64,000 nt of DNA from Clostridiales bacterium COT073_COT-073. Its GTDB lineage: Bacteria; Bacillota; Clostridia; Lachnospirales; Vallitaleaceae. The position numbers and the translations under genes are program-made. Numbering within the stretch: the stretch's first letter is position 1; every line of letters begins with the position of its first letter. Under the pieces are notes generated by a model that worked only from the letters and a program-made list of their open reading frames with translations, was not told the origin of the DNA and did not search any database. The stretch lies in the NCBI GenBank assembly GCA_003858485.1, contig RQYD01000015.1:1-64000 (forward strand). The letters run 5' to 3'. Below are positions 1 through 64,000 of this stretch, piece after piece.

Positions 1-20
1 GCAATAAATCGTTCGCCAAA

Positions 21-306
21 GTCCTCTGACAATTTGCTGCACAAATTGTCCACGAGGACATCGGATTTTGCTTCGCAAAACCGATTATCTGACGGTGACG
101 CGCCGCAAAATGTAAATGCCCGCTGCGCGGTCGCTTCCATTTATGCTTGCGCGCTTCAAATTATGATTTGTCAAAGGGGTTCCACCGTCAGAACAAATGC
201 TTCGCATTTGCCGCACTTTCAGTGCTCCCTTTCTGACGGTGAAGCGCCGCAAAATGTAAATGCCCGCTTCGCGGCCGCTTCCATTTTGCTTGCGCGCTTC
301 AAATTA
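21..306. repeat. Hairpin-rich repeat cluster with a 75-78 bp direct repeat
   Basis: Two near-identical blocks lie at about 88-165 and 232-306; both begin TCTGACGGTGA and run through CGCCGCAAAATGTAAATGCC to TGCGCGCTTCAAATTATG. Between and before them are compact hairpins: nested GTCCTC/GAGGAC around GACAATTTG/CAAATTGTC (21-59), ATCGG-TTTTGC/GCAAAACCGAT (60-85), and ACCGTCAGAA (184-193) paired with TTCTGACGGT (231-240), which encloses two smaller hairpins. A reading frame crosses the block, but its sequence is simply a translation of the repeats, so it is not called as a gene. This looks like dispersed non-coding repeat DNA. Confidence 0.7.
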
Positions 307-618
307 TGGCTTACATGTTTGAAATGAGTGTTATTTGCAATAATATTAATATCATTTCAATTATTAGTGTAACAAGATTAGAGGGAAAATGCAAGAGGGA
401 ACTGGGGGAGGGGGGATTTAATAAATGTTTGTTGCTTACACTATAATGCCAGTAACTTTGGGCTTGGCACTAACAAAATCGTGTCAGCCATGTTTCGCAC
501 TTGTAGTTTTGCCAGTAAAGGACGGGAAATTAAATAAATTTGCCTTGTGAAGGTATTGGTTTAAAAAACAGAAAAAAATAAATATAAAACAAAAAAGAAA
601 GAAAAATGAAAGAGAATA

Positions 619-647
619 TTGACTTTTACAGAAAAAAGTTATATTAT
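619..647 (+). promoter_or_regulatory. Sigma-A promoter of the first PTS locus
   Basis: TTGACT (619-624) and TATTAT (642-647) are separated by 17 bp, in AT-rich DNA about 50 bp before the aldolase start. This probably drove the aldolase/PTS transcription unit. Confidence 0.6.
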
Positions 648-700
648 GTAATAAGAAGGAATATTGTGTAATATTTAGTGGTATTTTGGAGGTGAAGAAA

Positions 701-1277
701 TTGCTGGTAAATATGAAACGACTACTAAAGGCAGCACAAAGTAAAAAATTTGCCGTAGGAGCATTTAACATTTGTGATAGCCTTTTATTTGAAACAGTAC
801 TGCGTTGTGCGGAAAAAGAAGAAGCACCAGTTATTATTCAACTGGCGCCACCAGAATTTGAATATGTAGGAGAATCTTTTTTTTGCTATATGATTACGGA
901 AATGGAGAAGTCAAAAGTACCTTGTGTATTACATTTGGATCATGGAAAAACAATGTCAGATTGTGTAAAAGCTGTGCGATGTGGTTTTACATCCATTATG
1001 ATTGATGGTTCGCAATTAGAATATGAAGAAAATATCCGGATTACTCAAAAAGTTTGTGAAATGGCACATTGTTTGGATGTTTCAGTAGAGGCGGAAATTG
1101 GCACTATTGGTTCATTGGAGTCCAGTGTTGAAGGGGGAGCAGCTGATATTATATACACTGTACCTGAACAAGCAGTAGACTTTGTTGAAAGAACAAAGGC
1201 TGATGCTTTGGCAGTTGCAATCGGGACAGCACATGGGATATATCCACCGGGATTTATTCCAAAACTTCGAATTGATA
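701..1277 (+). pseudogene. Class II ketose-bisphosphate aldolase, 3'-truncated (GatY/KbaY/Fba type)
   Basis: Class II aldolases split a ketose bisphosphate into DHAP and an aldehyde using Zn. The start is taken as TTG at 701, 8 nt after GGAGG (688-692), giving the family-typical beginning MLVNMKRLL. About 192 family-like residues follow, including VGAFN, the Zn-ligand segment HLDHGKT, EAEIGTIG and GTAHGIYPP. After KLRIDI the homology stops: the frame enters the DNA of a PTS EIIC gene in the wrong frame and ends at 1414. Roughly 95 C-terminal residues, including the third Zn-binding His and the GGSG phosphate loop, are missing, so the product should be inactive. An assembly error at the join is the other explanation. 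Confidence 0.85.
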
Positions 1278-1280
1278 TAA

Positions 1281-1913
1281 GGATTGCTGATTGGAGCAAG
1301 TTTGGAATTGGTTTATATGGGAACATTAACAATAGGTGGTGCTTTCCCGCCAGATATTTATACCGGCGGTATTTTGGGCACAGCCTTTGCAATTACCACT
1401 GGAGCTGGAATTGAAGGCGCAGTTGCATTATCGCTTCCGATTGCGACTTTTGCACTGTTAATCAAACAATTAATTTATACATTTGTTCGTGGATATTTTG
1501 TACATCGGGCTGACGCCTATGCTTTAAAAGGAGATGATAAAAAAGTAGCGGCCATGCATGTCTGGTCAACACTTGCTTACTGTGTGCCAATGGCGATTGT
1601 AGTCGGAATTTGTTTTTATGTTGGCGGTCCGGTGGTTCAAGCGATTCTGGATAAGGTTCCTAAGTTTATTATGGCTGGTTTATCAGCGGCATCAGGTATG
1701 CTGCCGGCATTAGGTTTTGCAATGTTAATTAAAATGATTGTCAGTAAAGAATTGGCACCATATTTTTTCATAGGTTTTTTAATTGCCGGATATCTTAATA
1801 TTCCGGTATTAGGAATTGCTTGTATTGCCATTTGTATAGCGATTTTGGTTATAATCAAAAATGGAAAAGACAAGATGAAATATGTAGGAGGTGCAGATGA
1901 TAATGAATTCTAA
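1281..1913 (+). pseudogene. PTS mannose/sorbose-family EIIC, 5'-truncated
   Basis: This is the membrane channel subunit of a mannose-family PTS. The visible protein starts directly at GLLIGASLELVYMG, which aligns with GLLTGATLELVFMG at residue 48 of the intact EIIC at 28555-29331. About 47 N-terminal codons, including the first membrane segment, are therefore gone. The EIIC frame has a TAA at 1278-1280, at the junction with the aldolase fragment. A TTG at 1284 could in principle start translation, but no Shine-Dalgarno site precedes it. The rest (GGAFPPD, several hydrophobic segments, SAASGMLPALGFAMLIK) is intact and overlaps the EIID start, so the 3' half of the operon is undamaged. Confidence 0.85.
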
Positions 1914-2730
1914 TACAAATAACGCTGTTGCTGTAAAAGAAAAAAAATTAACAGATAAGGAATTAAAATCTGTATTTTATCGTTCTATTGCATATAATTC
2001 TTCCTTTAACTATGAAAGACAATTAAATCTTGGTTGGGCTTTTTCTTTGATGCCGGTACTCCGTAAACTGTATGGAGATGATAAGGAAAAAATGAAAAAA
2101 GCCTTGCAAAGACATCTGGAATTTAATAACATTACACCTTTTATTTGTACAGTATTATTTGGCATTACCTCTGCTATGGAAGAGCAAAATGCCAATGATG
2201 AAAACTTCGATACAGACTCAATTAATGCAGTAAAAGTTGGACTTATGGGACCATTATCAGCAATTGGAGATTCTTTGTTTTTTGGAACAATAAGGGTAAT
2301 TGCTGCTGGTCTTGGATGTTCACTGGCATTAAAGGGATATATCTTCGGGCCGTTTTTATATTTGCTGCTGTTTAATATCCCTAACTTTTTATCCCGCTAT
2401 TTCCTGATGTTTGAAGGGTATCGGCTGGGTACCGGATTTTTATCAAAAGTAGAAGAATCCGGTATTATGGATAAAATCTTTAAAGGTGCGGGAATCTTAG
2501 GATTGATGGTAATAGGAGCAATGGTTGCTACAAATGTGTCTGTACCGATTAAGGTGGTATATGATCAGATGAGCCTTCAAGATACAATAAATGGTATTGT
2601 TCCCAATTTACTGCCATTATGTCTTACTGCTTTTATTTATCGAATGCTAAAGAAAGATGTGAAAGTCGTATATATATTGGCCTTTATCATATTATTCGGT
2701 ATTTTAGGCGCAGCAATTGGGATTTTTTAA
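1897..2730 (+). CDS. PTS mannose-family EIID subunit
   Basis: EIID is the second membrane subunit of mannose-family PTS transporters. The 277-residue product has the family hallmarks: YNSSFNYERQLNLGWAFSLMP near residue 35, LQRHLEFNNITPF, LMGPLSAIGDSLFFGTIRVIAAG, and a hydrophobic C-terminus. ATG 1897 is chosen because GGAGG (1887-1891) lies 5 nt upstream; ATG 1903 is an alternative. It overlaps the 3' end of the EIIC fragment, as in coupled EIIC-EIID pairs. No EIIA or EIIB gene lies beside it, and both may have been lost in the upstream deletion. The sugar is unknown. Confidence 0.9.
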   Translation: MIMNSNTNNAVAVKEKKLTDKELKSVFYRSIAYNSSFNYERQLNLGWAFSLMPVLRKLYGDDKEKMKKALQRHLEFNNITPFICTVLFGITSAMEEQNANDENFDTDSINAVKVGLMGPLSAIGDSLFFGTIRVIAAGLGCSLALKGYIFGPFLYLLLFNIPNFLSRYFLMFEGYRLGTGFLSKVEESGIMDKIFKGAGILGLMVIGAMVATNVSVPIKVVYDQMSLQDTINGIVPNLLPLCLTAFIYRMLKKDVKVVYILAFIILFGILGAAIGIF

Positions 2731-2741
2731 AGGAGGATATT

Positions 2742-3386
2742 ATGAGAATTGCTCTGATTAATGAAGACTCACAAGCTGGAAAGAATACTTTGATTTACGG
2801 TATATTGGCCTCAGAAGCAAAGTCAAAAGGGCATGAAGTTGATAATTATGGTATGTTTTCGGAAGAAGATAAGCATGAAATCAACTTTACTCAAATTGGA
2901 GTTATTGCTTCTGTCCTGCTTGAAAGTCAGGCAGCCGATTTTATAGTAACCGGCTGCGGTACAGGACAAGGAGCGATGATTTCCTGCAATGCATTTTCCA
3001 ATTTAGTCTGCGGATATGTCAATACTCCGCTCGATGCATATTTGTTTAGTCAGGTAAATGCCGGAAATGCCATTTCCATTCCATTTGCCCAAAATTTTGG
3101 TTGGGGCGCAGAGATCAACTTACGGCATATTTTCAGAACATTGTTTGAGCAGCCATTTGGAGGAGGTTATCCAAATGAATATGCAGAAGCAGAGCGAAAA
3201 AGTCGAATCAAAATGATGGAGTGGACCAAAAAACCGGCGCAGTATCCGGTTGAAGAAGCAATTCAAAGGATGGATCAGGAAAGACTGTATCATTTATTAA
3301 ATTATAAAGAATTTAAAAATTTGTTTTATAAAAACGCAAAAAGTGGTAAAATAGAAAAGTACATAAAAGAATTATTAGAAAAATAA
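2742..3386 (+). CDS. RpiB/LacA/LacB-family sugar-phosphate isomerase-like protein
   Basis: The family interconverts aldose and ketose phosphates. The 214-residue product begins MRIALINEDSQAGKN and has the family loop TGCGTGQGAMISCNAFSNLVCG around residues 70-90, equivalent to the CGTG(V/I)G loop. A C-terminal tail of about 60 residues is longer than in plain RpiB (about 150 aa; compare 20256-20699). AGGAGG (2731-2736) precedes the ATG. It follows EIID by 11 bp, so it belongs to the damaged PTS operon and probably acts on the imported sugar phosphate before the (now truncated) aldolase. The exact substrate cannot be read from the sequence. Confidence 0.75.
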   Translation: MRIALINEDSQAGKNTLIYGILASEAKSKGHEVDNYGMFSEEDKHEINFTQIGVIASVLLESQAADFIVTGCGTGQGAMISCNAFSNLVCGYVNTPLDAYLFSQVNAGNAISIPFAQNFGWGAEINLRHIFRTLFEQPFGGGYPNEYAEAERKSRIKMMEWTKKPAQYPVEEAIQRMDQERLYHLLNYKEFKNLFYKNAKSGKIEKYIKELLEK

Positions 3387-3403
3387 GAATTTCTTTCATG
3401 CGC

Positions 3404-3447
3404 AAGAAAATCAGAGCTTAGTCTGCTTTGATTTTCTTGATTTCATT
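3404..3447 (+). terminator. Rho-independent terminator after the PTS operon
   Basis: AAGAAAATCA (3404-3413) pairs with TGATTTTCTT (3429-3438); a T-rich tail follows. It sits between the isomerase gene and the DeoR regulator. Confidence 0.6.
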
Positions 3448-3485
3448 TTGAGTTCATATAAACAGGACAAAAAAGGAAGAAAAAA

Positions 3486-4256
3486 ATGTTATCAATTGAT
3501 AGAAAAAGTGAGATTTACAACAAATTTCTCCAGAATAAAACTTTGACCATAAAAAAAATGGCAGAAGAATTTAAAGTTTCTGAGCAAACAATCCGGCGTG
3601 ATTTTAAGGAATTGGAGAAAGCTGGGATTATTACCATGTTTTATAGCGGAGCAAAACTGAATGAAAAATCATTAGCGACAATTAATGTTGATTTTTCAGT
3701 CAGGCAAAAACTGACTCTACGGGAAAAAGAAGATATGGCAAAGTTGATCAGAGATGTGTTTGAAGAGAAGGATTCCATTTTTTTGGATAATTCTTCGACA
3801 GTATTTACGATGATCGATGTAATAAAAGATATTCCGATGACAGTAGTCACCAATGCGATCATGGTAGCATATAAGTTTTTAACATATGGCAATGTCAGTA
3901 CAGTGTTATTGGGTGGTTTGATTGACAATAAAAATAAATGCACCAATGATAATAATTGCCTTGAAACACTGGCTAAATATCATTTCAACAAGGCATTTAT
4001 TTCATGTAGTTCCATTTCTATTGAAAAAGGGATTACGGATTCCAATGTATCGATTGCACAATTAAGAAGGAAAGTCATGGAAAATTCGGAAACCGTGTAC
4101 TTACTGGTTGACAGCACCAAATTTAATAAGATATCGCTGATTCATATTGATGACTTTTCTCATATTGATTATTTGGTTACAGAAAAAAAACCAAGTGAAG
4201 AATGGATGGATTTTTTAAAGGAAAAAGAAGTTGGTGTGATCTATCCAAATAGGTAG
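3486..4256 (+). CDS. DeoR/GlpR-family transcriptional regulator
   Basis: A 256-residue repressor-type protein with an N-terminal winged helix-turn-helix (about residues 18-58; KMAEEFKVSEQTIRRDFKEL is the recognition region) and a C-terminal sugar-phosphate sensor domain (FLDNSSTVFTMIDVI, TNAIMVAYKFL, LLVDSTKFNK). Such proteins repress sugar operons and are released by a phosphorylated intermediate. Its position directly downstream of the aldolase/PTS/isomerase genes makes that operon the likely target. GGAAG at about 3475-3479 serves as the ribosome site. It is separated from the operon by a hairpin, so it may be transcribed alone or by readthrough. Confidence 0.9.
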   Translation: MLSIDRKSEIYNKFLQNKTLTIKKMAEEFKVSEQTIRRDFKELEKAGIITMFYSGAKLNEKSLATINVDFSVRQKLTLREKEDMAKLIRDVFEEKDSIFLDNSSTVFTMIDVIKDIPMTVVTNAIMVAYKFLTYGNVSTVLLGGLIDNKNKCTNDNNCLETLAKYHFNKAFISCSSISIEKGITDSNVSIAQLRRKVMENSETVYLLVDSTKFNKISLIHIDDFSHIDYLVTEKKPSEEWMDFLKEKEVGVIYPNR

Positions 4257-4347
4257 CTTAATGTAATGTTCATTGCATGTATTTCCGCCGGTGTACTTAT
4301 TGTGCAAGGTGGTTTTCGAATCGCACAGCTTGCATGACTTTTTACGG

Positions 4348-4376
4348 TCAGCACCAAAGATCCGCCTTTGTGCTGA
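4348..4376 (+). terminator. Stem-loop in the gap after the DeoR gene
   Basis: TCAGCACCAAAG pairs with CTTTGTGCTGA with one bulged C, around a short loop. The downstream T-tract is weak (ACTTTTGG), so this is a probable rather than certain terminator. Confidence 0.4.
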
Positions 4377-4444
4377 TACTTTTGGAGCACATGCCTGCAA
4401 TCTTAACTTAAAATTGTATGTTTGTTTTTAAAGTAGGAGGAATC

Positions 4445-5227
4445 ATGAGTTTTTCATTATTTATATTTGAGCGAACAGACAATCTTAAGACATCACAGGA
4501 TGTCTTAGAGTATATGAGTGAATTTACGGAATATACGGAAAACAAGGATTATAATTCACTGAATGGCTGTTCGGAAATTATTTCTAAATGGGCGAAAAGG
4601 ATGTTTGCAAAATTTCCGCCAATAAATGGAGAAGATGCTTCGCCGGATGCGATTGCTTCGGCCGGTAAAGAGTTAGAATTGCATTTAACCGATTATTCCT
4701 TGGGAAAGAATGGGGCATTTTGTGGCTTTGCCTGGCCGGTGGCGGAGGAAGCGCTGGAGTATGCCATCTCTATTTTAGAAGAAATGGGAGTGGGGATTTA
4801 TGATCCGCAGGATGGCAAAATATACGGCAAAGGAATCAAATGTTTAAAATACCGGACAGATGGCAGGGAAGATAGTTTTGGCGATTGGGCAGAGATTGAG
4901 GCATCTGTTCAAACGCTGGACAGTACAGAAAGAGGGACCTCTCATCGTGAGAATGCATTTATAACTGTATGGTTTGAACAAGATGGGCAGCCGGAGGATG
5001 ATTATATCCAGTGTACACCAAACTACCAAAAAAAGAGCTTTGTCAAAACATTGTTTCAGAGAAGAAAAGAAAATCTAATCAGTGGATATATTTTTGAGAT
5101 TATGAAAGACGATTCCCTGTATCAAACGCAAGTAACCAGTAAGGAAGAACTGATTATCCTGATGAAAGACTGGTGTTTAAGCCGGAAAGAACCGGATATC
5201 GGTTCTTATGATAAGATTTTGCTATAA
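4445..5227 (+). CDS. Hypothetical cytoplasmic protein
   Basis: Not recognised as a named family. The start is ATG 4445, preceded by GTAGGAGG; the product has 260 residues, is acidic and shows no signal peptide or membrane segment. It begins MSFSLFIFERTDNLKTSQDV and contains GKNGAFCGFAWPVAEEA, then a basic stretch (FQRRKENL) and an acidic C-terminus. The opening is reminiscent of small proteins seen near contact-dependent toxin systems as putative immunity proteins, but no toxin gene is adjacent, so that is only a guess. It is followed after 24 bp by the dipeptidase gene. Confidence 0.6.
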   Translation: MSFSLFIFERTDNLKTSQDVLEYMSEFTEYTENKDYNSLNGCSEIISKWAKRMFAKFPPINGEDASPDAIASAGKELELHLTDYSLGKNGAFCGFAWPVAEEALEYAISILEEMGVGIYDPQDGKIYGKGIKCLKYRTDGREDSFGDWAEIEASVQTLDSTERGTSHRENAFITVWFEQDGQPEDDYIQCTPNYQKKSFVKTLFQRRKENLISGYIFEIMKDDSLYQTQVTSKEELIILMKDWCLSRKEPDIGSYDKILL

Positions 5228-5251
5228 TCTTGACAATCAAAAGGGGTTGAT

Positions 5252-6946
5252 ATGAAAAACAAAGCAGTTGCCATTATTTTAATGATTCTTTTGGAAATCC
5301 ATTTTTTGGTTGTGGATGGCTTGGCTTGTACCGGATTTTATATTGGTGCTGAGAATAGTGAAAATGGCAGCAGTTATTATGGGCGTTCAGAGGACATTGC
5401 TGATAATTATTGTAAAATATTTGGGGCAGAAAAAGCATGGAGTAGACCTGAGAATACGATGTATGAAGATATATATGGATTTCAGCTGCCATATGGCGGT
5501 AAAAGCTATGCTTATACTTATGTCAAAGATGCTCCTGTGTATGGTGAAACCATCAAAGACTCAAAAGGCAATTATGTCTGGCAAGCCTATGCTGCAGCCG
5601 GAGTTAATGAAAAAGGAGTATCGGTCAGCGCAACAGTTTCAACAGAATGCAATGAAAAAGCCGGAGAAGCCGATCCTTTAGTGGCAGATGGAATCCGGGA
5701 AATTTCTATTCCATCAGTGCTTTTAGGAAAAGCAGAAACAGCCAGGCAGGCGGTTGAGTATTTAGCGAATATTATTGATGAATATGGAGCCGGAGAATGT
5801 AATTCACTGATGATTGGTGACACAGAAGAAGTTTGGTATTTTGAAATTGTGTCAGGGCATCAGTATGCGGCGATCAAACTGCCAAAAGATAAAGTATCGG
5901 TCCAGCCCAATATCATGCTTTTGGGAGTGATTGATATTAATGACCATGAAAATGTGGTGGTTTCTGACAATTTAGTAAACACAGCCAGAGAGTATAATTT
6001 TTTAGTAACAGATGATAATGGAAAAATTGATGTGGCAGCGTCTTATGGAAAGTATCATCCTGATCAGGCAATGTGTGAACGGTATTTGCAAGGGATCTGT
6101 TACTTAAATTCGGCGGCAAAGGACTTAAAGTTAAATGATATCAGTGACAACCATCAGCAAAGACCGCTTTTGTTTCAACCAGATAAAAAAATATCAACTC
6201 TGGAAGTTCTGAGATTAACCGCTTGCCGCGGAGAAGGAACAGCATATAATGCCAATAATGGCAGTGCTTCTTATGCGATTGGTAACTCCAATCAGGTAGA
6301 AAGTCATGTTTTTGAAATCAGGGAAAATTATCCAATAGAATTAGCTACCCTGCAATGGCAAGCGATGGCGGATGCGGAGTATTCCATTTTTATTCCTTAT
6401 TATTCAGCGCTTGTAAAAGAGGTGAATAATAAATATAATGCAGATAGTAAAACATATGTAAAAGATTCTTTAAATTGGGTGTTTTCGGAAATCAATGCCA
6501 TCTGCTACGATTATCGTGCGGAAAAGGGCAAAAATCTTTGTGGTGAAAATATCATTCGGTACTTTACACAATATCAGGCCAGAATTATTCAGCAGCAGGC
6601 AGAAATTGATAAACAAATGCTCAAATTATTTCAGCAGGATAAGGAACTGGCAGCCCGAAAAGCTGATTTATTGGGAATTGATTTAGCCGATCAGGTTTAT
6701 CAAATGGCAGACAGTGTACTGACAGAATTAAGAGAATATATATCAGCGGAAGAGCAAGCAGAAGCTTTTGTGCCAAGTGCCATGCAAAAAAATCTAATGC
6801 CAATATATTCTTTTGACCGAATAAAGGGACAAGAGTATAACATAGAGAGAGAAATAAGCAAAGATACAGATATTGTCATTCGAAATTCTATTGTCTATCG
6901 GTTAATTCCGGTATGGTGGATTTTAAAGGCATTGGGTATTATTTAA
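5252..6946 (+). CDS. C69-family dipeptidase (PepD-like), exported
   Basis: C69 peptidases are N-terminal-nucleophile hydrolases that cleave dipeptides. The 564-residue protein has an N-terminal hydrophobic segment (residues 5-24) followed by LACTGFYIG. Cys26 is the expected nucleophile once the leader is removed, as in family members that begin with Cys. YYGRSEDIADN, WQAYAAAGVNEKGVSVSATVS, GEANS-like ECNSLMIGDTEEVWYFEIVSGHQ and LRLTACRGEGT are family blocks. A predicted C-terminal hydrophobic stretch (VYRLIPVWWILKALGII) may anchor it to the membrane. An AAGGGG site precedes the ATG. It is probably a cell-surface or secreted peptidase for amino-acid scavenging. Confidence 0.85.
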   Translation: MKNKAVAIILMILLEIHFLVVDGLACTGFYIGAENSENGSSYYGRSEDIADNYCKIFGAEKAWSRPENTMYEDIYGFQLPYGGKSYAYTYVKDAPVYGETIKDSKGNYVWQAYAAAGVNEKGVSVSATVSTECNEKAGEADPLVADGIREISIPSVLLGKAETARQAVEYLANIIDEYGAGECNSLMIGDTEEVWYFEIVSGHQYAAIKLPKDKVSVQPNIMLLGVIDINDHENVVVSDNLVNTAREYNFLVTDDNGKIDVAASYGKYHPDQAMCERYLQGICYLNSAAKDLKLNDISDNHQQRPLLFQPDKKISTLEVLRLTACRGEGTAYNANNGSASYAIGNSNQVESHVFEIRENYPIELATLQWQAMADAEYSIFIPYYSALVKEVNNKYNADSKTYVKDSLNWVFSEINAICYDYRAEKGKNLCGENIIRYFTQYQARIIQQQAEIDKQMLKLFQQDKELAARKADLLGIDLADQVYQMADSVLTELREYISAEEQAEAFVPSAMQKNLMPIYSFDRIKGQEYNIEREISKDTDIVIRNSIVYRLIPVWWILKALGII

Positions 6947-6953
6947 ACAGAAC

Positions 6954-7000
6954 ATTATTTTTCCAAAGCAGAAAGAGCTAAAAAGACTGTGGAAAAATTA
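6954..7000 (+). repeat. Small inverted repeat, partial copy of the dispersed repeat family
   Basis: ATTTTTCCA pairs with TGGAAAAAT around a spacer that contains AGAGCTAAAAAGACTGTGG, matching the inner right end of the elements at 33847-33961 and 51349-51472. It lies between the dipeptidase and lipoprotein genes and may also act as a weak transcription pause. Confidence 0.45.
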
Positions 7001-7030
7001 AATAAAAGGTATTTAAGAGAGGAGAGAATT

Positions 7031-8431
7031 ATGAGAAAGAACAATAAAAATGGAATAGTAAACAAAGGGGGAGTTTTATTGTTGATGATTTTTTTGGCTG
7101 TTAGTTTATCAGCATGTTCCGGCTTGAAATTTAATTTTTCCGGTGATGAAAAAGCGAAAACAGAGTCAAAAGATAAGAAAAACAGTGAAGAAGATAAGGG
7201 GGATAAAGCAGAAAAAGAGGAGGAGGAGGAAGCGGATGCGAATAAAGAAACAGAGAAAAAAAGTAAGTCCAAAAAACAAAAAAATGTAAAAAAAGATCAG
7301 GCAGATGCTGAAAAAAAGTCAGAAAAAACTTCATCCAAAAATAAAACACCAAATCCTTCAAAAGTTAAAGTATGGGGAAATAAAGATAAAACCGGGGAGC
7401 AGGCAGAAAATACAAAAAAATCCCCAAAGGAAAAAACCTCTCAAAAAGGTAAAAAAGAGTTATTGACCGATGAGGAAGCCAGACAAATTATATTAAAAGA
7501 ATACCGGGAATATGAGCAAGTATTGACTAAAGAAGGATTTGAATTAGATTTATCCGCACCGGTTGGAGCAAATGCTGATCAGTATTTGTTTTCAACCCTG
7601 AATGATGATTCATATCATCAAGCGATGCAGCAATATGGATTTGATTATGGGGTGCATCTTGTACGGGAAGTCTATCCAGGGCCATATATGACATATTTGC
7701 TGTTTCCTGATTTGGAAGCGCAGCAGACATTTATTAGCAGTGAGGAATGGGTACCGGTTGCCTGTTTTTATATTAATTTAAAAACAGGCATGGTATTTTT
7801 TGCTGCCGGTCCCAGTGGGATTTATCGTTTGCCTGATGACCAGTTGATTTGGTATGTGCCGGACGCTTTTGAAGGTTACAGCAATCTTGACTTTTTATTA
7901 AGTGGGCTGGCAAAAGCAGGATATATTGAATCCAAGTGGGATTATACCTGGAAGTATGATTTGAGAAAGTGGGACTTTGAGAATCCTCCTTATTCAGAAG
8001 GCGAAGAACCGGAAGGCTGTGCCAGAATTATGCTTTTCCATAGACAAACCCAGGAATATTTAGGTTGTTTTGAGATTGAAAAAGCTACCCAGAGTATTTA
8101 TGATGTGGAAACAAAAGAACTGATATATCAAAATCCGGCGGCGAATTATCCAAAGAAGAAGATAACTGCCCAAAATGCTGCTCAGGAAACGGAAGATATA
8201 GTCAGGCAGCTGGAATTTCTGGATTTTGATAAGCAAAAGTTGACTTTTTTGGCGGGCGATAGTGTGTTTTTTGAGGAGATTAATGAAAAAGCATATTCCA
8301 TTGGAGTTAAAGTTGGGGATGATGAGCATATTTCCTATTTGTTTTTTATAAATCATGATGGCACCAAGGTTGGAAGCTTTAACCATGCTAGCCAGAGTTA
8401 TGATATTATTTACGGTAATCATATGTGGTAG
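7031..8431 (+). CDS. Lysine/glutamate-rich lipoprotein of unknown function
   Basis: A 466-residue protein with a clear lipoprotein signal: basic N-terminus, hydrophobic stretch and lipobox LSAC with Cys29. Residues of about 37-145 are a low-complexity, highly charged Lys/Glu/Ser linker, probably disordered. The remainder is a globular domain rich in aromatic residues (YREYEQVLTKEGFELDL, GPYMTYLLFPDLEAQQ, YLFFINHDGTKVG). The start is ATG 7031, directly after GAGGAGAG; an in-frame ATG at 6989 would remove the signal from the N-terminus. The linker presumably holds the C-terminal domain away from the membrane, through the peptidoglycan. No family was recognised. Confidence 0.7.
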   Translation: MRKNNKNGIVNKGGVLLLMIFLAVSLSACSGLKFNFSGDEKAKTESKDKKNSEEDKGDKAEKEEEEEADANKETEKKSKSKKQKNVKKDQADAEKKSEKTSSKNKTPNPSKVKVWGNKDKTGEQAENTKKSPKEKTSQKGKKELLTDEEARQIILKEYREYEQVLTKEGFELDLSAPVGANADQYLFSTLNDDSYHQAMQQYGFDYGVHLVREVYPGPYMTYLLFPDLEAQQTFISSEEWVPVACFYINLKTGMVFFAAGPSGIYRLPDDQLIWYVPDAFEGYSNLDFLLSGLAKAGYIESKWDYTWKYDLRKWDFENPPYSEGEEPEGCARIMLFHRQTQEYLGCFEIEKATQSIYDVETKELIYQNPAANYPKKKITAQNAAQETEDIVRQLEFLDFDKQKLTFLAGDSVFFEEINEKAYSIGVKVGDDEHISYLFFINHDGTKVGSFNHASQSYDIIYGNHMW

Positions 8432-8452
8432 GAAGAGAGAATAGAATTTTAT

Positions 8453-8498
8453 AAAGGCTAACAAGTATATTTGATTACTTGCTCATTAGCCTTTTTTT
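8453..8498 (+). terminator. Rho-independent terminator after the lipoprotein gene
   Basis: AAAGGCTAA pairs with TTAGCCTTT, followed by a run of seven Ts. It closes the transcription unit before the sugar island. Confidence 0.8.
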
Positions 8499-8573
8499 GT
8501 TGTCACAATTAAAATTTTGTATAGATTTTTTTAGCATTTCATATAAAAAATAAACAAAAAATAAAATTGTTTT

Positions 8574-8589
8574 TCGATAAAATTAACGA
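8574..8589. promoter_or_regulatory. Possible operator near the sugar-island promoter
   Basis: TCGATAAAATTAACGA is an imperfect palindrome (TCG...CGA) about 30 bp before the -35 box of the first ROK gene. ROK repressors bind palindromes of this sort, but no second copy was found to support the call. Confidence 0.25.
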
Positions 8590-8616
8590 TTTTGTAGAAA
8601 ATATAATAGTAACTTG

Positions 8617-8645
8617 TTGACACTGATTACATTTGGATATATTAT
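8617..8645 (+). promoter_or_regulatory. Strong sigma-A promoter of sugar-island unit 1
   Basis: TTGACA (8617-8622), a 17-bp spacer, then TATATT (8640-8645), about 40 bp before the ROK regulator start. It should drive the whole unit down to the terminator at 15612. Confidence 0.8.
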
Positions 8646-8685
8646 ATTAATAAAGAAAGTTTATTAATTAAATAAGGAGAAAAAA

Positions 8686-9750
8686 ATGATAACTGGAAAA
8701 CCTCAATTGATCAATGAGTACAATAAGAGTTTGATTACTTCAATTATTAGTGAAAATGGACCAATTAGCAAACCGGAATTAGCTGATATAACTAAATTAA
8801 GTTTGCCCACAGTGAATAAGATTGTAGATCAGCTAGTAGAAAATCAAATGTTAAGAATAAGTGCAGTTACTAGCCATGGTGTTGGAAGAAAAGCAAAAAT
8901 GTATATTATTAATGAAGAATCAGCATATGTTATCGTTTTGTATTTTTTAAATGATCATTTTATAATTTCGGAATACAATATAATTGGAGTACAAAAAAGA
9001 ACAGAGAAAATATTTATTAATAATGCTTCATTAGAGGGGGCATTACAAGATATTTTTTCGGTGTTGGATGTTTATGTGAGTGAACAGAAAGATAAACTAA
9101 AAATGATTGGATTGGGAATTCCGGGAGTTGTTAATGAGGAGGGGATGGTGACAAGTATTCCATTAATTCCAAGCTGGGAGTCTAAGAATATTGGTCAATA
9201 CATTGAAGATAGATATGGAATTAAAACGATTGTAGAAAATGATGTAAAAACTATGACATTAGGATTTTACTCTAAATATTTATCTAAACAATATAAAAAT
9301 ATTGTTTTTATATATGCTGGGAGTGGATTAGGATCAGGAATTATAATTAATAAAAAATTATATAAAGGGTTTTCAAACTTTGCAGGAGAATATGGCTATA
9401 TGCAATGGAACGAAAAAACAAACTATGAATCAATGTCAAAGAAACTAATAAAAAAAATCGGAATGGATAATATAGAAGCAATCACAGAATATAAAAAATT
9501 ATTAAGTCGCGCTATCATTTCCTTTATTACAGTTTTAAATCCAGAGGTGATTGTATTAAAAGGGGTATTGATAGATTACGATGTTGTAAGTTCAATAAAA
9601 TCACATGTGGAGAAGATAATACCTCAAACTTGTATGCCAAAATTTATTTTAGACAATGAAAAAGATGATGGAGAATTTGGAGTTATGCAGATGTGTGTGT
9701 CAGAAATAATGTCAAAAATAAAGGTAATCAAACAATCACAATATGTGTAA
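8686..9750 (+). CDS. ROK-family transcriptional regulator (NagC/XylR type), atypical
   Basis: A 354-residue protein with an N-terminal winged HTH (residues 15-60: PISKPELADITKLSLPTVNKIVDQL) and a ROK sugar-binding domain (LGIGIPGVV-like LGIPGVVNEEG, GSGLGSGIIINKKLYKG). The zinc motif CxCGxxGCxE of most ROK proteins is absent: after FAGEYGYMQWNE the protein goes straight to ESMSKKL. It may therefore sense its ligand without Zn. It is the first gene of unit 1, directly behind a strong promoter, so it is likely autoregulated and controls the transporter and kinase genes downstream. AAGGAG precedes the ATG. Confidence 0.85.
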   Translation: MITGKPQLINEYNKSLITSIISENGPISKPELADITKLSLPTVNKIVDQLVENQMLRISAVTSHGVGRKAKMYIINEESAYVIVLYFLNDHFIISEYNIIGVQKRTEKIFINNASLEGALQDIFSVLDVYVSEQKDKLKMIGLGIPGVVNEEGMVTSIPLIPSWESKNIGQYIEDRYGIKTIVENDVKTMTLGFYSKYLSKQYKNIVFIYAGSGLGSGIIINKKLYKGFSNFAGEYGYMQWNEKTNYESMSKKLIKKIGMDNIEAITEYKKLLSRAIISFITVLNPEVIVLKGVLIDYDVVSSIKSHVEKIIPQTCMPKFILDNEKDDGEFGVMQMCVSEIMSKIKVIKQSQYV

Positions 9751-9768
9751 AAAGGCAGGGAAGTTCGA

Positions 9769-10707
9769 ATGAGGCGCTATTTAATGTCAATGGATGGTGG
9801 AGGAACAAAAACTGAATTTTGCATTAAAGATATGCAAAAAGGTACTTTGATCTTCTTTAAATTTGGAAGTTCTAATTATAAATCAAGTAGTGCGGAATAT
9901 GTTAAGAGAAACATAATGAGCGGTTTTAAAGAATGCTTAAAACAATTGGGAGCTGAAAATGATGAGATTGCGTATATGGTATGCGGAATTGCAGGGTTAG
10001 ATAGCAGAGAAGATTATGAATTTTATAATGACATAATAATTCAAATGGGAATTCCCAAAGAAAGACTTTATATTGGAAATGATTCAGAAATTATTTTAGA
10101 AGAAATAGAGGAAGGAATTTGTATTGTAGCTGGAACAGGATCCATTGTGACAGGAATTAACTATGAAGGGAAAAAGTGGCGCGCAGGTGGATGGGGGCCT
10201 CCATTGAGTGATAAAGGATCTGGCTGGTGGATGGGATCAAAAGTATTGGAATATTATATTAAAGCTTGGGATGAAAGTGTTTGTTTTAATGAATATTGTA
10301 ATTACTTAAACTTATACTTTAAAATTCAAAATAGGAGGGATGCTATCGAAAAATTAACTGATTTAACAACTGAAGATGTTGCTTCATTAGCTAAGAGTAT
10401 TATGGAATTCGCAGAAGTAGGAGATGATTTTTGCAATGAGATTGTAAATCAGTCTATTAAGGAATTGTCGGAACTGATTAAAACAGTGTATATTAAATTG
10501 AACTTTTTAAAAAGGAAAGAAGTTCCAATGATTGAGGTAGGTAGTTTATTTAAGAATTTAAACTTTAAAACTAAGTTAGAAGGAATATTAAGAAATGAAT
10601 TCGGAATTTTAAATTTAAAATGCAAGATGTTAGAAAGCAGTCCTGCTCACTACGAAATTTTATTGGCTGAAAAAAAATATAAACAATTATTTAAGGAGGA
10701 AGAATGA
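9769..10707 (+). CDS. BadF/BadG-type sugar kinase (N-acetylglucosamine kinase-like)
   Basis: A 312-residue member of the ASKHA ATPase fold: phosphate-1 motif MDGGGTKTEF at residues 7-16, CGIAGLDSREDYEF, GNDSEIILEE, and adenosine motif GTGSIVTGINYEGKKWRAGGWG with GSGWWMGSKVLE. These match BadF/BcrA-type proteins that phosphorylate N-acetylglucosamine or related sugars. It is placed between the ROK regulator and a sugar-binding lipoprotein, so it is expected to phosphorylate the sugar imported by the unit 1 ABC transporter. Its TGA stop overlaps the next start (ATGA), implying translational coupling. Which sugar is used cannot be told from the sequence. Confidence 0.85.
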   Translation: MRRYLMSMDGGGTKTEFCIKDMQKGTLIFFKFGSSNYKSSSAEYVKRNIMSGFKECLKQLGAENDEIAYMVCGIAGLDSREDYEFYNDIIIQMGIPKERLYIGNDSEIILEEIEEGICIVAGTGSIVTGINYEGKKWRAGGWGPPLSDKGSGWWMGSKVLEYYIKAWDESVCFNEYCNYLNLYFKIQNRRDAIEKLTDLTTEDVASLAKSIMEFAEVGDDFCNEIVNQSIKELSELIKTVYIKLNFLKRKEVPMIEVGSLFKNLNFKTKLEGILRNEFGILNLKCKMLESSPAHYEILLAEKKYKQLFKEEE

Positions 10708-11909
10708 TGAAAAAGCAAAAAGTTATAGTTTTAATATTTATATTGGCTTTGTTTCTGGGATTGGTTTCATGTACTGATAAAGCAGAGAAAGATTCTTCCG
10801 GAAATGGTACAGAGAAAAAACAAGAAAAGCAGAATTCTGAAAAACAAGAAAATATTGCAGTAGATAGTCCTTTTTTGAAGATGATACCCAATTACGATAA
10901 TCCACAAGGAACATTTGCATTAAGTCCTAATGGAGAAAAGGCAGTGTCAGCAGAGACAGTAAAAATTACAGAGGAGCAGTATGAGAAAATAAAGACAATG
11001 GAACTGAAAGCGGCGTTATTATGGGCAGGATCTGGTGAATGGTACAATGGAATGACAGATGGTGTGATTTCTGAATTTGAAAAAATGGGAGTTGAAGTAG
11101 TTGCTGTTTCAGATGCCCAGTTTGATCCAGCGCAACAAGCAACACAAATTGAAATCGCAATGGCTTTGAAACCAGATATTATATTAACATTACCTGTTGA
11201 TCCTGAATCGGGGACAATAGCATATAAGCCAGCAGTAGATGCGGGTGTTAAAATTGTTTTTGCAGATAATGGGGTGAACAATTATAAGGCAGGCGAACAT
11301 TATGTATCAATTGTTACAGGCGATCAATATGGAATGGGAAGAACTTGTGCGGATTTAATGGCAGAATCTATTGGTCAAAAAGGGAAAATTGGGGTGATTT
11401 ATTTTGATGTTGATTATAATGTGACTAATAATAGGGATAATGAATTTGTAAGAACTATTTTAAAACAATATCCTGGTATAGAAATTGTTGATATGAAAGG
11501 TTTTGCTGAAGAATCTGCAACTGGTGAAGTTGCATCTGCTATGTTGGCTCAAAATCCAGATTTAAATGGAATTTATGTGTCTTGGGATGTTGCTGCAGAG
11601 CCGGTATTAGCTGAAGTTAGAGCAGCAGGAAGGAATGATTTGAAAATAATTACAATTGATTTAGGCGGAAATAATGATTTGGATATGGCGCAGAAAGGGA
11701 ATGTTTATGGTAAATCAGCGGATATGCCTTATCAAATTGGACAAACTATGGCTAAATTAGCAGCGTTGTCAACATTGAAAGAAGAGGTGCCACCATATGT
11801 AGTGAGTGATGTAATAAAAATGACACGTGATAATATGATTGATTCATGGAAACGCTCACTAAATAAAGAGCCGGATCAGCAAGTTTTAGATGCATTAAAA
11901 GAAAAATAA
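10704..11909 (+). CDS. Sugar ABC transporter substrate-binding lipoprotein (unit 1)
   Basis: A 401-residue periplasmic-binding-protein-like lipoprotein: signal peptide with lipobox LVSC (Cys23), a charged linker, then a type I binding fold (AALLWAGSGEWYNGMTDGVISEFEKMGVEVVAVSDAQFD, PDIILTLPVDPESG, GVKIVFADNGVNNY, GIYVSWDVAAEPV, LKIITIDLGGNNDLDMA). This is the ribose/galactose-binding family. AAGGAGGAAGA precedes the start; ATG 10704 and 10707 are adjacent. It has an unusually long segment between the lipid anchor and the binding domain. It delivers substrate to the permease at 11947 and ATPase at 14080. Confidence 0.9.
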   Translation: MMKKQKVIVLIFILALFLGLVSCTDKAEKDSSGNGTEKKQEKQNSEKQENIAVDSPFLKMIPNYDNPQGTFALSPNGEKAVSAETVKITEEQYEKIKTMELKAALLWAGSGEWYNGMTDGVISEFEKMGVEVVAVSDAQFDPAQQATQIEIAMALKPDIILTLPVDPESGTIAYKPAVDAGVKIVFADNGVNNYKAGEHYVSIVTGDQYGMGRTCADLMAESIGQKGKIGVIYFDVDYNVTNNRDNEFVRTILKQYPGIEIVDMKGFAEESATGEVASAMLAQNPDLNGIYVSWDVAAEPVLAEVRAAGRNDLKIITIDLGGNNDLDMAQKGNVYGKSADMPYQIGQTMAKLAALSTLKEEVPPYVVSDVIKMTRDNMIDSWKRSLNKEPDQQVLDALKEK

Positions 11910-11946
11910 ATAGTTAAAGCAGGAATCCTAAGGAGACGAGTATTTT

Positions 11947-12885
11947 ATGATTAAGAAATTTAACTATAAAAAATACATTGTGTATATTAGTTTTATTATT
12001 GTCTTTACAGTTTTTTCAATTGTTTTAAAAGACAAAGGATTTAGTTCACCAGCCAATTTGATGAATATTTTGCGACAAACTTCAATGATTTCTGTAGCTG
12101 CTATTGGAATGTGTTTTGCTATTTCGGCGGGACTTATTGATTTATCTATTGGTGGTGTTATATCCATTACAGCTCTTTTAGTGGCTCTGCTATTAAAATA
12201 TTCAATATCTGTCCCTGTGGCAGTTACAGCAGGTTTAGGAATGGGAGCTCTTTGTGGGGCAATTAATGGTGGAATAGTTGCAAAAGTAAGGATTCCTTCT
12301 TTTCTTGTAACCTTAGGAACAAGCACAATTTTTGCAGGCGCATCAAGAATTATGACAAATTTAGAAGCTGTACCAATTACAAATAAAGTATTTAATAATG
12401 TGTTTGGGAGCGGAAATATCGGACCAATTTCCAGTTTGTTTATCTGGACGCTAATTATGATGACTATAGGACATATTGTTTATAAAAAGACATCATTTGG
12501 AAAAGCGGTACTATCTGTTGGAGGAAATGAATCAGCTGCTAGATATTCGGGAATTAATGTGGATAAAACAAAATTTTGGACAATGGTTATTTGCTCTATA
12601 TCTGCATCTTTTGCGGGAATAATGTATGCAGCAAGAATGCATGGGGCAAGATATACTTTAGGAGAAAATGATGTTATGTCAGTCATTGCGGCAGTTGTAA
12701 TTGGAGGAACGAGTTTCAGTGGTGGAAAGGGAACGATTGTTGGAACAATAATAGGGTCAATTGTAATTGGAATACTTAATAATGGGCTTTTGTTGATGGG
12801 CTTAAGTGTATCTGAACAAATGATTGCCAGAGGGGTTGTAATTATAATTGCAGTATCATTAAGCTTAAGAGAATCCAGAGATTAG
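11947..12885 (+). CDS. Sugar ABC transporter permease, RbsC family (unit 1)
   Basis: A 312-residue polytopic membrane protein with the RbsC-family blocks AISAGLIDLSIGGVISITALL, GAINGGIVAKVRIPSFLVTLGTSTIFAGASRI, VGGNESAARYSGINVD and AVVIGGTSFSGGKGTIVGTIIG. About eight to ten hydrophobic segments are visible. AAGGAGACG lies just before the start. It follows the binding protein and is 10 bp before the YhfX-like gene. Partner ATPase is the gene at 14080, with the PLP enzyme between them. Confidence 0.9.
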   Translation: MIKKFNYKKYIVYISFIIVFTVFSIVLKDKGFSSPANLMNILRQTSMISVAAIGMCFAISAGLIDLSIGGVISITALLVALLLKYSISVPVAVTAGLGMGALCGAINGGIVAKVRIPSFLVTLGTSTIFAGASRIMTNLEAVPITNKVFNNVFGSGNIGPISSLFIWTLIMMTIGHIVYKKTSFGKAVLSVGGNESAARYSGINVDKTKFWTMVICSISASFAGIMYAARMHGARYTLGENDVMSVIAAVVIGGTSFSGGKGTIVGTIIGSIVIGILNNGLLLMGLSVSEQMIARGVVIIIAVSLSLRESRD

Positions 12886-12895
12886 GAGGATAGTA

Positions 12896-14107
12896 ATGTT
12901 TTTAAAAACAATAATTAATAAAAATCCCAATTTAATTAAAACTGCTGTAACTTTGCATCAAAGTGGATTAATTCCGGCAAACTCCTATTTGTTGGATATA
13001 GATACTTTTAAAGAAAATGCATTAATAATGAAGAATGAAGCAGATAAACTTGGATTAAAATTATTTCCAATGTTAAAGCAGCTTGGACGGAATATTGTAG
13101 CAATGCAGGCATTAAAGGAATGTGGAATCGAATCGTGTGTGTGTGTTGACATGGCTGATGCCAGAAGAGCTCATTCTGCTGGAATGAAGATAGGTCATTT
13201 AGGACATTTGGTTCAAGTGCCTTTTGCAGAGGTTAAAGCAGCTGTTGAGATGAATCCGATGTATTGGACAGTATATTCTATTGAAAAAGCAAAAGAAATA
13301 TCAGATGCCTTGCCTCTAGAAAAAAAGCAAAAAATATTATTGAGAGTTTATGATGATGGTGATACCTTTTATAAGGGACATGAAGGTGGATTTCTAGCAT
13401 CTGATGTTGTAAAAATAGCAAATGAAATCAAAACAATGAGAGGACTTGAAGTAGCTGGTTTAACAACATTTCCAACTCAGTTATATAATGAGCAAAAAAA
13501 ACGTGTGGAACATACTCATAATTACATAACATTATTGAATGCAGCGAAGGAATTAAAAAAAGCAGGTTGGCAAAGTCTGGAAATAAATGCACCGGGAACG
13601 ACTTCGGTTCATTTATTTGCAGAAATGGCAGAATCAGGAGTGACTCAAGTAGAGCCTGGACATGGATTGACAGGAACAACTCCAATTCATGCCCAAAAAG
13701 ATATGGCGGAAAATCCGGCGATATGCTATGTTTCTGAAGTATCACATTTCCACCAGGGAAAAGCATATTGTTTTGGAGGAGGAATGTATATCGACCCAGT
13801 ATTTGATGAATATGAAGTCAAAGCGTGTGTTGGTAATCAGGCAGAAACGATATTAAGCCAGTTGGTAAGTTGTGAAATTCCAGCACCACAAGCAATTGAC
13901 TACTATGGAATTTTGGCAAAAGACGAAATGATTAAATGTCGTGATACAGTTGTGTTTGGTTATCGAATACAAGCCTTTGTTACTAGAGCATTTGTAGTAC
14001 CTGTATCAGGAATTCAGAGTGGAAAGCCTGTAGTAGAGGGAATATTTGATTCGGATGGCAAAGAGATGAGGTGGCCAACATGGGAAAACAACAGGAATAT
14101 GCATTAG
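12896..14107 (+). CDS. YhfX-like PLP-dependent enzyme (alanine-racemase-type barrel)
   Basis: A 403-residue fold-type III PLP protein. The N-terminal part (MFLKTIINKNPNLIKTAVTLHQ, IPANSYLLDIDTFKENA) and the lysine segment LKLFPMLKQLGRN (Lys about 60, the expected Schiff-base residue) resemble E. coli YhfX. Barrel blocks INAPGTTSV, VEPGHGLTGTTPIHA and CFGGGMY follow; HGLTG is likely part of the phosphate-binding site. Family members are predicted amino-acid racemases or related enzymes; none is well characterised to my knowledge. It is embedded in a sugar ABC operon between permease and ATPase, and the ATPase start lies inside its 3' end, so the genes are translationally coupled. AGGAGGA precedes the ATG. 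Confidence 0.8.
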   Translation: MFLKTIINKNPNLIKTAVTLHQSGLIPANSYLLDIDTFKENALIMKNEADKLGLKLFPMLKQLGRNIVAMQALKECGIESCVCVDMADARRAHSAGMKIGHLGHLVQVPFAEVKAAVEMNPMYWTVYSIEKAKEISDALPLEKKQKILLRVYDDGDTFYKGHEGGFLASDVVKIANEIKTMRGLEVAGLTTFPTQLYNEQKKRVEHTHNYITLLNAAKELKKAGWQSLEINAPGTTSVHLFAEMAESGVTQVEPGHGLTGTTPIHAQKDMAENPAICYVSEVSHFHQGKAYCFGGGMYIDPVFDEYEVKACVGNQAETILSQLVSCEIPAPQAIDYYGILAKDEMIKCRDTVVFGYRIQAFVTRAFVVPVSGIQSGKPVVEGIFDSDGKEMRWPTWENNRNMH

Positions 14108-15591
14108 AAATAATGGATGTAAAAAAATCATTCTATGAAAATCTGGTATTGGATGGGGTTTCTTTTGAATTAAAACCAGGTGAAATATTGGGGTTTTTAG
14201 GCGCAAATGGAGCAGGGAAATCTACATTAATGAAAATAATTACCGGAGTTTACAAAATGGATAGTGGAATGATTAAAATAAACGGGAACCAAGTCTCAGG
14301 TGAGCAAATTTCTAAAATAAGAGAAAACAGCGTGGCAATGGTATACCAAGAATTTTCATTAATTCCATCTATGACTGTGACAGAAAATTTATTTTTGGGC
14401 TCAGAATTAAAAAAACATGGATTGATAGATGAAAAAAGGCAAGAATTAGAAGCAAAGAATATGTTTAAAGAATTTGGAATTGATATTAATCCATCCGTGG
14501 CTGTAGAAGAATTATCTATTGGCAACCAGCAATTAGTTGAGATTGTAAAAGCGTTAATGAAAAAACCATTGGTATTAATAATGGATGAGCCCACAGCATC
14601 ATTGGCAAATAATGAAATAAATTTATTATTTAAATTTATGAGAAAATTAAAACAAAATGGAATATCAATTATTCTGATTACTCATCACATGCAGGAGGTA
14701 TTAGAGGTGTGTGATAGAGTGATTGTATTACGTGAGGGCAAAGTAGTCATGAATCGGATTACGGATGAACTATGCATAGATACAATGGTTGAGGCAATGG
14801 TAGGAAAAGCTATTCTTTCAAAAGATGTATTGCAAAAGAAAGGTATAAATAATACTCAAAGAGTGCTACTAGAAATTAATAACTTGTATTGGCAAAGCAA
14901 ATTGAATAATATCAACTTTAAAGTACATTATGGAGAAGTCGTTGGAATTGTAGGTTTGCTTGGTAGTGGACGAACAGAGTTGTTGAAGTGCTTATATGGT
15001 CTACTTACTCCGACTAAAGGAACCATTATATTTGATAATAAACAGATTGAGCATAAACTAACACCAGAAAAGGCAATAAAGATAGGAATGTGTTATGTTC
15101 CAGAGAATAGAAGAAAAAATGGAATTGTTGCAATACATTCTGTAGAAAATAATATGTTAATGTCAATATGGAATAGAATTTTAAATTATGGGATAATTAA
15201 CAAGAAAATATCAATGCAAAAAGTATATGATATGGTTAAGAACATAAAAATAAAATGTGTGAACAAAGACCAAGAGATTAGAAATTTATCTGGAGGGAAT
15301 CAGCAAAAAGTTGTTTTTGCCAAAGGATTATTGATTAATCCTAAGTTAATGATACTAGATGATCCAACTGTAGGTGTAGATGTAGAGGCTAAAGAAAGTA
15401 TTGTGAAAATTATTCGTGAATTCACAAATAGAGGCAGCGCGGTTCTTCTTGTTTCATCTGAATTTGACCAATTAGAAAAAATCTGTGATCGGATATTGAT
15501 TTTAAAAGAAGGATCTGTAAAAAAAGAACTGCAGTATGGCAGAGACTGCATTAATGAAATAACAATTTCTGAAGCAGTACAATTGAATTAA
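14080..15591 (+). CDS. Sugar ABC transporter ATP-binding protein, two-domain (unit 1)
   Basis: A 503-residue RbsA/MglA-type protein with two nucleotide-binding domains. Domain 1: Walker A GANGAGKST, signature-like LSIGNQQ, Walker B LVLIMDEPTASL. Domain 2: GLLGSGRTE in place of Walker A, signature NLSGGNQQK, Walker B LMILDDPTVGVD. The degenerate second Walker A is normal in this family. ATG 14080 is chosen because GAGGTGG (14068-14074) lies 5 nt upstream; the in-frame GTG at 14071 is part of that site. It overlaps the YhfX-like gene by 28 bp. Confidence 0.92.
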   Translation: MGKQQEYALEIMDVKKSFYENLVLDGVSFELKPGEILGFLGANGAGKSTLMKIITGVYKMDSGMIKINGNQVSGEQISKIRENSVAMVYQEFSLIPSMTVTENLFLGSELKKHGLIDEKRQELEAKNMFKEFGIDINPSVAVEELSIGNQQLVEIVKALMKKPLVLIMDEPTASLANNEINLLFKFMRKLKQNGISIILITHHMQEVLEVCDRVIVLREGKVVMNRITDELCIDTMVEAMVGKAILSKDVLQKKGINNTQRVLLEINNLYWQSKLNNINFKVHYGEVVGIVGLLGSGRTELLKCLYGLLTPTKGTIIFDNKQIEHKLTPEKAIKIGMCYVPENRRKNGIVAIHSVENNMLMSIWNRILNYGIINKKISMQKVYDMVKNIKIKCVNKDQEIRNLSGGNQQKVVFAKGLLINPKLMILDDPTVGVDVEAKESIVKIIREFTNRGSAVLLVSSEFDQLEKICDRILILKEGSVKKELQYGRDCINEITISEAVQLN

Positions 15592-15611
15592 TAAAATGAA
15601 AGAACAAAATG

Positions 15612-15673
15612 AAAGAACAAAATATTGAAAGCCTTGTTTTTAATAGAAGGGTATATATTTTGTTCTTTATTTT
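15612..15673 (+). terminator. Terminator of sugar-island unit 1
   Basis: AAAGAACAAAATAT (15612-15625) pairs perfectly with ATATTTTGTTCTTT (15655-15668), followed by ATTTTAT. It separates the two ABC transport units. Confidence 0.75.
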
Positions 15674-15723
15674 ATACAAATATTTATGTAAATAATAATT
15701 GCAAATAATATTTGTAAAATATA

Positions 15724-15752
15724 TTGACAAAATAAAAAATGTGTTGTAGAAT
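15724..15752 (+). promoter_or_regulatory. Strong sigma-A promoter of sugar-island unit 2
   Basis: TTGACA (15724-15729), 17-bp spacer, TAGAAT (15747-15752), about 40 bp before the second binding-protein gene. It shows unit 2 is transcribed separately from unit 1. Confidence 0.8.
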
Positions 15753-15790
15753 TTCTATAACAAATTAAACTTTGAGTAAAGGAGGATTTT

Positions 15791-16897
15791 ATGAAGAAGT
15801 TAATAGTATTTGTATTATGTGTGAGTTTAGCGATGGGGATAATAGGTTGTGAAAGTAAAAAAAAAGAAGCAGATAATAATAAAAAAACAGAGGAATCATC
15901 TAAAAAAGATGTAGTAAATGATCCGGATATGTATGAAGGAGCAGTTTTGTACACAGATTTAATAAACAAGGTTGGAGCGATTCCGAAACCAACAAAGGAT
16001 CTTACAATTGGATTTGCAGCCAAAGCATTTGAAAATGAATTTTGGGGAGCAGTTAAAAAAGGCGTAGAAGCACAGGGAGAAGAACTAAAAAAAACGGGAA
16101 TGAATTTAATTTTAGATGTAAGGGCGGGGCAGGGAGAAGCAGATGAGCAAGGTCAGGCAGCATTGATGAATGATATGATTAATAAAAAATACGATGCCAT
16201 TATTGCTTCGCCTATTTCAGATGGAAATTTGGTTCAAGCAACAGAAAAAGCACAAGCTGCAGGGATCCCTGTAATAAACACAATTGGTGGTTTTTGTCAG
16301 GTAATGGATGTTTTTGTTGGTCCTAGAAGTCAGCAATGTGGTGAATTGGCGGCAGAATGGATTTCAAATAAATTGGGTGAAACAGGAGGAAATGTAGCTG
16401 TTATTATGGGAATGCCAAAAGAATCGGCTGCCAGAGGACGAACAGAGGGATTTGTTCAATGGCTGGAAAAAAATAATAAAAATATTAAAGTAGTTGATAC
16501 CCAAAATGCAGATTGGGATAGGCAAAAAGCAAAAGAGGTCATGGATACATTAATTAAGAAACACCCAGATCTAAAAGCAGTATATGTTAATAATGATACT
16601 ATGGTGATGGGAGCATTGGAATCGATTATGGCGGCAGGGAAGAAAGAACAGATTTTAGTAGTGGGGAATGATGGTACAAATGAAGCACTACAATCAATTA
16701 AAGAAGGAAAGTTAGATGCCACTATTAATATGTTCCCTGAGTATGCCGGTAAGATTTCGGTGGATATTGCATTAAGAAAATTGGGTGGACAGGAATTGCC
16801 AAAGGTAATTTACACGAACTTAGCAATTATTGATTCAACTAATATTGATAAGGATCCAGAAGAAGTAATTGGCTGGAGTCCATTACAATTTAAGTGA
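15791..16897 (+). CDS. Sugar ABC transporter substrate-binding lipoprotein (unit 2)
   Basis: A 368-residue lipoprotein: lipobox IIGC with Cys20, Lys/Glu-rich linker, then a type I sugar-binding fold (LTIGFAAKAFENEFWGAVKKG, YDAIIASPISDGNLVQATEKAQAAGIPVINTIGG, GNVAVIMGMPKESAARGRTEGF, AVYVNNDTMVMGALESI, ILVVGNDGTNEAL). This is the ribose/allose/xylose-binding family and is clearly different from the unit 1 binding protein. AAAGGAGG precedes the ATG. By position it is the AlsB/RbsB equivalent of unit 2. Confidence 0.9.
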   Translation: MKKLIVFVLCVSLAMGIIGCESKKKEADNNKKTEESSKKDVVNDPDMYEGAVLYTDLINKVGAIPKPTKDLTIGFAAKAFENEFWGAVKKGVEAQGEELKKTGMNLILDVRAGQGEADEQGQAALMNDMINKKYDAIIASPISDGNLVQATEKAQAAGIPVINTIGGFCQVMDVFVGPRSQQCGELAAEWISNKLGETGGNVAVIMGMPKESAARGRTEGFVQWLEKNNKNIKVVDTQNADWDRQKAKEVMDTLIKKHPDLKAVYVNNDTMVMGALESIMAAGKKEQILVVGNDGTNEALQSIKEGKLDATINMFPEYAGKISVDIALRKLGGQELPKVIYTNLAIIDSTNIDKDPEEVIGWSPLQFK

Positions 16898-16906
16898 TTT
16901 GAATAA

Positions 16907-16942
16907 TGAGGCTGCTGTGCTGCAAAAAAGTGCAGTGGCCTT
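16907..16942 (+). promoter_or_regulatory. Intercistronic stem-loop after the unit 2 binding-protein gene
   Basis: GAGGCTGCTGTGC and GTGCAGTGGCCTT can pair imperfectly around a CTGCAAAAAA loop. A hairpin here commonly raises binding-protein mRNA relative to downstream ATPase and permease mRNA; that role is inferred. Confidence 0.4.
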
Positions 16943-16964
16943 ATCTATTAAATGGAGGGATTGA

Positions 16965-18461
16965 ATGGATAACTATATAGAGTTTAAAAATATAAAAAAA
17001 GCATTTATAGGGCAATTGGCTGTGAAAAATGTTTCTTTTTCTATTAGGAAAGGTGAAATTCACGCTTTGTTGGGAGAAAACGGTGCAGGTAAAACAACAC
17101 TATTAAATATTTTACATGGTTTATTTCCGGCAACAGAAGGAGAAATTTTTATTGGTGGAAAGAAAGTGGAATTTTTTGATTCTAAAGATGCAATTAAAGA
17201 AGGAATTGCCAAAGTTCATCAAGAAATTAATTTAGTTCCGGAAATGACAGTAATGCAAAATATAATGTTAGGTGACGAAAAAAGAAAAGGTATTTTATTA
17301 AATAAAAAACAAATGTATCAGGAAACAGAAGAAATACTAAAAAAATTGAAATGTAAATTCAATGCAAAGGATAAAGTATCGCGTTTGAACACGGGCGAAA
17401 AGCAAATGTTGCAAATTGCAAAGGCTTTAAAAGGTCAGGCCAAGATTATTTCTTTTGATGAACCAACATCGTCACTAAGCAATAACGAAGTTAAGACATT
17501 ATTCTCAATTATAAAAGAGTTAAAATCACAGGGGATCACAGTTATTTATATTAGTCATAAATTGGATGAAATTTATGAGTTGTGTGATAGAGCCACTATT
17601 ATGAGAGATGGAGAATACATTAATACCTTTGAGATAAAAGGACTTGATAAAAGTGTGTTAATTAAAAATATGGTAGGACGAGATGTAGAAATGTTTGCAA
17701 AACGTCAAAAACCACTTAGAGCCAATTATTTACAAACGGTTTTAAGTGTGGAGCATATTTCTGGGAAAGAAGGTTACGAAGACATTAGTTTTAATTTATA
17801 TAAAGGTGAAATTTTAGGTTTTTTTGGATTGGTTGGTGCTAAAAGAACAGAAATGATGAAAGGAATATTTGGAGCTACTCCTTTGATCCAAGGGAAGATA
17901 TATAAAAATAACAAGGAAATTAAAAATTGTTCTCCTTATAATGCAATTAGTCATAGCATTGGCTTTCTTCCCGAGAATCGAAAGGAAGAAGGGTTTATAA
18001 AAGATTTAAATAACACAGATAATATGGCTTTAGCTTCATTAGATTATTTTGAAAGAAATTTTTTTCAAAATAAGAAGCAGAAATATAAAAATGCTTTGGA
18101 AAAGGGAAAAAGAGTAGGTTTAATGCCAAATGATCCAGATTTTATTACACGTAATTTATCAGGTGGAAATCAGCAAAAAGTTATAGTTGGAAAATGGTTA
18201 ACAACAAATGCAGATATTTTAATTTTTGATGAACCTACAAAGGGAATAGATGTTGGCTCAAAGGCAGATATATATGCCATTATGGAGGAACTTTTAGAAG
18301 AAGGAAAATCGATTATTATGATTTCAAGTGAATTGCCAGAAATTATTGGGATGAGTGATAGAATAATAGTTATGCATGAAGGGAAAATAACTGGTGTATT
18401 AAAGAGAGAGGAATTTAATGAAGCGGAAATTCTTCTAAGAGCGGTAGGGGGTAAGGAATGA
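16965..18461 (+). CDS. Sugar ABC transporter ATP-binding protein, two-domain (unit 2)
   Basis: A 498-residue RbsA/AlsA-type protein. Domain 1: Walker A GENGAGKTT, signature-like LNTGEKQ, Walker B IISFDEPTSSLS. Domain 2: GLVGAKRTE replaces Walker A, signature NLSGGNQQK, Walker B ILIFDEPTKGIDVG. A GGAGGGATTGA site precedes the ATG. It overlaps the permease start by 4 bp (ATGA), so ATPase and permease are coupled. Sequence differences from the unit 1 ATPase are too many for a recent duplication. Confidence 0.92.
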   Translation: MDNYIEFKNIKKAFIGQLAVKNVSFSIRKGEIHALLGENGAGKTTLLNILHGLFPATEGEIFIGGKKVEFFDSKDAIKEGIAKVHQEINLVPEMTVMQNIMLGDEKRKGILLNKKQMYQETEEILKKLKCKFNAKDKVSRLNTGEKQMLQIAKALKGQAKIISFDEPTSSLSNNEVKTLFSIIKELKSQGITVIYISHKLDEIYELCDRATIMRDGEYINTFEIKGLDKSVLIKNMVGRDVEMFAKRQKPLRANYLQTVLSVEHISGKEGYEDISFNLYKGEILGFFGLVGAKRTEMMKGIFGATPLIQGKIYKNNKEIKNCSPYNAISHSIGFLPENRKEEGFIKDLNNTDNMALASLDYFERNFFQNKKQKYKNALEKGKRVGLMPNDPDFITRNLSGGNQQKVIVGKWLTTNADILIFDEPTKGIDVGSKADIYAIMEELLEEGKSIIMISSELPEIIGMSDRIIVMHEGKITGVLKREEFNEAEILLRAVGGKE

Positions 18462-19441
18462 AAACGAAATTTAAAAATTTAAACAGAGAAATCAGTGTGC
18501 TAACGGCATTGGTTGTTATGACTATTTTATTTGGAATAATAAATCCAGTATTTATTGGTAGTGATAATTTAACCGATATTATTAATCAATCTACTATTTA
18601 TGGCTTAATGGGTTTAGGAATGACATTTGTGATTGTTAGTGGCGGAATTGATTTATCAGTTGGTTCTGCATTTGCTCTTATTGGGGTTATTGTTTCAAAA
18701 TTAAGTGTAGCCGGAATGCCACCATTAGTTGTTATATTAACTGGACTATTAATAGGATTCTTACTTGGAGCGATAAATGGCATATTAATTTCCAACATGA
18801 AATTACAACCATTTATTGCCACAATGGGAACAATGTCGGTATTTAGAGGTATTGCTTATGTGCTCTCAAAAGGCATGCCGATTTTAAATGTGCCCACTCA
18901 ATTTAGAAATACCGTTGATGGAATTATAGCAGGAAACATCAGAATTTCAATTATTATATTTGCTTTTTTTGCAATTATTTTTCATGTTCTTTTAAAAGAA
19001 ACAAAGTTTGGTAATTATGTATATGCTATTGGTGGGAATGAAGAGTCAGCTAGATTGTCAGGTGTAAAAATAACTTTTAATAAAATAATGATTTATGGTA
19101 TTGGAATGATGGGAACATCTATGGCGGCATTAGTTCAAATTGGAAAATTGGGAACAGGAGAAGCATCGGCGGCACAGGGCTATGAATTAAATGCAATTGC
19201 GGCAGTTGCAATTGGTGGCGCCAGTATGGCTGGCGGACGTGGTGGAGTGGTAGGAACGGTATTGGGAGCTATTTTATTTTCAGCTTTAAAAGTTGGATTA
19301 ATTGTTTCGGGTGTAGAAACATTTTATCAATATATTGCAACAGGACTGGTAATTGTAATAGCAGCATATATAGAAATAATACAGGCAAAGTTAGCAGATA
19401 AAAAAGGAATGAAATTGGTTAAAAAAGAGAAGAAATTATAG
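18458..19441 (+). CDS. Sugar ABC transporter permease, RbsC family (unit 2)
   Basis: A 327-residue membrane protein with the RbsC-family blocks VIVSGGIDLSVGSAFALIGVIVSKL, GAINGILISNMKLQPFIATMGTMSVFRGIAYVLSKG, AIGGNEESARLSGVKI and AVAIGGASMAGGRGGVVGTVLGAILFSAL. The C-terminus is short, basic and cytoplasmic (KKGMKLVKKEKKL). With the genes at 15791 and 16965 it completes a second importer, in binding protein-ATPase-permease order. Confidence 0.92.
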   Translation: MKTKFKNLNREISVLTALVVMTILFGIINPVFIGSDNLTDIINQSTIYGLMGLGMTFVIVSGGIDLSVGSAFALIGVIVSKLSVAGMPPLVVILTGLLIGFLLGAINGILISNMKLQPFIATMGTMSVFRGIAYVLSKGMPILNVPTQFRNTVDGIIAGNIRISIIIFAFFAIIFHVLLKETKFGNYVYAIGGNEESARLSGVKITFNKIMIYGIGMMGTSMAALVQIGKLGTGEASAAQGYELNAIAAVAIGGASMAGGRGGVVGTVLGAILFSALKVGLIVSGVETFYQYIATGLVIVIAAYIEIIQAKLADKKGMKLVKKEKKL

Positions 19442-19494
19442 AAAAATATTTTTAATACTATTCGCATTGTCGATCGAAAACAGAGGAAAAAATT

Positions 19495-20244
19495 ATGAAA
19501 ATACTATTATTAGGAGAAACCTGGAATGTTATACAAGTAAATATAATAGGATATAATCATGTGATATCATCAAGAACAGAAAATCCAGCTGAAAAATTTA
19601 TTGGCATGCTAAAGGACTTGGGGTATGAAGTAGATCATTTATCCAATCAGAAAGCTGTGACAGAGTTTCCACAGACAATAGAAGAACTAAGAAAATATGA
19701 TGTACTAATATTAAGTGATATTGGAAGTGATACACTTTTGCTTCATCCAGATATGCAATTTAAGTGTCAGAGAAAAATAAATATCTTAAACTTGATTTGT
19801 GAATATGTAGCACAGGGGGGTGGTTTTTTAATGTGTGGAGGATATATGAGTTTTTCTGGAATAGGAGGGAAAGCAAGATATGCGATGACTCCAATAGCCG
19901 AAATTTTGCCAGTTAAAGTACTGCATTATGATGATAGGGTAGAACATCCAGAAGGAATAGTTCCTCAAGTTGTGAAATCGGAGCATCCTATTTTAAATGG
20001 AATTGATACTGAGTGGCCGGATTTTTTAGGATATAATAAATTAAAAATAAAAAATGGAGCTGAATTAATCGCAATAATGGCTGAAGAAGATGCATTTATT
20101 GCTGCTATGAATTATCAAAAAGGAAGAAGTATTGCTTTTGCATCTGATTGTATGCCGCATTGGGGAACGCCAGAATTTGTAGAATGGAAACATTATAAAA
20201 CTTTATTTAAGAATATGATGCAGTGGTTAAAAAAAGAAATATAA
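19495..20244 (+). CDS. Glutamine-amidotransferase-like protein, COG5426/STM3548 type
   Basis: A 249-residue cytoplasmic protein with a class I amidotransferase-like fold: MKILLLGETWNVIQVNIIGY, a flavodoxin-like core (KYDVLILSDIGSDTLLL), and GGGFLMCGGYMSFSGIGGKARY, in which Cys of LMCGGY sits at the nucleophile-elbow position. HPILNGIDTEWPDFLGYNKLKIK and IAFASDCMPHWGTPEF follow. Proteins of this type occur beside sugar genes but have no established reaction that I know of. It lies inside the allose-like operon, 53 bp after the permease and 11 bp before rpiB. AGAGGAAAAAATT precedes the ATG. It could hydrolyse or deamidate the imported compound; this is inference. Confidence 0.7.
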   Translation: MKILLLGETWNVIQVNIIGYNHVISSRTENPAEKFIGMLKDLGYEVDHLSNQKAVTEFPQTIEELRKYDVLILSDIGSDTLLLHPDMQFKCQRKINILNLICEYVAQGGGFLMCGGYMSFSGIGGKARYAMTPIAEILPVKVLHYDDRVEHPEGIVPQVVKSEHPILNGIDTEWPDFLGYNKLKIKNGAELIAIMAEEDAFIAAMNYQKGRSIAFASDCMPHWGTPEFVEWKHYKTLFKNMMQWLKKEI

Positions 20245-20255
20245 GGAGATAAAAC

Positions 20256-20699
20256 ATGATTGCAATAGGAACTGATCATATAGGATTTGAATATAAGCAG
20301 GAAATTATAGATTATTTGAAAGAAATGGGATATATGGTAAAAGATTATGGAACATATGATAAACAGCGGACGGATTATCCTTTATATGGAATAAGAGTAG
20401 CCAAAGCTGTTTCAAGCAAAGAATGCGAATTAGGAATTTTGATTTGCGGAACAGGTGTGGGGATTTCATTGGCGGCGAATAAAATTAATGGAATTCGAGC
20501 AGTTGTATGTTCAGAACCGTATTCAGCAAAATTATCTAAAGAACATAATGATACAAATATATTAAGTTTTGGATCAAGAGTAATTGGAATTGAAATGGCA
20601 AAAATGATTGTTAAGGAGTGGATTCAGACTAAATTTGAAGGAGGAAGACACCAAAGAAGAATTGATATGATTGCTGAGATCGAGAAAGGTAATGGTTAA
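20256..20699 (+). CDS. rpiB: Ribose/allose 6-phosphate isomerase, RpiB
   Basis: A 147-residue protein of normal RpiB length, with IAIGTDHIGFEYKQ at the N-terminus, DYPLYGIRVA, and the catalytic loop LGILICGTGVGISLAANK, with the active Cys about residue 69. ARLSKEHN-like AKLSKEHNDTNIL and the C-terminal GGRHQRRI are also conserved. RpiB interconverts ribose 5-P and ribulose 5-P, and in E. coli also allose 6-P and allulose 6-P. Next to a ROK kinase and an Rpe/AlsE-like epimerase, the allose 6-P activity is the better guess. AAGGAG precedes the ATG. Confidence 0.88.
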   Translation: MIAIGTDHIGFEYKQEIIDYLKEMGYMVKDYGTYDKQRTDYPLYGIRVAKAVSSKECELGILICGTGVGISLAANKINGIRAVVCSEPYSAKLSKEHNDTNILSFGSRVIGIEMAKMIVKEWIQTKFEGGRHQRRIDMIAEIEKGNG

Positions 20700-21642
20700 A
20701 AAAATGGCTGAAAATTATAATGTTGGAATTGATATAGGCGGAACGAAGGTAAATATAGGAATTGTAAAGGAAAACGGAGAAATTTTAGATAATATTATTA
20801 TAGCAACGAATAAAGAAAAAGAACCAGAAGATTTTATTGCTGATATCTGTAAAAAAACAAAGGAACTGCTGTATAAAAATAATTTGTCCATAAAAAAGAT
20901 TTATTTTATTGGGGTGGGAGTACCGGGAACGGCTGATATAAACACAGGCATGGTATCGTACTGCCCAAATTTATTTTGGTATGATCTTCCGATAGGAAAT
21001 ATGTTTGAAAAAAATTTACAAAGAAATGTAAAAGTAATGCAAGATTCAAGAAATGCAGCATTAGCAGAAAATCTATTTGGAGCAGGCAGAGGATTTGATA
21101 ATATCTTATGTGTTGCAATAGGAACAGGAATAGGTGGCGGCATTATTATTAATCGTAAGATTTTTAATGGTGGAATGAATACTGCTGGAGAAATAGGGCA
21201 TACTCCGATAATTAAAAACGGAAGAAAATGTGTATGTGGTAATTTTGGTTGCTTAGAAACTTATGCATCAGGAACTGGAATCACAGATTTAGCTTTGGAA
21301 AAATTTCCGGAAAAATTTATCAAACTGGAAGATAGAAGATGTGAATATGTCTTTGAATTAGCCTATGCAGGAGATAGTGAGATTTTGCATTTTATTGAAG
21401 AATGTGTGGATCATCTTGCTTTTGGAATTGCTAATGCGGTATCTTTATTGTCTCCGGAAGCGGTTATTATAAGTGGTGGACTGTGTGTACATGAGGAGTT
21501 GTTTGTCAAGCCACTCCAAGATAGAATTGTTCAAAAAGGGTATTATTCATGGACACATTTAAATAAATTGAAAGTTTATAAAGCTGAATTAGGAAGTGAT
21601 GCTCCAATGATAGGAGCGGCATTATTATATAAGGGAATATAA
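20692..21642 (+). CDS. ROK-family sugar kinase (AlsK/glucokinase-like)
   Basis: A 316-residue ROK kinase: phosphate motif [16 protein letters not shown], catalytic-base region [17 protein letters not shown] motif [19 protein letters not shown], zinc motif [10 protein letters not shown], and a C-terminal [15 protein letters not shown]. No DNA-binding domain is present, so it is an enzyme rather than a regulator. ATG 20692 overlaps the rpiB stop by 8 bp and follows GAGAAAGG closely; ATG 20704 is an alternative. In the allose-like scheme it phosphorylates the imported hexose at C6. Confidence 0.88.
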
Positions 21643-21652
21643 GGAGGATAAA

Positions 21653-22336
21653 ATGGCAAGAGATATGAATTATGCGAAGTATATAGATCATACAGTATTA
21701 AAAGCAAATACAACTAGAGAAACAGTAAAAAGAATATGTGATGAAGCAAAAGAATACAAATTTACAAGTGTATGTGTAAATCCATATTGGGTGGCATATG
21801 CTACTGAGCAATTGAAAGGCAGCGAAGTAAAGGCCTGTGCTGTAATCGGCTTTCCGCTAGGTGCAAATAAAACAGAAGTTAAAGTTTTGGAAACAAAACT
21901 GGCAGTAGTTGATGGAGCAGAGGAAGTGGATATGGTCATTAATGTAGGAGCATTAAAAGATAAAGATTATGCATATGTAAAAAATGATATTCAATCAGTT
22001 GTGGAGACAGCGCATCCTGAATCACTTGTAAAAGTAATAATTGAATGCAGTGAATTAACTGAGGAGGAAAAAATAAAAGCCTGTGAGTTGGCAGTAGAAG
22101 CTGGTGCAGACTTTGTAAAGACATCTACAGGTTTTGGCTCAGGAGGGGCAACTGTAGAAGATATTAAATTAATGAAGAAGGTAGTTGGCGATAGGTGTAA
22201 AGTAAAGGCTTCTACCGGAATTAATAATCGAAAAATTTGTGATGAGTTTATAAAAGCTGGAGCAATAAGAATGGGAACCAGTAAAGGAATTTACATTGTA
22301 AATGATCAAGAACCACCAGTTAAACCAATTCACTGA
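21653..22336 (+). CDS. deoC: Deoxyribose-phosphate aldolase, DeoC
   Basis: A 227-residue class I aldolase of normal DeoC length: [61 protein letters not shown], and the Schiff-base segment FVKTSTGF with Lys near residue 155, then VKASTGINN and RMGTSKG. It cleaves 2-deoxyribose 5-P to acetaldehyde and glyceraldehyde 3-P. AAGGAGGATAAA precedes the ATG. DeoC is not part of the known allose operon; here it lies between the ROK kinase and the Rpe-like gene, suggesting either a broader pentose diet or a retro-aldol step on another sugar phosphate. Confidence 0.92.
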
Positions 22337-22350
22337 AATGGAGGAGTTCC

Positions 22351-23019
22351 ATGAAAAAAGGAATATCTGCATCTATGATGTGTGCTGATATTATGAATTT
22401 GAAATCAGAATTAGAAATTTTGGAGCAGGCTAAAATTGAATATCTTCATATTGACATAATGGATGGAGAATTTGTACCCAATTATTCTATGGGGAAAGAT
22501 TATATTAGTGCTCTGCGAGAAAATACAAAAATTCCGCTAGACATTCATATGATGGTAAATAAACCAGAAGTAAAACTATCTTATTTGGACTTACAAGCAG
22601 GCGATGCTGTCTCAGTACATATAGAAAGTAGTGTGCATATTCAACGTGTTTTAGCTGATTTGAAATCAAAAGGAATTATGACAGGAATTGCATATAATCC
22701 TGCTACTGGACTGGAAACACTGAAATATATAGCTGATGTGATAGATTATGTTTTGATTATGACAGTTAATCCTGGTTATGCTGGACAAAAATTGGTTCCA
22801 CGATGTTTAGATAGAATCAAAGAAGCAAGGGAAATAATGGATTCGCTAGGAAAAAATCAGATATTAATAGAAGTAGATGGAAATGTTAGTTTTAAAAATG
22901 CCAAAATAATGAAAGAAAAAGGAGCAGATATATTTGTGGTTGGAAGTTCCAGCATTTTTGATAAAAGCCAAAATATGACAGAAGCCATTAATAAATTTCG
23001 TGCTATTATAAATGAATAA
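22351..23019 (+). CDS. Ribulose/allulose-phosphate 3-epimerase (Rpe/AlsE family)
   Basis: A 222-residue TIM-barrel epimerase with GISASMMCADIMNLKSEL, the metal-binding HIDIMDGEFVPN, LDIHMMVNKP, MTVNPGYAGQKLVP, ILIEVDGNVSFKNA and FVVGSSSIF. Rpe converts ribulose 5-P to xylulose 5-P; AlsE converts allulose 6-P to fructose 6-P. The operon context with RpiB and a ROK kinase favours the AlsE role, but sequence alone does not decide. GGAGG precedes the ATG. It is the last gene of unit 2. Confidence 0.9.
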   Translation: MKKGISASMMCADIMNLKSELEILEQAKIEYLHIDIMDGEFVPNYSMGKDYISALRENTKIPLDIHMMVNKPEVKLSYLDLQAGDAVSVHIESSVHIQRVLADLKSKGIMTGIAYNPATGLETLKYIADVIDYVLIMTVNPGYAGQKLVPRCLDRIKEAREIMDSLGKNQILIEVDGNVSFKNAKIMKEKGADIFVVGSSSIFDKSQNMTEAINKFRAIINE

Positions 23020-23020
23020 T

Positions 23021-23163
23021 TCAACTTTTTCGTGTTTTTCAGAATGATTTTTTAGATTGTTAAATGAGTGGAAACAAAAGTAATGCAAAGTAAGTTACGA
23101 AAATGGAATCTATGTTCCCACTCCCCAGAACAGGATAGAGTCAAAAAATTGTGCGAAAGTTGA
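23021..23163. repeat. Dispersed inverted-repeat element, copy A
   Basis: Ends TCAACTTTTTCG and GCGAAAGTTGA are inverted, and the interior carries GGATAGAGTCAAAAAATTGTG, homologous to the interior of copies at 33847-33961 and 51349-51472. It directly follows the epimerase gene and may fold into one long hairpin that ends unit 2 transcripts. Confidence 0.6.
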
Positions 23164-23207
23164 GTAAATAAGTTAAGATTAAAGTAAGAAATATTTTGTA
23201 AAGATTA

Positions 23208-23236
23208 TTGACAAAATATTTTAACATATATATACT
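23208..23236 (+). promoter_or_regulatory. Strong sigma-A promoter of the second ROK regulator
   Basis: TTGACA (23208-23213), 17-bp spacer, TATACT (23231-23236), about 40 bp before the regulator start. Confidence 0.8.
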
Positions 23237-23282
23237 GGCAATGTAAAAGAATGTGTGAAAGCTTAGAAAATGGAGACATATA

Positions 23283-24479
23283 ATGCGATATGATAAGCAA
23301 GGAGCTAAAAAAGCAAATACAACTCGGATTGTAAAAAAAGCTAATAGTTATTTAGTAGTAGAAACTATTAAAAATTATGAATATGTTACTATGGAAAGTA
23401 TTATAAGTAATACAGGATTGTCTCGACCGACTGTGTTGAAAATTTTAAAAGAACTTACGGAAAAGCAGTTGGTGAAAAAAGCAGGTTTTGCAGAGAGTGA
23501 TGTTGGAAGAGCGCCAGTATTATATGCATTAAATACGGAAGCGTATGTTGCAATTGGGGTAGATATTGATGGGCCTCCGGTTTACTTGGCGGTTTCTGAT
23601 TTGAGCGGTAAAGTACTTGTGTCATCAAAGTTTGAATTAGCAATTGATTCAACAATTGAGGTTATTCAAGATACAATTGAATTATATATAAAGAAAGCAC
23701 TGACAGAATTAAATATTAATAGAGACAAGGTTTTGGGCATTGGATTAGGATTGCCAGCATCTGTTGACATTAATAGTAATTGTGCATTAAATGTAAGTCG
23801 CTTGCAGGCATTGTCAAATGCGCCTATTGCTAAATATTTAGAAGAAAAATTAAATATTCCTGTATTGGTTAGAAATGACGCACATTTAATTGGAATTGCT
23901 GAAAAAAAACGACTGGAAAATACTGAAGAGTTATTGTGTGTTGTACACCGTACAGGAATTGGATTAGCAATTATCATGGAGAATAAGAGCTATGAAGGAA
24001 GTACAGGGAATTCAGGATTTATTGGTCATATGACAATTGACTGTCAAGGTAGAGCATGTGCTTGCGGTTTTAAGGGGTGCTTAGAAGCACTGGCATCAAA
24101 AAGAGCAATTAAAGAAATTTATTGTGAAAGAACTGGAAAAAGATTGGGATACAGGCAAGTATTAAAATTAGCTGAAGAAAATGACAAAGTGGCAGTAGAA
24201 ATTTGTGAAGAAGCAGGATACTACCTGGGAATCGGAATCGCCAATGTAGTAAAAACACTAGATATTCATAATATTGTAATTAGTGATATACGTTGCAATG
24301 AAAGGCATGTTTTTTTTAAAAGTATAAAAAAGAGTCTTCGGGAACATACAGATACTTTTTTTAAAAAAACAGTTAAATTATATGTAGGAGGATTACAAGA
24401 GAGTGAATTAGCTTTAGGCGGTTGTAACTTTGTTATTGATAATTTTTTTGTATCACCGAAATTGATACTAAAAGCATAA
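23283..24479 (+). CDS. ROK-family transcriptional regulator (NagC/XylR type)
   Basis: A 398-residue regulator. The N-terminus carries a winged HTH (about residues 28-75; MESIISNTGLSRPTVLKILKELTEKQLV), followed by a ROK domain: AIGVDIDGPPVYLAVSDLSG, GIGLGLPASVD, RTGIGLAIIMENKSYEGSTG, and an intact zinc motif CACGFKGCLE. The normal DxGGT phosphate motif is changed to DIDGPP, consistent with a sensor rather than a kinase. It has its own strong promoter after unit 2 and is the likely repressor of that unit, replacing the RpiR-type AlsR of enterobacteria. Confidence 0.88.
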   Translation: MRYDKQGAKKANTTRIVKKANSYLVVETIKNYEYVTMESIISNTGLSRPTVLKILKELTEKQLVKKAGFAESDVGRAPVLYALNTEAYVAIGVDIDGPPVYLAVSDLSGKVLVSSKFELAIDSTIEVIQDTIELYIKKALTELNINRDKVLGIGLGLPASVDINSNCALNVSRLQALSNAPIAKYLEEKLNIPVLVRNDAHLIGIAEKKRLENTEELLCVVHRTGIGLAIIMENKSYEGSTGNSGFIGHMTIDCQGRACACGFKGCLEALASKRAIKEIYCERTGKRLGYRQVLKLAEENDKVAVEICEEAGYYLGIGIANVVKTLDIHNIVISDIRCNERHVFFKSIKKSLREHTDTFFKKTVKLYVGGLQESELALGGCNFVIDNFFVSPKLILKA

Positions 24480-24561
24480 GATTAATCTGGAAATTTACAA
24501 AAAAAGTTAAATATAATTTCCACAAAGGTTTTTGGAATTAATTAGTAACAGTAGATTTTAA

Positions 24562-24864
24562 TATTTCTCAATAGATATTTTGAATCCGGACGAAATGACA
24601 CCTGAAAATATTATTCCTATTATAAAATCAGGATTATCCAAAAATATACCGGTATTGATGTTTCAAAATTTTTTTGGCCCCAGTAAGTGGGAGGGATTTG
24701 CAAATGAACATGATATGCATGTTATGACTATTACCAGATATGATAAACGCAGAAATAATGAATATATTACAGTTTCCACATGGAGAGAAAGACATATTGT
24801 TTCAGTAAGATTATATGATATTTTAGGAGAAATTCTTAGATTTTCTGTGTTTTATTTGGAATAA
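24562..24864 (+). pseudogene. C-terminal remnant of an unidentified protein
   Basis: The frame is open from 24562 (TAA just before) to 24864, about 100 codons, with no ATG or Shine-Dalgarno site near its beginning; a TTG at 24580 is the only early start. The translation (IIKSGLSKNIPVLMFQNFF, EHDMHVMTITRYDKR, NEYITVSTWRERHIVS) looks like the end of a folded enzyme, with a His of HDMHVM and a following tryptophan strand as in C39-type cysteine peptidases. That resemblance is weak. Most likely the 5' part has been lost. Confidence 0.45.
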
Positions 24865-24907
24865 TTCTGGCGGAAAGCCAGGCTGATAATTACCAGGAGG
24901 GCTTATC

Positions 24908-25882
24908 ATGCGTGAAGAGATTAACCAATATCTTAGTAAGACCAAACGCCAGACGATTGGTGTGATATGCGTTTTTCTTCTGATTTTTGGGGGCGCTCCA
25001 TTATTTCAAAAATTGGCCAGTCCTCATCGTGAAGTGATTTTTCGACTAGAGCAGATCTGTTCTTCTCTGGAGATTTGGACAATCAATGTAAATGACAGCC
25101 GAAGAAGATTTCGGGGGAATCCCGGAAAAGATATTAACTTTGATGTTTTTTTAAAGGCCAAGGAAGAAACGCTGGATTTACAGGTGCTTAATGGGCTGGC
25201 AGATCAAATCGAAGACTATATTAAAAGTACGGAATGGGATGATGCAGTCCGGCGATTTACCCAAATAACGCAGAAGGATAATCGGCCTTATAGTATGGTA
25301 AGAGTTAGATTTTATGGAACTCCGCATCAAAGACATATCCTGGATGGGGATTCCGAACGGGAAGGAGTTTTTTATCTGGATATGAAACGGGTGGTTACCC
25401 AGGAAACCGGTGAAGTCTCCTGGGTAGTCGGTCGCAGGGAGTATCCAAAGGTATCTGTCTTGTTTCCGCCGATAGCGGAGCTAACTGCTTTTCTTTTACT
25501 GACGGTTTTATTGGTCTGGGATTATTGGTTTCATTTATCAATTTATCAAAGCCAAGATTATCATCCCAGGCTTTATTGGCATACCAGGTGGCAGGAGGAA
25601 AAAAGCGAAAACCGGCTTATTTGTCGCCGTCGAAAAGTGTTAAAGTATGGATTTTGGCTGTTAATGCTTCTGTCTTTGCTGATTTATGATTTTCGTAACC
25701 CATCTGATTTGACTGCCCCCAGCCAAGCGCTTTTGATTTGGTTAGTATTTGCCTTCTGGTTTCGCTTGTGGATACGGGGAGATATTCCGAAGATTCGCTA
25801 TAGTCAGCGAATGAAGCGGATGATTTTAGGACTTGGACTGTGTTTTTGTCTGCTGACCGGTATGCTGCGGCTGGTACTGTAA
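24908..25882 (+). CDS. Membrane N-terminal part of a split MurF-like gene
   Basis: 324 codons from ATG 24908, which has CAGGAGGG just upstream. Hydrophobic segments lie at about residues 16-32, 195-212 and three more after 245. WDYWFHLSIYQSQDYHPRLYWHTRW and the RYSQRMKRMILGLG segment resemble the membrane N-terminus of the anchored Mur ligases of clostridia. An extracytoplasmic-looking domain (about 35-190) lies between the first and second membrane segments. The frame ends at TAA 25880-25882, in the middle of what should be a membrane hairpin, and continues in the same frame as the next entry. Read through, the locus would be one protein of about 593 residues. Confidence 0.6.
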   Translation: MREEINQYLSKTKRQTIGVICVFLLIFGGAPLFQKLASPHREVIFRLEQICSSLEIWTINVNDSRRRFRGNPGKDINFDVFLKAKEETLDLQVLNGLADQIEDYIKSTEWDDAVRRFTQITQKDNRPYSMVRVRFYGTPHQRHILDGDSEREGVFYLDMKRVVTQETGEVSWVVGRREYPKVSVLFPPIAELTAFLLLTVLLVWDYWFHLSIYQSQDYHPRLYWHTRWQEEKSENRLICRRRKVLKYGFWLLMLLSLLIYDFRNPSDLTAPSQALLIWLVFAFWFRLWIRGDIPKIRYSQRMKRMILGLGLCFCLLTGMLRLVL

Positions 25883-25912
25883 GCCCGGCTTTTATGCATA
25901 TCAGCATTTTAT

Positions 25913-26689
25913 TTGGCAATCATGGTGGTGGAATTGATTTATGTCCTTGATAATAAAACAATAATTCCGATTGTATCCGTATTACTAAAACCATGGGAAG
26001 ATAGATTGTTGGCCGGAACGACCGCCAGAACCGGAGAGCTTTTGACCGGACAGCCAGCTTTGCTGAAAATAGGAATTAGCGGCCGGCACCAGGAAGAATT
26101 AAAATGTCAGCTGAAAAAACTGTTGGAAGAAAGGTATCATCTCTTGTCAGGGGGTCAGACTAATCTGGTATTTACAACGCCAAAGGATTATCGTGGAATT
26201 TGGGGGATCATACAAAGCATTCAGCAAAATTTCCCGGGCCAGTGGCAATACTTAATTACCGGAGTGGAGAGTTTAAGTGAAGAAGAAATCAATAGGACTT
26301 GCTCCTGGCTGAAACCACAAATTGGACTAATGGCAGCAATGGCTGGTGAAACAAGCGAAAACAGAGCGGAACACGATATTTATCTTTATCGTCAATTTGC
26401 CTTGGCCAGAGCAGTTGGCCGGGATGGTGTAATGATTGTGAATCGGGATGATGAAGCAATCCGGCAGGGTATGGATAAATATCATGCGAGTAACTATATT
26501 ACTTACGGTCAAAATAAAGCAGCTGATATTTGCTGGACAGTATTATCGGTTGCGGCTGGCGTGGTGGAAATTGGTATTTTCTATCAGGGTGCGGAAAAGA
26601 GCTATCATTTAGAACTGAATGATCCAAAAGAAATTCCGGAACTGGCTGCGGCGTTGGCAGTGATGGTATATTTGGAACAGGAGAAGTAA
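25913..26689 (+). pseudogene. MurF-like central domain, C-terminal part of the split gene
   Basis: Same reading frame as 24908-25882 after a single TAA. No Shine-Dalgarno site precedes TTG 25913 or ATG 25922, so separate translation is doubtful. The protein follows the MurF central domain order: LLKIGISGRHQEELKCQLKK where MurF has a GxxGKT(S/T) ATP loop (the Lys and Thr are missing), a GIWGIIQSIQQNFPGQW block matching the substrate-side loop, CSWLKPQIGLMAAMAGE in the switch region, GVMIVNRDDEAI (normally a VxNxDD block) and NYITYGQNKAADI. It stops at the end of the central domain; the C-terminal Mur ligase domain is absent. Catalysis is very unlikely. It is a decayed ligase or a non-enzymatic paralog. 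Confidence 0.6.
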
Positions 26690-26814
26690 GCGGTGTGGAG
26701 GCAATTGCAATTGACTTTGGACGGAAAAACGGGGAAGAGTCGGGATATAAGGATATAGAAAGTATAAAAGGGATGTAATCATAAAAAGAGCTTTGTAAGC
26801 TGTGATTATAAGAG

Positions 26815-26867
26815 AAAAGATATATATTTGCACTATTTATAGTGCAAATATATATCTTTTATTTTTT
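26815..26867 (+). terminator. Very long perfect stem-loop terminator
   Basis: A 21-bp perfect stem (26815-26835 with 26840-26860) around a TTTA loop, followed by ATTTTTTAT. It closes the MurF-like locus; its position just before the SIS/PTS operon means it could also be an attenuator for that operon. Confidence 0.75.
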
Positions 26868-26942
26868 ATAAACAGAATATATAATTATTTTAAAGAAAAT
26901 GAGCGCAAGTCATAGTTTTTATGAAAGAGGAGATGCAAAGCA

Positions 26943-27995
26943 ATGATGGAGAGCATAAGGGAAATCCCCTTTAGAATAGAAAAAATTATAGCTGAATTTG
27001 AGATTATTTATCATGATATCATTTTGTATTTAAATAATTTTCAATTTAAGCCGGAAGAAATTGTTTTCATAGCAAGTGGAACTTCATTCAACGCTGCATT
27101 TGCCATTAAGAAATTTGTTGAAAATCATTTGAACATAAGAGTTACACTTAGATATCCCAATGATTTTACAAATGACGATATCATAAATAAGCATGCTGTT
27201 TATATATTTATTTCACAGAGCGGAAGAACAGCTGTTTTAAACGAGAAACTCGAATTTATAAAGAAGCGGGGACTTATTAATATATCAATTACCGCTGATG
27301 CCGAGAGTGCGGTAGCCTTAAATTCGGATCTGCATATTGATATGAGGGCGGGCTTTGAGAAACATGTATTCAGAACCAAGGGTTATAGCTGTAGTGTTGT
27401 CACATGCATTTGTGCGGCAATTTCAATAGCCAGATTCACAGACCGCATTGATGATAAATTACTAAAGAAATATATTGAAGATTTAAAAACTTTGCCTGTT
27501 TCAATTGCTCATATTATTGACTGTTCAGAAGACTGGGTTAAATCAAATATTTTGCTGATAGAAGGGAAAAAATGTGTATTATTTTCTGGCGAAGGAACTC
27601 TCTGGGCAGCAGCTCAGGAGGCGGCGATTAAATTTATGGAGATGATCCCGATAATCAGCAATTCTTATGAGATAGAGGAGCTGATTCATGGGCCGCAGAA
27701 TGCATTTGATCATGAGATGCTTTTTATACTGTTGTACAATAAATTTAAGAATTCTGATAGGATCATAAAAGTATATGAATTTATAAATAAGGAAATAGGA
27801 GACTGTATATTGCTTGGCAATAAGCCTTTATCCTCTAAGGATTTGTTGGTGAATTTTAAGAGTGAATATTTTTATTTTTTGGAAATGGTAACCGTATGTC
27901 AGGTATTAGCTTATTATTTTGCAATTCATAGAGGGAGGGATTTGACAAAGAGAATAAATTACGTTATAGACCAGTATATTTCAAAATCTATTTAA
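26943..27995 (+). CDS. SIS-domain sugar-phosphate enzyme (fructosamine deglycase/GlmS-isomerase-like)
   Basis: A 350-residue cytoplasmic protein with two SIS domains. Domain 1 has IASGTSFNAAFAIKKF and ISQSGRTAVLNE, the sugar-phosphate binding loops. Domain 2 has FSGEGTLWAAAQEAAIKFMEM and EIEELIHGPQ, which matches the catalytic region of GlmS isomerase and FrlB/GfrF-type deglycases. There is no glutaminase domain. Such enzymes split fructosamine 6-phosphates into glucose 6-P and a free amine. It is the first gene of a mannose-family PTS operon, as in deglycase operons of enterobacteria. AGAGGAGATG precedes the tandem ATGs. AgaS-type deaminase/isomerase activity is an alternative. Confidence 0.8.
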   Translation: MMESIREIPFRIEKIIAEFEIIYHDIILYLNNFQFKPEEIVFIASGTSFNAAFAIKKFVENHLNIRVTLRYPNDFTNDDIINKHAVYIFISQSGRTAVLNEKLEFIKKRGLINISITADAESAVALNSDLHIDMRAGFEKHVFRTKGYSCSVVTCICAAISIARFTDRIDDKLLKKYIEDLKTLPVSIAHIIDCSEDWVKSNILLIEGKKCVLFSGEGTLWAAAQEAAIKFMEMIPIISNSYEIEELIHGPQNAFDHEMLFILLYNKFKNSDRIIKVYEFINKEIGDCILLGNKPLSSKDLLVNFKSEYFYFLEMVTVCQVLAYYFAIHRGRDLTKRINYVIDQYISKSI

Positions 27996-28060
27996 ATGGA
28001 TGGGGGTGGTAAAAAATTCATGATATGAAGTCCATAATTATAAAATGAATGGAGGTGCTT

Positions 28061-28552
28061 ATGATTGTATTGGTTAGGATTGATGACAGGTTGTTGCATG
28101 GGCAAATTGCACTAAGCTGGAAGAGCGAGCTGGGATATGAGGCAATAGTGATTGCCGATGATTTAGTAAGTGGTGATGAATTCCGGAAAAATGTGTTAAA
28201 ATTAGCTGTTCCAAATGGTGTAAGACTGGCTGTCAGAACTTTGGATGAAGCGACAAATTTAATTAAACATGAGCAGTTACAAAAAATGAAAGTGCTTGTA
28301 ATTGTAGCGAGTACCAAAAGCGCCAGGGAATTTTATAATCGTATTGAAGAAAAACCTGTTTTAAATATAGGAGGCATCCAATCTTCAGATGGTAAGAGGA
28401 TGTTTTCCAGAGCCGTTTATTTTGATGACAATGATATAGAAAATTTAGATAATATTCAAGCTTCTGGAGTAGAACTAATGGTTCAGGAAATTCCCGGCAC
28501 TTCTAAATTTAAGTATTCTGATTTAAGGGCGAAGTTTAAAGGAGGAAAATAA
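28061..28552 (+). CDS. PTS mannose-family EIIB subunit
   Basis: A 163-residue phosphocarrier. It begins MIVLVRIDDRLLHGQIALSW, where His13 of DDRLLHGQ is the phosphorylated residue. ATG 28061 is chosen because GGAGG (28051-28055) lies 5 nt upstream. KVLVIVASTKSAREFY and IGGIQSSDGKRMFS are typical of the family. It accepts phosphate from an EIIA that is not encoded in this operon. The EIIC start is 2 nt after its stop. Confidence 0.92.
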   Translation: MIVLVRIDDRLLHGQIALSWKSELGYEAIVIADDLVSGDEFRKNVLKLAVPNGVRLAVRTLDEATNLIKHEQLQKMKVLVIVASTKSAREFYNRIEEKPVLNIGGIQSSDGKRMFSRAVYFDDNDIENLDNIQASGVELMVQEIPGTSKFKYSDLRAKFKGGK

Positions 28553-28554
28553 CA

Positions 28555-29331
28555 ATGTATGAAGCTTTGATAGTTGGACTTATATTAGCTGTTTTGTGGG
28601 CTTTGGAAAAATTATGGGGAACACCAATGGTGATAAGACCACTTGTGGTCTCAACTGTGGTGGGCATTGCACTTGGCAATATAGAAATTGGCTTATTAAC
28701 AGGGGCTACTTTGGAGTTGGTGTTTATGGGTGCTATTCAAATTGGCGGGGCTGTTCCGCCGGATGTATTGGTAGGAGCAGGGCTTGGAACTGCATTTGCA
28801 ATTATGAATAACCAGGGAGCAGAGGTGGCATTGACATTAGCACTCCCGATTGCTGTTTTGGCGCAATCTTTAAAGGTGATTGTATTTATTTTGCGGTCAT
28901 CATTTATGGATCATGCAATGAAATTGGCTAAAGAAGCAAATATAAAAGGACTTAGAAGATTGAATTTATTCGGACTATTCGTACAGTGTTTTATGTACTT
29001 TATTGTGGCATTTATTGCAATACTCTATGGTTCAGAAGCTGTGGGAGCGTTTGTAGAAAATATTCCCCAAAATGTTATAAATGGTTTAAAAGTAGCGGGA
29101 GGGCTTTTACCAGCAGTTGGTTTTGCTCTATTATTACAGCCACTATTGAACAAAAAAAATCTTATATATTTTATCATTGGATTTACTATTGTAACATATT
29201 TAAACCTTCCGATATTAGCTGTGACAATTTTGGCTATAGGAGTTGCATTTGTAGTTGTTTATGAAAGAGATTCAAATGTTGTAGCAATTGAAAATAAAAT
29301 TGAAAATGAGGAGGAATTATTCGATGTCTAG
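28555..29331 (+). CDS. PTS mannose-family EIIC subunit
   Basis: A 258-residue membrane channel subunit: VVGIALGNIEIGLLTGATLELVFMGAIQIGGAVPPD near residues 35-70, LAKEANIKGLRRLN, and GLKVAGGLLPAVGFALLLQPLL. It is intact from the first membrane segment and serves as a ruler for the truncated EIIC at 1281-1913. GGAGGAAAATAAC precedes the ATG. Its 3' end overlaps EIID by 8 bp. Confidence 0.92.
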   Translation: MYEALIVGLILAVLWALEKLWGTPMVIRPLVVSTVVGIALGNIEIGLLTGATLELVFMGAIQIGGAVPPDVLVGAGLGTAFAIMNNQGAEVALTLALPIAVLAQSLKVIVFILRSSFMDHAMKLAKEANIKGLRRLNLFGLFVQCFMYFIVAFIAILYGSEAVGAFVENIPQNVINGLKVAGGLLPAVGFALLLQPLLNKKNLIYFIIGFTIVTYLNLPILAVTILAIGVAFVVVYERDSNVVAIENKIENEEELFDV

Positions 29332-30154
29332 CATAAATAAAGCAGCGGGTGAATTGACCCCTAAAGAAAAAAAGTTGATTAATTCGTTATTTTTAAATTC
29401 ATTTTTATTGGAAGCGTGTTATAATTATGAAAGACAACAGGCACTTGGTTTTGCTGTGGGTATATATCCTGCAATAGAGGAATTCTACAAAGATGAGAAA
29501 GACAGGGCAGATGCACTGGAAAGGCATATGGCAATTTATAATACGACCCCTCATGTGTCATCAACCATTTCCGGAATAGTGGCTTCTCTTGAAAAAGAGG
29601 CCAGTGAAAATAAGGCATTTGATACTTCGATAATTAATAATATAAAAGTAAGCTTAATGGGGCCGTTTGCTGGCATTGGAGATTCGATATTTTGGGGAAC
29701 CCTTAGGATCATAGCAGCCGGCATAGGAATTTCACTTGCCCAACAAGGCAGTATCATGGGACCGGTTTTGTTTTTGGTGTTGTTTAATATTCCGCACTTA
29801 ATTGTAAGGTATTATGGCACGGTTATCGGGTACAAGATGGGAACTCAAGTACTGTCAAATTTATCTGGCTCATCAATGTTAAATAAAATTTCCAGGGCGG
29901 CTGCTATAGTAGGTTTGATTGTAATTGGTGCAATGAGTGCTTCAATGGTAAAACTTAAATTGGCACCTGTATTTGTAGTAGGAGAAACGGAGTTTCAAAT
30001 TCAAAACTATATTGACCAGATATATCCCTTATTATTAAGTTTATTATACACATTGGCGATGTTGGGCTTATTGAAGAAAGGCTATAAAAGTAGTGTAATT
30101 CTTATTATCACTTTGGTTATTGGGGTTGTAGGCAGTATAATAGGATTATTTTAA
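29324..30154 (+). CDS. PTS mannose-family EIID subunit
   Basis: A 276-residue subunit with LLEACYNYERQQALGFAVGIYP, ALERHMAIYNTTPHVSSTISG, SLMGPFAGIGDSIFWGTLRIIAAG and a hydrophobic C-terminus. ATG 29324 is preceded by GAGGAGG (about 29308-29314); an earlier in-frame start at 29288 lacks a site and lies within EIIC. It completes the EIIB-EIIC-EIID set. Confidence 0.92.
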   Translation: MSSINKAAGELTPKEKKLINSLFLNSFLLEACYNYERQQALGFAVGIYPAIEEFYKDEKDRADALERHMAIYNTTPHVSSTISGIVASLEKEASENKAFDTSIINNIKVSLMGPFAGIGDSIFWGTLRIIAAGIGISLAQQGSIMGPVLFLVLFNIPHLIVRYYGTVIGYKMGTQVLSNLSGSSMLNKISRAAAIVGLIVIGAMSASMVKLKLAPVFVVGETEFQIQNYIDQIYPLLLSLLYTLAMLGLLKKGYKSSVILIITLVIGVVGSIIGLF

Positions 30155-30272
30155 AGAAATTGATGTCAAGAAAAGGATGCTGATTTCATTATATGGCTTA
30201 AAAGCAAGATGGACAACTCCTGATGGATGTAAGAGATATTAACCATAAATATGTAGTTGAAAAGAGAATGGG

Positions 30273-32168
30273 ATGAGTTTATCACATAAAAAATATGCTA
30301 TTATATCGCTTCTTTTGGAAAGGGATGAATTTGTAAATTCCAAATTTATAGCTTTTTCATTGGGAATTTCCATAAGAAGTGTAAAAAGTTATATTCAGGC
30401 TATAAATGCGGAATGTGAAGACATTGGGCTTAAGATACTTGGTAAAAGAGGCAGAGGATATAAAATTTGGATGGCGGATAAGCAATCTGAAAATGAGATA
30501 AGGGCGAGGTATTCCTTAAAGTCAGTTGCCTTGCCCTATAATTATGAGAGCAGTGAGAGGGTTGATTTTATTACAAAATTATTACTTGAGAGGTTTAAGC
30601 CAATTTCAGTGGATGAGATTTTAGATACTCTTCATATATCAATACATAGTTTTAATAAGGATATGTTTTCGGTAAAGATGAGATTTAATAATTTTAGAAT
30701 AAAGGTAATGAATAAATCCGATGCTATTTATATAAAGGGAAGCGAAACGGATATAAGGCTTTGCATAAGGGAATACTTATATGGTGATTTTGAACTGGGT
30801 TCTAAATTTGAACATAAGGATGTACTTTATGATGAAATTCATGTGATTAAAGCCATGATCATTAATGCTCTCAATGAATACAATGCCAATATAGCTCCAT
30901 TGGTTTTAAATAATTTTGCTCTTCATATATATCTTGGTGTGCATAGATATAGAAATGGAAATAAGGTAATACTCTACAAATATGAGAACAGGTGGAATTT
31001 GGTATCTGAGGATGATTTGGCAATTAAATTATCTACTTGTCTATGCAGTTCCTTAAATAAGAGATATAATATTGATTTAAGCAGTGAAGAAATGCTTTAT
31101 TATGCACTTCATTTTAAGTGCAAGCTGATAAATTCAAAAAATGAAGAAGCCGAAACAGATTTAGCAAAGGATTGTGTAGAGGATATAGTCAAAGAGATTG
31201 AAAATAATTTTGGACTGGATTTTAGCGAAGATGACAGACTTTCAGAAAATTTAAAACTCCATATTCCTCCTATGATCACAAGGATTAAGGCACATATAGT
31301 ATCCAGAAATTCAGAGCTGACAGAAAATTTAAGGCAATACTTATTTGCAACAAAGATAACACATTCTGCTTGTCAGATAATTAAGAGATATTATGGTGTA
31401 ATGCCGGATGTTAATGAATTTGGTTATTTGGTCCTGTATTTTCAGATGGCACTTGCCAGGCTGATAGAGAAAAATCAATACCGGATAGGTGTGCTGATAC
31501 ATGGTGGAAGAGCACAGCAGTTGATGTATTTACATGATATTGCATTAAAGTTTGCTTCACAAAAATATAAATTCGAAATTTTAGATGTAAACAAAATTTT
31601 TAATGCAGATTATTTGAAGGACTATGATATGATAATTTCAACCGATGAAGTTGAATTGGCCAAAGACCTGAATTTATATTTGATCAAACGTGAAACCTAT
31701 TTACCTGATATAGCCAAATGTTTAGAAATGCTTGACTTTAAAGGGTTTTGCAAGGAGAAGTATTTTAGTGAAGCAAATTTTATAACGGATTTAAGTGTTT
31801 CCAATAAATTACAGGCTGAAAAAAAGATATTTGCATTTTTGCTAAAAAATGGGTATATTAAAAAAGGCTTTGAAGAATTCAGTGAATTTGAATTTACAGA
31901 GCTTGGGAAAGGCTTGGTTCATTTGCAGGATACCAAAAAAATCATTAGTAAGACTATATGTTTAGTCGTTGTATTAAGCCAAAGTATATACTGGAGTCAA
32001 AATCCGGTCAGGATCATACTGCTTACAAAGACCAAAAAAGACAGCGACCTGGATTTATATGCCATATGCAGCATGCTCTCAAGATGGGCTAAAAATGACT
32101 ATAATATAATAAGGCTTCTGGAAGAGAAGAATTTTAAAAAATTTTTTGAAGATTTAGGGAATACTTAA
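30273..32168 (+). CDS. PRD-containing transcriptional regulator/antiterminator with PTS domains
   Basis: A 631-residue multidomain regulator. In order: N-terminal HTH (LGISIRSVKSYIQAINAE, about residues 25-45), a second helical HTH-like region (about 100-150), PRD1 (about 185-290; LNNFALHIYLGVHRYRNG, MLYYALHFKC), PRD2 (about 300-405; LKLHIPPMITRIKAHI, EFGYLVLYFQMALAR), an EIIB-like domain (YRIGVLIHGGRAQQL, YDMIISTDEV) and an EIIA(Fru/Mtl)-like domain (GKGLVHLQDTKKI to the end). PRD proteins are phosphorylated by HPr and EIIs and so switch PTS operons on when substrate is present. It lies 118 bp after EIID and likely controls this operon. Confidence 0.85.
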   Translation: MSLSHKKYAIISLLLERDEFVNSKFIAFSLGISIRSVKSYIQAINAECEDIGLKILGKRGRGYKIWMADKQSENEIRARYSLKSVALPYNYESSERVDFITKLLLERFKPISVDEILDTLHISIHSFNKDMFSVKMRFNNFRIKVMNKSDAIYIKGSETDIRLCIREYLYGDFELGSKFEHKDVLYDEIHVIKAMIINALNEYNANIAPLVLNNFALHIYLGVHRYRNGNKVILYKYENRWNLVSEDDLAIKLSTCLCSSLNKRYNIDLSSEEMLYYALHFKCKLINSKNEEAETDLAKDCVEDIVKEIENNFGLDFSEDDRLSENLKLHIPPMITRIKAHIVSRNSELTENLRQYLFATKITHSACQIIKRYYGVMPDVNEFGYLVLYFQMALARLIEKNQYRIGVLIHGGRAQQLMYLHDIALKFASQKYKFEILDVNKIFNADYLKDYDMIISTDEVELAKDLNLYLIKRETYLPDIAKCLEMLDFKGFCKEKYFSEANFITDLSVSNKLQAEKKIFAFLLKNGYIKKGFEEFSEFEFTELGKGLVHLQDTKKIISKTICLVVVLSQSIYWSQNPVRIILLTKTKKDSDLDLYAICSMLSRWAKNDYNIIRLLEEKNFKKFFEDLGNT

Positions 32169-32171
32169 AAG

Positions 32172-32912
32172 ATGGAGTTGGAAATGGGACTAACTAGAAT
32201 ACTATACTTATTTATTATAATTGTGTGTGGATTTTCGATCCAGACAGTATCAGGCTTTGGTTCGGCTGTATTTTCGATACCTTTGGCATTAATGGTTGTT
32301 AATAAATCAGCAGTATTGCCTGCTTTTTATATATTGTCAGCCCTTCAATCACTTACTATTGTCTTAAGTGATTATCAATATGTAAATTTAAAATTATTTT
32401 TGAGGATGATTGGCTTTGCAATAATTGGTGTGAGTTTGGCATTTGTAATAAATCAATTTTCAGATGTCAGCAGTATTGAGCGATTGATTGGTATTTATAT
32501 ATTTTTGAATTCGGCACTGTCAATATATAATCTTGTATATAAAACTGATGGTATGCCAAAACCAAGTGTGATTGACAATATATTTCCGGTTTTAAGCGGG
32601 ATGTTGCAGGCAATTTTTGGAATTGGCGGTCCTTTTATAGCAATGTATATGAATCGACAGGAGATGGATAAAAGACAGTATCGAGCAAATATTTGCTTTT
32701 ACTGGTGTTTTTTAAACCCTGTCTTGATAGTAAAGTTGATTCTGTCAAATGAAATGCAAATGGAGCATATTTGGACAACTTTATGGCTTATTCCGGCTAT
32801 GTATATTGGGATTATGATCGGCAAGCAAATCATAGACAGAATCAGTATTAAGCAGTTTAAGCTCTTTACCAATGTTTTGCTGATACTAATATCCTTGTCC
32901 ATAATATTTTAA
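32172..32912 (+). CDS. TauE/SafE (TSUP)-family membrane exporter
   Basis: A 246-residue membrane protein with about eight hydrophobic segments and the family blocks SIQTVSGFGSAVFSIPLAL (residues about 18-36) and PVLSGMLQAIFGIGGPFIAMYMN, the internal repeat of the same motif. TSUP proteins move sulfite, sulfonates or other organic anions. It starts 3 nt after the PRD regulator stop, so it is in the same transcript. Beside a SIS enzyme and a PTS, it may export a leftover anion of catabolism; the substrate is unknown. Confidence 0.85.
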   Translation: MELEMGLTRILYLFIIIVCGFSIQTVSGFGSAVFSIPLALMVVNKSAVLPAFYILSALQSLTIVLSDYQYVNLKLFLRMIGFAIIGVSLAFVINQFSDVSSIERLIGIYIFLNSALSIYNLVYKTDGMPKPSVIDNIFPVLSGMLQAIFGIGGPFIAMYMNRQEMDKRQYRANICFYWCFLNPVLIVKLILSNEMQMEHIWTTLWLIPAMYIGIMIGKQIIDRISIKQFKLFTNVLLILISLSIIF

Positions 32913-33411
32913 CTTTTCTATTGATTTTTAGTAAAACATTACCATCATAGCCGAAAGGTAACTTTTGCTCCCCTTGACAGCCTTTCCATAGAAATTTTGA
33001 CTTTTCCCGTTCTTTCCACTCTACGACAAATTTCCCATTCGTTCCGCTTAACGCAATCCACAAATAACACCGCTCGACGAAAGATTTCGATCAAAATTTC
33101 TGTGTCAGTGATTATTGAAAATGCTTCCACCAGCTCCTGAATCAATTTTTTTGTTCGGTTCGTAGCAAACAAAGTCAACCAAATACAAACTGCTATAGAA
33201 TTTCTGATAGACTGGCACAAATTTTTTAATCTGCAAAAACTATCTTGCTTTCTTTCATGAAGACTTTATCTTCGATTGTCAATTCCAACCAGTTCGTTCT
33301 ATTTTATATTGCTTCCACTGCTTAATTGCTCACTTTTGGTGTTAAAAAATGGGGAAATTTAAAGGAATTTACCTTTTTACAGCCTTTTTTACAGCTTTTC
33401 ATAGAAATTTC
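32913..33411. other. Gene-free, probably decayed stretch before the thrS leader
   Basis: No convincing gene on either strand. Short open frames exist on the minus strand (32945-33220, 32866-33063), but they lack ribosome sites, overlap each other in different frames and resemble no family I recognise. The stretch may be the remnant of a minus-strand gene broken by frameshifts. Near its right end are two close copies of ACAGC(C/T)TTT followed by CATAGAAATTT. Confidence 0.4.
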
Positions 33412-33440
33412 TTGCATTTTTATATCTTTTATGCTATGAT
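33412..33440 (+). promoter_or_regulatory. Sigma-A promoter of the thrS T-box leader
   Basis: TTGCAT (33412-33417), 17-bp spacer, TATGAT (33435-33440) with an extended -10 TGC just upstream. Transcription would start near 33447, at the 5' edge of the T-box. Confidence 0.7.
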
Positions 33441-33446
33441 TCGATA

Positions 33447-33820
33447 AGAGCATTTTGAAAATGCAGATATATGAAATTGTTGATGAGGACAGTACCATAG
33501 CCCGCTGTGACAGAGAGAAAACCCTTGGAAATTCCTTGGCTGAAAGGTTTTTCACAGTAAACTTTCGGGAAAACCACCTCGGAGAGATTGTAAACCAATC
33601 CGGTCACTCCGTTATCGTGAAAGAAAGTGGTGTATTATTTGTTTGGAGCTTAGATTGATACAACAGGGATTATTCGGCTCAGTATGGATATGCCGGCCAT
33701 GCCCGGACTGGTGTTAAAGGGCTTACAGCTGGTGGCAATAGTATTTTATCAACAAATAAACACAATTAGGGTGGAACCGCGGATTTATTCGTCCCTTGCA
33801 GGAATGCAAGGGATTTTTTG
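33447..33820 (+). ncRNA. T-box leader, probably threonine-specific
   Basis: The T-box sequence AGGGTGGAACCGCG is at 33768-33781. It is followed by a terminator stem CCCTTGCA (33793-33800) with TGCAAGGG (33805-33812) and ATTTTTTG. The 5' part shows the usual Stem I elements: GATGAGGACAGTA after 33480 and CAGAGAGAAAACCC near 33510. An ACC triplet in GGGAAAACCACC near 33575 is a candidate Thr specifier. Uncharged tRNA-Thr would favour the antiterminator and allow thrS transcription. A 67-codon open frame across 33455-33658 is explained by this RNA and is not called as a gene. Confidence 0.88.
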
Positions 33821-33846
33821 CGTTCCGGGAATTTGTTTTAATTAAT

Positions 33847-33961
33847 AACTCAACTTTCCCACGTTCTCTGGAACAGTCTTTTTTAGGCATGTTAAATGGG
33901 TGATATGTGCCCGCTCTCCAGAGCGGGATAGAGCCAAAAAAGACTGTGGGAAAGTTAAGTT
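33847..33961. repeat. Dispersed inverted-repeat element, copy B, between T-box and thrS
   Basis: Ends AACTCAACTTTCCCAC (33847-33862) and GTGGGAAAGTTAAGTT (33946-33961) match in 15 of 16 inverted positions. Inner arms ACAGTCTTTTTTAGGC and GCCAAAAAAGACTGT continue the pairing, and CCCGCTC/GAGCGGG forms a central hairpin. It is the cleanest copy of the family. It separates the T-box terminator from thrS. Confidence 0.75.
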
Positions 33962-34013
33962 AGTAATCGGAAAACTGGTTGATCCATTAGAATAGGCAGA
34001 TATCAAGAAAGCC

Positions 34014-34064
34014 ATTGGTCGCAGTTAAGATTTTATTCGAAATAATCTTTAATGTCTGACCAAT
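34014..34064 (+). promoter_or_regulatory. Long stem-loop in the thrS 5' region
   Basis: ATTGGTC (34014-34020) pairs with GACCAAT (34058-34064); inside, TTAAGATT pairs with AATCTTTAA with one bulge. No T-run follows, so it is not a terminator. It may protect or structure the thrS mRNA. Confidence 0.45.
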
Positions 34065-34143
34065 AGCAGAGTTATGTCGGAACGGCTTTGGGTAAAGCCT
34101 GATTAATGGCGGAAAATGAAATATTTAAGAAAGGAAAGAAAAA

Positions 34144-36102
34144 ATGAAAATCACATTAAAAGATGGAAGTATCAGAGAGTATGAACAGCCAATGGCAATT
34201 ATTGATATTGTCAAAGATATTAGTGAGGGATTGGCCAACGTGGCTACTTTGGCTGAAGTGGATGGCGTAACCATGGATCTGCGCAAAGTCATTGATCAGG
34301 ATTGCAGCTTACATGTATTAACGGCTAAGGATGAAAAGGGTTTGGCGGCTCTTCGCCATTCCTGCTCCCATGTTCTGGCACAGGCAGTTAAGCGCCTGTA
34401 TCCGGAGGCCAAACTGGCAATTGGGCCGGCAACCGAGAATGGCTTCTATTATGATTTTGATAAAGAACCGGCCTTTAAAGATGAAGATCTGCCGGCAATT
34501 GAAAAAGAAATGAAAAAGATCATTAAAGAAAGACATAATATTAAATATTTTGAACTGCCAAGAGCAGAAGCAATTGCTTTAATGGAGCAAAAAAATGAAC
34601 CATATAAGGTCGAACTGATTAATGATTTGCCGGAAGATGCGGTCATTTCTTTTTATGAACAAGGGGAGTTTGTCGACCTGTGTGCCGGCCCTCATGTTAT
34701 GAATATTAAAGCGATTAAGGCTTTTAAATTAATTTCCACCGCCGGTGCTTACTGGCGGGGCAGTGAAAAAAATAAAATGCTGTCCCGTATTTATGCAACT
34801 GCCTTTGAAACCAAGGAAGAATTGCAGGCATATTTGACTCAGTTGGAAGAAGCAAAAAAGCGGGATCACAACAAACTTGGCCGTGAACTGGGTTACTTCA
34901 TGACATCAGAAGTAGTTGGACAGGGCTTGCCGCTTTTAATGCCGAAAGGTGCCAAACTATTCCAGATCCTGCAACGCTATACTGAAGATTTGGAAATGAG
35001 AAGTGGCTATGAGTTTACCAAAACTCCATATATGGCTAAGAGTGATTTATATAAAATTTCCGGACACTGGAGCCACTATAAAGATGGGATGTTTGTTCTG
35101 GGAGAAGAGGGCAAGGATGATGAAGTACTGGCGCTTCGACCAATGACCTGCCCATTTCAGTATTTAATTTATAAAGCAACTCAGCATAGTTATCGTGATT
35201 TGCCAGTGCGTTTGTCAGAGACTTCCACATTATTCAGAAACGAGTCTTCCGGTGAAATGCATGGCCTGATTCGGGTGCGTCAATTTACTTTGGCAGATGC
35301 TCATATTATTTGTACTCCGGAGCAATTAGAACAGGAATTTAAATCAACGGTTAATTTGCTGCACACCATTATGACCGATCTGGGGATCGCGGATAAAATT
35401 TGGTACCGCTTTAGTAAATGGGATCCCAACAATAAGGAAAAATATATTGATGAACCGGAGGCCTGGGAAAATACCCAGAATCTGATGCGGGATATTTTAA
35501 ATCATATTGGCTTGAAATTTACAGAAGCTGATGATGAAGCTGCCTTTTATGGACCGAAATTAGATTTGCAGTTTAAAAATGTTCACGGCAAGCAGGATAC
35601 GCTCTTAACCATTCAAATTGACTTTGCTCTGGCCAGACGTTTTGATATGACCTATGTCGATGCTGATAATACCAAGAAACATCCATATATTGTCCATCGC
35701 TCCTCCATCGGCTGTTATGAAAGAACTATGGCTATGCTGATTGAGGAATATGCCGGTGCGTTGCCGCTGTGGTTATCGCCGGTGCAGGCCTTGATTTTAC
35801 CGATTTCTGATAAATATATTGATTATGCCAACGAATTAAAGCGGAGAATGGAATGGCAGGGGCTGCGTGTCCAGGTTGATACCCGCAGTGAAAGCATTGG
35901 CTATAAGATTCGGGCCGCTCGTGGAGAAAGGGTACCTTATATGTTGATTGTCGGTGAAGAAGAGGAAAAAGCGGATGCTGTTGCTGTTCGTAGTCGTGAA
36001 AAGGGAGAAGAAGGTGTGGTTTCCGTGGATGAGCTGATCAAAAGGTTAGTGGAAGAAGATAGGAGCAAATACATTTATCATAAGCATATGTCTCAGGAAT
36101 AG
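34144..36102 (+). CDS. thrS: Threonyl-tRNA synthetase
   Basis: A 652-residue class II synthetase of full length. TGS domain at residues 1-60; editing domain with RHSCSHVLAQAVKRLYP and the GPATENGFYYD block; catalytic core with KMLSRIYATAFETKEEL, MTCPFQYLIYK, motif 2 RNESSGEMHGLIRVRQF and motif 3 GCYERTMAMLIEE; C-terminal anticodon-binding domain from about 545 (PVQALILPISDKYIDYANEL, VDTRSESIGYKIRAA). AAGAAAGGAAAG precedes the ATG. It is regulated by the T-box leader about 320 bp upstream. Confidence 0.97.
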   Translation: MKITLKDGSIREYEQPMAIIDIVKDISEGLANVATLAEVDGVTMDLRKVIDQDCSLHVLTAKDEKGLAALRHSCSHVLAQAVKRLYPEAKLAIGPATENGFYYDFDKEPAFKDEDLPAIEKEMKKIIKERHNIKYFELPRAEAIALMEQKNEPYKVELINDLPEDAVISFYEQGEFVDLCAGPHVMNIKAIKAFKLISTAGAYWRGSEKNKMLSRIYATAFETKEELQAYLTQLEEAKKRDHNKLGRELGYFMTSEVVGQGLPLLMPKGAKLFQILQRYTEDLEMRSGYEFTKTPYMAKSDLYKISGHWSHYKDGMFVLGEEGKDDEVLALRPMTCPFQYLIYKATQHSYRDLPVRLSETSTLFRNESSGEMHGLIRVRQFTLADAHIICTPEQLEQEFKSTVNLLHTIMTDLGIADKIWYRFSKWDPNNKEKYIDEPEAWENTQNLMRDILNHIGLKFTEADDEAAFYGPKLDLQFKNVHGKQDTLLTIQIDFALARRFDMTYVDADNTKKHPYIVHRSSIGCYERTMAMLIEEYAGALPLWLSPVQALILPISDKYIDYANELKRRMEWQGLRVQVDTRSESIGYKIRAARGERVPYMLIVGEEEEKADAVAVRSREKGEEGVVSVDELIKRLVEEDRSKYIYHKHMSQE

Positions 36103-36128
36103 GCTTATGATTATATGAGGAGGTATCT

Positions 36129-37082
36129 ATGAGTGCATGGTGGAAATCATTATTTGGTGGGGGAAAAAGCGACCGATTCGGGGAAAGACCGGATGATTGG
36201 GAGGAGACTACAGAAAGAGAAGAAGAATGGGAAGAAGAACTGCAAAATAAACCAACCATGGATGGCCTGAAACAAATTTTAGAGGAAATCAATCAAGAAA
36301 CTGTGACCGAAGTGATCAGAATCAAAGTTAAGCCATTTGTTCAAGGATTACCTACAGAAAGTAATTTTGGCGGTGTACCTTATATTCCGCATGGAGGAAC
36401 GATTCCGACTACCAAAGACGGCAGACAATTGATGTTTTTGGCGCAGATCAATTGTGCGGAACTGCCGGCAAATAATTTATATCCGGCGAAAGGGATTTTG
36501 CAATTTTGGGGCTTTAATGATGACTTGTTTGGGGCGGATTTGGATAACGGACTGGCCGATGAGACCAAGCGAGTACTTTATTATCCGGTGGTCGAAGAAT
36601 GTTTGTCGGAAGAAGAAGTAAAAAGGATTTATGATCCACAGGGAGATATGGATGAGCTTTATTCACCGATGAAAAAAGGAATGCCATTTGGGCTGACCTT
36701 TACTTTGGAGAAGGAAGGCTTATCGGCCGGGGACTATCGTTTTGAACCGCTCTTTCTTGAAAAGTGGAACAGGAAATATCCTGCTTTTAAAGCAAACAGT
36801 ATTTTTGATGATGTGATTCCGGATGAATTTGGGGATTATATTTATGATGAAAATTTTTCCAGCGGACATAAAATTGGTGGTTATCCATTTTTTACTCAAA
36901 CCGATCCCAGAGAGTATGGAAATAAAGAATATACGACTCTGCTTTTGCAAATTGATTCGGATTTTAATAAAGAATATGAAATTATGTGGGGCGATGTTGG
37001 CGTGGCTAACTTTTTTGCGACCCCCAGGCAGCTGAAAATGCTGGATTTCAGCGGTGTTTTATATACCTGGGATTGCGGCTGA
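36129..37082 (+). CDS. YwqG-like protein (DUF1963)
   Basis: A 317-residue cytoplasmic protein of the DUF1963 family: FGGVPYIPHGGTIPTTKDGRQLMFLAQINCAELP (around 80-113), ILQFWGFNDDLFGADLDNG, HKIGGYPFFTQTDPR and the C-terminal LLQIDSD...MWGDVGVANFF. An acidic, Glu/Trp-rich N-terminus (residues 20-40) precedes the domain. The family has no established biochemical role. GAGGAGG precedes the ATG. It lies 26 bp after thrS and 14 bp before the phosphatase gene, so the three probably share a transcript. Confidence 0.85.
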   Translation: MSAWWKSLFGGGKSDRFGERPDDWEETTEREEEWEEELQNKPTMDGLKQILEEINQETVTEVIRIKVKPFVQGLPTESNFGGVPYIPHGGTIPTTKDGRQLMFLAQINCAELPANNLYPAKGILQFWGFNDDLFGADLDNGLADETKRVLYYPVVEECLSEEEVKRIYDPQGDMDELYSPMKKGMPFGLTFTLEKEGLSAGDYRFEPLFLEKWNRKYPAFKANSIFDDVIPDEFGDYIYDENFSSGHKIGGYPFFTQTDPREYGNKEYTTLLLQIDSDFNKEYEIMWGDVGVANFFATPRQLKMLDFSGVLYTWDCG

Positions 37083-37096
37083 GATAAGGAGGAGCT

Positions 37097-37612
37097 ATGT
37101 TTTATTTTGTGCGTCATGGGAAAACCGATTACTCAGAGCATAATCAAAAAATATATCAGGGATATGGAGTTAACTTTGCTTCTTTGGCTAAAAAGGGAAA
37201 AAAGCAAATCAAACAAACAGCCAAGGATGAACGCTTACAAGATGCCGATTTGATTATTAGCTCGCCTTATACCAGAGCCTTACAGTCAGCGGCGATTTTA
37301 TCCAGAAAAGTAAATGTGAAACTGGAAGTGGAAACCGATTTGCATGAATGGCTGGCCAATAAGAATTACATGTATGTCGAAGATGGCAAGGCGGAGCTGG
37401 CCTGTGCTGAATATTTCAGTTTAAACGGTGATTATCCGGCTGGTCAGGACAGAGATTGGGAAAGTCGGCAATTAATGGCAGAACGGGTACTCAAAGTTCT
37501 GGAAAAATATAGCCAATATGACAAAGTTATTGTGGTTGGGCATAGCATGATGATCCAGGCAGTGACCGGATATGAGCCAAAATTAGGTGAAATTGTGGAA
37601 TTTACTTTATAA
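37097..37612 (+). CDS. Histidine-phosphatase-superfamily protein
   Basis: A 171-residue phosphatase with the N-terminal catalytic FVRHGKTDYSE (phosphohistidine His7), SSPYTRALQSAAILSR with the substrate-binding Arg, a DLHEWLANK region, and the second catalytic His in VIVVGHSMMIQAVTG. The family includes phosphoglycerate mutases and broad phosphatases; at this short length a small-molecule phosphatase is likelier than a glycolytic mutase. AAGGAGG precedes the ATG. Confidence 0.88.
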   Translation: MFYFVRHGKTDYSEHNQKIYQGYGVNFASLAKKGKKQIKQTAKDERLQDADLIISSPYTRALQSAAILSRKVNVKLEVETDLHEWLANKNYMYVEDGKAELACAEYFSLNGDYPAGQDRDWESRQLMAERVLKVLEKYSQYDKVIVVGHSMMIQAVTGYEPKLGEIVEFTL

Positions 37613-37632
37613 AATATTTTTAAAAGAGCTTA

Positions 37633-37697
37633 AAAATAAGCCGTCCTTGGTTTGAAGCAATGTTTCGTTTGAATTTAAGGACTGGCTTATTTTTTTA
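37633..37697 (+). terminator. Terminator after the thrS operon
   Basis: AAATAAGCC-TCCTT pairs with AAGGA-TGGCTTATTT, followed by a T-run. It ends the thrS-ywqG-phosphatase unit. Confidence 0.75.
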
Positions 37698-37727
37698 TAA
37701 AAAGTTTTGGCTAAAAGCTAATAAAAG

Positions 37728-37763
37728 TCAATAGTTTCTGACTTTGAGGTCAGAAACTATTGA
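37728..37763. repeat. Perfect 15-bp inverted repeat
   Basis: TCAATAGTTTCTGAC (37728-37742) is perfectly inverted as GTCAGAAACTATTGA (37749-37763). A third partial copy (AGTCAGAAACTTTT) follows near 37790. No T-run follows. Purpose unknown. Confidence 0.6.
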
Positions 37764-37907
37764 AAGATAAAACTTTTTTGACTTATAAGTCAGAAACTTT
37801 TAAAATGGATTGCTTTTTGAAACAGAGATAAGAAAAATCATTCCCAGAGAAAGGTAAAGAAACAAAGGCGAGATAAAATGTTAAAAAAATAAAACTGTGT
37901 AAAAAAA

Positions 37908-37936
37908 TTGACAAAAACTATAAAAAGAGGTAATAT
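37908..37936 (+). promoter_or_regulatory. Strong sigma-A promoter before a secreted hypothetical gene
   Basis: TTGACA (37908-37913), 17-bp spacer, TAATAT (37931-37936). The next gene starts 226 bp later, leaving a long untranslated leader. Confidence 0.7.
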
Positions 37937-38162
37937 TAAAATATAAATCAAATATTATATGAAAATAACTGGTTTAATGGTGTGGAATGTTGTTTGTTAC
38001 AGAAAATAATGACAATTTGGTTTTGATAGGGAAAGTGATCTAAAATAAAGTGTTATTTTGTGGTATGAAATAGATCGCTAAGATAATTTGCTTATATTGC
38101 CTATTGGAAAGCTAACTTTTCATATAAGCAAATACAACAAATTATCAAAAGGAGTTATTATT

Positions 38163-38702
38163 ATGAAAAAAATAATGTTCATTTTACTACTTTTCTTAGT
38201 TCCGGTTGTTGGTTCCTTTGTATCCAAATTTCATATATCGGAGTCAAGTTTAAAGGATTATGTACAAAAAGACTTAAAGTCAGATAATATTGAATTTATT
38301 GATACATATAGTAGTAATAATACTAAAATAATTTTCTATCGAATAAAAGATTCGCCGCTGTATGGACCGCTGCATGGGGTATATGTTTTTAAGTCTGGTG
38401 ATTTCTTAAAAGATTATTACTTTTGTTATGGAAAAAAACAAACAAATCAAAAATGGTCTTTTTATACGGTTTCAAACAATAATGCATCAAAAGAAGGAAT
38501 TATTATAATCTTTGGAAGAAATCAGAATTTGGAGGATAAGCAGTTGAGCATTAAAATAGATGGAACAACATATATTGAAAACATTGAAACGAAGCGATTT
38601 TACTTGTTTATATATCCTGTAAAAAATATTGATTATATTCCCGAAGAATTGGAAACAATAAAAAATGATAAAATTTCATGTGTTTTTTCTTGTACATCGT
38701 AA
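38163..38702 (+). CDS. Small secreted or membrane-anchored hypothetical protein
   Basis: A 179-residue protein starting MKKIMFILLLFLVPVVGSFVSKF, a clear signal peptide or N-terminal anchor without a lipobox. The rest is about 155 residues of mixed strands (IIFYRIKDSPLYGPLHGVYVFKSGDFLKDYYFCYGKKQ). No family was recognised. ATG 38163 is chosen because AAAAGGAG lies upstream and it begins the signal peptide; an earlier in-frame start (38088) lacks a site. Its base composition is even more AT-rich than the housekeeping genes around it, which may mean acquisition. Confidence 0.65.
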   Translation: MKKIMFILLLFLVPVVGSFVSKFHISESSLKDYVQKDLKSDNIEFIDTYSSNNTKIIFYRIKDSPLYGPLHGVYVFKSGDFLKDYYFCYGKKQTNQKWSFYTVSNNNASKEGIIIIFGRNQNLEDKQLSIKIDGTTYIENIETKRFYLFIYPVKNIDYIPEELETIKNDKISCVFSCTS

Positions 38703-38741
38703 GATGTTTATATAACATCAACAATAAAGAGGAGACTCATT

Positions 38742-38880
38742 ATGATGAAAAATTACATTTCTGATATTATGTTTCATATTTTTAGTTTCAACAACATATT
38801 TAAGCGTAGCAGTTTTATATAGCTGTTGCGCTATTTTTATGCCGAACTATTTATTAGACGGTATATGTATAAGAAAATAA
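38742..38880 (+). pseudogene. Frameshifted mini-gene for a small membrane peptide
   Basis: ATGATG at 38742 has a good AAAGAGGAG site but its frame stops after 26 codons. One base fewer in the AAAAA run (38748-38752) would give a 45-residue peptide, beginning MMKITFLILCFIFLVSTTYL and ending LDGICIRK at TAA 38878, with a strong membrane segment. It follows the secreted protein by 39 bp. Either a real slip mutation, a sequencing error, or chance. Confidence 0.45.
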
Positions 38881-38983
38881 AAAATATGGAATTTACTTTT
38901 GATGTAGTAACTTTGGGGAGATTTTCTACAAAAATTATAGAAAAATAAATAACAAAGGCAAAACGGGACAGTTTTATTTGTGG

Positions 38984-38989
38984 TATACT
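38984..38989 (+). promoter_or_regulatory. Extended -10 promoter candidate for alaS
   Basis: TGGTATACT contains TATACT with an upstream TGn element, about 150 bp before alaS. No convincing -35 box was found. Confidence 0.4.
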
Positions 38990-39141
38990 AGAACATTATC
39001 ATATATGGCTTATAGTAAATTTATATCATTTGTTTTACTTGCATTTTTCCAGAAAAAATATTAAAATAGGGAAGAATGTATAGAAAAAGAAGATGGCGAA
39101 TTGCTGTCTTTTGAAAGAAAAATAAATCACAGGAGTAGAAA

Positions 39142-41778
39142 ATGAAAAAATACGGAGTTAATGATTTAAGAAGAATGTTTTTGGAATTTTTTGAAAGCAA
39201 GGAACATTTGCGGGCCAACAGCTTTTCGCTGGTGCCGCAAAATGATAAGTCCTTGCTTTTGATCAACAGCGGGATGGCGCCGCTGAAAGCCTATTTTACC
39301 GGCCAGGAGATTCCGCCACGCAAGCGTATGACTACCTGCCAGAAATGTATTCGGACAGGTGATATTGATAATGTTGGAAAAACCAGCCGCCATGGCACTT
39401 TCTTTGAAATGCTGGGCAATTTTTCGTTTGGCGATTATTTTAAAAAAGAAGCCATTGCCTGGGCTTGGGAGTTTTTCACCAAAGTGCTGGAAATTCCGGC
39501 TGATAAACTTTATGTATCGGTTTATGAAGAAGATGATGAAGCGGCTGATATCTGGCGTTTACAAGAGCATGTGCCGGCTGAGCGAATCATTCGCATGGGC
39601 AAGGCTGATAACTTCTGGGAGCATGGCTTAGGACCATGCGGACCATGTTCAGAAATTTATTTTGACAGAGGCGAAAAATATTATCAGGGAGACGATTTTG
39701 AAGCAGGAGCAGAGGCCGATCGCTATGTCGAGATTTGGAATTTGGTATTTACTCAGTTTGAGAAAATGGAATCCGGTGAATATGTGCCGCTGCAATTTCC
39801 CAATATTGATACCGGCATGGGCTTAGAGCGTTTAGCCTGTATTATGCAGGATGAGCTTTCGATTTTTGATGTGGATACCGTCAAAGCCATTCGTGATGAG
39901 GTTTGCCGCTTAGCAAAAGCGACCTATAAGGAAGATGAGCAAAAAGATATTTCCATCCGGGTGATTACCGACCACATCCGCTCCGTTACCTTTATGACTT
40001 CAGATGGTATTTTGCCATCTAATGAGGGCAGGGGTTATGTCCTGCGCCGCTTGCTGCGCCGGGCTGCCAGACATGGACGGCTGCTGGGCATTTCCGGCTC
40101 TTTCCTGAGTGGTTTGGCAGAAAAGGTAATTGCCACCAGTCATCAGGGGTATCCGGAATTAAAAGAAAAAGAGGCTCATATCCTAAAAGTCATTGCCATG
40201 GAAGAAGAACGTTTTGCCGAAACGATTGATCAGGGACTGGGTATTTTGCAGGATTATCTGGCAGAAACCAAGGCAGAGGGCAAAGATACCTTAGATGGTG
40301 CCAAGGCATTTAAATTATATGATACTTATGGTTTCCCGCTTGATCTGACCATTGAAATATCAGCCGAAAGTGGCATTAAAGTCGATGAAGAGGCTTTTAA
40401 AGCAGAAATGCAGGAACAAAGAGAAAGAGCCAGAGCTGCCCGGGAAGAAACCAACTATATGGGAGCTAAAGAAACGGTTTATAATAAATTGCCGATTGAG
40501 GTAGCTAACTGTTTTATTGGTTATACCAATTTACAGGCAGCAGAAGAAATTGTGGAAATCACCTGCGGGGAAGAAATTGTGGATCGGGCAGAAACGGGAG
40601 AAACGATTACCTTATTTGTGAAGAATACTCCATTTTATGCAACCAGCGGTGGACAACTGGCGGATAAAGGATTAGCCAAAACTGAAACCGGAGTAATGGA
40701 GATCGTAGATGTGAAAAAAGTGGTCGGCAATAATATTGCTCATATTGGTAAGGTAGTTAGTGGTTACATCCAAAAAGGCCAGTTAGCTGATTTGACAGTG
40801 GATTCGGAAAATCGGTTTGCCACTGCTAAAAACCATAGTGCTACCCACTTATTGCAACGCGCCTTAAAAAATGTGTTAGGTGAGCATATTGAGCAAGCTG
40901 GTTCTTCGGTTAGTGCTGAGCGTTTGCGTTTTGACTTTACTCACTTCCAGCCGGTGACCAAAGAAGAATTGGAATTAGTGGAAAAAGAGGTCAACCGCAA
41001 AATTGCTGAGGGTCTTGAGATTGTGATTAAAGAAATGCCAATTGATGAGGCCAAGAAGATGGGCGCAATGGCACTTTTTGGTGAAAAATATGGCGATGTG
41101 GTGCGGGTGATTGATATGGGTGGATACAGCATTGAACTTTGTGGTGGTACTCATTTAACCAACACTTCGCAGGTGGGACTGTTTAAGATCGTGTCAGAAG
41201 CCAGTGTGGCGGCTGGTGTTCGCCGGATTGAAGCTTTGACTTCAGAGGGGGCATTCGAATATTTAAAAGCTGAAGAAACTAAATTAAAAGAAATTGCCGC
41301 CTTGGTCAAATCAGACACCCATCAGGTTGGTACAAGAATTGAACAACTTTTGGAAGAAATCAAAGAGCTGCGTTTAAAGAATGAACAGCTAAGCGCTAAA
41401 TTATCCGGTGGTGCAGCCGAAGAATTGCTAAGTAAAAAAGAAGAAATTGGTAATTTTGAAGTGTTATTGGCAGAAACCCCAGATATGGATGCCAATGCTC
41501 TTAGAGAATTGGGCGATAATTTACGTTCGAAATTAAAAGGCGGAATTGTGGTTTTAGCCAGCAGCAAAGATGGAAAAGTAGCACTGATTACTATGGCTGG
41601 TGATGAGGCGATTAAGGCCGGCATTCACTCAGGTAATATTATTAAAGCAATTGCACCAATTGTTGGTGGTGGTGGCGGCGGAAAACCACAAATGGCACAA
41701 GCCGGTGGTAAAGATGCTGAAAAAATAGGGGAGGCATTAGTACATGCAAAAGAGGTCATTCAGAAACAACTTGCATAA
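39142..41778 (+). CDS. alaS: Alanyl-tRNA synthetase
   Basis: An 878-residue class II synthetase of full length. Catalytic core with TTCQKCIRTGDIDNVGKTSRHGTFFEMLGNFSFG, GLGPCGPCSEIYFDRG and IDTGMGLERLACIMQ; editing domain with the Zn site HSATHLLQRAL and CGGTHLTNT; a coiled region (about 730-770) and the C-Ala domain ending with GGGGGGKPQMAQAGG. AGGAGTAGAAA precedes the ATG. No T-box was found upstream. Its last 35 bp overlap the CapA-like gene. Confidence 0.97.
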   Translation: MKKYGVNDLRRMFLEFFESKEHLRANSFSLVPQNDKSLLLINSGMAPLKAYFTGQEIPPRKRMTTCQKCIRTGDIDNVGKTSRHGTFFEMLGNFSFGDYFKKEAIAWAWEFFTKVLEIPADKLYVSVYEEDDEAADIWRLQEHVPAERIIRMGKADNFWEHGLGPCGPCSEIYFDRGEKYYQGDDFEAGAEADRYVEIWNLVFTQFEKMESGEYVPLQFPNIDTGMGLERLACIMQDELSIFDVDTVKAIRDEVCRLAKATYKEDEQKDISIRVITDHIRSVTFMTSDGILPSNEGRGYVLRRLLRRAARHGRLLGISGSFLSGLAEKVIATSHQGYPELKEKEAHILKVIAMEEERFAETIDQGLGILQDYLAETKAEGKDTLDGAKAFKLYDTYGFPLDLTIEISAESGIKVDEEAFKAEMQEQRERARAAREETNYMGAKETVYNKLPIEVANCFIGYTNLQAAEEIVEITCGEEIVDRAETGETITLFVKNTPFYATSGGQLADKGLAKTETGVMEIVDVKKVVGNNIAHIGKVVSGYIQKGQLADLTVDSENRFATAKNHSATHLLQRALKNVLGEHIEQAGSSVSAERLRFDFTHFQPVTKEELELVEKEVNRKIAEGLEIVIKEMPIDEAKKMGAMALFGEKYGDVVRVIDMGGYSIELCGGTHLTNTSQVGLFKIVSEASVAAGVRRIEALTSEGAFEYLKAEETKLKEIAALVKSDTHQVGTRIEQLLEEIKELRLKNEQLSAKLSGGAAEELLSKKEEIGNFEVLLAETPDMDANALRELGDNLRSKLKGGIVVLASSKDGKVALITMAGDEAIKAGIHSGNIIKAIAPIVGGGGGGKPQMAQAGGKDAEKIGEALVHAKEVIQKQLA

Positions 41779-43393
41779 GCTTTGGGCAATCGTTTTATGT
41801 ATTGGCTTGATCACTGCCTGTGGCAACACAGGCAGTGCAAATACAGGGGCGAGTATAAAAGGACAAAAGGAAACAACCATAGAGAAAGCAGAATTTCTGA
41901 AAAAGGAAGATAAGGTTGAGCCTTCTGCCAAAAAACAGACAGAAAATAAAGATAAAACAGAAGAAAAAAACGCGGAAGTCAAATTACCGAAAATGCCCAA
42001 GGATCAGTATCATGAGGTGTCATTTTTGGCAGTTGGTGATGTGATGGTGCATAAGGAACAGCTGAAAAGAGCCTATGTGCCGGCAACGGACAGCTTTGAT
42101 TTTGTGGAAAGCTTTGTATATGCCCAGCCTTTTATTGAAAGTGCAACATATGCTTTTGCCAATCTGGAAACAACATTGGCCGGCCGAAGCCAAAATACAA
42201 CTTCCGTTACAGGCAGTATGTATAAGGGTTATAGTGGTTATCCCAATTTTAATGCTCCGGAGAGCCTGGGCGATGCTTTAAAATGGGCAGGTTTTGACTT
42301 TATTGGAACGGCTAATAATCATTCACTGGATAAAGGCTTAAATGGAGTGATTAACACTCTGGCTTATCTTCGCCAAATCGGATTACCCTATACCGGTACT
42401 TTTGATACTGCGGAAGAAAGAAATACCTTAAAGGTGGTAGAAGTCGGGGGCTTAAAGATCGGAGTGATCGCCTATACTTATGCCACCAATGGAATTTATT
42501 TAAAGCCGGAGGATATGTACCGGGTTAATACCTTGGATAATTATCAGGCTGAAAGAATTGCCGAACTTTATGAAACGGTCAAAAGGGCAAAACAGCAACC
42601 AATTGACTTATTATTTGTAATGATGCACTATGGCAATGAATACTGGGAAAAACCGGAAAAGCATTATCAGGCAGGGATTACTCAGGAACTAATTCGGCTG
42701 GGAGTGGATATGGTCATCGGCTCGCATCCCCATACTTTACAGCCACTGATTTATACCGAGCAGGACGCGGTTTTATTAAAAAAATCGGAACAGGCACAGC
42801 TGCCGGTTAATTTAACTGCAAATCCTCAGGTTAATTCTCAAACTTCTGCCCATAAAGCAGAAGCGACAGAAAACGCAGAAACGGCAAATAAAGCAGAGAA
42901 AACGGAAGGAAAACCGGAGGCATTGGCTCAAACTGAAATAAATGCTCAACAGCCGGTTACTGCTGAAACTACAACCGGGCAATTGCCCTGGGATATTGCC
43001 GGTATTTATTCTTTGGGTAATTTTATCAGCTCACAGCGAGTGATTAGTGAATATAAAACTGATACCGATACCGGTGCTATGATAAAATGGGTGTATCAAT
43101 GGAAAAATCAGGATAAGCCAACTTTAGTTAAAATTGGTATTATTCCAACCATCGTAGTTTGGCAGGATGACCGGGCAACGGTCCTGCCGATCAATGATAT
43201 TTCCATTGCTGCCGCCAAAGCTGACCCGACCATGGCCATTACTCCATATGTGGAGAGCAGAATTGCCAATGCCCAAAAGACGGTGCTAAAGCGATTGACT
43301 ACTTTTTTGCCGGATAGTTTAATCCAGTCCATGCAAACCGAAGGCGATGGCTTTACTTATCTTTATTTGCATGAGGAAATAAAGGCCAAATAA
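41744..43393 (+). CDS. CapA-family (poly-gamma-glutamate capsule-type) lipoprotein
   Basis: A 549-residue lipoprotein (lipobox LITAC) with a CapA metallophosphatase-like domain: VSFLAVGDVMVHKEQ, ANLETTLAG, GYPNFNAPESLGDALKWAGFDFIGTANNHSLDKG, VMMHYGNEYWEKP and GVDMVIGSHPHTLQP. A low-complexity Ala/Thr/Glu/Gln-rich insert (about residues 345-415) splits the domain between IYTEQDAVLLKK and PWDIAGIYSLGNFISS. GGGGAGG precedes the start inside alaS. The family acts in capsule or cell-surface polymer metabolism; no capBC genes are adjacent, so a capsule role here is uncertain. Confidence 0.85.
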   Translation: MQKRSFRNNLHKLWAIVLCIGLITACGNTGSANTGASIKGQKETTIEKAEFLKKEDKVEPSAKKQTENKDKTEEKNAEVKLPKMPKDQYHEVSFLAVGDVMVHKEQLKRAYVPATDSFDFVESFVYAQPFIESATYAFANLETTLAGRSQNTTSVTGSMYKGYSGYPNFNAPESLGDALKWAGFDFIGTANNHSLDKGLNGVINTLAYLRQIGLPYTGTFDTAEERNTLKVVEVGGLKIGVIAYTYATNGIYLKPEDMYRVNTLDNYQAERIAELYETVKRAKQQPIDLLFVMMHYGNEYWEKPEKHYQAGITQELIRLGVDMVIGSHPHTLQPLIYTEQDAVLLKKSEQAQLPVNLTANPQVNSQTSAHKAEATENAETANKAEKTEGKPEALAQTEINAQQPVTAETTTGQLPWDIAGIYSLGNFISSQRVISEYKTDTDTGAMIKWVYQWKNQDKPTLVKIGIIPTIVVWQDDRATVLPINDISIAAAKADPTMAITPYVESRIANAQKTVLKRLTTFLPDSLIQSMQTEGDGFTYLYLHEEIKAK

Positions 43394-43409
43394 AGCAGTA
43401 AATCATTAG

Positions 43410-43526
43410 AAGTTGTCTAGCGCACGTTTAGTTATTAGAGAAACGCAGAATGGCGGAAGCGAAAGCGAGCCATGTCAGCGAGCTTGCGAGCTGCAAGTTT
43501 CCTAAAAACTGTGCGAAAGACAACTT
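43410..43526. repeat. Dispersed inverted-repeat element, copy C
   Basis: AAGTTGTCTAGCGCAC (43410-43425) and GTGCGAAAGACAACTT (43511-43526) match in 14 of 16 inverted positions. The right end CTAAAAACTGTGCGAAAG resembles that of copy A. The interior contains small GC-rich hairpins (GGCGGAAGCGAAAGCGAGCC; GCGAGCTTGCGAGC). The remaining gap up to 43794 shows nothing else clear. Confidence 0.6.
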
Positions 43527-43794
43527 AAAATTTTGCAACAGCCCTTTTTGATAAGTGTGTAAATGTGATCATGGTAGAAAATATCTTTGTTTCAAAAACC
43601 AAGGCATGCTGAATCTCCATCCTGTCCTTGCTTAGATGGAAAGACAGGAAATGCCGGTGGAAACAGCCATAGATTATTAGTAATGATGGGATGAAAATGT
43701 TTAAAAAGCGGAAAAGTTGTATCAGAAATTTTATAAGATTAGAATCAAGAAATTTTTAAAATAGGAAAGCAGGCAGCAGAAAAGGAGTAAAAAA

Positions 43795-44889
43795 TTGAAA
43801 ACAGAAATTGTAGATAAAAGCAAACAGCGACTGGCAGAGCTGGATACTTGCCGGGCACTGGCAGCATTGTCTGTTTTAGCCATTCATGTGACTTCGATTC
43901 CGCTGGGTATTATTGACAAAAACAGTCTTTTATTTCAACTGTTATTTATCATAAATCGGTTTTTACAGTATGCTGTGCCTTTGTTTTTAATGATGAGTGC
44001 TATTTTGGAGGGCTATCATTTTAAAAAAGTGGAGGGTTTTTATTTAAAAAAAGCCAGACGGGTGCTGCTGCCGTATTTGGTATGGTCTTTGCTTTACATG
44101 GGATTTAATCAATTTTTAAACCGGGGTTATTTAACGGAAATCAGCAATTGGAAAAGCATGACCAATATTATCTTATTTGGTGATGCCCATTATCACTTAT
44201 ATTTTATGTCAATTTTACTCCAATTCCTGTTTTTGTTTCCCTGGTTATGGAAATTGCAGAAAAGATTTGGTACACATTTGCTCTTTGGCTTGTTAGGTAG
44301 CTTTGCTCTGCAAATGCTTCTTTGTTATTTGGTGACGGAACCTTTTTATCCTGTTTTTCCGAATATTGTTAAAACTTTTCCACGTTATTTTTTTATATTA
44401 AATGGCGGCTTACTGATTGGACTGGCCTATGCTAAGAAAAAAGAATTATGGCATAAATATAAGTATGGTATTATAGCAATTGCATTGCTGGCTATGGGAT
44501 ATTATATTTGGCTGGAATATCAGCTGCAATATCATGCCGGAGTGGATGTGCGCTTTTATTTACCGGTTTGGTATTTATATAGCTTTTTTATTTCTTTGTG
44601 CTTTTTGGCTTTTTCGGCTTTTTTAAGCCAAATGAAAGGGCCTTTTAAGAAAGGTTTGGATGTAGTTAGTAAAAATTCGTATGGTATTTATTTGCTTCAT
44701 CCGATGATTTTAGAGATCCACCGTAAAATATGGGTGAAATTACCGGTTCCTTCCAGTATTCTGTACTTACTGATAATGCTGATAGTAGGGGTGTCAGTGC
44801 TGGTGATTTCCATTTTGACCGCAGCCTGGATTTCTAAAAATAAGTATACTGCCTGGATGCTGGGAGAAATGCCAAGAGCAAAAAATTAG
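43795..44889 (+). CDS. Acyltransferase-3-family membrane protein (OafA/WecH-like)
   Basis: A 364-residue protein with about ten membrane segments and the family N-terminus RLAELDTCRALAALSVLAIHVT, with the conserved catalytic His in IHVT, followed by QYAVPLFLMMSAI and KKARRVLLPYLVWSLLY. Near the C-terminus is SKNSYGIYLLHPMIL. These proteins O-acetylate or acylate cell-surface polysaccharides or wall polymers. The start is TTG 43795, preceded by AAAAGGAG 6 nt upstream. No glycosyltransferase genes are nearby. Confidence 0.88.
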   Translation: MKTEIVDKSKQRLAELDTCRALAALSVLAIHVTSIPLGIIDKNSLLFQLLFIINRFLQYAVPLFLMMSAILEGYHFKKVEGFYLKKARRVLLPYLVWSLLYMGFNQFLNRGYLTEISNWKSMTNIILFGDAHYHLYFMSILLQFLFLFPWLWKLQKRFGTHLLFGLLGSFALQMLLCYLVTEPFYPVFPNIVKTFPRYFFILNGGLLIGLAYAKKKELWHKYKYGIIAIALLAMGYYIWLEYQLQYHAGVDVRFYLPVWYLYSFFISLCFLAFSAFLSQMKGPFKKGLDVVSKNSYGIYLLHPMILEIHRKIWVKLPVPSSILYLLIMLIVGVSVLVISILTAAWISKNKYTAWMLGEMPRAKN

Positions 44890-45008
44890 AAAGTATGTGT
44901 TAATCTTATAGGGAAATAATATCAGAAGCAAGATAAATTAGATAGCGAAGGCTAGGGTACCTGTTTTATAATGCATTGGTGCCTTGCGCAGAAAGACGGG
45001 AAACAATT

Positions 45009-45614
45009 ATGAAATTATTTTTAGCCAGTGCATCCCCAAGGCGTTCGGAAATTATGGGGATGATGCCATTTGTGTTTGAGGTTTATGTGCCGGAATTTGA
45101 TGAACGGGCATATGAGGCCGAGGTTGTTGCCAGCGGAGTTTGTGGAGTCAGAGAAATCACCCTGGCAGTTGCCAAGGGCAAAGCTCTTAGTGCCTATCAT
45201 CAGTTAAAAGCCAAATATCCGGAGGAAGAAATAGTCGTTCTTTCGGCTGATACGATTGTGGTGCTGGACGATCAAATCTTTGGCAAAGGAGAAAACCGCC
45301 AAAAGTCAGTAGCCATGCTCAGCCAATTAAATGGAAAAATGCATGAAGTGATCAGCGCGGTTTGGGTGCTGGGCGATGTGCAGGAAACCTCACTTTTAAA
45401 TATCAGCAAGGTTTATTTTGCCGAGTCCGAGCAGGCATTGATTGAACGATATGTCGATCAGTATCAGCCATTTGATAAGGCCGGCGCTTATGGCATTCAG
45501 GATGGTGGAGCTTTGCTGGTCGATAAAATTGAGGGGAGTTATCATAATATTATGGGGCTGCCACTGCGACCGGTGTATGATGTTTTAAATCGTATTTTAA
45601 AACAGGAATTTTGA
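45009..45614 (+). CDS. maf: Maf-family nucleotide pyrophosphatase
   Basis: A 201-residue Maf protein: N-terminal LFLASASPRRSEIMGMM, VVLSADTIVVLDDQIFGKG, a MLSQLNGKMHEVISAV region and AGAYGIQDGGALLVDKIEGSYHNIMGLPL. Maf proteins hydrolyse dTTP/UTP or modified nucleotides to monophosphates. ATG 45009 gives the canonical N-terminus; the ribosome site is weak (GACGGGAAAC). SxxR and the QDGGAL block are intact. Confidence 0.93.
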   Translation: MKLFLASASPRRSEIMGMMPFVFEVYVPEFDERAYEAEVVASGVCGVREITLAVAKGKALSAYHQLKAKYPEEEIVVLSADTIVVLDDQIFGKGENRQKSVAMLSQLNGKMHEVISAVWVLGDVQETSLLNISKVYFAESEQALIERYVDQYQPFDKAGAYGIQDGGALLVDKIEGSYHNIMGLPLRPVYDVLNRILKQEF

Positions 45615-45712
45615 TAAAATGCTTTTCATCAGAAAATATAGCACTTGGGAAGTTTTTTAGTAAAGGAGATTTAAAATTTATCTGCCACTAAAAGGAAAGT
45701 CAGGAATCAGAG

Positions 45713-46132
45713 ATGAATTGGCAAATCGAAGAAAATAATCTTGATTATAAAACTTACTTTGCCCTAAGGGAATCGGTTGGTTGGTCTAACTTTAGCCCTA
45801 AGCAAGCAGAAATAGCAATAGCAAATTCTTATTATTCAATTGTGGTAAAAGATTTGGAAAATGAAATTGCCATGGGTAGAGTTGCTGGCGACGGCATGTA
45901 TTTTACCATAGTCGATATTGTTGTAAAACCGGAGTTTCAGGGCAGAGGAATTGGAACTATGATTTTACAGGCAATTTTAAAGCATATTGAAAGAAACTTA
46001 CCGGAGGGAAGCAGAGCCAGTATTGGACTAATTTCCGAAATAGGAAAGGAAAGTTTTTATATCAAACAGGGTTTTAAATTGATCCCACATCAATTTTGCG
46101 GCTGTGCACTAAGAAAGATAATTTTAAAATAA
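45713..46132 (+). CDS. GNAT-family N-acetyltransferase
   Basis: A 139-residue acetyltransferase: GRVAGDGMYFTIVDIVVKPEFQGRGIGTMILQAIL contains the acetyl-CoA loop (Q-x-x-G-x-G), and SFYIKQGFKLIP is the usual C-terminal strand. The substrate is unknown. It ends before a bidirectional terminator. Confidence 0.85.
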   Translation: MNWQIEENNLDYKTYFALRESVGWSNFSPKQAEIAIANSYYSIVVKDLENEIAMGRVAGDGMYFTIVDIVVKPEFQGRGIGTMILQAILKHIERNLPEGSRASIGLISEIGKESFYIKQGFKLIPHQFCGCALRKIILK

Positions 46133-46177
46133 GAAATTTTGAGCAAATAGATAAAATTGAAAACGAAAATCAAAAGG

Positions 46178-46255
46178 ATAGTGACAGTATCGCCTTCCAA
46201 TAACCAGATTTGATATCTGGCTTTTGGAAAGCGATGGCAGCCGCTATCTTTTTTC
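46178..46255. terminator. Bidirectional terminator between convergent genes
   Basis: A long imperfect hairpin: GATAG-outer arms with CTATC, TCGC-TTCCAA with TTGGAA-GCGA, and CCAGAT with ATCTGG at the tip. TTTTTT follows on the plus side and AAAAGG lies before it, serving the GNAT gene and the minus-strand GntR gene. Confidence 0.65.
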
Positions 46256-46957
46256 ATAGGTTAATTGATATTTGGGTGAATTTAAGGTGACCTCAGTGTA
46301 GTCCATAATTTGACCATTGTCCAGATAAGTGGTGCTGGCCAGTCTGAGAATTGGGGTATCCAGAGAAATTCCAAATAAATCAGCAATTTTTTTTGAGGGA
46401 TGAAGTGGGGTGACAGCATGAGTGCTGCGAATGACTTTCAGCCCTTTTATGGTTTCAAAATAACGGTATTTGGAGGCCTGTAATATTTGAATGGAAATAT
46501 CCGGATACAGCCGGCTTGACATATAGGTAGTTTCAAACTGAAAAATATCTTCGCCGGCATAGCGGATTCTTTCAATAAAATAAATCGGTTCACCGGTTTC
46601 AATTTTTAAAATGGATGCAATATTAGCCGGTGCTTTTTGCAGAGTAAAGGTTGGGACCTCAGTGCGAACAGCAATTCCCAATTTTTCCATAGCGGCGGAA
46701 AAGCCTTGAATCGTACTGGGAATTAAAGTGACCGAAGGGTGACAAACAAAAGTTCCGACTCCGGCTACTCGCCTTAATAAACCCTGAGCCACTAAATTAT
46801 CAGTCGCTTTCCGAACGGTTACCCGTGACACCTTATAAGTAGAGGAAAGTTCTAACTCAGTTGGGATTAAATCGTCTTTTTTATAATATCCTAAGTTGAT
46901 CTTTTGCAGCAAATCATTTTCAATTAATTTATATTGGGCAATTCGTTTTTCAGACAT
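46244..46957 (-). CDS. GntR-family regulator with UTRA domain (HutC type)
   Basis: A 237-residue repressor-type protein. The N-terminal winged HTH includes LIPTELELSSTYKVSRVTVRKATDNLVAQGLLRRVAGVGTFV; a UTRA effector domain follows (GEPIYFIERIRYAGEDIFQFETTYMS, THAVTPLHPSKKIADLFGI, ILRLASTTYLDNGQIMDYTEVTL). UTRA domains bind small sugar phosphates or amines; several such proteins control (amino)sugar PTS operons. It is divergent from the sulfatase/PTS genes and most likely controls them. Confidence 0.9.
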   Translation of the reverse strand: MSEKRIAQYKLIENDLLQKINLGYYKKDDLIPTELELSSTYKVSRVTVRKATDNLVAQGLLRRVAGVGTFVCHPSVTLIPSTIQGFSAAMEKLGIAVRTEVPTFTLQKAPANIASILKIETGEPIYFIERIRYAGEDIFQFETTYMSSRLYPDISIQILQASKYRYFETIKGLKVIRSTHAVTPLHPSKKIADLFGISLDTPILRLASTTYLDNGQIMDYTEVTLNSPKYQLTYEKR

Positions 46958-46995
46958 AATTTTCTCCGATGTTTTTCTGATGTCGGTAGTTTATT

Positions 46996-47021
46996 AACTC
47001 AATTTTCTTACAGCCTTTTAT
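46996..47021. repeat. Partial left end of the dispersed repeat family
   Basis: ACTCAATTTTCTTACAGCCTTTTATA resembles the left arm of copy B (ACTCAACTTTCCCAC ... AGTCTTTTTTA). No matching right end was found in the gap. Confidence 0.3.
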
Positions 47022-47321
47022 ATCCGTTTCCCTTTTGGCAGAGAGAATATGAGCAACTTGAGATTTCCCTTTTGCGCTTTTGGTGTCCACCTCATACATT
47101 TGGTGAAATGCTTCGGACTTCTGCGGACATGCCGCCTGGCTGGCGGTTATATACAGCTTTCATCACTTGCCGCACAGGACGACTTTCTACATGTTCATAA
47201 AATGTTTTATGGAATATAGAAAATGGAGATCAGTTAATAGTATTATTTTAAATTATTTTAAAGGAAATGGCAATACATTTAAAAGAAATAATTTTTATAT
47301 TACTGTTGTCAGGTTCAAATA

Positions 47322-47356
47322 ATGTCAATACCATTTTTGGATAAATGTATTGACAT
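47322..47356. promoter_or_regulatory. Operator candidate overlapping the sulfatase promoter
   Basis: ATGTCAATAC (47322-47331) is exactly inverted as GTATTGACAT (47347-47356), and the right half contains the -35 box. A dimeric repressor here would block transcription; the divergent GntR regulator is the obvious candidate. Confidence 0.6.
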
Positions 47357-47378
47357 ATTTAGGAATAAGGTATATATT
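47350..47378 (+). promoter_or_regulatory. Strong sigma-A promoter of the sulfatase/PTS locus
   Basis: TTGACA (47350-47355), 17-bp spacer, TATATT (47373-47378). It overlaps the palindrome at 47322-47356. Confidence 0.75.
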
Positions 47379-47511
47379 AAAATAAAATAAAAAAAAATAA
47401 TCATTAAAATAAAAATAGAAAAAATGTGAAAGAAAAAGCCGGTTAAATAAAGCTGTCCGGATTAATTTAAAATTTGGCCGATTGAGCATCAGGCAAAAAA
47501 GGAGATCACCA

Positions 47512-48876
47512 GTGAAAAATATTTTATATATTCATACCCATGATTCCGGTCGCATCATCAGCCCCTATGGCTATCAAGTTTCTACTCCTAATTTGCAAAA
47601 ATTTGCACAGACAGCCACCGTCTTTCGCAATGCATATTGTGTTGGCCCGACATGTTCTCCAAGCCGGGCCGGACTTTTGACTGGAACTTATCCCCATCAA
47701 AATGGGATGCTGGGATTAGCACAAAGAGGTTTTGAGCTGGATTATCAAAAACATTTGGTAAGGTATTTAAACAAACATGGTTATATGACTGTTTTATGTG
47801 GCATTCAGCATGAATCCGGCTGGTATTTGGACAGAGGAGAAGCGGCTGAAAAAATTGGCTACCAACAGGAGTTAACAACTGACAGCCGGGGAATTGCCGA
47901 AGAAGAATTAATTCATTGGGATAAGGCCAATGCCGATGAAGTTAGCCATTGGCTGAAATCAGATCAAAGCGGACAGCCATTTTTTCTTTCTTACGGTATG
48001 TTTGCGACTCATCGGAATTTTCCGGTGCCGGAGGAAGGCTCTGTTTTAGCAGATTATACCCGGGTCCCTTACCCGGTTCCGGATACTGAAGAAACCAGAA
48101 AGGATTTTGCCGGTTATTTATTAAGCATTCAAAGTGCAGATGATTGCTTTGGACAAGTAATAGAAGCGTTAAAGGAAAGCGGCCACTGGGAAGATACGAT
48201 CATTATTTTCACCACAGATCATGGACTGGCCAATCCATTTGCCAAATGCACTTTGTTTGATAGTGGGATCGGTGTGGCATTGATGATGCGGGTACCGCAG
48301 ATCAAGGGAAGGGTATTAGACAGTTTGGTTTCGCAAATTGATATTTTCCCAACCATTTGTGATCTGCTGGAGTTGCCGAAACCGGAATATCTGGAAGGAG
48401 TATCTTTGCTGCCACTGCTGATAAAGGAACAAAAAGAAGTCAGACAGGAGATCATGGCTGAGATTAATTTTCATACTTCTTATGAACCGGCCCGCTGTAT
48501 CAGGAATCAAAGATATAAATATATTCGTTATTTTGATCCCGAATATTTGCGGATCAATCAGTCCAATATTGATGAATCGCTGACCAAAGATTTTTTTAAT
48601 GAACAGGGATTGCAGCAATATATAAAAGCAGAAGAAGCGTTATACGATCTGACATTTGATCCCAGTGAACGAAATAATCTGGCGGTTAATGCCGAGTACC
48701 GGGAAATAAAAGAAGAATTAAAACAAAAATTATTGGATTGGCAAATAAAGACACAGGATCCGATTTTAAATGGTGAAATTAAAATAAGACCGGAGTGGAA
48801 AGTGAATACTAAACAATGTCAAAAAGCAAAGTCTGGCCGACCGGAGGATTATGTTCAGGTCAGCCAAAGTCAATAA
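47512..48876 (+). CDS. Cytoplasmic sulfatase (N-sulfoglucosamine-sulfohydrolase-like)
   Basis: A 454-residue type I sulfatase. The start is GTG 47512, 8 nt after AAAAAGGAG; no signal peptide is present, so it acts in the cytoplasm. The formylglycine motif C-S-P-S-R is at Cys48-Arg52 (PTCSPSRAGLLTGTYPHQNGM), requiring an anSME-type radical SAM maturase, not seen in this window. Other blocks are FTTDHGLANPFAKCTLFD (metal site), VSQIDIFPTICDLLELP and QRYKYIRYFDPE. It is closest in style to heparan N-sulfatases. Next to a PTS it should remove sulfate from an imported sulfated (amino) sugar phosphate. A longer TTG start (47482) lacks a site. Confidence 0.87.
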   Translation: MKNILYIHTHDSGRIISPYGYQVSTPNLQKFAQTATVFRNAYCVGPTCSPSRAGLLTGTYPHQNGMLGLAQRGFELDYQKHLVRYLNKHGYMTVLCGIQHESGWYLDRGEAAEKIGYQQELTTDSRGIAEEELIHWDKANADEVSHWLKSDQSGQPFFLSYGMFATHRNFPVPEEGSVLADYTRVPYPVPDTEETRKDFAGYLLSIQSADDCFGQVIEALKESGHWEDTIIIFTTDHGLANPFAKCTLFDSGIGVALMMRVPQIKGRVLDSLVSQIDIFPTICDLLELPKPEYLEGVSLLPLLIKEQKEVRQEIMAEINFHTSYEPARCIRNQRYKYIRYFDPEYLRINQSNIDESLTKDFFNEQGLQQYIKAEEALYDLTFDPSERNNLAVNAEYREIKEELKQKLLDWQIKTQDPILNGEIKIRPEWKVNTKQCQKAKSGRPEDYVQVSQSQ

Positions 48877-49152
48877 ATTTTCTGTAAGCAAAGAGATGAC
48901 ATGAAAAAGGAGGACTTTGAGTAACACCTGAAGATGATTCTTATTATGCAGTGATTCCGGTGAATTTAAAGCTGGTTGGCATCTGATTTTCAGAGAATTG
49001 GCAATCGCTCAGTGTACAGTCATGATGTTGGGTTTGTTATTTGCAGCACAGGGTTGCTTACTTTGTGCTTTTCTGAAGATCAAATGTGATCCAGTCCTGT
49101 AATTACTGCGGTCTATATAAATACATTATGACAGGAGTAAGGAGGCAAAGGT

Positions 49153-49956
49153 ATGAGTTTTTTGCAAGCATTATTAATTGGCTTATTTGCTTATTTGGGA
49201 AGTAAGCGTACCCCGTGGGTATTTGGGGTCACCGGTGGGTGGAATATGATTGGTCGCCCTTTAGTTGCCGGACTGATTATCGGCGTTATTTTGGGTGATG
49301 TCAGAAGTGGAGTAATTGCCGGTGCCATGGTCCAGGCTTTGTTTATTGGACAGATTACGCCGGGCGGAGCAATGCCGGCTGATGTTAACTGGGCTTCATA
49401 TATTGGCATTCCACTGGCCTTGGCTGCCGGAGGAACCGGTGAGCAGGCAGTGGCATTGGCAGTTCCATTGAGTATGCTGGGTTTGGGCTTGTTTAACTTT
49501 ATCATGACCATTAATGCTTATTTTCCGCATATGGGTGACAGAGCTGCTGAAAAAGGAGATGGTGCCGGTATTCGCCGGGCTACTTATTTAACAGTGATTC
49601 CCAGCTTTATTTTAAGAGCCGGTTCAGCCATGCTGATTTGCTATTTAGGAGCGCCGTTGGCCGAATCATTAATTAATAATATGCCGACTCAAGTTTTGCA
49701 TTTCTTTGCTGTGGCTGGCCGGATGCTGCCGGCAGTTGGTTTTGCCATGTTGATCAAACAATCATTATCACAAAAATGGATGATTATTTTGTTCCTGATG
49801 GGCTGGATAATCATTGGAGCAACCAATATGACAGTAACAGCCTTGGCCATTCTGGCAGCCGGTATTGCTGCATTATTTGTAATGGCTAAGGGAGAAACCA
49901 AAGTGGTAACCGCAGGCACCCAGACCGATGAGGAGGATGATTGCTATGAAGAATAA
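49153..49956 (+). CDS. PTS mannose-family EIIC subunit
   Basis: A 267-residue membrane subunit: GRPLVAGLIIGVILGDVRSGVIAGAMVQALFIGQITPGGAMPADVNWASY, VALAVPLSMLGLGLF, VAGRMLPAVGFAMLIKQSL. The ITPGGAMPAD variant resembles N-acetylgalactosamine/hexosamine-type EIICs (AgaW/AgaC) more than mannose ones, which is a weak hint to an amino-sugar substrate. AAGGAGGCAAAG precedes the ATG. The 276-bp gap before it holds no clear gene or terminator. Confidence 0.9.
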   Translation: MSFLQALLIGLFAYLGSKRTPWVFGVTGGWNMIGRPLVAGLIIGVILGDVRSGVIAGAMVQALFIGQITPGGAMPADVNWASYIGIPLALAAGGTGEQAVALAVPLSMLGLGLFNFIMTINAYFPHMGDRAAEKGDGAGIRRATYLTVIPSFILRAGSAMLICYLGAPLAESLINNMPTQVLHFFAVAGRMLPAVGFAMLIKQSLSQKWMIILFLMGWIIIGATNMTVTALAILAAGIAALFVMAKGETKVVTAGTQTDEEDDCYEE

Positions 49957-50776
49957 AAATGCAATATTAAGCCGTAAGGATATAAATAAAGCTGCCTGGT
50001 CATATATCTTTTTTTCACAGGCAACCCAGAATTTTGAACGGATGATGGGATTGGCATTTTGCTATGTAATGGAACCGATTTTAAAGAAATTATATGCTGA
50101 TAAACCGGAAGAATATAAAAAGGCATTGCAGCGGCATATGCAGTTTTTTAATACAGAGCCGCAGCTGGGGGCTTTAATCCCGGGTATTACCATTGCTATG
50201 GAGGAAGCCAGAGCACAGGGAGAAGATGTTAGTGAAGAATTAATTGTTAATACCAAGAATGCTTTAATGGGACCTTTTGCCGGAATTGGTGATTCGATGA
50301 TCATTGGAACTTATAGCCCGATTTTACTTAGTATTGCCATGAGTATGTGTCTGGAAGACGGCAATCCGATTGGGCCATTGTTTTTCTGCGTGGTCTGGCT
50401 GACCACAATAGTGGGAATGCAGTGGTACTTGTTCCATAAAGGATATAGCATGGGAATTGGGGCAGCTAATACCTTTTTTACCAATAAAGAGTTGGCCGAT
50501 AAAATTACTACCGGCTTAACCATGCTGGGATTGATCGTGATTGGCGGAGTAGCTTCAACTACTGTTCGGGCCGGAGTTATCTATAAATTTGTCAGTGGTG
50601 AAATGTCAATTTCTATTCAGGAACGAATCTTTGATAAAATCATGCCCGGAATTTTACCCTTGTTGCTTACCATTGGAGCCTGGTATTTAATGGATAAGAA
50701 AAAATGGAAAACCACCCAAATCATTTTGGGAATTACAGTATTAGCAGCCATTATGGTATTTTTAGGAATTATGTAA
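49946..50776 (+). CDS. PTS mannose-family EIID subunit
   Basis: A 276-residue subunit with FSQATQNFERMMGLAFCYVMEP, ALQRHMQFFNTEPQLGALIPGITIAMEEARAQG, LMGPFAGIGDSMIIGTYSPILLSIAMS and a hydrophobic end. ATG 49946 follows GAGGAGGA by about 8 nt and overlaps EIIC by 11 bp; an in-frame ATG at 49928 is part of the ribosome-site region. It forms the channel with the preceding EIIC. Confidence 0.92.
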   Translation: MKNKNAILSRKDINKAAWSYIFFSQATQNFERMMGLAFCYVMEPILKKLYADKPEEYKKALQRHMQFFNTEPQLGALIPGITIAMEEARAQGEDVSEELIVNTKNALMGPFAGIGDSMIIGTYSPILLSIAMSMCLEDGNPIGPLFFCVVWLTTIVGMQWYLFHKGYSMGIGAANTFFTNKELADKITTGLTMLGLIVIGGVASTTVRAGVIYKFVSGEMSISIQERIFDKIMPGILPLLLTIGAWYLMDKKKWKTTQIILGITVLAAIMVFLGIM

Positions 50777-50781
50777 TTGAG

Positions 50782-50850
50782 ATATTTGGATATGCAAAAT
50801 CGAGAGATACATCCTGTGATCACAGGAAAAATTCTTTCGATTTTGCAGTA
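50782..50850 (+). promoter_or_regulatory. Intercistronic stem-loop between EIID and EIIB
   Basis: CAAAATCGA pairs with TCGATTTTG, and inside TCCTGTGATCACAGGA is a perfect palindrome. No T-run follows, so it is probably an mRNA-stabilising or processing hairpin, or an operator, rather than a terminator. Confidence 0.5.
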
Positions 50851-50864
50851 AAAAGGAGCTAAAT

Positions 50865-51341
50865 ATGGAGATAGTAAATGTTAGAATTGACGACAGGTTA
50901 ATTCACGGTCAGGTAGCGACCATTTGGAGTTTAACTACCAAGGCCACCCGAATCATGGTGATTGATGATCAGGTGGTGAAAGATGTGATCAATAAAGAAG
51001 CATTAAAAATGGCCTGCCCCAAACAATGCAAATTGTCAATTTTAAATGTGGAAAGAGCAGCTGAAAATTTAAAAGCCGGAAAATATGAAGGGGAACGTGT
51101 TTTTATAGTGGCAAAAAGCCCCAAAACATATAAGGACTTATATGATGCCGGTTTCCATATGGAAAACATTAATGTTGGCAATATGGCTGGTGGCTCTAAT
51201 ACCAAAATGCTGAAAAAGGCAGTTAGTGTTACCCAGGACAATATTGAGGATTTTTTATATTTAATTGAAAAGGGGGTTAAGATTACAGCTCAAATGGTAC
51301 CAACCGATGAGGCTATGGATTTTGCTAAGTTATTAAGCTAG
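50865..51341 (+). CDS. PTS mannose-family EIIB subunit
   Basis: A 158-residue phosphocarrier beginning MEIVNVRIDDRLIHGQVATIW; His14 in DDRLIHGQ is the phosphorylated residue. VFIVAKSPKTYKDLYDAGF and INVGNMAGGSNTKMLKKAVSV are family blocks. AAAAGGAG precedes the ATG. The order EIIC-EIID-EIIB is less common than EIIB-EIIC-EIID. No EIIA is present in the locus. Confidence 0.93.
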   Translation: MEIVNVRIDDRLIHGQVATIWSLTTKATRIMVIDDQVVKDVINKEALKMACPKQCKLSILNVERAAENLKAGKYEGERVFIVAKSPKTYKDLYDAGFHMENINVGNMAGGSNTKMLKKAVSVTQDNIEDFLYLIEKGVKITAQMVPTDEAMDFAKLLS

Positions 51342-51348
51342 CTTTTTT

Positions 51349-51472
51349 GAGTTCCTTAGAACAATCTTTTTAGGCAAATGTCGCAAACATTTTTTTCGCA
51401 GAAAAGAATGAAAGCTGTGTAATGGTTTTGCGGAGCGGGATAGAGCCGAAAAAGACTGGGAAAAAGTGAATT
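51349..51472. repeat. Dispersed inverted-repeat element, copy D
   Basis: The right half GAGCGGGATAGAGCCGAAAAAGACTGGG (core at 51433-51460) is nearly identical to copy B; the left half AGTTCCTTAGAACAATCTTTTTAGGC is its imperfect inverse. It follows EIIB directly and precedes the DUF3604 gene. Confidence 0.6.
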
Positions 51473-51542
51473 CGCTAACAAGATAAAACAGTCAAATACA
51501 GAATCAATGAGATGGGAAAAATGACTTTAGAGAAGGAAAATT

Positions 51543-53423
51543 ATGAAAGAATCAACTATTACAAATAACTATGGAACCTTTACAGTTGAAATTCCGGAAA
51601 CAGTGACCGTTGACGGAGAAATCGGTTGGCATATCAAATTTGCATTAAGCACGCCGGTTGCCAAAGGCGGCGGAATTCGAATCGTATTTCCGGCGTATAC
51701 GCACCAGCGTTCAATCGAATATGTTCAGAATATTGACTATTGGAAGCCGCATTTTATTTATGCCTATTTTGAAGAGGAAAATGCCGGATTAAAGACCAGA
51801 GTCGAAAAAATTGATTCGGAGTTTACGCATATTTTACGTTGGCCCGACAGTGATCGGATTGCAGTGATCACTGCTCAGGAAGATTGGCCGGCGGGTGCGG
51901 TTTTACATATTTTTTACGGTGGCATTGATCGGATGTGGCTGAAAGGAAGGGTTTGTCCAACCAGGGCGCCACATCATGCTACCTTTGCTGATGGTACTTT
52001 CTTACAATATGAATTCAGTATTGATGGTCAGGGAAATGGAGAGTATAAAAAGCTGGATATTATTCCATCCGTTCGGGTCAATCCGGATGAAGCTCTATAT
52101 CTTAGTGTGGCTGCTCCGACAGCAGTAAGGCCAGGGCAGAAGTTTAAGATAAGCTATACCGTGGGCGATCGTTTTCATAACCCGATTTGGAAATATACCG
52201 ATCAACCGCAATTTATCCTGCGAAATCTAAAAACCGGTCAAGAAACGCAAATTTTAAATGAGGACGGTTTGATTGAAGAGGAGGGATATTATGAGGTGGA
52301 TTGCCGGAATCTAAAACTGAAAACAGAAAAGGCAGTGATTTGCTGTCAAGCTGATGCACAGCCGATTTATTGGGGAGATACTCATTGCCACACAGTATTA
52401 ACTCCGAATATTCATGATAATAATAATGGTGCCTGTCCTCAGGATGCTTATAATTATGCACAGAAAGTTTCCAATTTGGATTTTGTGTGCTTGGTTGAAC
52501 AAACTTTTATTTTTGATGACAATGCCAAGCAAAATATTACGCCGCAACTATGGGAAAAAATCAGGGAAATCTCCAATCAAAATTATACTCCCGGACAATT
52601 TGTTACTTTCCCGGGTTTTGAGCTGCACAGTCAAAGAGGCGATACGGTAGTCTTTTTTGCTGAAGATATGTCAAATTTTCAATATCCGGCGGAAGTTGTG
52701 GATATCTATGATGTTTGGCGACTTTATCAGGGCAAGGACTATATGACCGTTCCTCATTTTCATCGTTATTGCGGTGGTCGTCTGATCAAAGATCAACAGG
52801 AACAGCAGCATAGCGGCTTTGACTTGAAGAATTGGGAGCCGGCTGATGACGCGGAACGTCTATGTGAATTTTATTCTGCACAATGGGGGCGGTTTGAATA
52901 TCCGGGTAATCCAATGCTGCTGAAAGCCATGTCCAACATTCCGGAAAATGATGTAAACTCATTTTTAAATCGTGGAAAAATTTGGGGCATGACAGCCGGC
53001 AGTGATGACCATGACTCGATGCCCGGTCATGGCGGTTTGACGGCAGTGTATGCTGATGCTTTAACCCGGGAAGGGGTGTTTAAGGGCTTGAAAAACAGGC
53101 AGACTTATGCCACTACTCACACCCGGATGTACTTGAATTATCAACTGGCAGAAAGGCCAATTGGCGAAAGTTTGATGGCCAGTCAGGCAAAAGCTGGAGA
53201 TGCTTTGGTGTTAAAGGCAGCTATGGCGGCACCGGTTAACATTCGGTCGGTTGACTTAATTGTCAATGGCCAGGTTTTTCAAAAAATTGCAGTCAATGAA
53301 AGATGGCTGGAAACCGAATTGACAGTTCCCGCAGAAATGATGTCTGCCGGCAGCTACCTTTATGTGCGGGTAAAATTGGCAGATGAAAACATAGTGGTGG
53401 GCAGCCCGATTTGGGTAAAATAA
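51543..53423 (+). CDS. DUF3604 protein (PHP-like metal hydrolase)
   Basis: A 626-residue protein. The N-terminal half (about 1-270) is beta-rich and may bind substrate; the C-terminal half has metal-site motifs of a PHP-like fold: PIYWGDTHCHTVLTPN (about 278-293), FVTFPGFELHSQRGDTVVFF, VPHFHRYCGGR and TAGSDDHDSMPGHGG. The family occurs with sulfatases and carbohydrate genes, but its reaction is not established. It has no signal peptide. GAGAAGGAAAATT precedes the ATG. It lies about 200 bp after EIIB with a repeat element in between, and probably belongs to the sulfated-sugar locus. Confidence 0.75.
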   Translation: MKESTITNNYGTFTVEIPETVTVDGEIGWHIKFALSTPVAKGGGIRIVFPAYTHQRSIEYVQNIDYWKPHFIYAYFEEENAGLKTRVEKIDSEFTHILRWPDSDRIAVITAQEDWPAGAVLHIFYGGIDRMWLKGRVCPTRAPHHATFADGTFLQYEFSIDGQGNGEYKKLDIIPSVRVNPDEALYLSVAAPTAVRPGQKFKISYTVGDRFHNPIWKYTDQPQFILRNLKTGQETQILNEDGLIEEEGYYEVDCRNLKLKTEKAVICCQADAQPIYWGDTHCHTVLTPNIHDNNNGACPQDAYNYAQKVSNLDFVCLVEQTFIFDDNAKQNITPQLWEKIREISNQNYTPGQFVTFPGFELHSQRGDTVVFFAEDMSNFQYPAEVVDIYDVWRLYQGKDYMTVPHFHRYCGGRLIKDQQEQQHSGFDLKNWEPADDAERLCEFYSAQWGRFEYPGNPMLLKAMSNIPENDVNSFLNRGKIWGMTAGSDDHDSMPGHGGLTAVYADALTREGVFKGLKNRQTYATTHTRMYLNYQLAERPIGESLMASQAKAGDALVLKAAMAAPVNIRSVDLIVNGQVFQKIAVNERWLETELTVPAEMMSAGSYLYVRVKLADENIVVGSPIWVK

Positions 53424-53598
53424 AACTCAAAACAAAATTCCTAAAAAAAGTCTCAATAAAACTTATATGCCATAAGTAATGCCAGCGGTAAACTTTCTTT
53501 CGGGCATAGAATGATTTCTTGAAATTTTATTTGTAAAATTTTTCTTTTCAAAGTATAAGCCTTTGATGTAATATGGGATATAAGGAATTCTTTTTCTT

Positions 53599-53745
53599 TT
53601 TGTTTAGTAAGTTTTTTGTTGATACCTTAATTTTACATCAAAACGGAAGAAGATTCCTTATATTTTTGCCATTTTTTGAAATTTGTTGAGGAAGGAACCT
53701 TAAAAATGAAGACCTGTGGATAAATCTGCGGAAACTCAAGGAAAT
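53599..53745. repeat. Direct repeat, upstream copy (about 147 bp)
   Basis: Starts TTTGTTTAGTAAGTTTTTTG and ends TAAATCTGCGGAAACT-AAGGAAA. It matches 56301-56447 at roughly 85% by eye with one short indel, in the same orientation. The two copies flank the lipoprotein gene. The rest of the gap from 53424 shows nothing else clear. Confidence 0.75.
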
Positions 53746-53751
53746 TTAGGA

Positions 53752-53780
53752 TTGTACAAAAAAATGAAAAATGATATAAT
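53752..53780 (+). promoter_or_regulatory. Sigma-A promoter with extended -10 before the lipoprotein gene
   Basis: TTGTAC (53752-53757), 17-bp spacer, TATAAT (53775-53780), with TGA directly upstream of the -10 box. It begins just after the upstream direct repeat. Confidence 0.75.
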
Positions 53781-53866
53781 ATTTAAAAAGTGTCATAATA
53801 TTACATGCTGAATTTGAGAGCATTTATCATTCTAAGGAGTGGAATTGGAATAAAGGAATCAATATT

Positions 53867-56176
53867 ATGGCAATGATTACAAATAAAAAGAGAAAAACAG
53901 GACTTAAGTGGGTAGCGCTTATTCTTTTAGGCGTTTTACTTTGTGGCTGTCAGGATATCCAGAGAAACCCGTCCAGTATTAATAATATAGGAGAAAATGA
54001 GATGAATGTAAACAGTACATTCAAAACAAAGACAGAGAAACCTTATGCAGTGACGACTGTGCTTAAAGAAAGCAGTGCCGTCAATCCGGATACCGGAACC
54101 GGTATCTATGTAAGATATACGGTGTTGACAGTAGCAGATGATGCTCCGGAAACATTTAAGAATGCTATCACCGCGTGTAACAGGCGGGCTGAGGAAGCAG
54201 CAGGGAAACGTATGCGGTCTATATCTTCGCAGCTTTCAGCCACCGTGTTACAGGAAAAAACGGAAAATTACCGCTTTGATACCTACGCCTATATTGTGGC
54301 TGTCGCTAGGGCGGATTCTACTGCATTTAGTATTTTAGAGACGGAGTATGAGACGGTTTTTGGGGATACTTGGTATGGCAAGAAAGTAGTTTATAAACTC
54401 AATGGAAGAACTTTTGATACAGCCAGTGGAAAAGAAATCAGTCTTTCAGAGCTTGTCGCTGACGAAAAAGTCATAAGCGAAAGACTGAAAAAGGCTTTGC
54501 AAACTCAATACGGAATAAGCGGGCTTGCAAGCATAGAACCTTCTGACTATGCTTGGACGGCAGATGCTTTCGGCATAAGGTTTTATTTTAATTCGGACGC
54601 AGCAGCTAAGAAAAAACACGAAGAAATTGGTGATTATTCAAATAAAGTCATTACAGTAGCCTTTCCGTATGACTCACTTGATGGGTTGGTAGCAGCAACA
54701 CTTGCAGATGTGCCGGAAGACTATATTGCCAGGTTAGACCGTGAAAACATTTACAAGCTGCCCCATGGTAATTTATCCGTAATGCTTACGAAAAGCGACA
54801 AAGACATCTTTATCCGCATGATTCCGGACAAGGGGGAGGAAAGCAGTCTGCGTATAGAATATGCAGACGATAAGTCCGATTTTTATATCATTCGAAGTCT
54901 GGGCGGCATTTATCTTTTTCGAGAATACATTCCCTATCAGGACGGCTTTTTCTATGATTTTTCAAACCCTGATGGAGGTTTTGGACGCTTCAAATATAAT
55001 ATTTCTCAATATTTTGACAGTTTTATGAACGAGATTGGGCTGGCGCTTCCTTACAATCCTTTCTGCGTACACATGAGTGAGATTCACAGGTACTTTGGAG
55101 AAAGAAGCCAGAGGGACTCTTTTTTTGTTCCGAGTGGTCATTATTATTTCCCTGACAAGACGGAGGGCGATTATAAGCGTTTTGTGCTTATTGACGGCGT
55201 GCTGCAGATAGACACCTGCAATACAGCCTGCAGGCTGCTCGAAGATATGACCGCTATGGAGATTGATGAGCAAGGTAAAGAGCTTGGCAATATAACGATA
55301 AAGGCGGGATCTGCAATCGTCTTTGAGTCTGCCATTGGCGAATCTGAGAAATATCAGACTCCCTTTCAGCGATGGGATAGGGAAAGCGGCTATATCTATG
55401 ATTGCCGCCTTGCAGACGGAAGAAAGGTTCGTATTACTTCTGAATATGAAGGTGAAGTATTTGTAAACGGGATATTTTTGAACCGTTTTACTAAGCCGGT
55501 ATCTCTGGCGGAAGCCCGTTTTGACATCATCCCACCCAAGGAGGAAGTATTTACCGTTCGCATAGGGAACAAGGATTATCCTGTTATTCCGGATTATTCA
55601 AAACCTGATCACTACGGAGAAGAAATAGACTTCGGTGACGATATCTGGTGGCAGGTCGAAGAATACGTAGGACAATACGAGATAAGCGATGAAGACCTTG
55701 TGGAGATGAAAAATAGCATCGGCTTTAACCCGAAAATCGAAAAAAAAGATGCTATGCTTATGATCAGCGAAGACGGCAAGGTGCGCTTTGAATACTACGG
55801 CAAGGTTTACGAAGGAGAGCTGCCAAAGGAGCGTTATTACGGAGTGAATGTAGCCATTAAACTGAAGTCGGGCTATGAATCCCGAAGTTTTGAAATAATA
55901 CTCAGAGATACGCAGGTTCACGATGCACCATCCAAAATTACGTTCTATTCGAGTGGCCTGCCGGCTACGAATAAGCCTTCAGAACAACCTCCGCTTTCAG
56001 TTTATCTAACAAAAATAGATACGCCTGTTTCAAAGCATTCTGATGACAGCGGCCAAGCGGGATGTGCTACGGAATCAGAAACGCCATCGGAAGATGAAGT
56101 TATCTGTTTTTACTGCAGTACCAAGGTTAAAAAAGCAAGGTTCTGTTCAGAATGTGGAGTTTTGCTGTTGAAATAA
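53867..56176 (+). CDS. Large lipoprotein with DUF3298-like domain and C-terminal zinc ribbon
   Basis: A 769-residue protein. Lipobox LCGC (Cys28) after a basic-hydrophobic leader. Residues of about 60-270 resemble the RsiV-type DUF4163/DUF3298 arrangement (TGIYVRYTVLTVADDAPE, FDTYAYIVAVARADS, YKLNGRTFDTASGKEISLSELVAD). A long middle region (280-680) is unrecognised. The end is a zinc ribbon, CFYCSTKVKKARFCSECG (C-x2-C-x9-C-x2-C), after a Ser/Thr/Pro linker. A zinc ribbon on an exported protein is unusual. The gene looks richer in GC than its surroundings and sits between direct repeats, both signs of transfer. An AAAGGA site precedes the ATG. Confidence 0.7.
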   Translation: MAMITNKKRKTGLKWVALILLGVLLCGCQDIQRNPSSINNIGENEMNVNSTFKTKTEKPYAVTTVLKESSAVNPDTGTGIYVRYTVLTVADDAPETFKNAITACNRRAEEAAGKRMRSISSQLSATVLQEKTENYRFDTYAYIVAVARADSTAFSILETEYETVFGDTWYGKKVVYKLNGRTFDTASGKEISLSELVADEKVISERLKKALQTQYGISGLASIEPSDYAWTADAFGIRFYFNSDAAAKKKHEEIGDYSNKVITVAFPYDSLDGLVAATLADVPEDYIARLDRENIYKLPHGNLSVMLTKSDKDIFIRMIPDKGEESSLRIEYADDKSDFYIIRSLGGIYLFREYIPYQDGFFYDFSNPDGGFGRFKYNISQYFDSFMNEIGLALPYNPFCVHMSEIHRYFGERSQRDSFFVPSGHYYFPDKTEGDYKRFVLIDGVLQIDTCNTACRLLEDMTAMEIDEQGKELGNITIKAGSAIVFESAIGESEKYQTPFQRWDRESGYIYDCRLADGRKVRITSEYEGEVFVNGIFLNRFTKPVSLAEARFDIIPPKEEVFTVRIGNKDYPVIPDYSKPDHYGEEIDFGDDIWWQVEEYVGQYEISDEDLVEMKNSIGFNPKIEKKDAMLMISEDGKVRFEYYGKVYEGELPKERYYGVNVAIKLKSGYESRSFEIILRDTQVHDAPSKITFYSSGLPATNKPSEQPPLSVYLTKIDTPVSKHSDDSGQAGCATESETPSEDEVICFYCSTKVKKARFCSECGVLLLK

Positions 56177-56300
56177 TTCTGAAATACCTGTTCTTACAGA
56201 GGAACGAAATAACAAATGGACAAATCCCTATTTGTTGAAGTAAGACAATTGAATAAACTACCAAGAGGAAGTAAAAGCAAATTGTGATGTGATACTTCCT

Positions 56301-56447
56301 TTTGTTTAGTAAGTTTTTTGGTGGGTAGCTTAATTTTACAGCAAAAAGGAATAAGATTCCTTATATTTTTATTATTTTTTGAAATTTGTTGATGAAGGGA
56401 CCTTAAAAATAAAGACTTGTAGATAAATCTGCGGAAACTAAAGGAAA
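56301..56447. repeat. Direct repeat, downstream copy (about 147 bp)
   Basis: Same-orientation partner of 53599-53745, sharing GATTCCTTATATTTTT, TTTTTTGAAATTTGTTGA and GATAAATCTGCGGAAACT. No transposase lies between the copies. Confidence 0.75.
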
Positions 56448-56453
56448 CTAAAG

Positions 56454-56482
56454 CCTGTCATTGCTTGACAGGATGTTTTTTT
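56454..56482 (+). terminator. Terminator after the direct-repeat region
   Basis: CCTGTCA (56454-56460) pairs with TGACAGG (56466-56472), followed by ATGTTTTTTT. It probably ends the lipoprotein transcript. Confidence 0.65.
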
Positions 56483-56493
56483 AATGCTATTCT
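56465..56493 (+). promoter_or_regulatory. Promoter candidate for galE, overlapping the terminator
   Basis: TTGACA (56465-56470) lies in the terminator stem and is followed after 17 bp by TATTCT (56488-56493). Alternatively this is chance overlap with the hairpin. Confidence 0.5.
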
Positions 56494-56500
56494 ATATTCT

Positions 56501-56524
56501 TAAGAAACGAAAATTGTTTGCTTA
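56501..56524. promoter_or_regulatory. 24-bp imperfect palindrome upstream of galE
   Basis: TAAG-AAAC-...-GTTT-CTTA is symmetric with mismatches only in the centre and at two arm positions. It sits just after the expected transcription start, a position suited to a repressor operator. Confidence 0.45.
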
Positions 56525-56652
56525 AATGATGGGGTGGGTAAGGTGGTGATAGCAACTTCTTGAACTGACAGCCACAGAAGGATTTATTTCCGGAGATCAT
56601 ATATAAAAACAATTTTAGTTAAAATGTTTTTGAACGACAATGGGAGGTAGTT

Positions 56653-57660
56653 ATGGCAATATTGGTAACCGGTGGCGCAGGCTATATTGGTACACATACT
56701 TGCATTGAATTAATTCGGGCAGGTTATGAAGTGATTGTATATGATAATTTCAGCAATTCTTCTCCGGAAGCAGTTCGTAGAACTGAGGAAATCGTAGGAC
56801 AAAAGATCACCTTAATTGAGGGAGATATTTTAGATAAAGCCAGAATGCAAAAAGTGTTTGCTGAAAATAAAATTGACTCGGTGATTCATTTTGCCGGATT
56901 AAAAGCGGTTGGAGAATCCGTCGGGATTCCGGTCAAGTATTATCATAACAATATTACCGGCACCTTGCTGCTGCTAGAAGTAATGCAGGAATATGGAGTA
57001 AAGAAAATTGTCTTTAGTTCTTCGGCAACGGTTTATGGGATGAATAATCCGGTTCCGTTCGTGGAAGATATGCCAACTTCTGCCACCAATCCTTATGGCT
57101 GGACTAAGCAGATGATTGAGCAAATTTTAAAGGATGTCTATGTTTCAGACCCGGAATGGAGCATTGTATTGCTTCGTTATTTTAATCCCTTGGGAGCACA
57201 TGAAAGTGGTACCATTGGTGAAAATCCAAATGGTATTCCCAATAATTTGATGCCGTATATTACCCAAGTGGCAGTTGGAAAACGGGAAATTTTAACGGTC
57301 TTTGGCGATGATTATGATACCCCGGATGGAACTGGTGTCAGAGATTATATTCATGTCATGGATTTGGCAGATGGCCATGTGCAGGCAGTAAAATATGCAG
57401 AGCGGCATACCGGTGTGGAAGCCGTTAATTTGGGAACCGGCAAAGGTTTTTCGGTGCTGGAAGTGATTCATACTTTTGAAACGGTCAATGGTGTGAAAGT
57501 AAATTATCGAATTGCTGAGCGCAGACCGGGAGATATTGCATCCTGCTATGCGGATGTGGAGAAAGCCAAACGATTATTTAACTGGGAAACTAAAAAGACT
57601 TTAGAGGATATGTGCAGAGATTCTTGGAATTGGCAGAGCAAGAATCCGGAAGGGTACTAG
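56653..57660 (+). CDS. galE: UDP-glucose 4-epimerase
   Basis: A 335-residue short-chain dehydrogenase-type epimerase: NAD-binding VTGGAGYIGTHTCIEL, HFAGLKAVGESV, FSSSATVYG, catalytic YGWTK (Tyr-x-x-x-Lys), LRYFNPLGAHESGTIGE, GTGVRDYIHVMDLADGH and RRPGDIASCYAD. It interconverts UDP-glucose and UDP-galactose for the Leloir pathway and for cell-wall polymers. GGGAGG precedes the ATG. It is 3 bp before the DUF6106 gene, so they are cotranscribed. Confidence 0.95.
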   Translation: MAILVTGGAGYIGTHTCIELIRAGYEVIVYDNFSNSSPEAVRRTEEIVGQKITLIEGDILDKARMQKVFAENKIDSVIHFAGLKAVGESVGIPVKYYHNNITGTLLLLEVMQEYGVKKIVFSSSATVYGMNNPVPFVEDMPTSATNPYGWTKQMIEQILKDVYVSDPEWSIVLLRYFNPLGAHESGTIGENPNGIPNNLMPYITQVAVGKREILTVFGDDYDTPDGTGVRDYIHVMDLADGHVQAVKYAERHTGVEAVNLGTGKGFSVLEVIHTFETVNGVKVNYRIAERRPGDIASCYADVEKAKRLFNWETKKTLEDMCRDSWNWQSKNPEGY

Positions 57661-57663
57661 ATT

Positions 57664-58188
57664 ATGATCAATGATATCTTTAATGAACAATTGGTGAAAA
57701 AGGAAAAGACATCCAGTGATATTTTAAAATCAGTGGCCATTTGGGCAGCTGCATTGGTGATGGCAGCCGCACTGGTCATTTTTGTGCCGATGGTTGGTCC
57801 TTTGATTGCGCTGCTGGTAATTTGGGGTGCTTTAGTGTTAAATGGCCGTTTAAAACAGGAATTTGAATATTCTTTTACAAATGGAGATTTGGATATTGAT
57901 GTTATTTATAACCAATCTAAGCGCAAACATTTGCTTACTATTGACAGTAAAAAGATTTTGGCTATGGAAAAGGTAAAAAACAAAGACCAATCAGTCAAAG
58001 GCGCAGACAAGGTGATGGATTGCTCATCAGGGCTGGTGAGTGATAATTTATATGTTTTGACTTATGATGTCGATCATAAAAAGACCAGAATCTTGATTGA
58101 ACCGAATGATCAGATTTTAAAGGGAATTTATAGTTTTGCGCCCAGGTCGGTCACTGGTCGTTATGGCGTGAGTAAAACGGAAGAATAG
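57664..58188 (+). CDS. DUF6106 membrane protein
   Basis: A 174-residue protein with a short cytoplasmic start (MINDIFNEQLVKKEKTSSD), two adjacent hydrophobic segments (about residues 24-60), then EYSFTNGDLDIDVIYNQSKRKHLLTIDSKKILAMEKV and a soluble C-terminus. The pattern matches DUF6106, common in Lachnospiraceae; function unknown. It is expressed from the galE promoter by position; no separate ribosome site is obvious beyond AGGGTACTAG overlapping the galE end. Confidence 0.75.
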   Translation: MINDIFNEQLVKKEKTSSDILKSVAIWAAALVMAAALVIFVPMVGPLIALLVIWGALVLNGRLKQEFEYSFTNGDLDIDVIYNQSKRKHLLTIDSKKILAMEKVKNKDQSVKGADKVMDCSSGLVSDNLYVLTYDVDHKKTRILIEPNDQILKGIYSFAPRSVTGRYGVSKTEE

Positions 58189-58257
58189 CGATGATTTGGG
58201 AATATAATGGCTTTGGGGCAGAGACGATCACTTTGTTCGGCAATTTTAAAAAAATAC

Positions 58258-58286
58258 TGGACAAAGCGGAAGGCCTATGCTATAAT
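58258..58286 (+). promoter_or_regulatory. Sigma-A promoter of rpsO
   Basis: TGGACA (58258-58263), 17-bp spacer, TATAAT (58281-58286), with an extended -10 TGC directly upstream. Confidence 0.75.
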
Positions 58287-58289
58287 GTC

Positions 58290-58390
58290 TCTTGGTAAAT
58301 TCCTTGGCTCAGAGTTTGGCGACTTCCAGCCGATTCCTTAGCCAACAGCAAAAGCTGCTGCTGATGCAGGGAGCAAATAATAAACATTTT
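58290..58390 (+). promoter_or_regulatory. Structured rpsO leader, possible S15 autoregulatory site
   Basis: TTGGCT (58304-58309) pairs with AGCCAA (58340-58345) around a GGC/GCC inner stem, followed by CAGC-AAAA-GCTG. S15 often represses its own mRNA through leader structures of varied form; this is a candidate by position. Confidence 0.4.
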
Positions 58391-58404
58391 TAGGAGGAAG
58401 AAAC

Positions 58405-58668
58405 ATGACACCAGAACAAAAGAAAGCAATTATTGCAGAATTTGGACGTAATGACGCCGATACCGGTTCACCGGAAGTGCAAATCGCACTTTTAACCCAT
58501 CGGATCAATCATTTGAATGAGCATTTAAAGAGCCACAAGAAAGATCACCATTCACGCCGTGGTTTACTTAAGATGGTTGGTCAACGTCGTGGACTTTTGA
58601 AGTATTTAGCTTCCAAGGACATTGAAGCATACCGTAATTTGTTGGTTCGTTTAGAATTAAGAAAATAA
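58405..58668 (+). CDS. rpsO: 30S ribosomal protein S15
   Basis: An 87-residue protein of exact S15 length: [39 protein letters not shown] and [30 protein letters not shown]. It binds 16S rRNA early in small-subunit assembly. AGGAGGAAG precedes the ATG. The rpsO-pnp order is widely conserved in bacteria. Confidence 0.98.
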
Positions 58669-58670
58669 TT

Positions 58671-58728
58671 AAAAGCAAAAAAGGCTTTCACCTTGTTACA
58701 GGCAAGGCAAAAGCCTTTTTTGCTTTTT
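58671..58728 (+). terminator. Terminator between rpsO and pnp
   Basis: AAAAGCAAAAAAGGCTTT pairs with AAAGCCTTTTTTGCTTTT, with a T-rich tail. It uncouples rpsO from pnp. Confidence 0.85.
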
Positions 58729-58732
58729 TTCA

Positions 58733-58761
58733 TTGTCTAAATAAATATTTTATGATATACT
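58733..58761 (+). promoter_or_regulatory. Promoter of pnp with extended -10
   Basis: TTGTCT (58733-58738), 17-bp spacer, TATACT (58756-58761), with TGA directly upstream. The transcript would have a leader of about 265 nt. Confidence 0.65.
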
Positions 58762-58933
58762 GATGAAATAAAAAGTTGTCGGGCTTTTCGCTGTCAGACG
58801 CTGTCCATCGTGTCAGTCGGGCTGGTGATCCTCTGGTAATTCGAGTGGTGATGTCTATAGGAACATCAGATTTTGCTGTGCCAAACGGACTGTTTTGTCA
58901 ATGAAACCCATAAAACGCAAGTAAAAAATAAAC

Positions 58934-59014
58934 GGAAAGCGATTTGGTCATTAGGCTTTGTTTTTTAATCGTAGAGTTAAAAGATAAAGCCTAACGACTA
59001 ATGCTTTCCAAATC
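58934..59014 (+). promoter_or_regulatory. Long stem-loop in the pnp leader
   Basis: GATTTGG (58941-58947) can pair with CCAAATC (59008-59014), ATTAGGCTTT with AAAGCCTAA (58986-58994), and GGAAAGC (58934-58940) alternatively with GCTTTCC. The hairpin ends 20 nt before the start codon. A long leader hairpin is the element by which E. coli PNPase controls its own mRNA; whether that applies here is unknown. Confidence 0.5.
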
Positions 59015-59034
59015 AAAAAAGAAAGGAAAGAATT

Positions 59035-61116
59035 ATGATTTATTCAAAGGAAATTGCCGGCCGCATGTTTAGTGTGGAAACCGGTAAAGTAGCTGAACAA
59101 GCAAGTGCAGCAGTAATTGCCAGATATGGGGACACAGTGGTACTATCAGTTGTCACTGCCTCAGAAGAACCAAGACCGGGAATTGATTTCTTCCCGCTTA
59201 GTGTTGATTATGAAGAAAAATTATACTCTGTTGGAAAAATTCCGGGAGGCTTTATTAAAAGAGAGGGCCGCCCATCTGAAAACGCAATTCTGACATCCCG
59301 TTTGATTGACAGACCGATCAGACCGCTTTTCCCAAAAGATTATCGTAATGATTGTACAATTGTAAATACCGTTTTATCCGTTGATCAGGATTGTCCACCG
59401 GAATTTACCGCGATGCTGGGCAGCTCGATTGCTCTGTCCATTTCTGAAGTACCATTTATGGGACCGATTTCTTCTGTCATTGTTGGCCGGGTAAATGGAG
59501 AACTGGTATATAATCCGACTTCGGCTCAAAGGGAAGTGTCGGATATGACTTTGGTGGTATCTTCAACTGCCGAAAAAGTAATCATGATTGATATGGACGG
59601 CAAAGAAATTCCGGAAGAAGATGTATTGCAGGCAATTTTTGCAGCCCATGAGTTTAATAAGGAAATTATTGAATTTATTAAAGAGATCCAGGTTTCTGCC
59701 GGTAAACCGAAAGCTGCTTATATTGAAGTTGGTATCCCGGCGGAAATGAATGAAGCCATCTATCAAATTGTCGATAAGGCCAGAATAGAAGATGCGGTTT
59801 ATACTGAGTCAAAGAATGATCGTAAAGAAAAAATGGCTAAGATCAAGGAAGACTTGGTGGAAGCATTTACCGAAAGCCATGAAGAATGGTTGGAATTAAT
59901 TGATGAGGCTTTGTATCAATATCAAAAGAAAACCGTTCGCCGGATGATCTTAGAAGAAAAGAAACGTCCAGACGGCAGAGATATTGAAGAAATTCGTTAT
60001 CTGGCAGCCGAAGTTGATCTTCTGCCCAGAACACATGGTTCTGCTTTGTTTACCCGTGGCGAAACACAGGTTTTAAATATTACCACACTTGGTGCTTTGG
60101 CGGAAATGCAGCGTTTAGATGGGATTGATGAATTAGAAACCAGTAAGCGTTATATGCATCATTATAATTTCCCCGGATATTCCGTAGGTGAAGCCAAAAC
60201 TTCCCGTGGCCCGGGACGCCGTGAAATCGGTCATGGTGCTTTGGCTGAAAAAGCACTTTTACCGGTACTTCCAAGTGAAGAAGAATTTCCATATGCGATT
60301 CGGACAGTATCTGAAGTATTAAGCTCTAATGGTTCGACTTCTCAAGGCAGTATCTGCGCCAGCTCTTTATCACTGATGGCAGCCGGTGTACCGATTAAGA
60401 AAGCAGTGGCCGGTATCACTTGTGGTCTGGTGACCGGTGAAACGGATGATGATTATATTTTATTGACTGATATTCAAGGGCTTGAAGATTTCTTTGGTGA
60501 TATGGACTTTAAGGTGGCCGGTACAGTTGATGGCATTACCGCTATTCAACTGGATATGAAGGTGGCCGGAATTACCAATGAAATGATTCGGGGAGCAATT
60601 GCTAATACCAGAAAATCCAGACTTTATATTTTGAATGAAATTATGAATAAGGCAATTGCTGAGCCAAGAGCTGAACTCTCTCCATATGCACCGAAAATTA
60701 TGCAGCTGACCATCAGTGTTGACAAAATTGGTGAAGTGGTTGGTGCCAGAGGTAAGACCATCAACCGGATCATTGAAGATACCGGTGTGAAGATCGACAT
60801 TGAAGATGATGGTAGAGTATTTATTATTTCCGAAGATCAGGAAATGGCAAATAAAGCCCGTAAGATCATCGAAACCATTGATAAGGGTGTTCAGGTTGGC
60901 GAAGTCTTTGAAGCTAAGGTTATGAGAATTATGAACTTTGGCGCCTTTGTTGAGCTTGTTCCCGGACAGGAAGGTTTGGTTCATATTTCCAAGCTGGCTA
61001 AAGAGCGGGTCGCCAATGTTGAAGATGTGGTTAAAATTGGTGATGTGATCACCGTTAAAGTGATGGAAATCGACAGCCAGGGCAGAATTAATTTATCGCG
61101 CAAGGCAATGTTATAA
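59035..61116 (+). CDS. pnp: Polyribonucleotide nucleotidyltransferase (PNPase)
   Basis: A 693-residue phosphorolytic 3'-5' exoribonuclease of full length. Two RNase PH domains (about 1-230 and 310-545; the second with RTHGSALFTRGETQVL and GPGRREIGHGALAEKAL), a helical linker between, KH domain (GEVVGARGKTINRIIEDTGVKIDIEDDG) and S1 domain (GEVFEAKVMRIMNFGAFVEL, EGLVHISKLAKERV). AAAGAAAGGAAAG precedes the ATG. It degrades mRNA in the cytoplasm. Confidence 0.98.
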   Translation: MIYSKEIAGRMFSVETGKVAEQASAAVIARYGDTVVLSVVTASEEPRPGIDFFPLSVDYEEKLYSVGKIPGGFIKREGRPSENAILTSRLIDRPIRPLFPKDYRNDCTIVNTVLSVDQDCPPEFTAMLGSSIALSISEVPFMGPISSVIVGRVNGELVYNPTSAQREVSDMTLVVSSTAEKVIMIDMDGKEIPEEDVLQAIFAAHEFNKEIIEFIKEIQVSAGKPKAAYIEVGIPAEMNEAIYQIVDKARIEDAVYTESKNDRKEKMAKIKEDLVEAFTESHEEWLELIDEALYQYQKKTVRRMILEEKKRPDGRDIEEIRYLAAEVDLLPRTHGSALFTRGETQVLNITTLGALAEMQRLDGIDELETSKRYMHHYNFPGYSVGEAKTSRGPGRREIGHGALAEKALLPVLPSEEEFPYAIRTVSEVLSSNGSTSQGSICASSLSLMAAGVPIKKAVAGITCGLVTGETDDDYILLTDIQGLEDFFGDMDFKVAGTVDGITAIQLDMKVAGITNEMIRGAIANTRKSRLYILNEIMNKAIAEPRAELSPYAPKIMQLTISVDKIGEVVGARGKTINRIIEDTGVKIDIEDDGRVFIISEDQEMANKARKIIETIDKGVQVGEVFEAKVMRIMNFGAFVELVPGQEGLVHISKLAKERVANVEDVVKIGDVITVKVMEIDSQGRINLSRKAML

Positions 61117-61196
61117 GTGCGATAAAGATAAAGTAAAAATGATGAGGACTTCGTTTTAATGAACATTAATAAGGAAGAAACTCACTAAAAGTAAGA

Positions 61197-61240
61197 AAAG
61201 CCAATTGTGGTTTCTTTGAGAAGCTATGATTGGCTTTTTT
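61197..61240 (+). terminator. Terminator after pnp
   Basis: AAAAGCCAAT (61197-61206) pairs with ATTGGCTTTT, followed by more Ts. The rest of the gap to 61651 is AT-rich with only short broken frames (for example about 31 codons from 61284) and no clear gene. Confidence 0.75.
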
Positions 61241-61651
61241 ATAAGTAGAATTTTAGAAATAAATCAATTAATATTGCAGAATATGAAAGAATCTGCTTTG
61301 GGGAAAGAATCTCTTGATACACCGAATGAAGCAGCTATTCAGTGCCGAATCAGCCAGAAATTTAGCTGTGGAAGTTGAAAAAAATTTAAAAGGCTATGAA
61401 GCTGATAGTTGGTTTAGTGATAAAAGGAAGTACTTCCTTTATTATATCAAAAATTATCGGGAAGGAAATTTATAAATTGACTTTCTATATCAGGAAAGGC
61501 ATAATTAAATTAAATCACGATTCAGCAAATTTAGATTAGAATATAAAATTGAATTATCATTGAAAAGAAGAACAGCATTTGTTACAATTAACACGAAGAA
61601 AAAATGCGGAATCCGCAAATTAAATTCAATAGATAGGACGGTGTTAATAAA

Positions 61652-62953
61652 ATGGAATTTCCCAGAAAACAGTATATGAAAAAACTGATGTCTAAAATGA
61701 ACAATGGCAGAGTGAAAATTATTACGGGGATACGTCGCTGTGGAAAGTCATATTTGCTGTTTGAGCTTTTTGTTAGATATCTGTATGAAAAAAATGTGTC
61801 TGATGAGCAGATCATACGTCTTGCGTTAGATGAATTTCCCAATGTAAGATACAGAAATCCTGTTGAACTGGATAAATATATAAGGGACAGAATAATTAAT
61901 CATACGAAACAGTACTATGTTTTGATTGATGAGATACAGTTTGTAGCAGAAATTCAAAATCCTTTTATGGAGGATAAAAAAGCTAAGTTGACATTCATTG
62001 ATGTTTTACTTGGACTGATGAAAATTCCAAATGCGGATATTTATGTAACTGGGAGCAATTCCAAGATGCTATCTACAGATATTCTTACACAGTTTCGTGA
62101 TCGTGGGGATGAGATTCGTGTTTATCCTCTTTCCTTTGCAGAGTTTTATGAAATGTATCGGGGGAATCAGCGAGACGCATGGATAGATTATTATACCTAT
62201 GGTGGTATGCCTGTAGTCATGCAGTTAAGTAATCATGAAGAAAAAAGTCGTTATCTACGGGATTTATTTGAGTATACCTATATAAAGGATGTAATTGAAC
62301 GTCATGACATTCAGAATGAAACAGCCATTTTAGCAGATCTTTTGAATATCATTGCTTCCAGTATTGGGTCACTTACCAATCCAACAAAATTAGCGAATTC
62401 TTTTTTGAGTGAAAAACAGATTCGGATTAATTCAACGACGATCGATCGCTATCTTGGATATTTTATGAATGCATTTTTGATTCATAGAGCAAATCGATAT
62501 GATGTAAAAGGGAAAAAATATATGCAGACACCGCTGAAATATTATTTTACCGATGTGGGTCTTAGAAATGCCAAACTGGGATTCAGGCAACAGGAAGAAT
62601 CTCATATAATGGAAAATGTGTTATATTGTGACTTAATTCGCAGAGGATATGACATAGACATCGGTGTAGTAGAACAGAACATCAAAACAGAAGAAGGCAA
62701 AAAAATCAGGAAACAGTTGGAAGTTGATTTTGTTGTTAATGGTGGAGAGCGGCGTTTTTATATTCAGTCATCATTATCCATAGCAGATCCGGAAAAAAGG
62801 AAACAAGAAATCGCTTCATTGATTCGGATTCAGGATTCCTTTAACAAAATTGTTGTTGTGCGGGATTACATCAAGCCGTGGAGAGATGATTACGGCATAC
62901 TATATATTGGAGTGGAACAATTTTTGCGGGATGAAGATGCAATACAGTTGTAA
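61652..62953 (+). CDS. AAA-type ATPase with DUF4143 domain
   Basis: A 433-residue protein of the AAA_14/DUF4143 family: Walker A ITGIRRCGKSYLL (about residues 25-37), Walker B YYVLIDEIQFV, sensor-type YVTGSNSKMLSTDILTQFRDRGDEIRVYPLSFAEFYEMY, and the DUF4143 region from about 210 with YFTDVGLRNAKLGF and a nuclease-like RKQLEVDFVV. Such genes are common and often near mobile DNA; function is unclear. It starts at ATG 61652 with a weak GGACGG site. Base use differs slightly from pnp, suggesting separate acquisition. Confidence 0.85.
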   Translation: MEFPRKQYMKKLMSKMNNGRVKIITGIRRCGKSYLLFELFVRYLYEKNVSDEQIIRLALDEFPNVRYRNPVELDKYIRDRIINHTKQYYVLIDEIQFVAEIQNPFMEDKKAKLTFIDVLLGLMKIPNADIYVTGSNSKMLSTDILTQFRDRGDEIRVYPLSFAEFYEMYRGNQRDAWIDYYTYGGMPVVMQLSNHEEKSRYLRDLFEYTYIKDVIERHDIQNETAILADLLNIIASSIGSLTNPTKLANSFLSEKQIRINSTTIDRYLGYFMNAFLIHRANRYDVKGKKYMQTPLKYYFTDVGLRNAKLGFRQQEESHIMENVLYCDLIRRGYDIDIGVVEQNIKTEEGKKIRKQLEVDFVVNGGERRFYIQSSLSIADPEKRKQEIASLIRIQDSFNKIVVVRDYIKPWRDDYGILYIGVEQFLRDEDAIQL

Positions 62954-63181
62954 TATTTTCAATTTTACCATTGCTGGTAGAACGAGGTGAAGATAAATGA
63001 AAGTAATATAAAAAGATGTAATGACTTTGCTGTTGTTGACCAAAGATTATTTTGCAAAAATCAGTGGCCTGAGGAAAAGCGTAGACAGAAGGCGTGAGCC
63101 AAATGCAGTAGCAGTTATGGCAGAAAACAGGAGAAAAGTAAAGGTTTTGGAAGTGGGATCGAAACAGAAAGTGAGGGAGTC

Positions 63182-63676
63182 ATGATTTTTTTAGAAACGG
63201 ACAGATTGAGATTGCGCAATGTTGAGGAAAAAGATATTGAAATTATGTTTGATTATCGAAACAATGAGCTTTGCGCCCGTTATCAAAGAGGCCAAACTAA
63301 GGATCGGGAGGGACTTAAAAAGCTGATAGATGAAAGAAAAAATGGCAGGATCTCCTTGCAAGATGCTTTTATTTTGGCAATCGCTCTCAAAGCAACAGAT
63401 GAAATGGTGGGTGAAGTGGTGGTGATGCCAAAGGGAAAAACTATTTCAATGGGATATACCATTTCATATAAATATCATAGACGGGGATATGCTTTTGAAA
63501 TGCTGTCGGCATTAACAGAGCTTCTGCATCAGCAATTTCCGGCTCAGGAATTTATTTGCCTGGTTGAGCCGGAAAATACAGCCAGTATCGAACTGCTCAA
63601 AAAACTGGGCTATCAGGATATGGGATATGTAGAAAAAATTGATTCACAGATGTTTGGAAAATGGGTAATGGAATAA
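63182..63676 (+). CDS. GNAT-family N-acetyltransferase (RimJ/RimL type)
   Basis: A 164-residue protein beginning MIFLETDRLRLRNVEEKDIEIMFDYR, typical of RimJ/RimL-like acetyltransferases. SMGYTISYKYHRRGYAFEMLSALTELL holds the acetyl-CoA region (R-R-G-Y-A), and LVEPENTASIELLKKLGYQDMG is the characteristic C-terminal block. The acceptor is unknown. GAGGGAGTC precedes the ATG. Confidence 0.88.
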   Translation: MIFLETDRLRLRNVEEKDIEIMFDYRNNELCARYQRGQTKDREGLKKLIDERKNGRISLQDAFILAIALKATDEMVGEVVVMPKGKTISMGYTISYKYHRRGYAFEMLSALTELLHQQFPAQEFICLVEPENTASIELLKKLGYQDMGYVEKIDSQMFGKWVME

Positions 63677-63912
63677 AAGTGATTAATAATGCCCAGGCAA
63701 TTTTGGTGGAAGATGGACAAAGAAGGGAATTGAGGGTTTAGACATCTTTAGCTGTACAGAAAGTAAATTATGCGGTAAAATGATATATGAATATTATAAT
63801 AACTGCTTTTAGGAGATATGCTTATGTGTTTTAAACTGTATCAGAAACTTGATTTTCAAATTGCATAAGATAACAGTGATGAATAGTGATCTTCAAAAAG
63901 GAGAAAGAGGAT

Positions 63913-64000
63913 ATGATGATGAAAACTGAACAACTACCGCCGGTAATAAAGAATTTTATTGATTCCAAAATTGTGTGCATGGAGTTTCCTTTACTCCCTT
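63913..64000 (+). CDS. Start of a gene cut by the window edge
   Basis: AAAGGAGAAAGAGG precedes three tandem ATGs (63913, 63916, 63919), and the frame stays open to the end of the window (KTEQLPPVIKNFIDSKIVC...). Too short to identify. In the gap before it, a 14-codon frame at 63824 also has a ribosome-like site, but is too short to call. Confidence 0.5.
   Translation, partial: MMMKTEQLPPVIKNFIDSKIVCMEFPLLP

Follow-up and report, generated by a model that had tools for sequence, protein, structure and literature searches.

What substrate is handled by an operon that joins a SIS enzyme to a mannose-family PTS, a PRD regulator and a TauE/SafE (TSUP) membrane protein? The operon in question lies at positions 26943-32912 of a 64,000-nt stretch of the Clostridiales bacterium COT073_COT-073 genome, referred to here as the window. 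It comprises six genes on the + strand: a 350-aa SIS protein (26943-27995; PF01380, 67.5 bits), IIB (PTSIIB_sorb, 28049-28552; PF03830, 142 bits), IIC (EII-Sor, 28555-29331; PF03609, 225.8 bits), IID (EIID-AGA, 29324-30154; PF03613, 317.7 bits), a PRD protein (30273-32168; Pfam PRD, 72.9 bits) and the TSUP protein (32172-32912; PF01925, 81.9 bits, with a gathering threshold of 32.6 bits). A sequence-only reading had described this six-gene arrangement, and its gene positions and strand are borne out, with all six Pfam families scoring above their cut-offs. The start codon of IID is uncertain; the open reading frame begins at 29288 and the likely ATG is at 29324, and the use of 29318, six bases earlier, in some family scans did not affect the match. 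The genes are separated by 53 nt (SIS-IIB), 2 nt (IIB-IIC) and 118 nt (IID-PRD), IIC and IID overlap, and the gap between PRD and TSUP is 3 nt, as had been noted, provided that TSUP begins at its own first ATG. Neither the gene calls nor the Pfam families place an IIA gene within 26943-32912. The GC content of the operon is 34%, compared with 42% for thrS, one of the neighboring housekeeping genes that lie above it, and a similar 33% for the sugar-uptake region on the left.

The identity of the SIS protein is central to the question. The sequence-only reading had pointed to an EELIHGPQ region and to the lack of a glutaminase domain; the former is found at residues 245-252, and the protein aligns to GlmS over the isomerase half only. 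In a tree of 36 SIS proteins that included references, the window protein joins 11 others, all from the gene cassette described below, with support of about 95-97/95-96. The sister group consists of SIS proteins, several of which adjoin BadF-family kinases. Together, these two clades (18 proteins) join GfrE and the PDB structures 3knz and 3g68, which are solved but have no assigned function, at 100/100, with the window protein outside the GfrE clade proper, in a separate subclade of the common superclade. GlmS, NagB-II/GlmD-like enzymes and AgaS fall outside this superclade, as do FrlB and GfrF, which form a clade of their own (99/96). The tree therefore rules out an Amadori deglycase of the FrlB/GfrF type. 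It also rules out an AgaS-type deaminase, the grouping that the sequence-only reading had named as grounds for abandoning its proposal. Model scores were also low: the SIS protein reaches 70 of 430 bits with NF046059 and 44 of 580 bits with NF041128, short of the NagB-II/GlmD cut-offs, and 37.5 bits with the FrlB model, for which the cut-off is 430, and the AgaS-family NCBIfam model gave no match at 0.001. The best generic matches are GlmS and NagB-II. Identity is at most 42% to any related protein and about 27% to GfrE. No close relative was found in the 22 genomes of the family, and the best match among 392 genomes of the order is 38% identical.

Alignment to E. coli GlmS shows that the sugar-phosphate/phosphate-binding and catalytic residues G301, T302, S303, S347, Q348, T352, K485, E488 and H504 are kept, whereas K603 and the C-terminal PRNLxK tail of GlmS are missing. 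At the site equivalent to GlmS Ser401, Arg is invariant throughout the window clade and its sister clade (18 proteins); the corresponding residue is Val in GfrE, Lys in 3knz/3g68, and Met in AgaS and NagB-II-like enzymes. We take this residue, by analogy with GlmS, to face the amine substituent. An AlphaFold model of the protein (pLDDT 88.4) is closest to the structures 3g68 and 2aml, both of the GfrE clade, with the GlmS isomerase domain ranking just behind them. By phylogeny, the SIS protein thus appears to represent an uncharacterized subfamily that forms its own subclade beside GfrE, and a literature search for biochemical evidence on this subclade returned none. GlmS itself was not found in any of the three genomes of the window's genus, one of which is a single contig, whereas the remaining 19 family members all have it; NagB occurs in each of the three.

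The operon is not an isolated arrangement. The gene order SIS-IIA-IIB-IIC-IID is present in 11 distinct relatives, counting identical contigs once, from Bacillaceae, Lachnospiraceae, Vagococcus and Erysipelothrix. A scan of named genomes with a two-sequence alignment as the query returned 16 loci; an earlier scan with a single protein as the query had returned no match. One cassette contig is filed under Arthrobacter, but the cassette is nearly identical to that of Bacillus, so the contig may be misassigned. The PRD activator follows IID in nine of the 11 relatives, and in the other two (Lachnospiraceae) a LevR-type sigma-54 regulator stands in front. A YitT-family protein (PF02588 + DUF2179) closes the cassette in nine relatives and is absent from those of Vagococcus and Erysipelothrix (L081, L082). 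No further cassette was found at E < 1e-60 in 398 genomes of the phylum, and 391 genomes of the class gave one case of a sister-type SIS. The cassette SIS-IIA-IIB-IIC-IID-PRD-YitT is therefore rare and conserved, and we found no description of it in the literature. Sister-subfamily SIS genes lie beside BadF-family kinases at three loci (L050, L051 and L091), the second of which also includes genes for a GH9 enzyme and for an ABC importer; these are possibly a non-PTS version of the chemistry of the window operon.

The window operon shares with the cassette orthologous SIS (33-42% identity), IIB, IIC (57-67%), IID (about 60%) and PRD (25-30%) genes in the same order, as well as the operator palindrome discussed below. 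It differs in having no IIA between SIS and IIB, in having TSUP where YitT stands after PRD, and in lacking the TATGGA found just behind the operator in the majority of relatives. In a tree of IIC proteins, the window IIC groups with those of the cassettes, separate from GfrC; long branches outside the cassette clade make the deeper order of this tree unsure. These comparisons suggest that the window operon is a divergent member of the cassette family.

The genome does encode one mannose-type IIA, and only one, as an orphan on another contig (C97, 10045-10464). Compared with it by BLAST, the cassette IIAs rank before GfrA, the AgaS-linked IIA and ManX. Given that the sole mannose-type IIA is elsewhere and most resembles those of the cassettes, the cassette IIA has probably left the operon for another locus, an origin for which the BLAST ranking is the basis, the IIA tree being mostly unresolved. 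The orphan may serve all three mannose-type PTS loci of the window. At 686-1913, a class II aldolase gene without its 3' part continues, out of frame, into an IIC gene without its 5' part; this looks like the junction of a deletion, or a fault of the assembly, within a mannose PTS locus of the GfrC-like kind. At 47482-53423, a sulfatase with an N-sulphoglucosamine sulphohydrolase C-terminal domain is encoded with a mannose-type IIC-IID-IIB and a DUF3604 protein, and use of sulfated glycosaminoglycans by this locus is possible.

Additional evidence for a shared system comes from the region upstream of the SIS gene. A 46-bp hairpin with a T-rich tail (26815-26860) holds a perfect palindrome, TTGCAC-N8-GTGCAA (26828-26847); the hairpin might also terminate the upstream gene. 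A motif of this type, DTGCAY-N8-RTGCAH, occurs 75-115 nt upstream of the SIS start, with a full match in the window and in seven of the nine PRD-type cassettes, and the remaining two are one or two bases off TTGCAC-N8-GTGCAA. Among the carriers of the operator, the lineages of the window, Erysipelothrix and Vagococcus are independent of one another. The palindrome is absent at a LevR-type locus (L074), and none was seen near the orphan IIA gene. Dinucleotide shuffles of the 250-nt upstream regions contained the motif in 0 to 0.25% of cases, and 580 kb of other retrieved DNA contained five matches, numbers that are descriptive since the motif was defined on these very loci. A single match to the loose motif in the window as a whole is not unusual (30 of 100 shuffles); it is position and conservation, not window-wide rarity, that carry the argument for an operator. 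The palindrome of the window is the sole exact match in the 3.54-Mb genome, and five more sites have one mismatch, compared with two for a control pattern. A wider regulon was rejected on these counts.

The regulator itself has HTH_11, Mga and two PRD domains, along with a weak EIIA_2-like domain that scores below threshold. His280, His330 and His550 are invariant in an alignment of eight orthologs, which fits control of the PRD protein by PTS phosphorylation. Co-occurrence of the regulator and the palindrome suggests that the former binds the latter.

The TSUP gene is harder to place. It occupies the slot held by YitT in nine of the 11 relatives, and no relative has a TSUP gene in its cassette, an outcome that the sequence-only reading had listed as one that would refute it. 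Its nearest homologue in 392 genomes of the order is 25% identical and is the only other with E < 1e-20; it lies in an operon (L053, 2771-9293) with a YihQ-type GH31, an FSA-like transaldolase, a 3-hydroxyisobutyrate-type dehydrogenase and DUF4867; this operon is probably one for sulfoquinovose (sulfo-TAL), in which the TSUP would be the exporter. TSUPs of similar distance sit in unrelated gene contexts, and a search of plasmids gave distant matches only. The window protein passes the Pfam TauE model, as do exporters of this family that include those of sulfoquinovose operons, but its identity to any TSUP found is about 25-28% at most, and it is tied to an amine-sugar PTS rather than to a sulfonate pathway. 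The view that TSUP is an integral part of the system, which the sequence-only reading had taken, does not hold for the relatives, and the neighborhood search for SIS with TSUP that the same reading had recommended turned up no conserved pair, either in the 11 relatives or beside the nearest TSUP homologues. We propose that TSUP is a lineage-specific replacement of YitT, as judged from gene context. As a one-off addition among the cassettes, its role is unproven; export of the released amine is possible, though weakly supported. Proximity of PTS and TSUP genes as such is not new, since in Streptococcus pneumoniae a PTS and a sulfatase were already observed next to a TauE protein (PMC3283741). 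A literature search for YitT-family proteins found neither an export function nor any other known function.

The closest parallel to the operon is gfrABCDEF, which is found in Salmonella, Klebsiella and Enterococcus. The gfr system has been described (PMC12675984), GfrE interconverts glucoselysine-6-phosphate and fructose-6-phosphate plus lysine (PMC12735817), and operons that join a PTS with a homologue of the GlmS isomerase were described earlier (PMC5270733). Both gfr and the window operon combine a mannose-family PTS with a GlmS-isomerase-like SIS protein in one operon, and the SIS proteins share a superclade and have equally kept catalytic residues. There are important differences. The window operon has one SIS protein where gfr has the GfrE + GfrF pair; its regulator is HTH-Mga-PRD-EIIA2-like, not the sigma-54-dependent GfrR; IIB, IIC and IID are present, with IIA outside the operon; the SIS and IIC clades are separate from GfrE and GfrC; and the PRD activator, palindromic operator and TSUP are its own. 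In the absence of GfrF, a sigma-54 regulator and IIA, this is not a gfr operon.

The most economical reading of the window operon is GfrE-type chemistry: it would take up an N-substituted 2-amino-2-deoxyhexose resembling glucoselysine and split it inside the cell. We hold this explanation, taken whole, to be probable, if only modestly so. IIC and IID would import the sugar, and IIB, charged by IIA from another locus, would phosphorylate it at C6. The SIS enzyme, a putative sugar-amine 6-phosphate lyase, would then cleave the C2-N bond to give fructose-6-phosphate and a free amine, as GfrE does. On PTS phosphorylation, the PRD protein would bind TTGCAC-N8-GTGCAA and activate the operon, and TSUP, standing where relatives have YitT, might carry the amine or some other anion out of the cell. 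The low identity to GfrE and to every other related protein and the missing GfrF, sigma-54 regulator and IIA count against this explanation, as do the sister-clade SIS proteins with BadF-type kinases, one of them near a GH9 gene, which also fit free glucosamine.

The latter point leads to the strongest alternative, namely that a free amino sugar such as glucosamine is imported as GlcN-6-P and deaminated by the SIS enzyme to fructose-6-phosphate and ammonia, with TSUP unrelated. The generic matches to GlmS and NagB-II, the retention of K485, E488 and H504, the sister-clade gene neighborhoods and the top model for IIC, the GalNAc IIC AgaW (under its cut-off), are all consistent with this. However, two NagB proteins that score above the curated cut-off are already encoded in the genome, and the SIS protein groups with neither NagB-II/GlmD nor AgaS and lacks the PRxLxK tail common to GlmS and GlmD. 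We consider this alternative a real but minority prospect.

A narrower version of the N-substituted-sugar reading would give the invariant Arg a function. The SIS subfamily would cleave an N-substituted glucosamine-6-phosphate that bears a negative charge, such as the adduct of glucose with taurine or with an acidic amino acid, recognized by the Arg at the Ser401 position, and the interchangeable YitT and TSUP would export the anionic amine. This is a speculative proposal, to which we attach a low probability.

Less probable again is the proposal of the sequence-only reading, in which an Amadori compound is taken up and cleaved and TSUP exports the anion left over, perhaps taurine or another sulfonated amine; the sulfonated amine is a guess. 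The link it drew between a deglycase-like SIS protein and a mannose-family PTS is upheld by the 100/100 tree node and the 11 relatives. FrlB, FraB and GfrF also have a SIS fold and act on sugar-amine 6-phosphates. The Amadori-type deglycation itself fares worse: these enzymes form a separate clade and lack the Lys of GlmS position 485 that the window protein keeps, and its closest characterized counterpart, GfrE, is no Amadori deglycase. While the position of TSUP just behind the PRD gene, the sulfoquinovose-type context of its nearest homologue and an Arg that could hold an anionic substituent are compatible with anion export, TSUP is missing from every relative, and that homologue is only 25% identical, with equally distant TSUPs in unrelated contexts. 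Finally, synthesis of glucosamine-6-phosphate from fructose-6-phosphate and ammonia, in place of the GlmS missing from the genus, is highly improbable even though the SIS protein is the genome's only match to the whole GlmS isomerase half, since the two congeners lack both genes, so that it cannot be a genus-wide replacement, K603 and the tail are missing, the gene sits in a PTS operon, and NagB could run in reverse.

The operon thus belongs with a rare and apparently unstudied PTS-deglycase cassette of gut and environmental Firmicutes that has its own SIS subfamily and operator. Identifying the substrate would extend the known diet of gut bacteria by a glycation product from food or by an amino-sugar adduct, and the exchange of YitT for TSUP behind one regulator offers a testable clue to the role of the YitT family.
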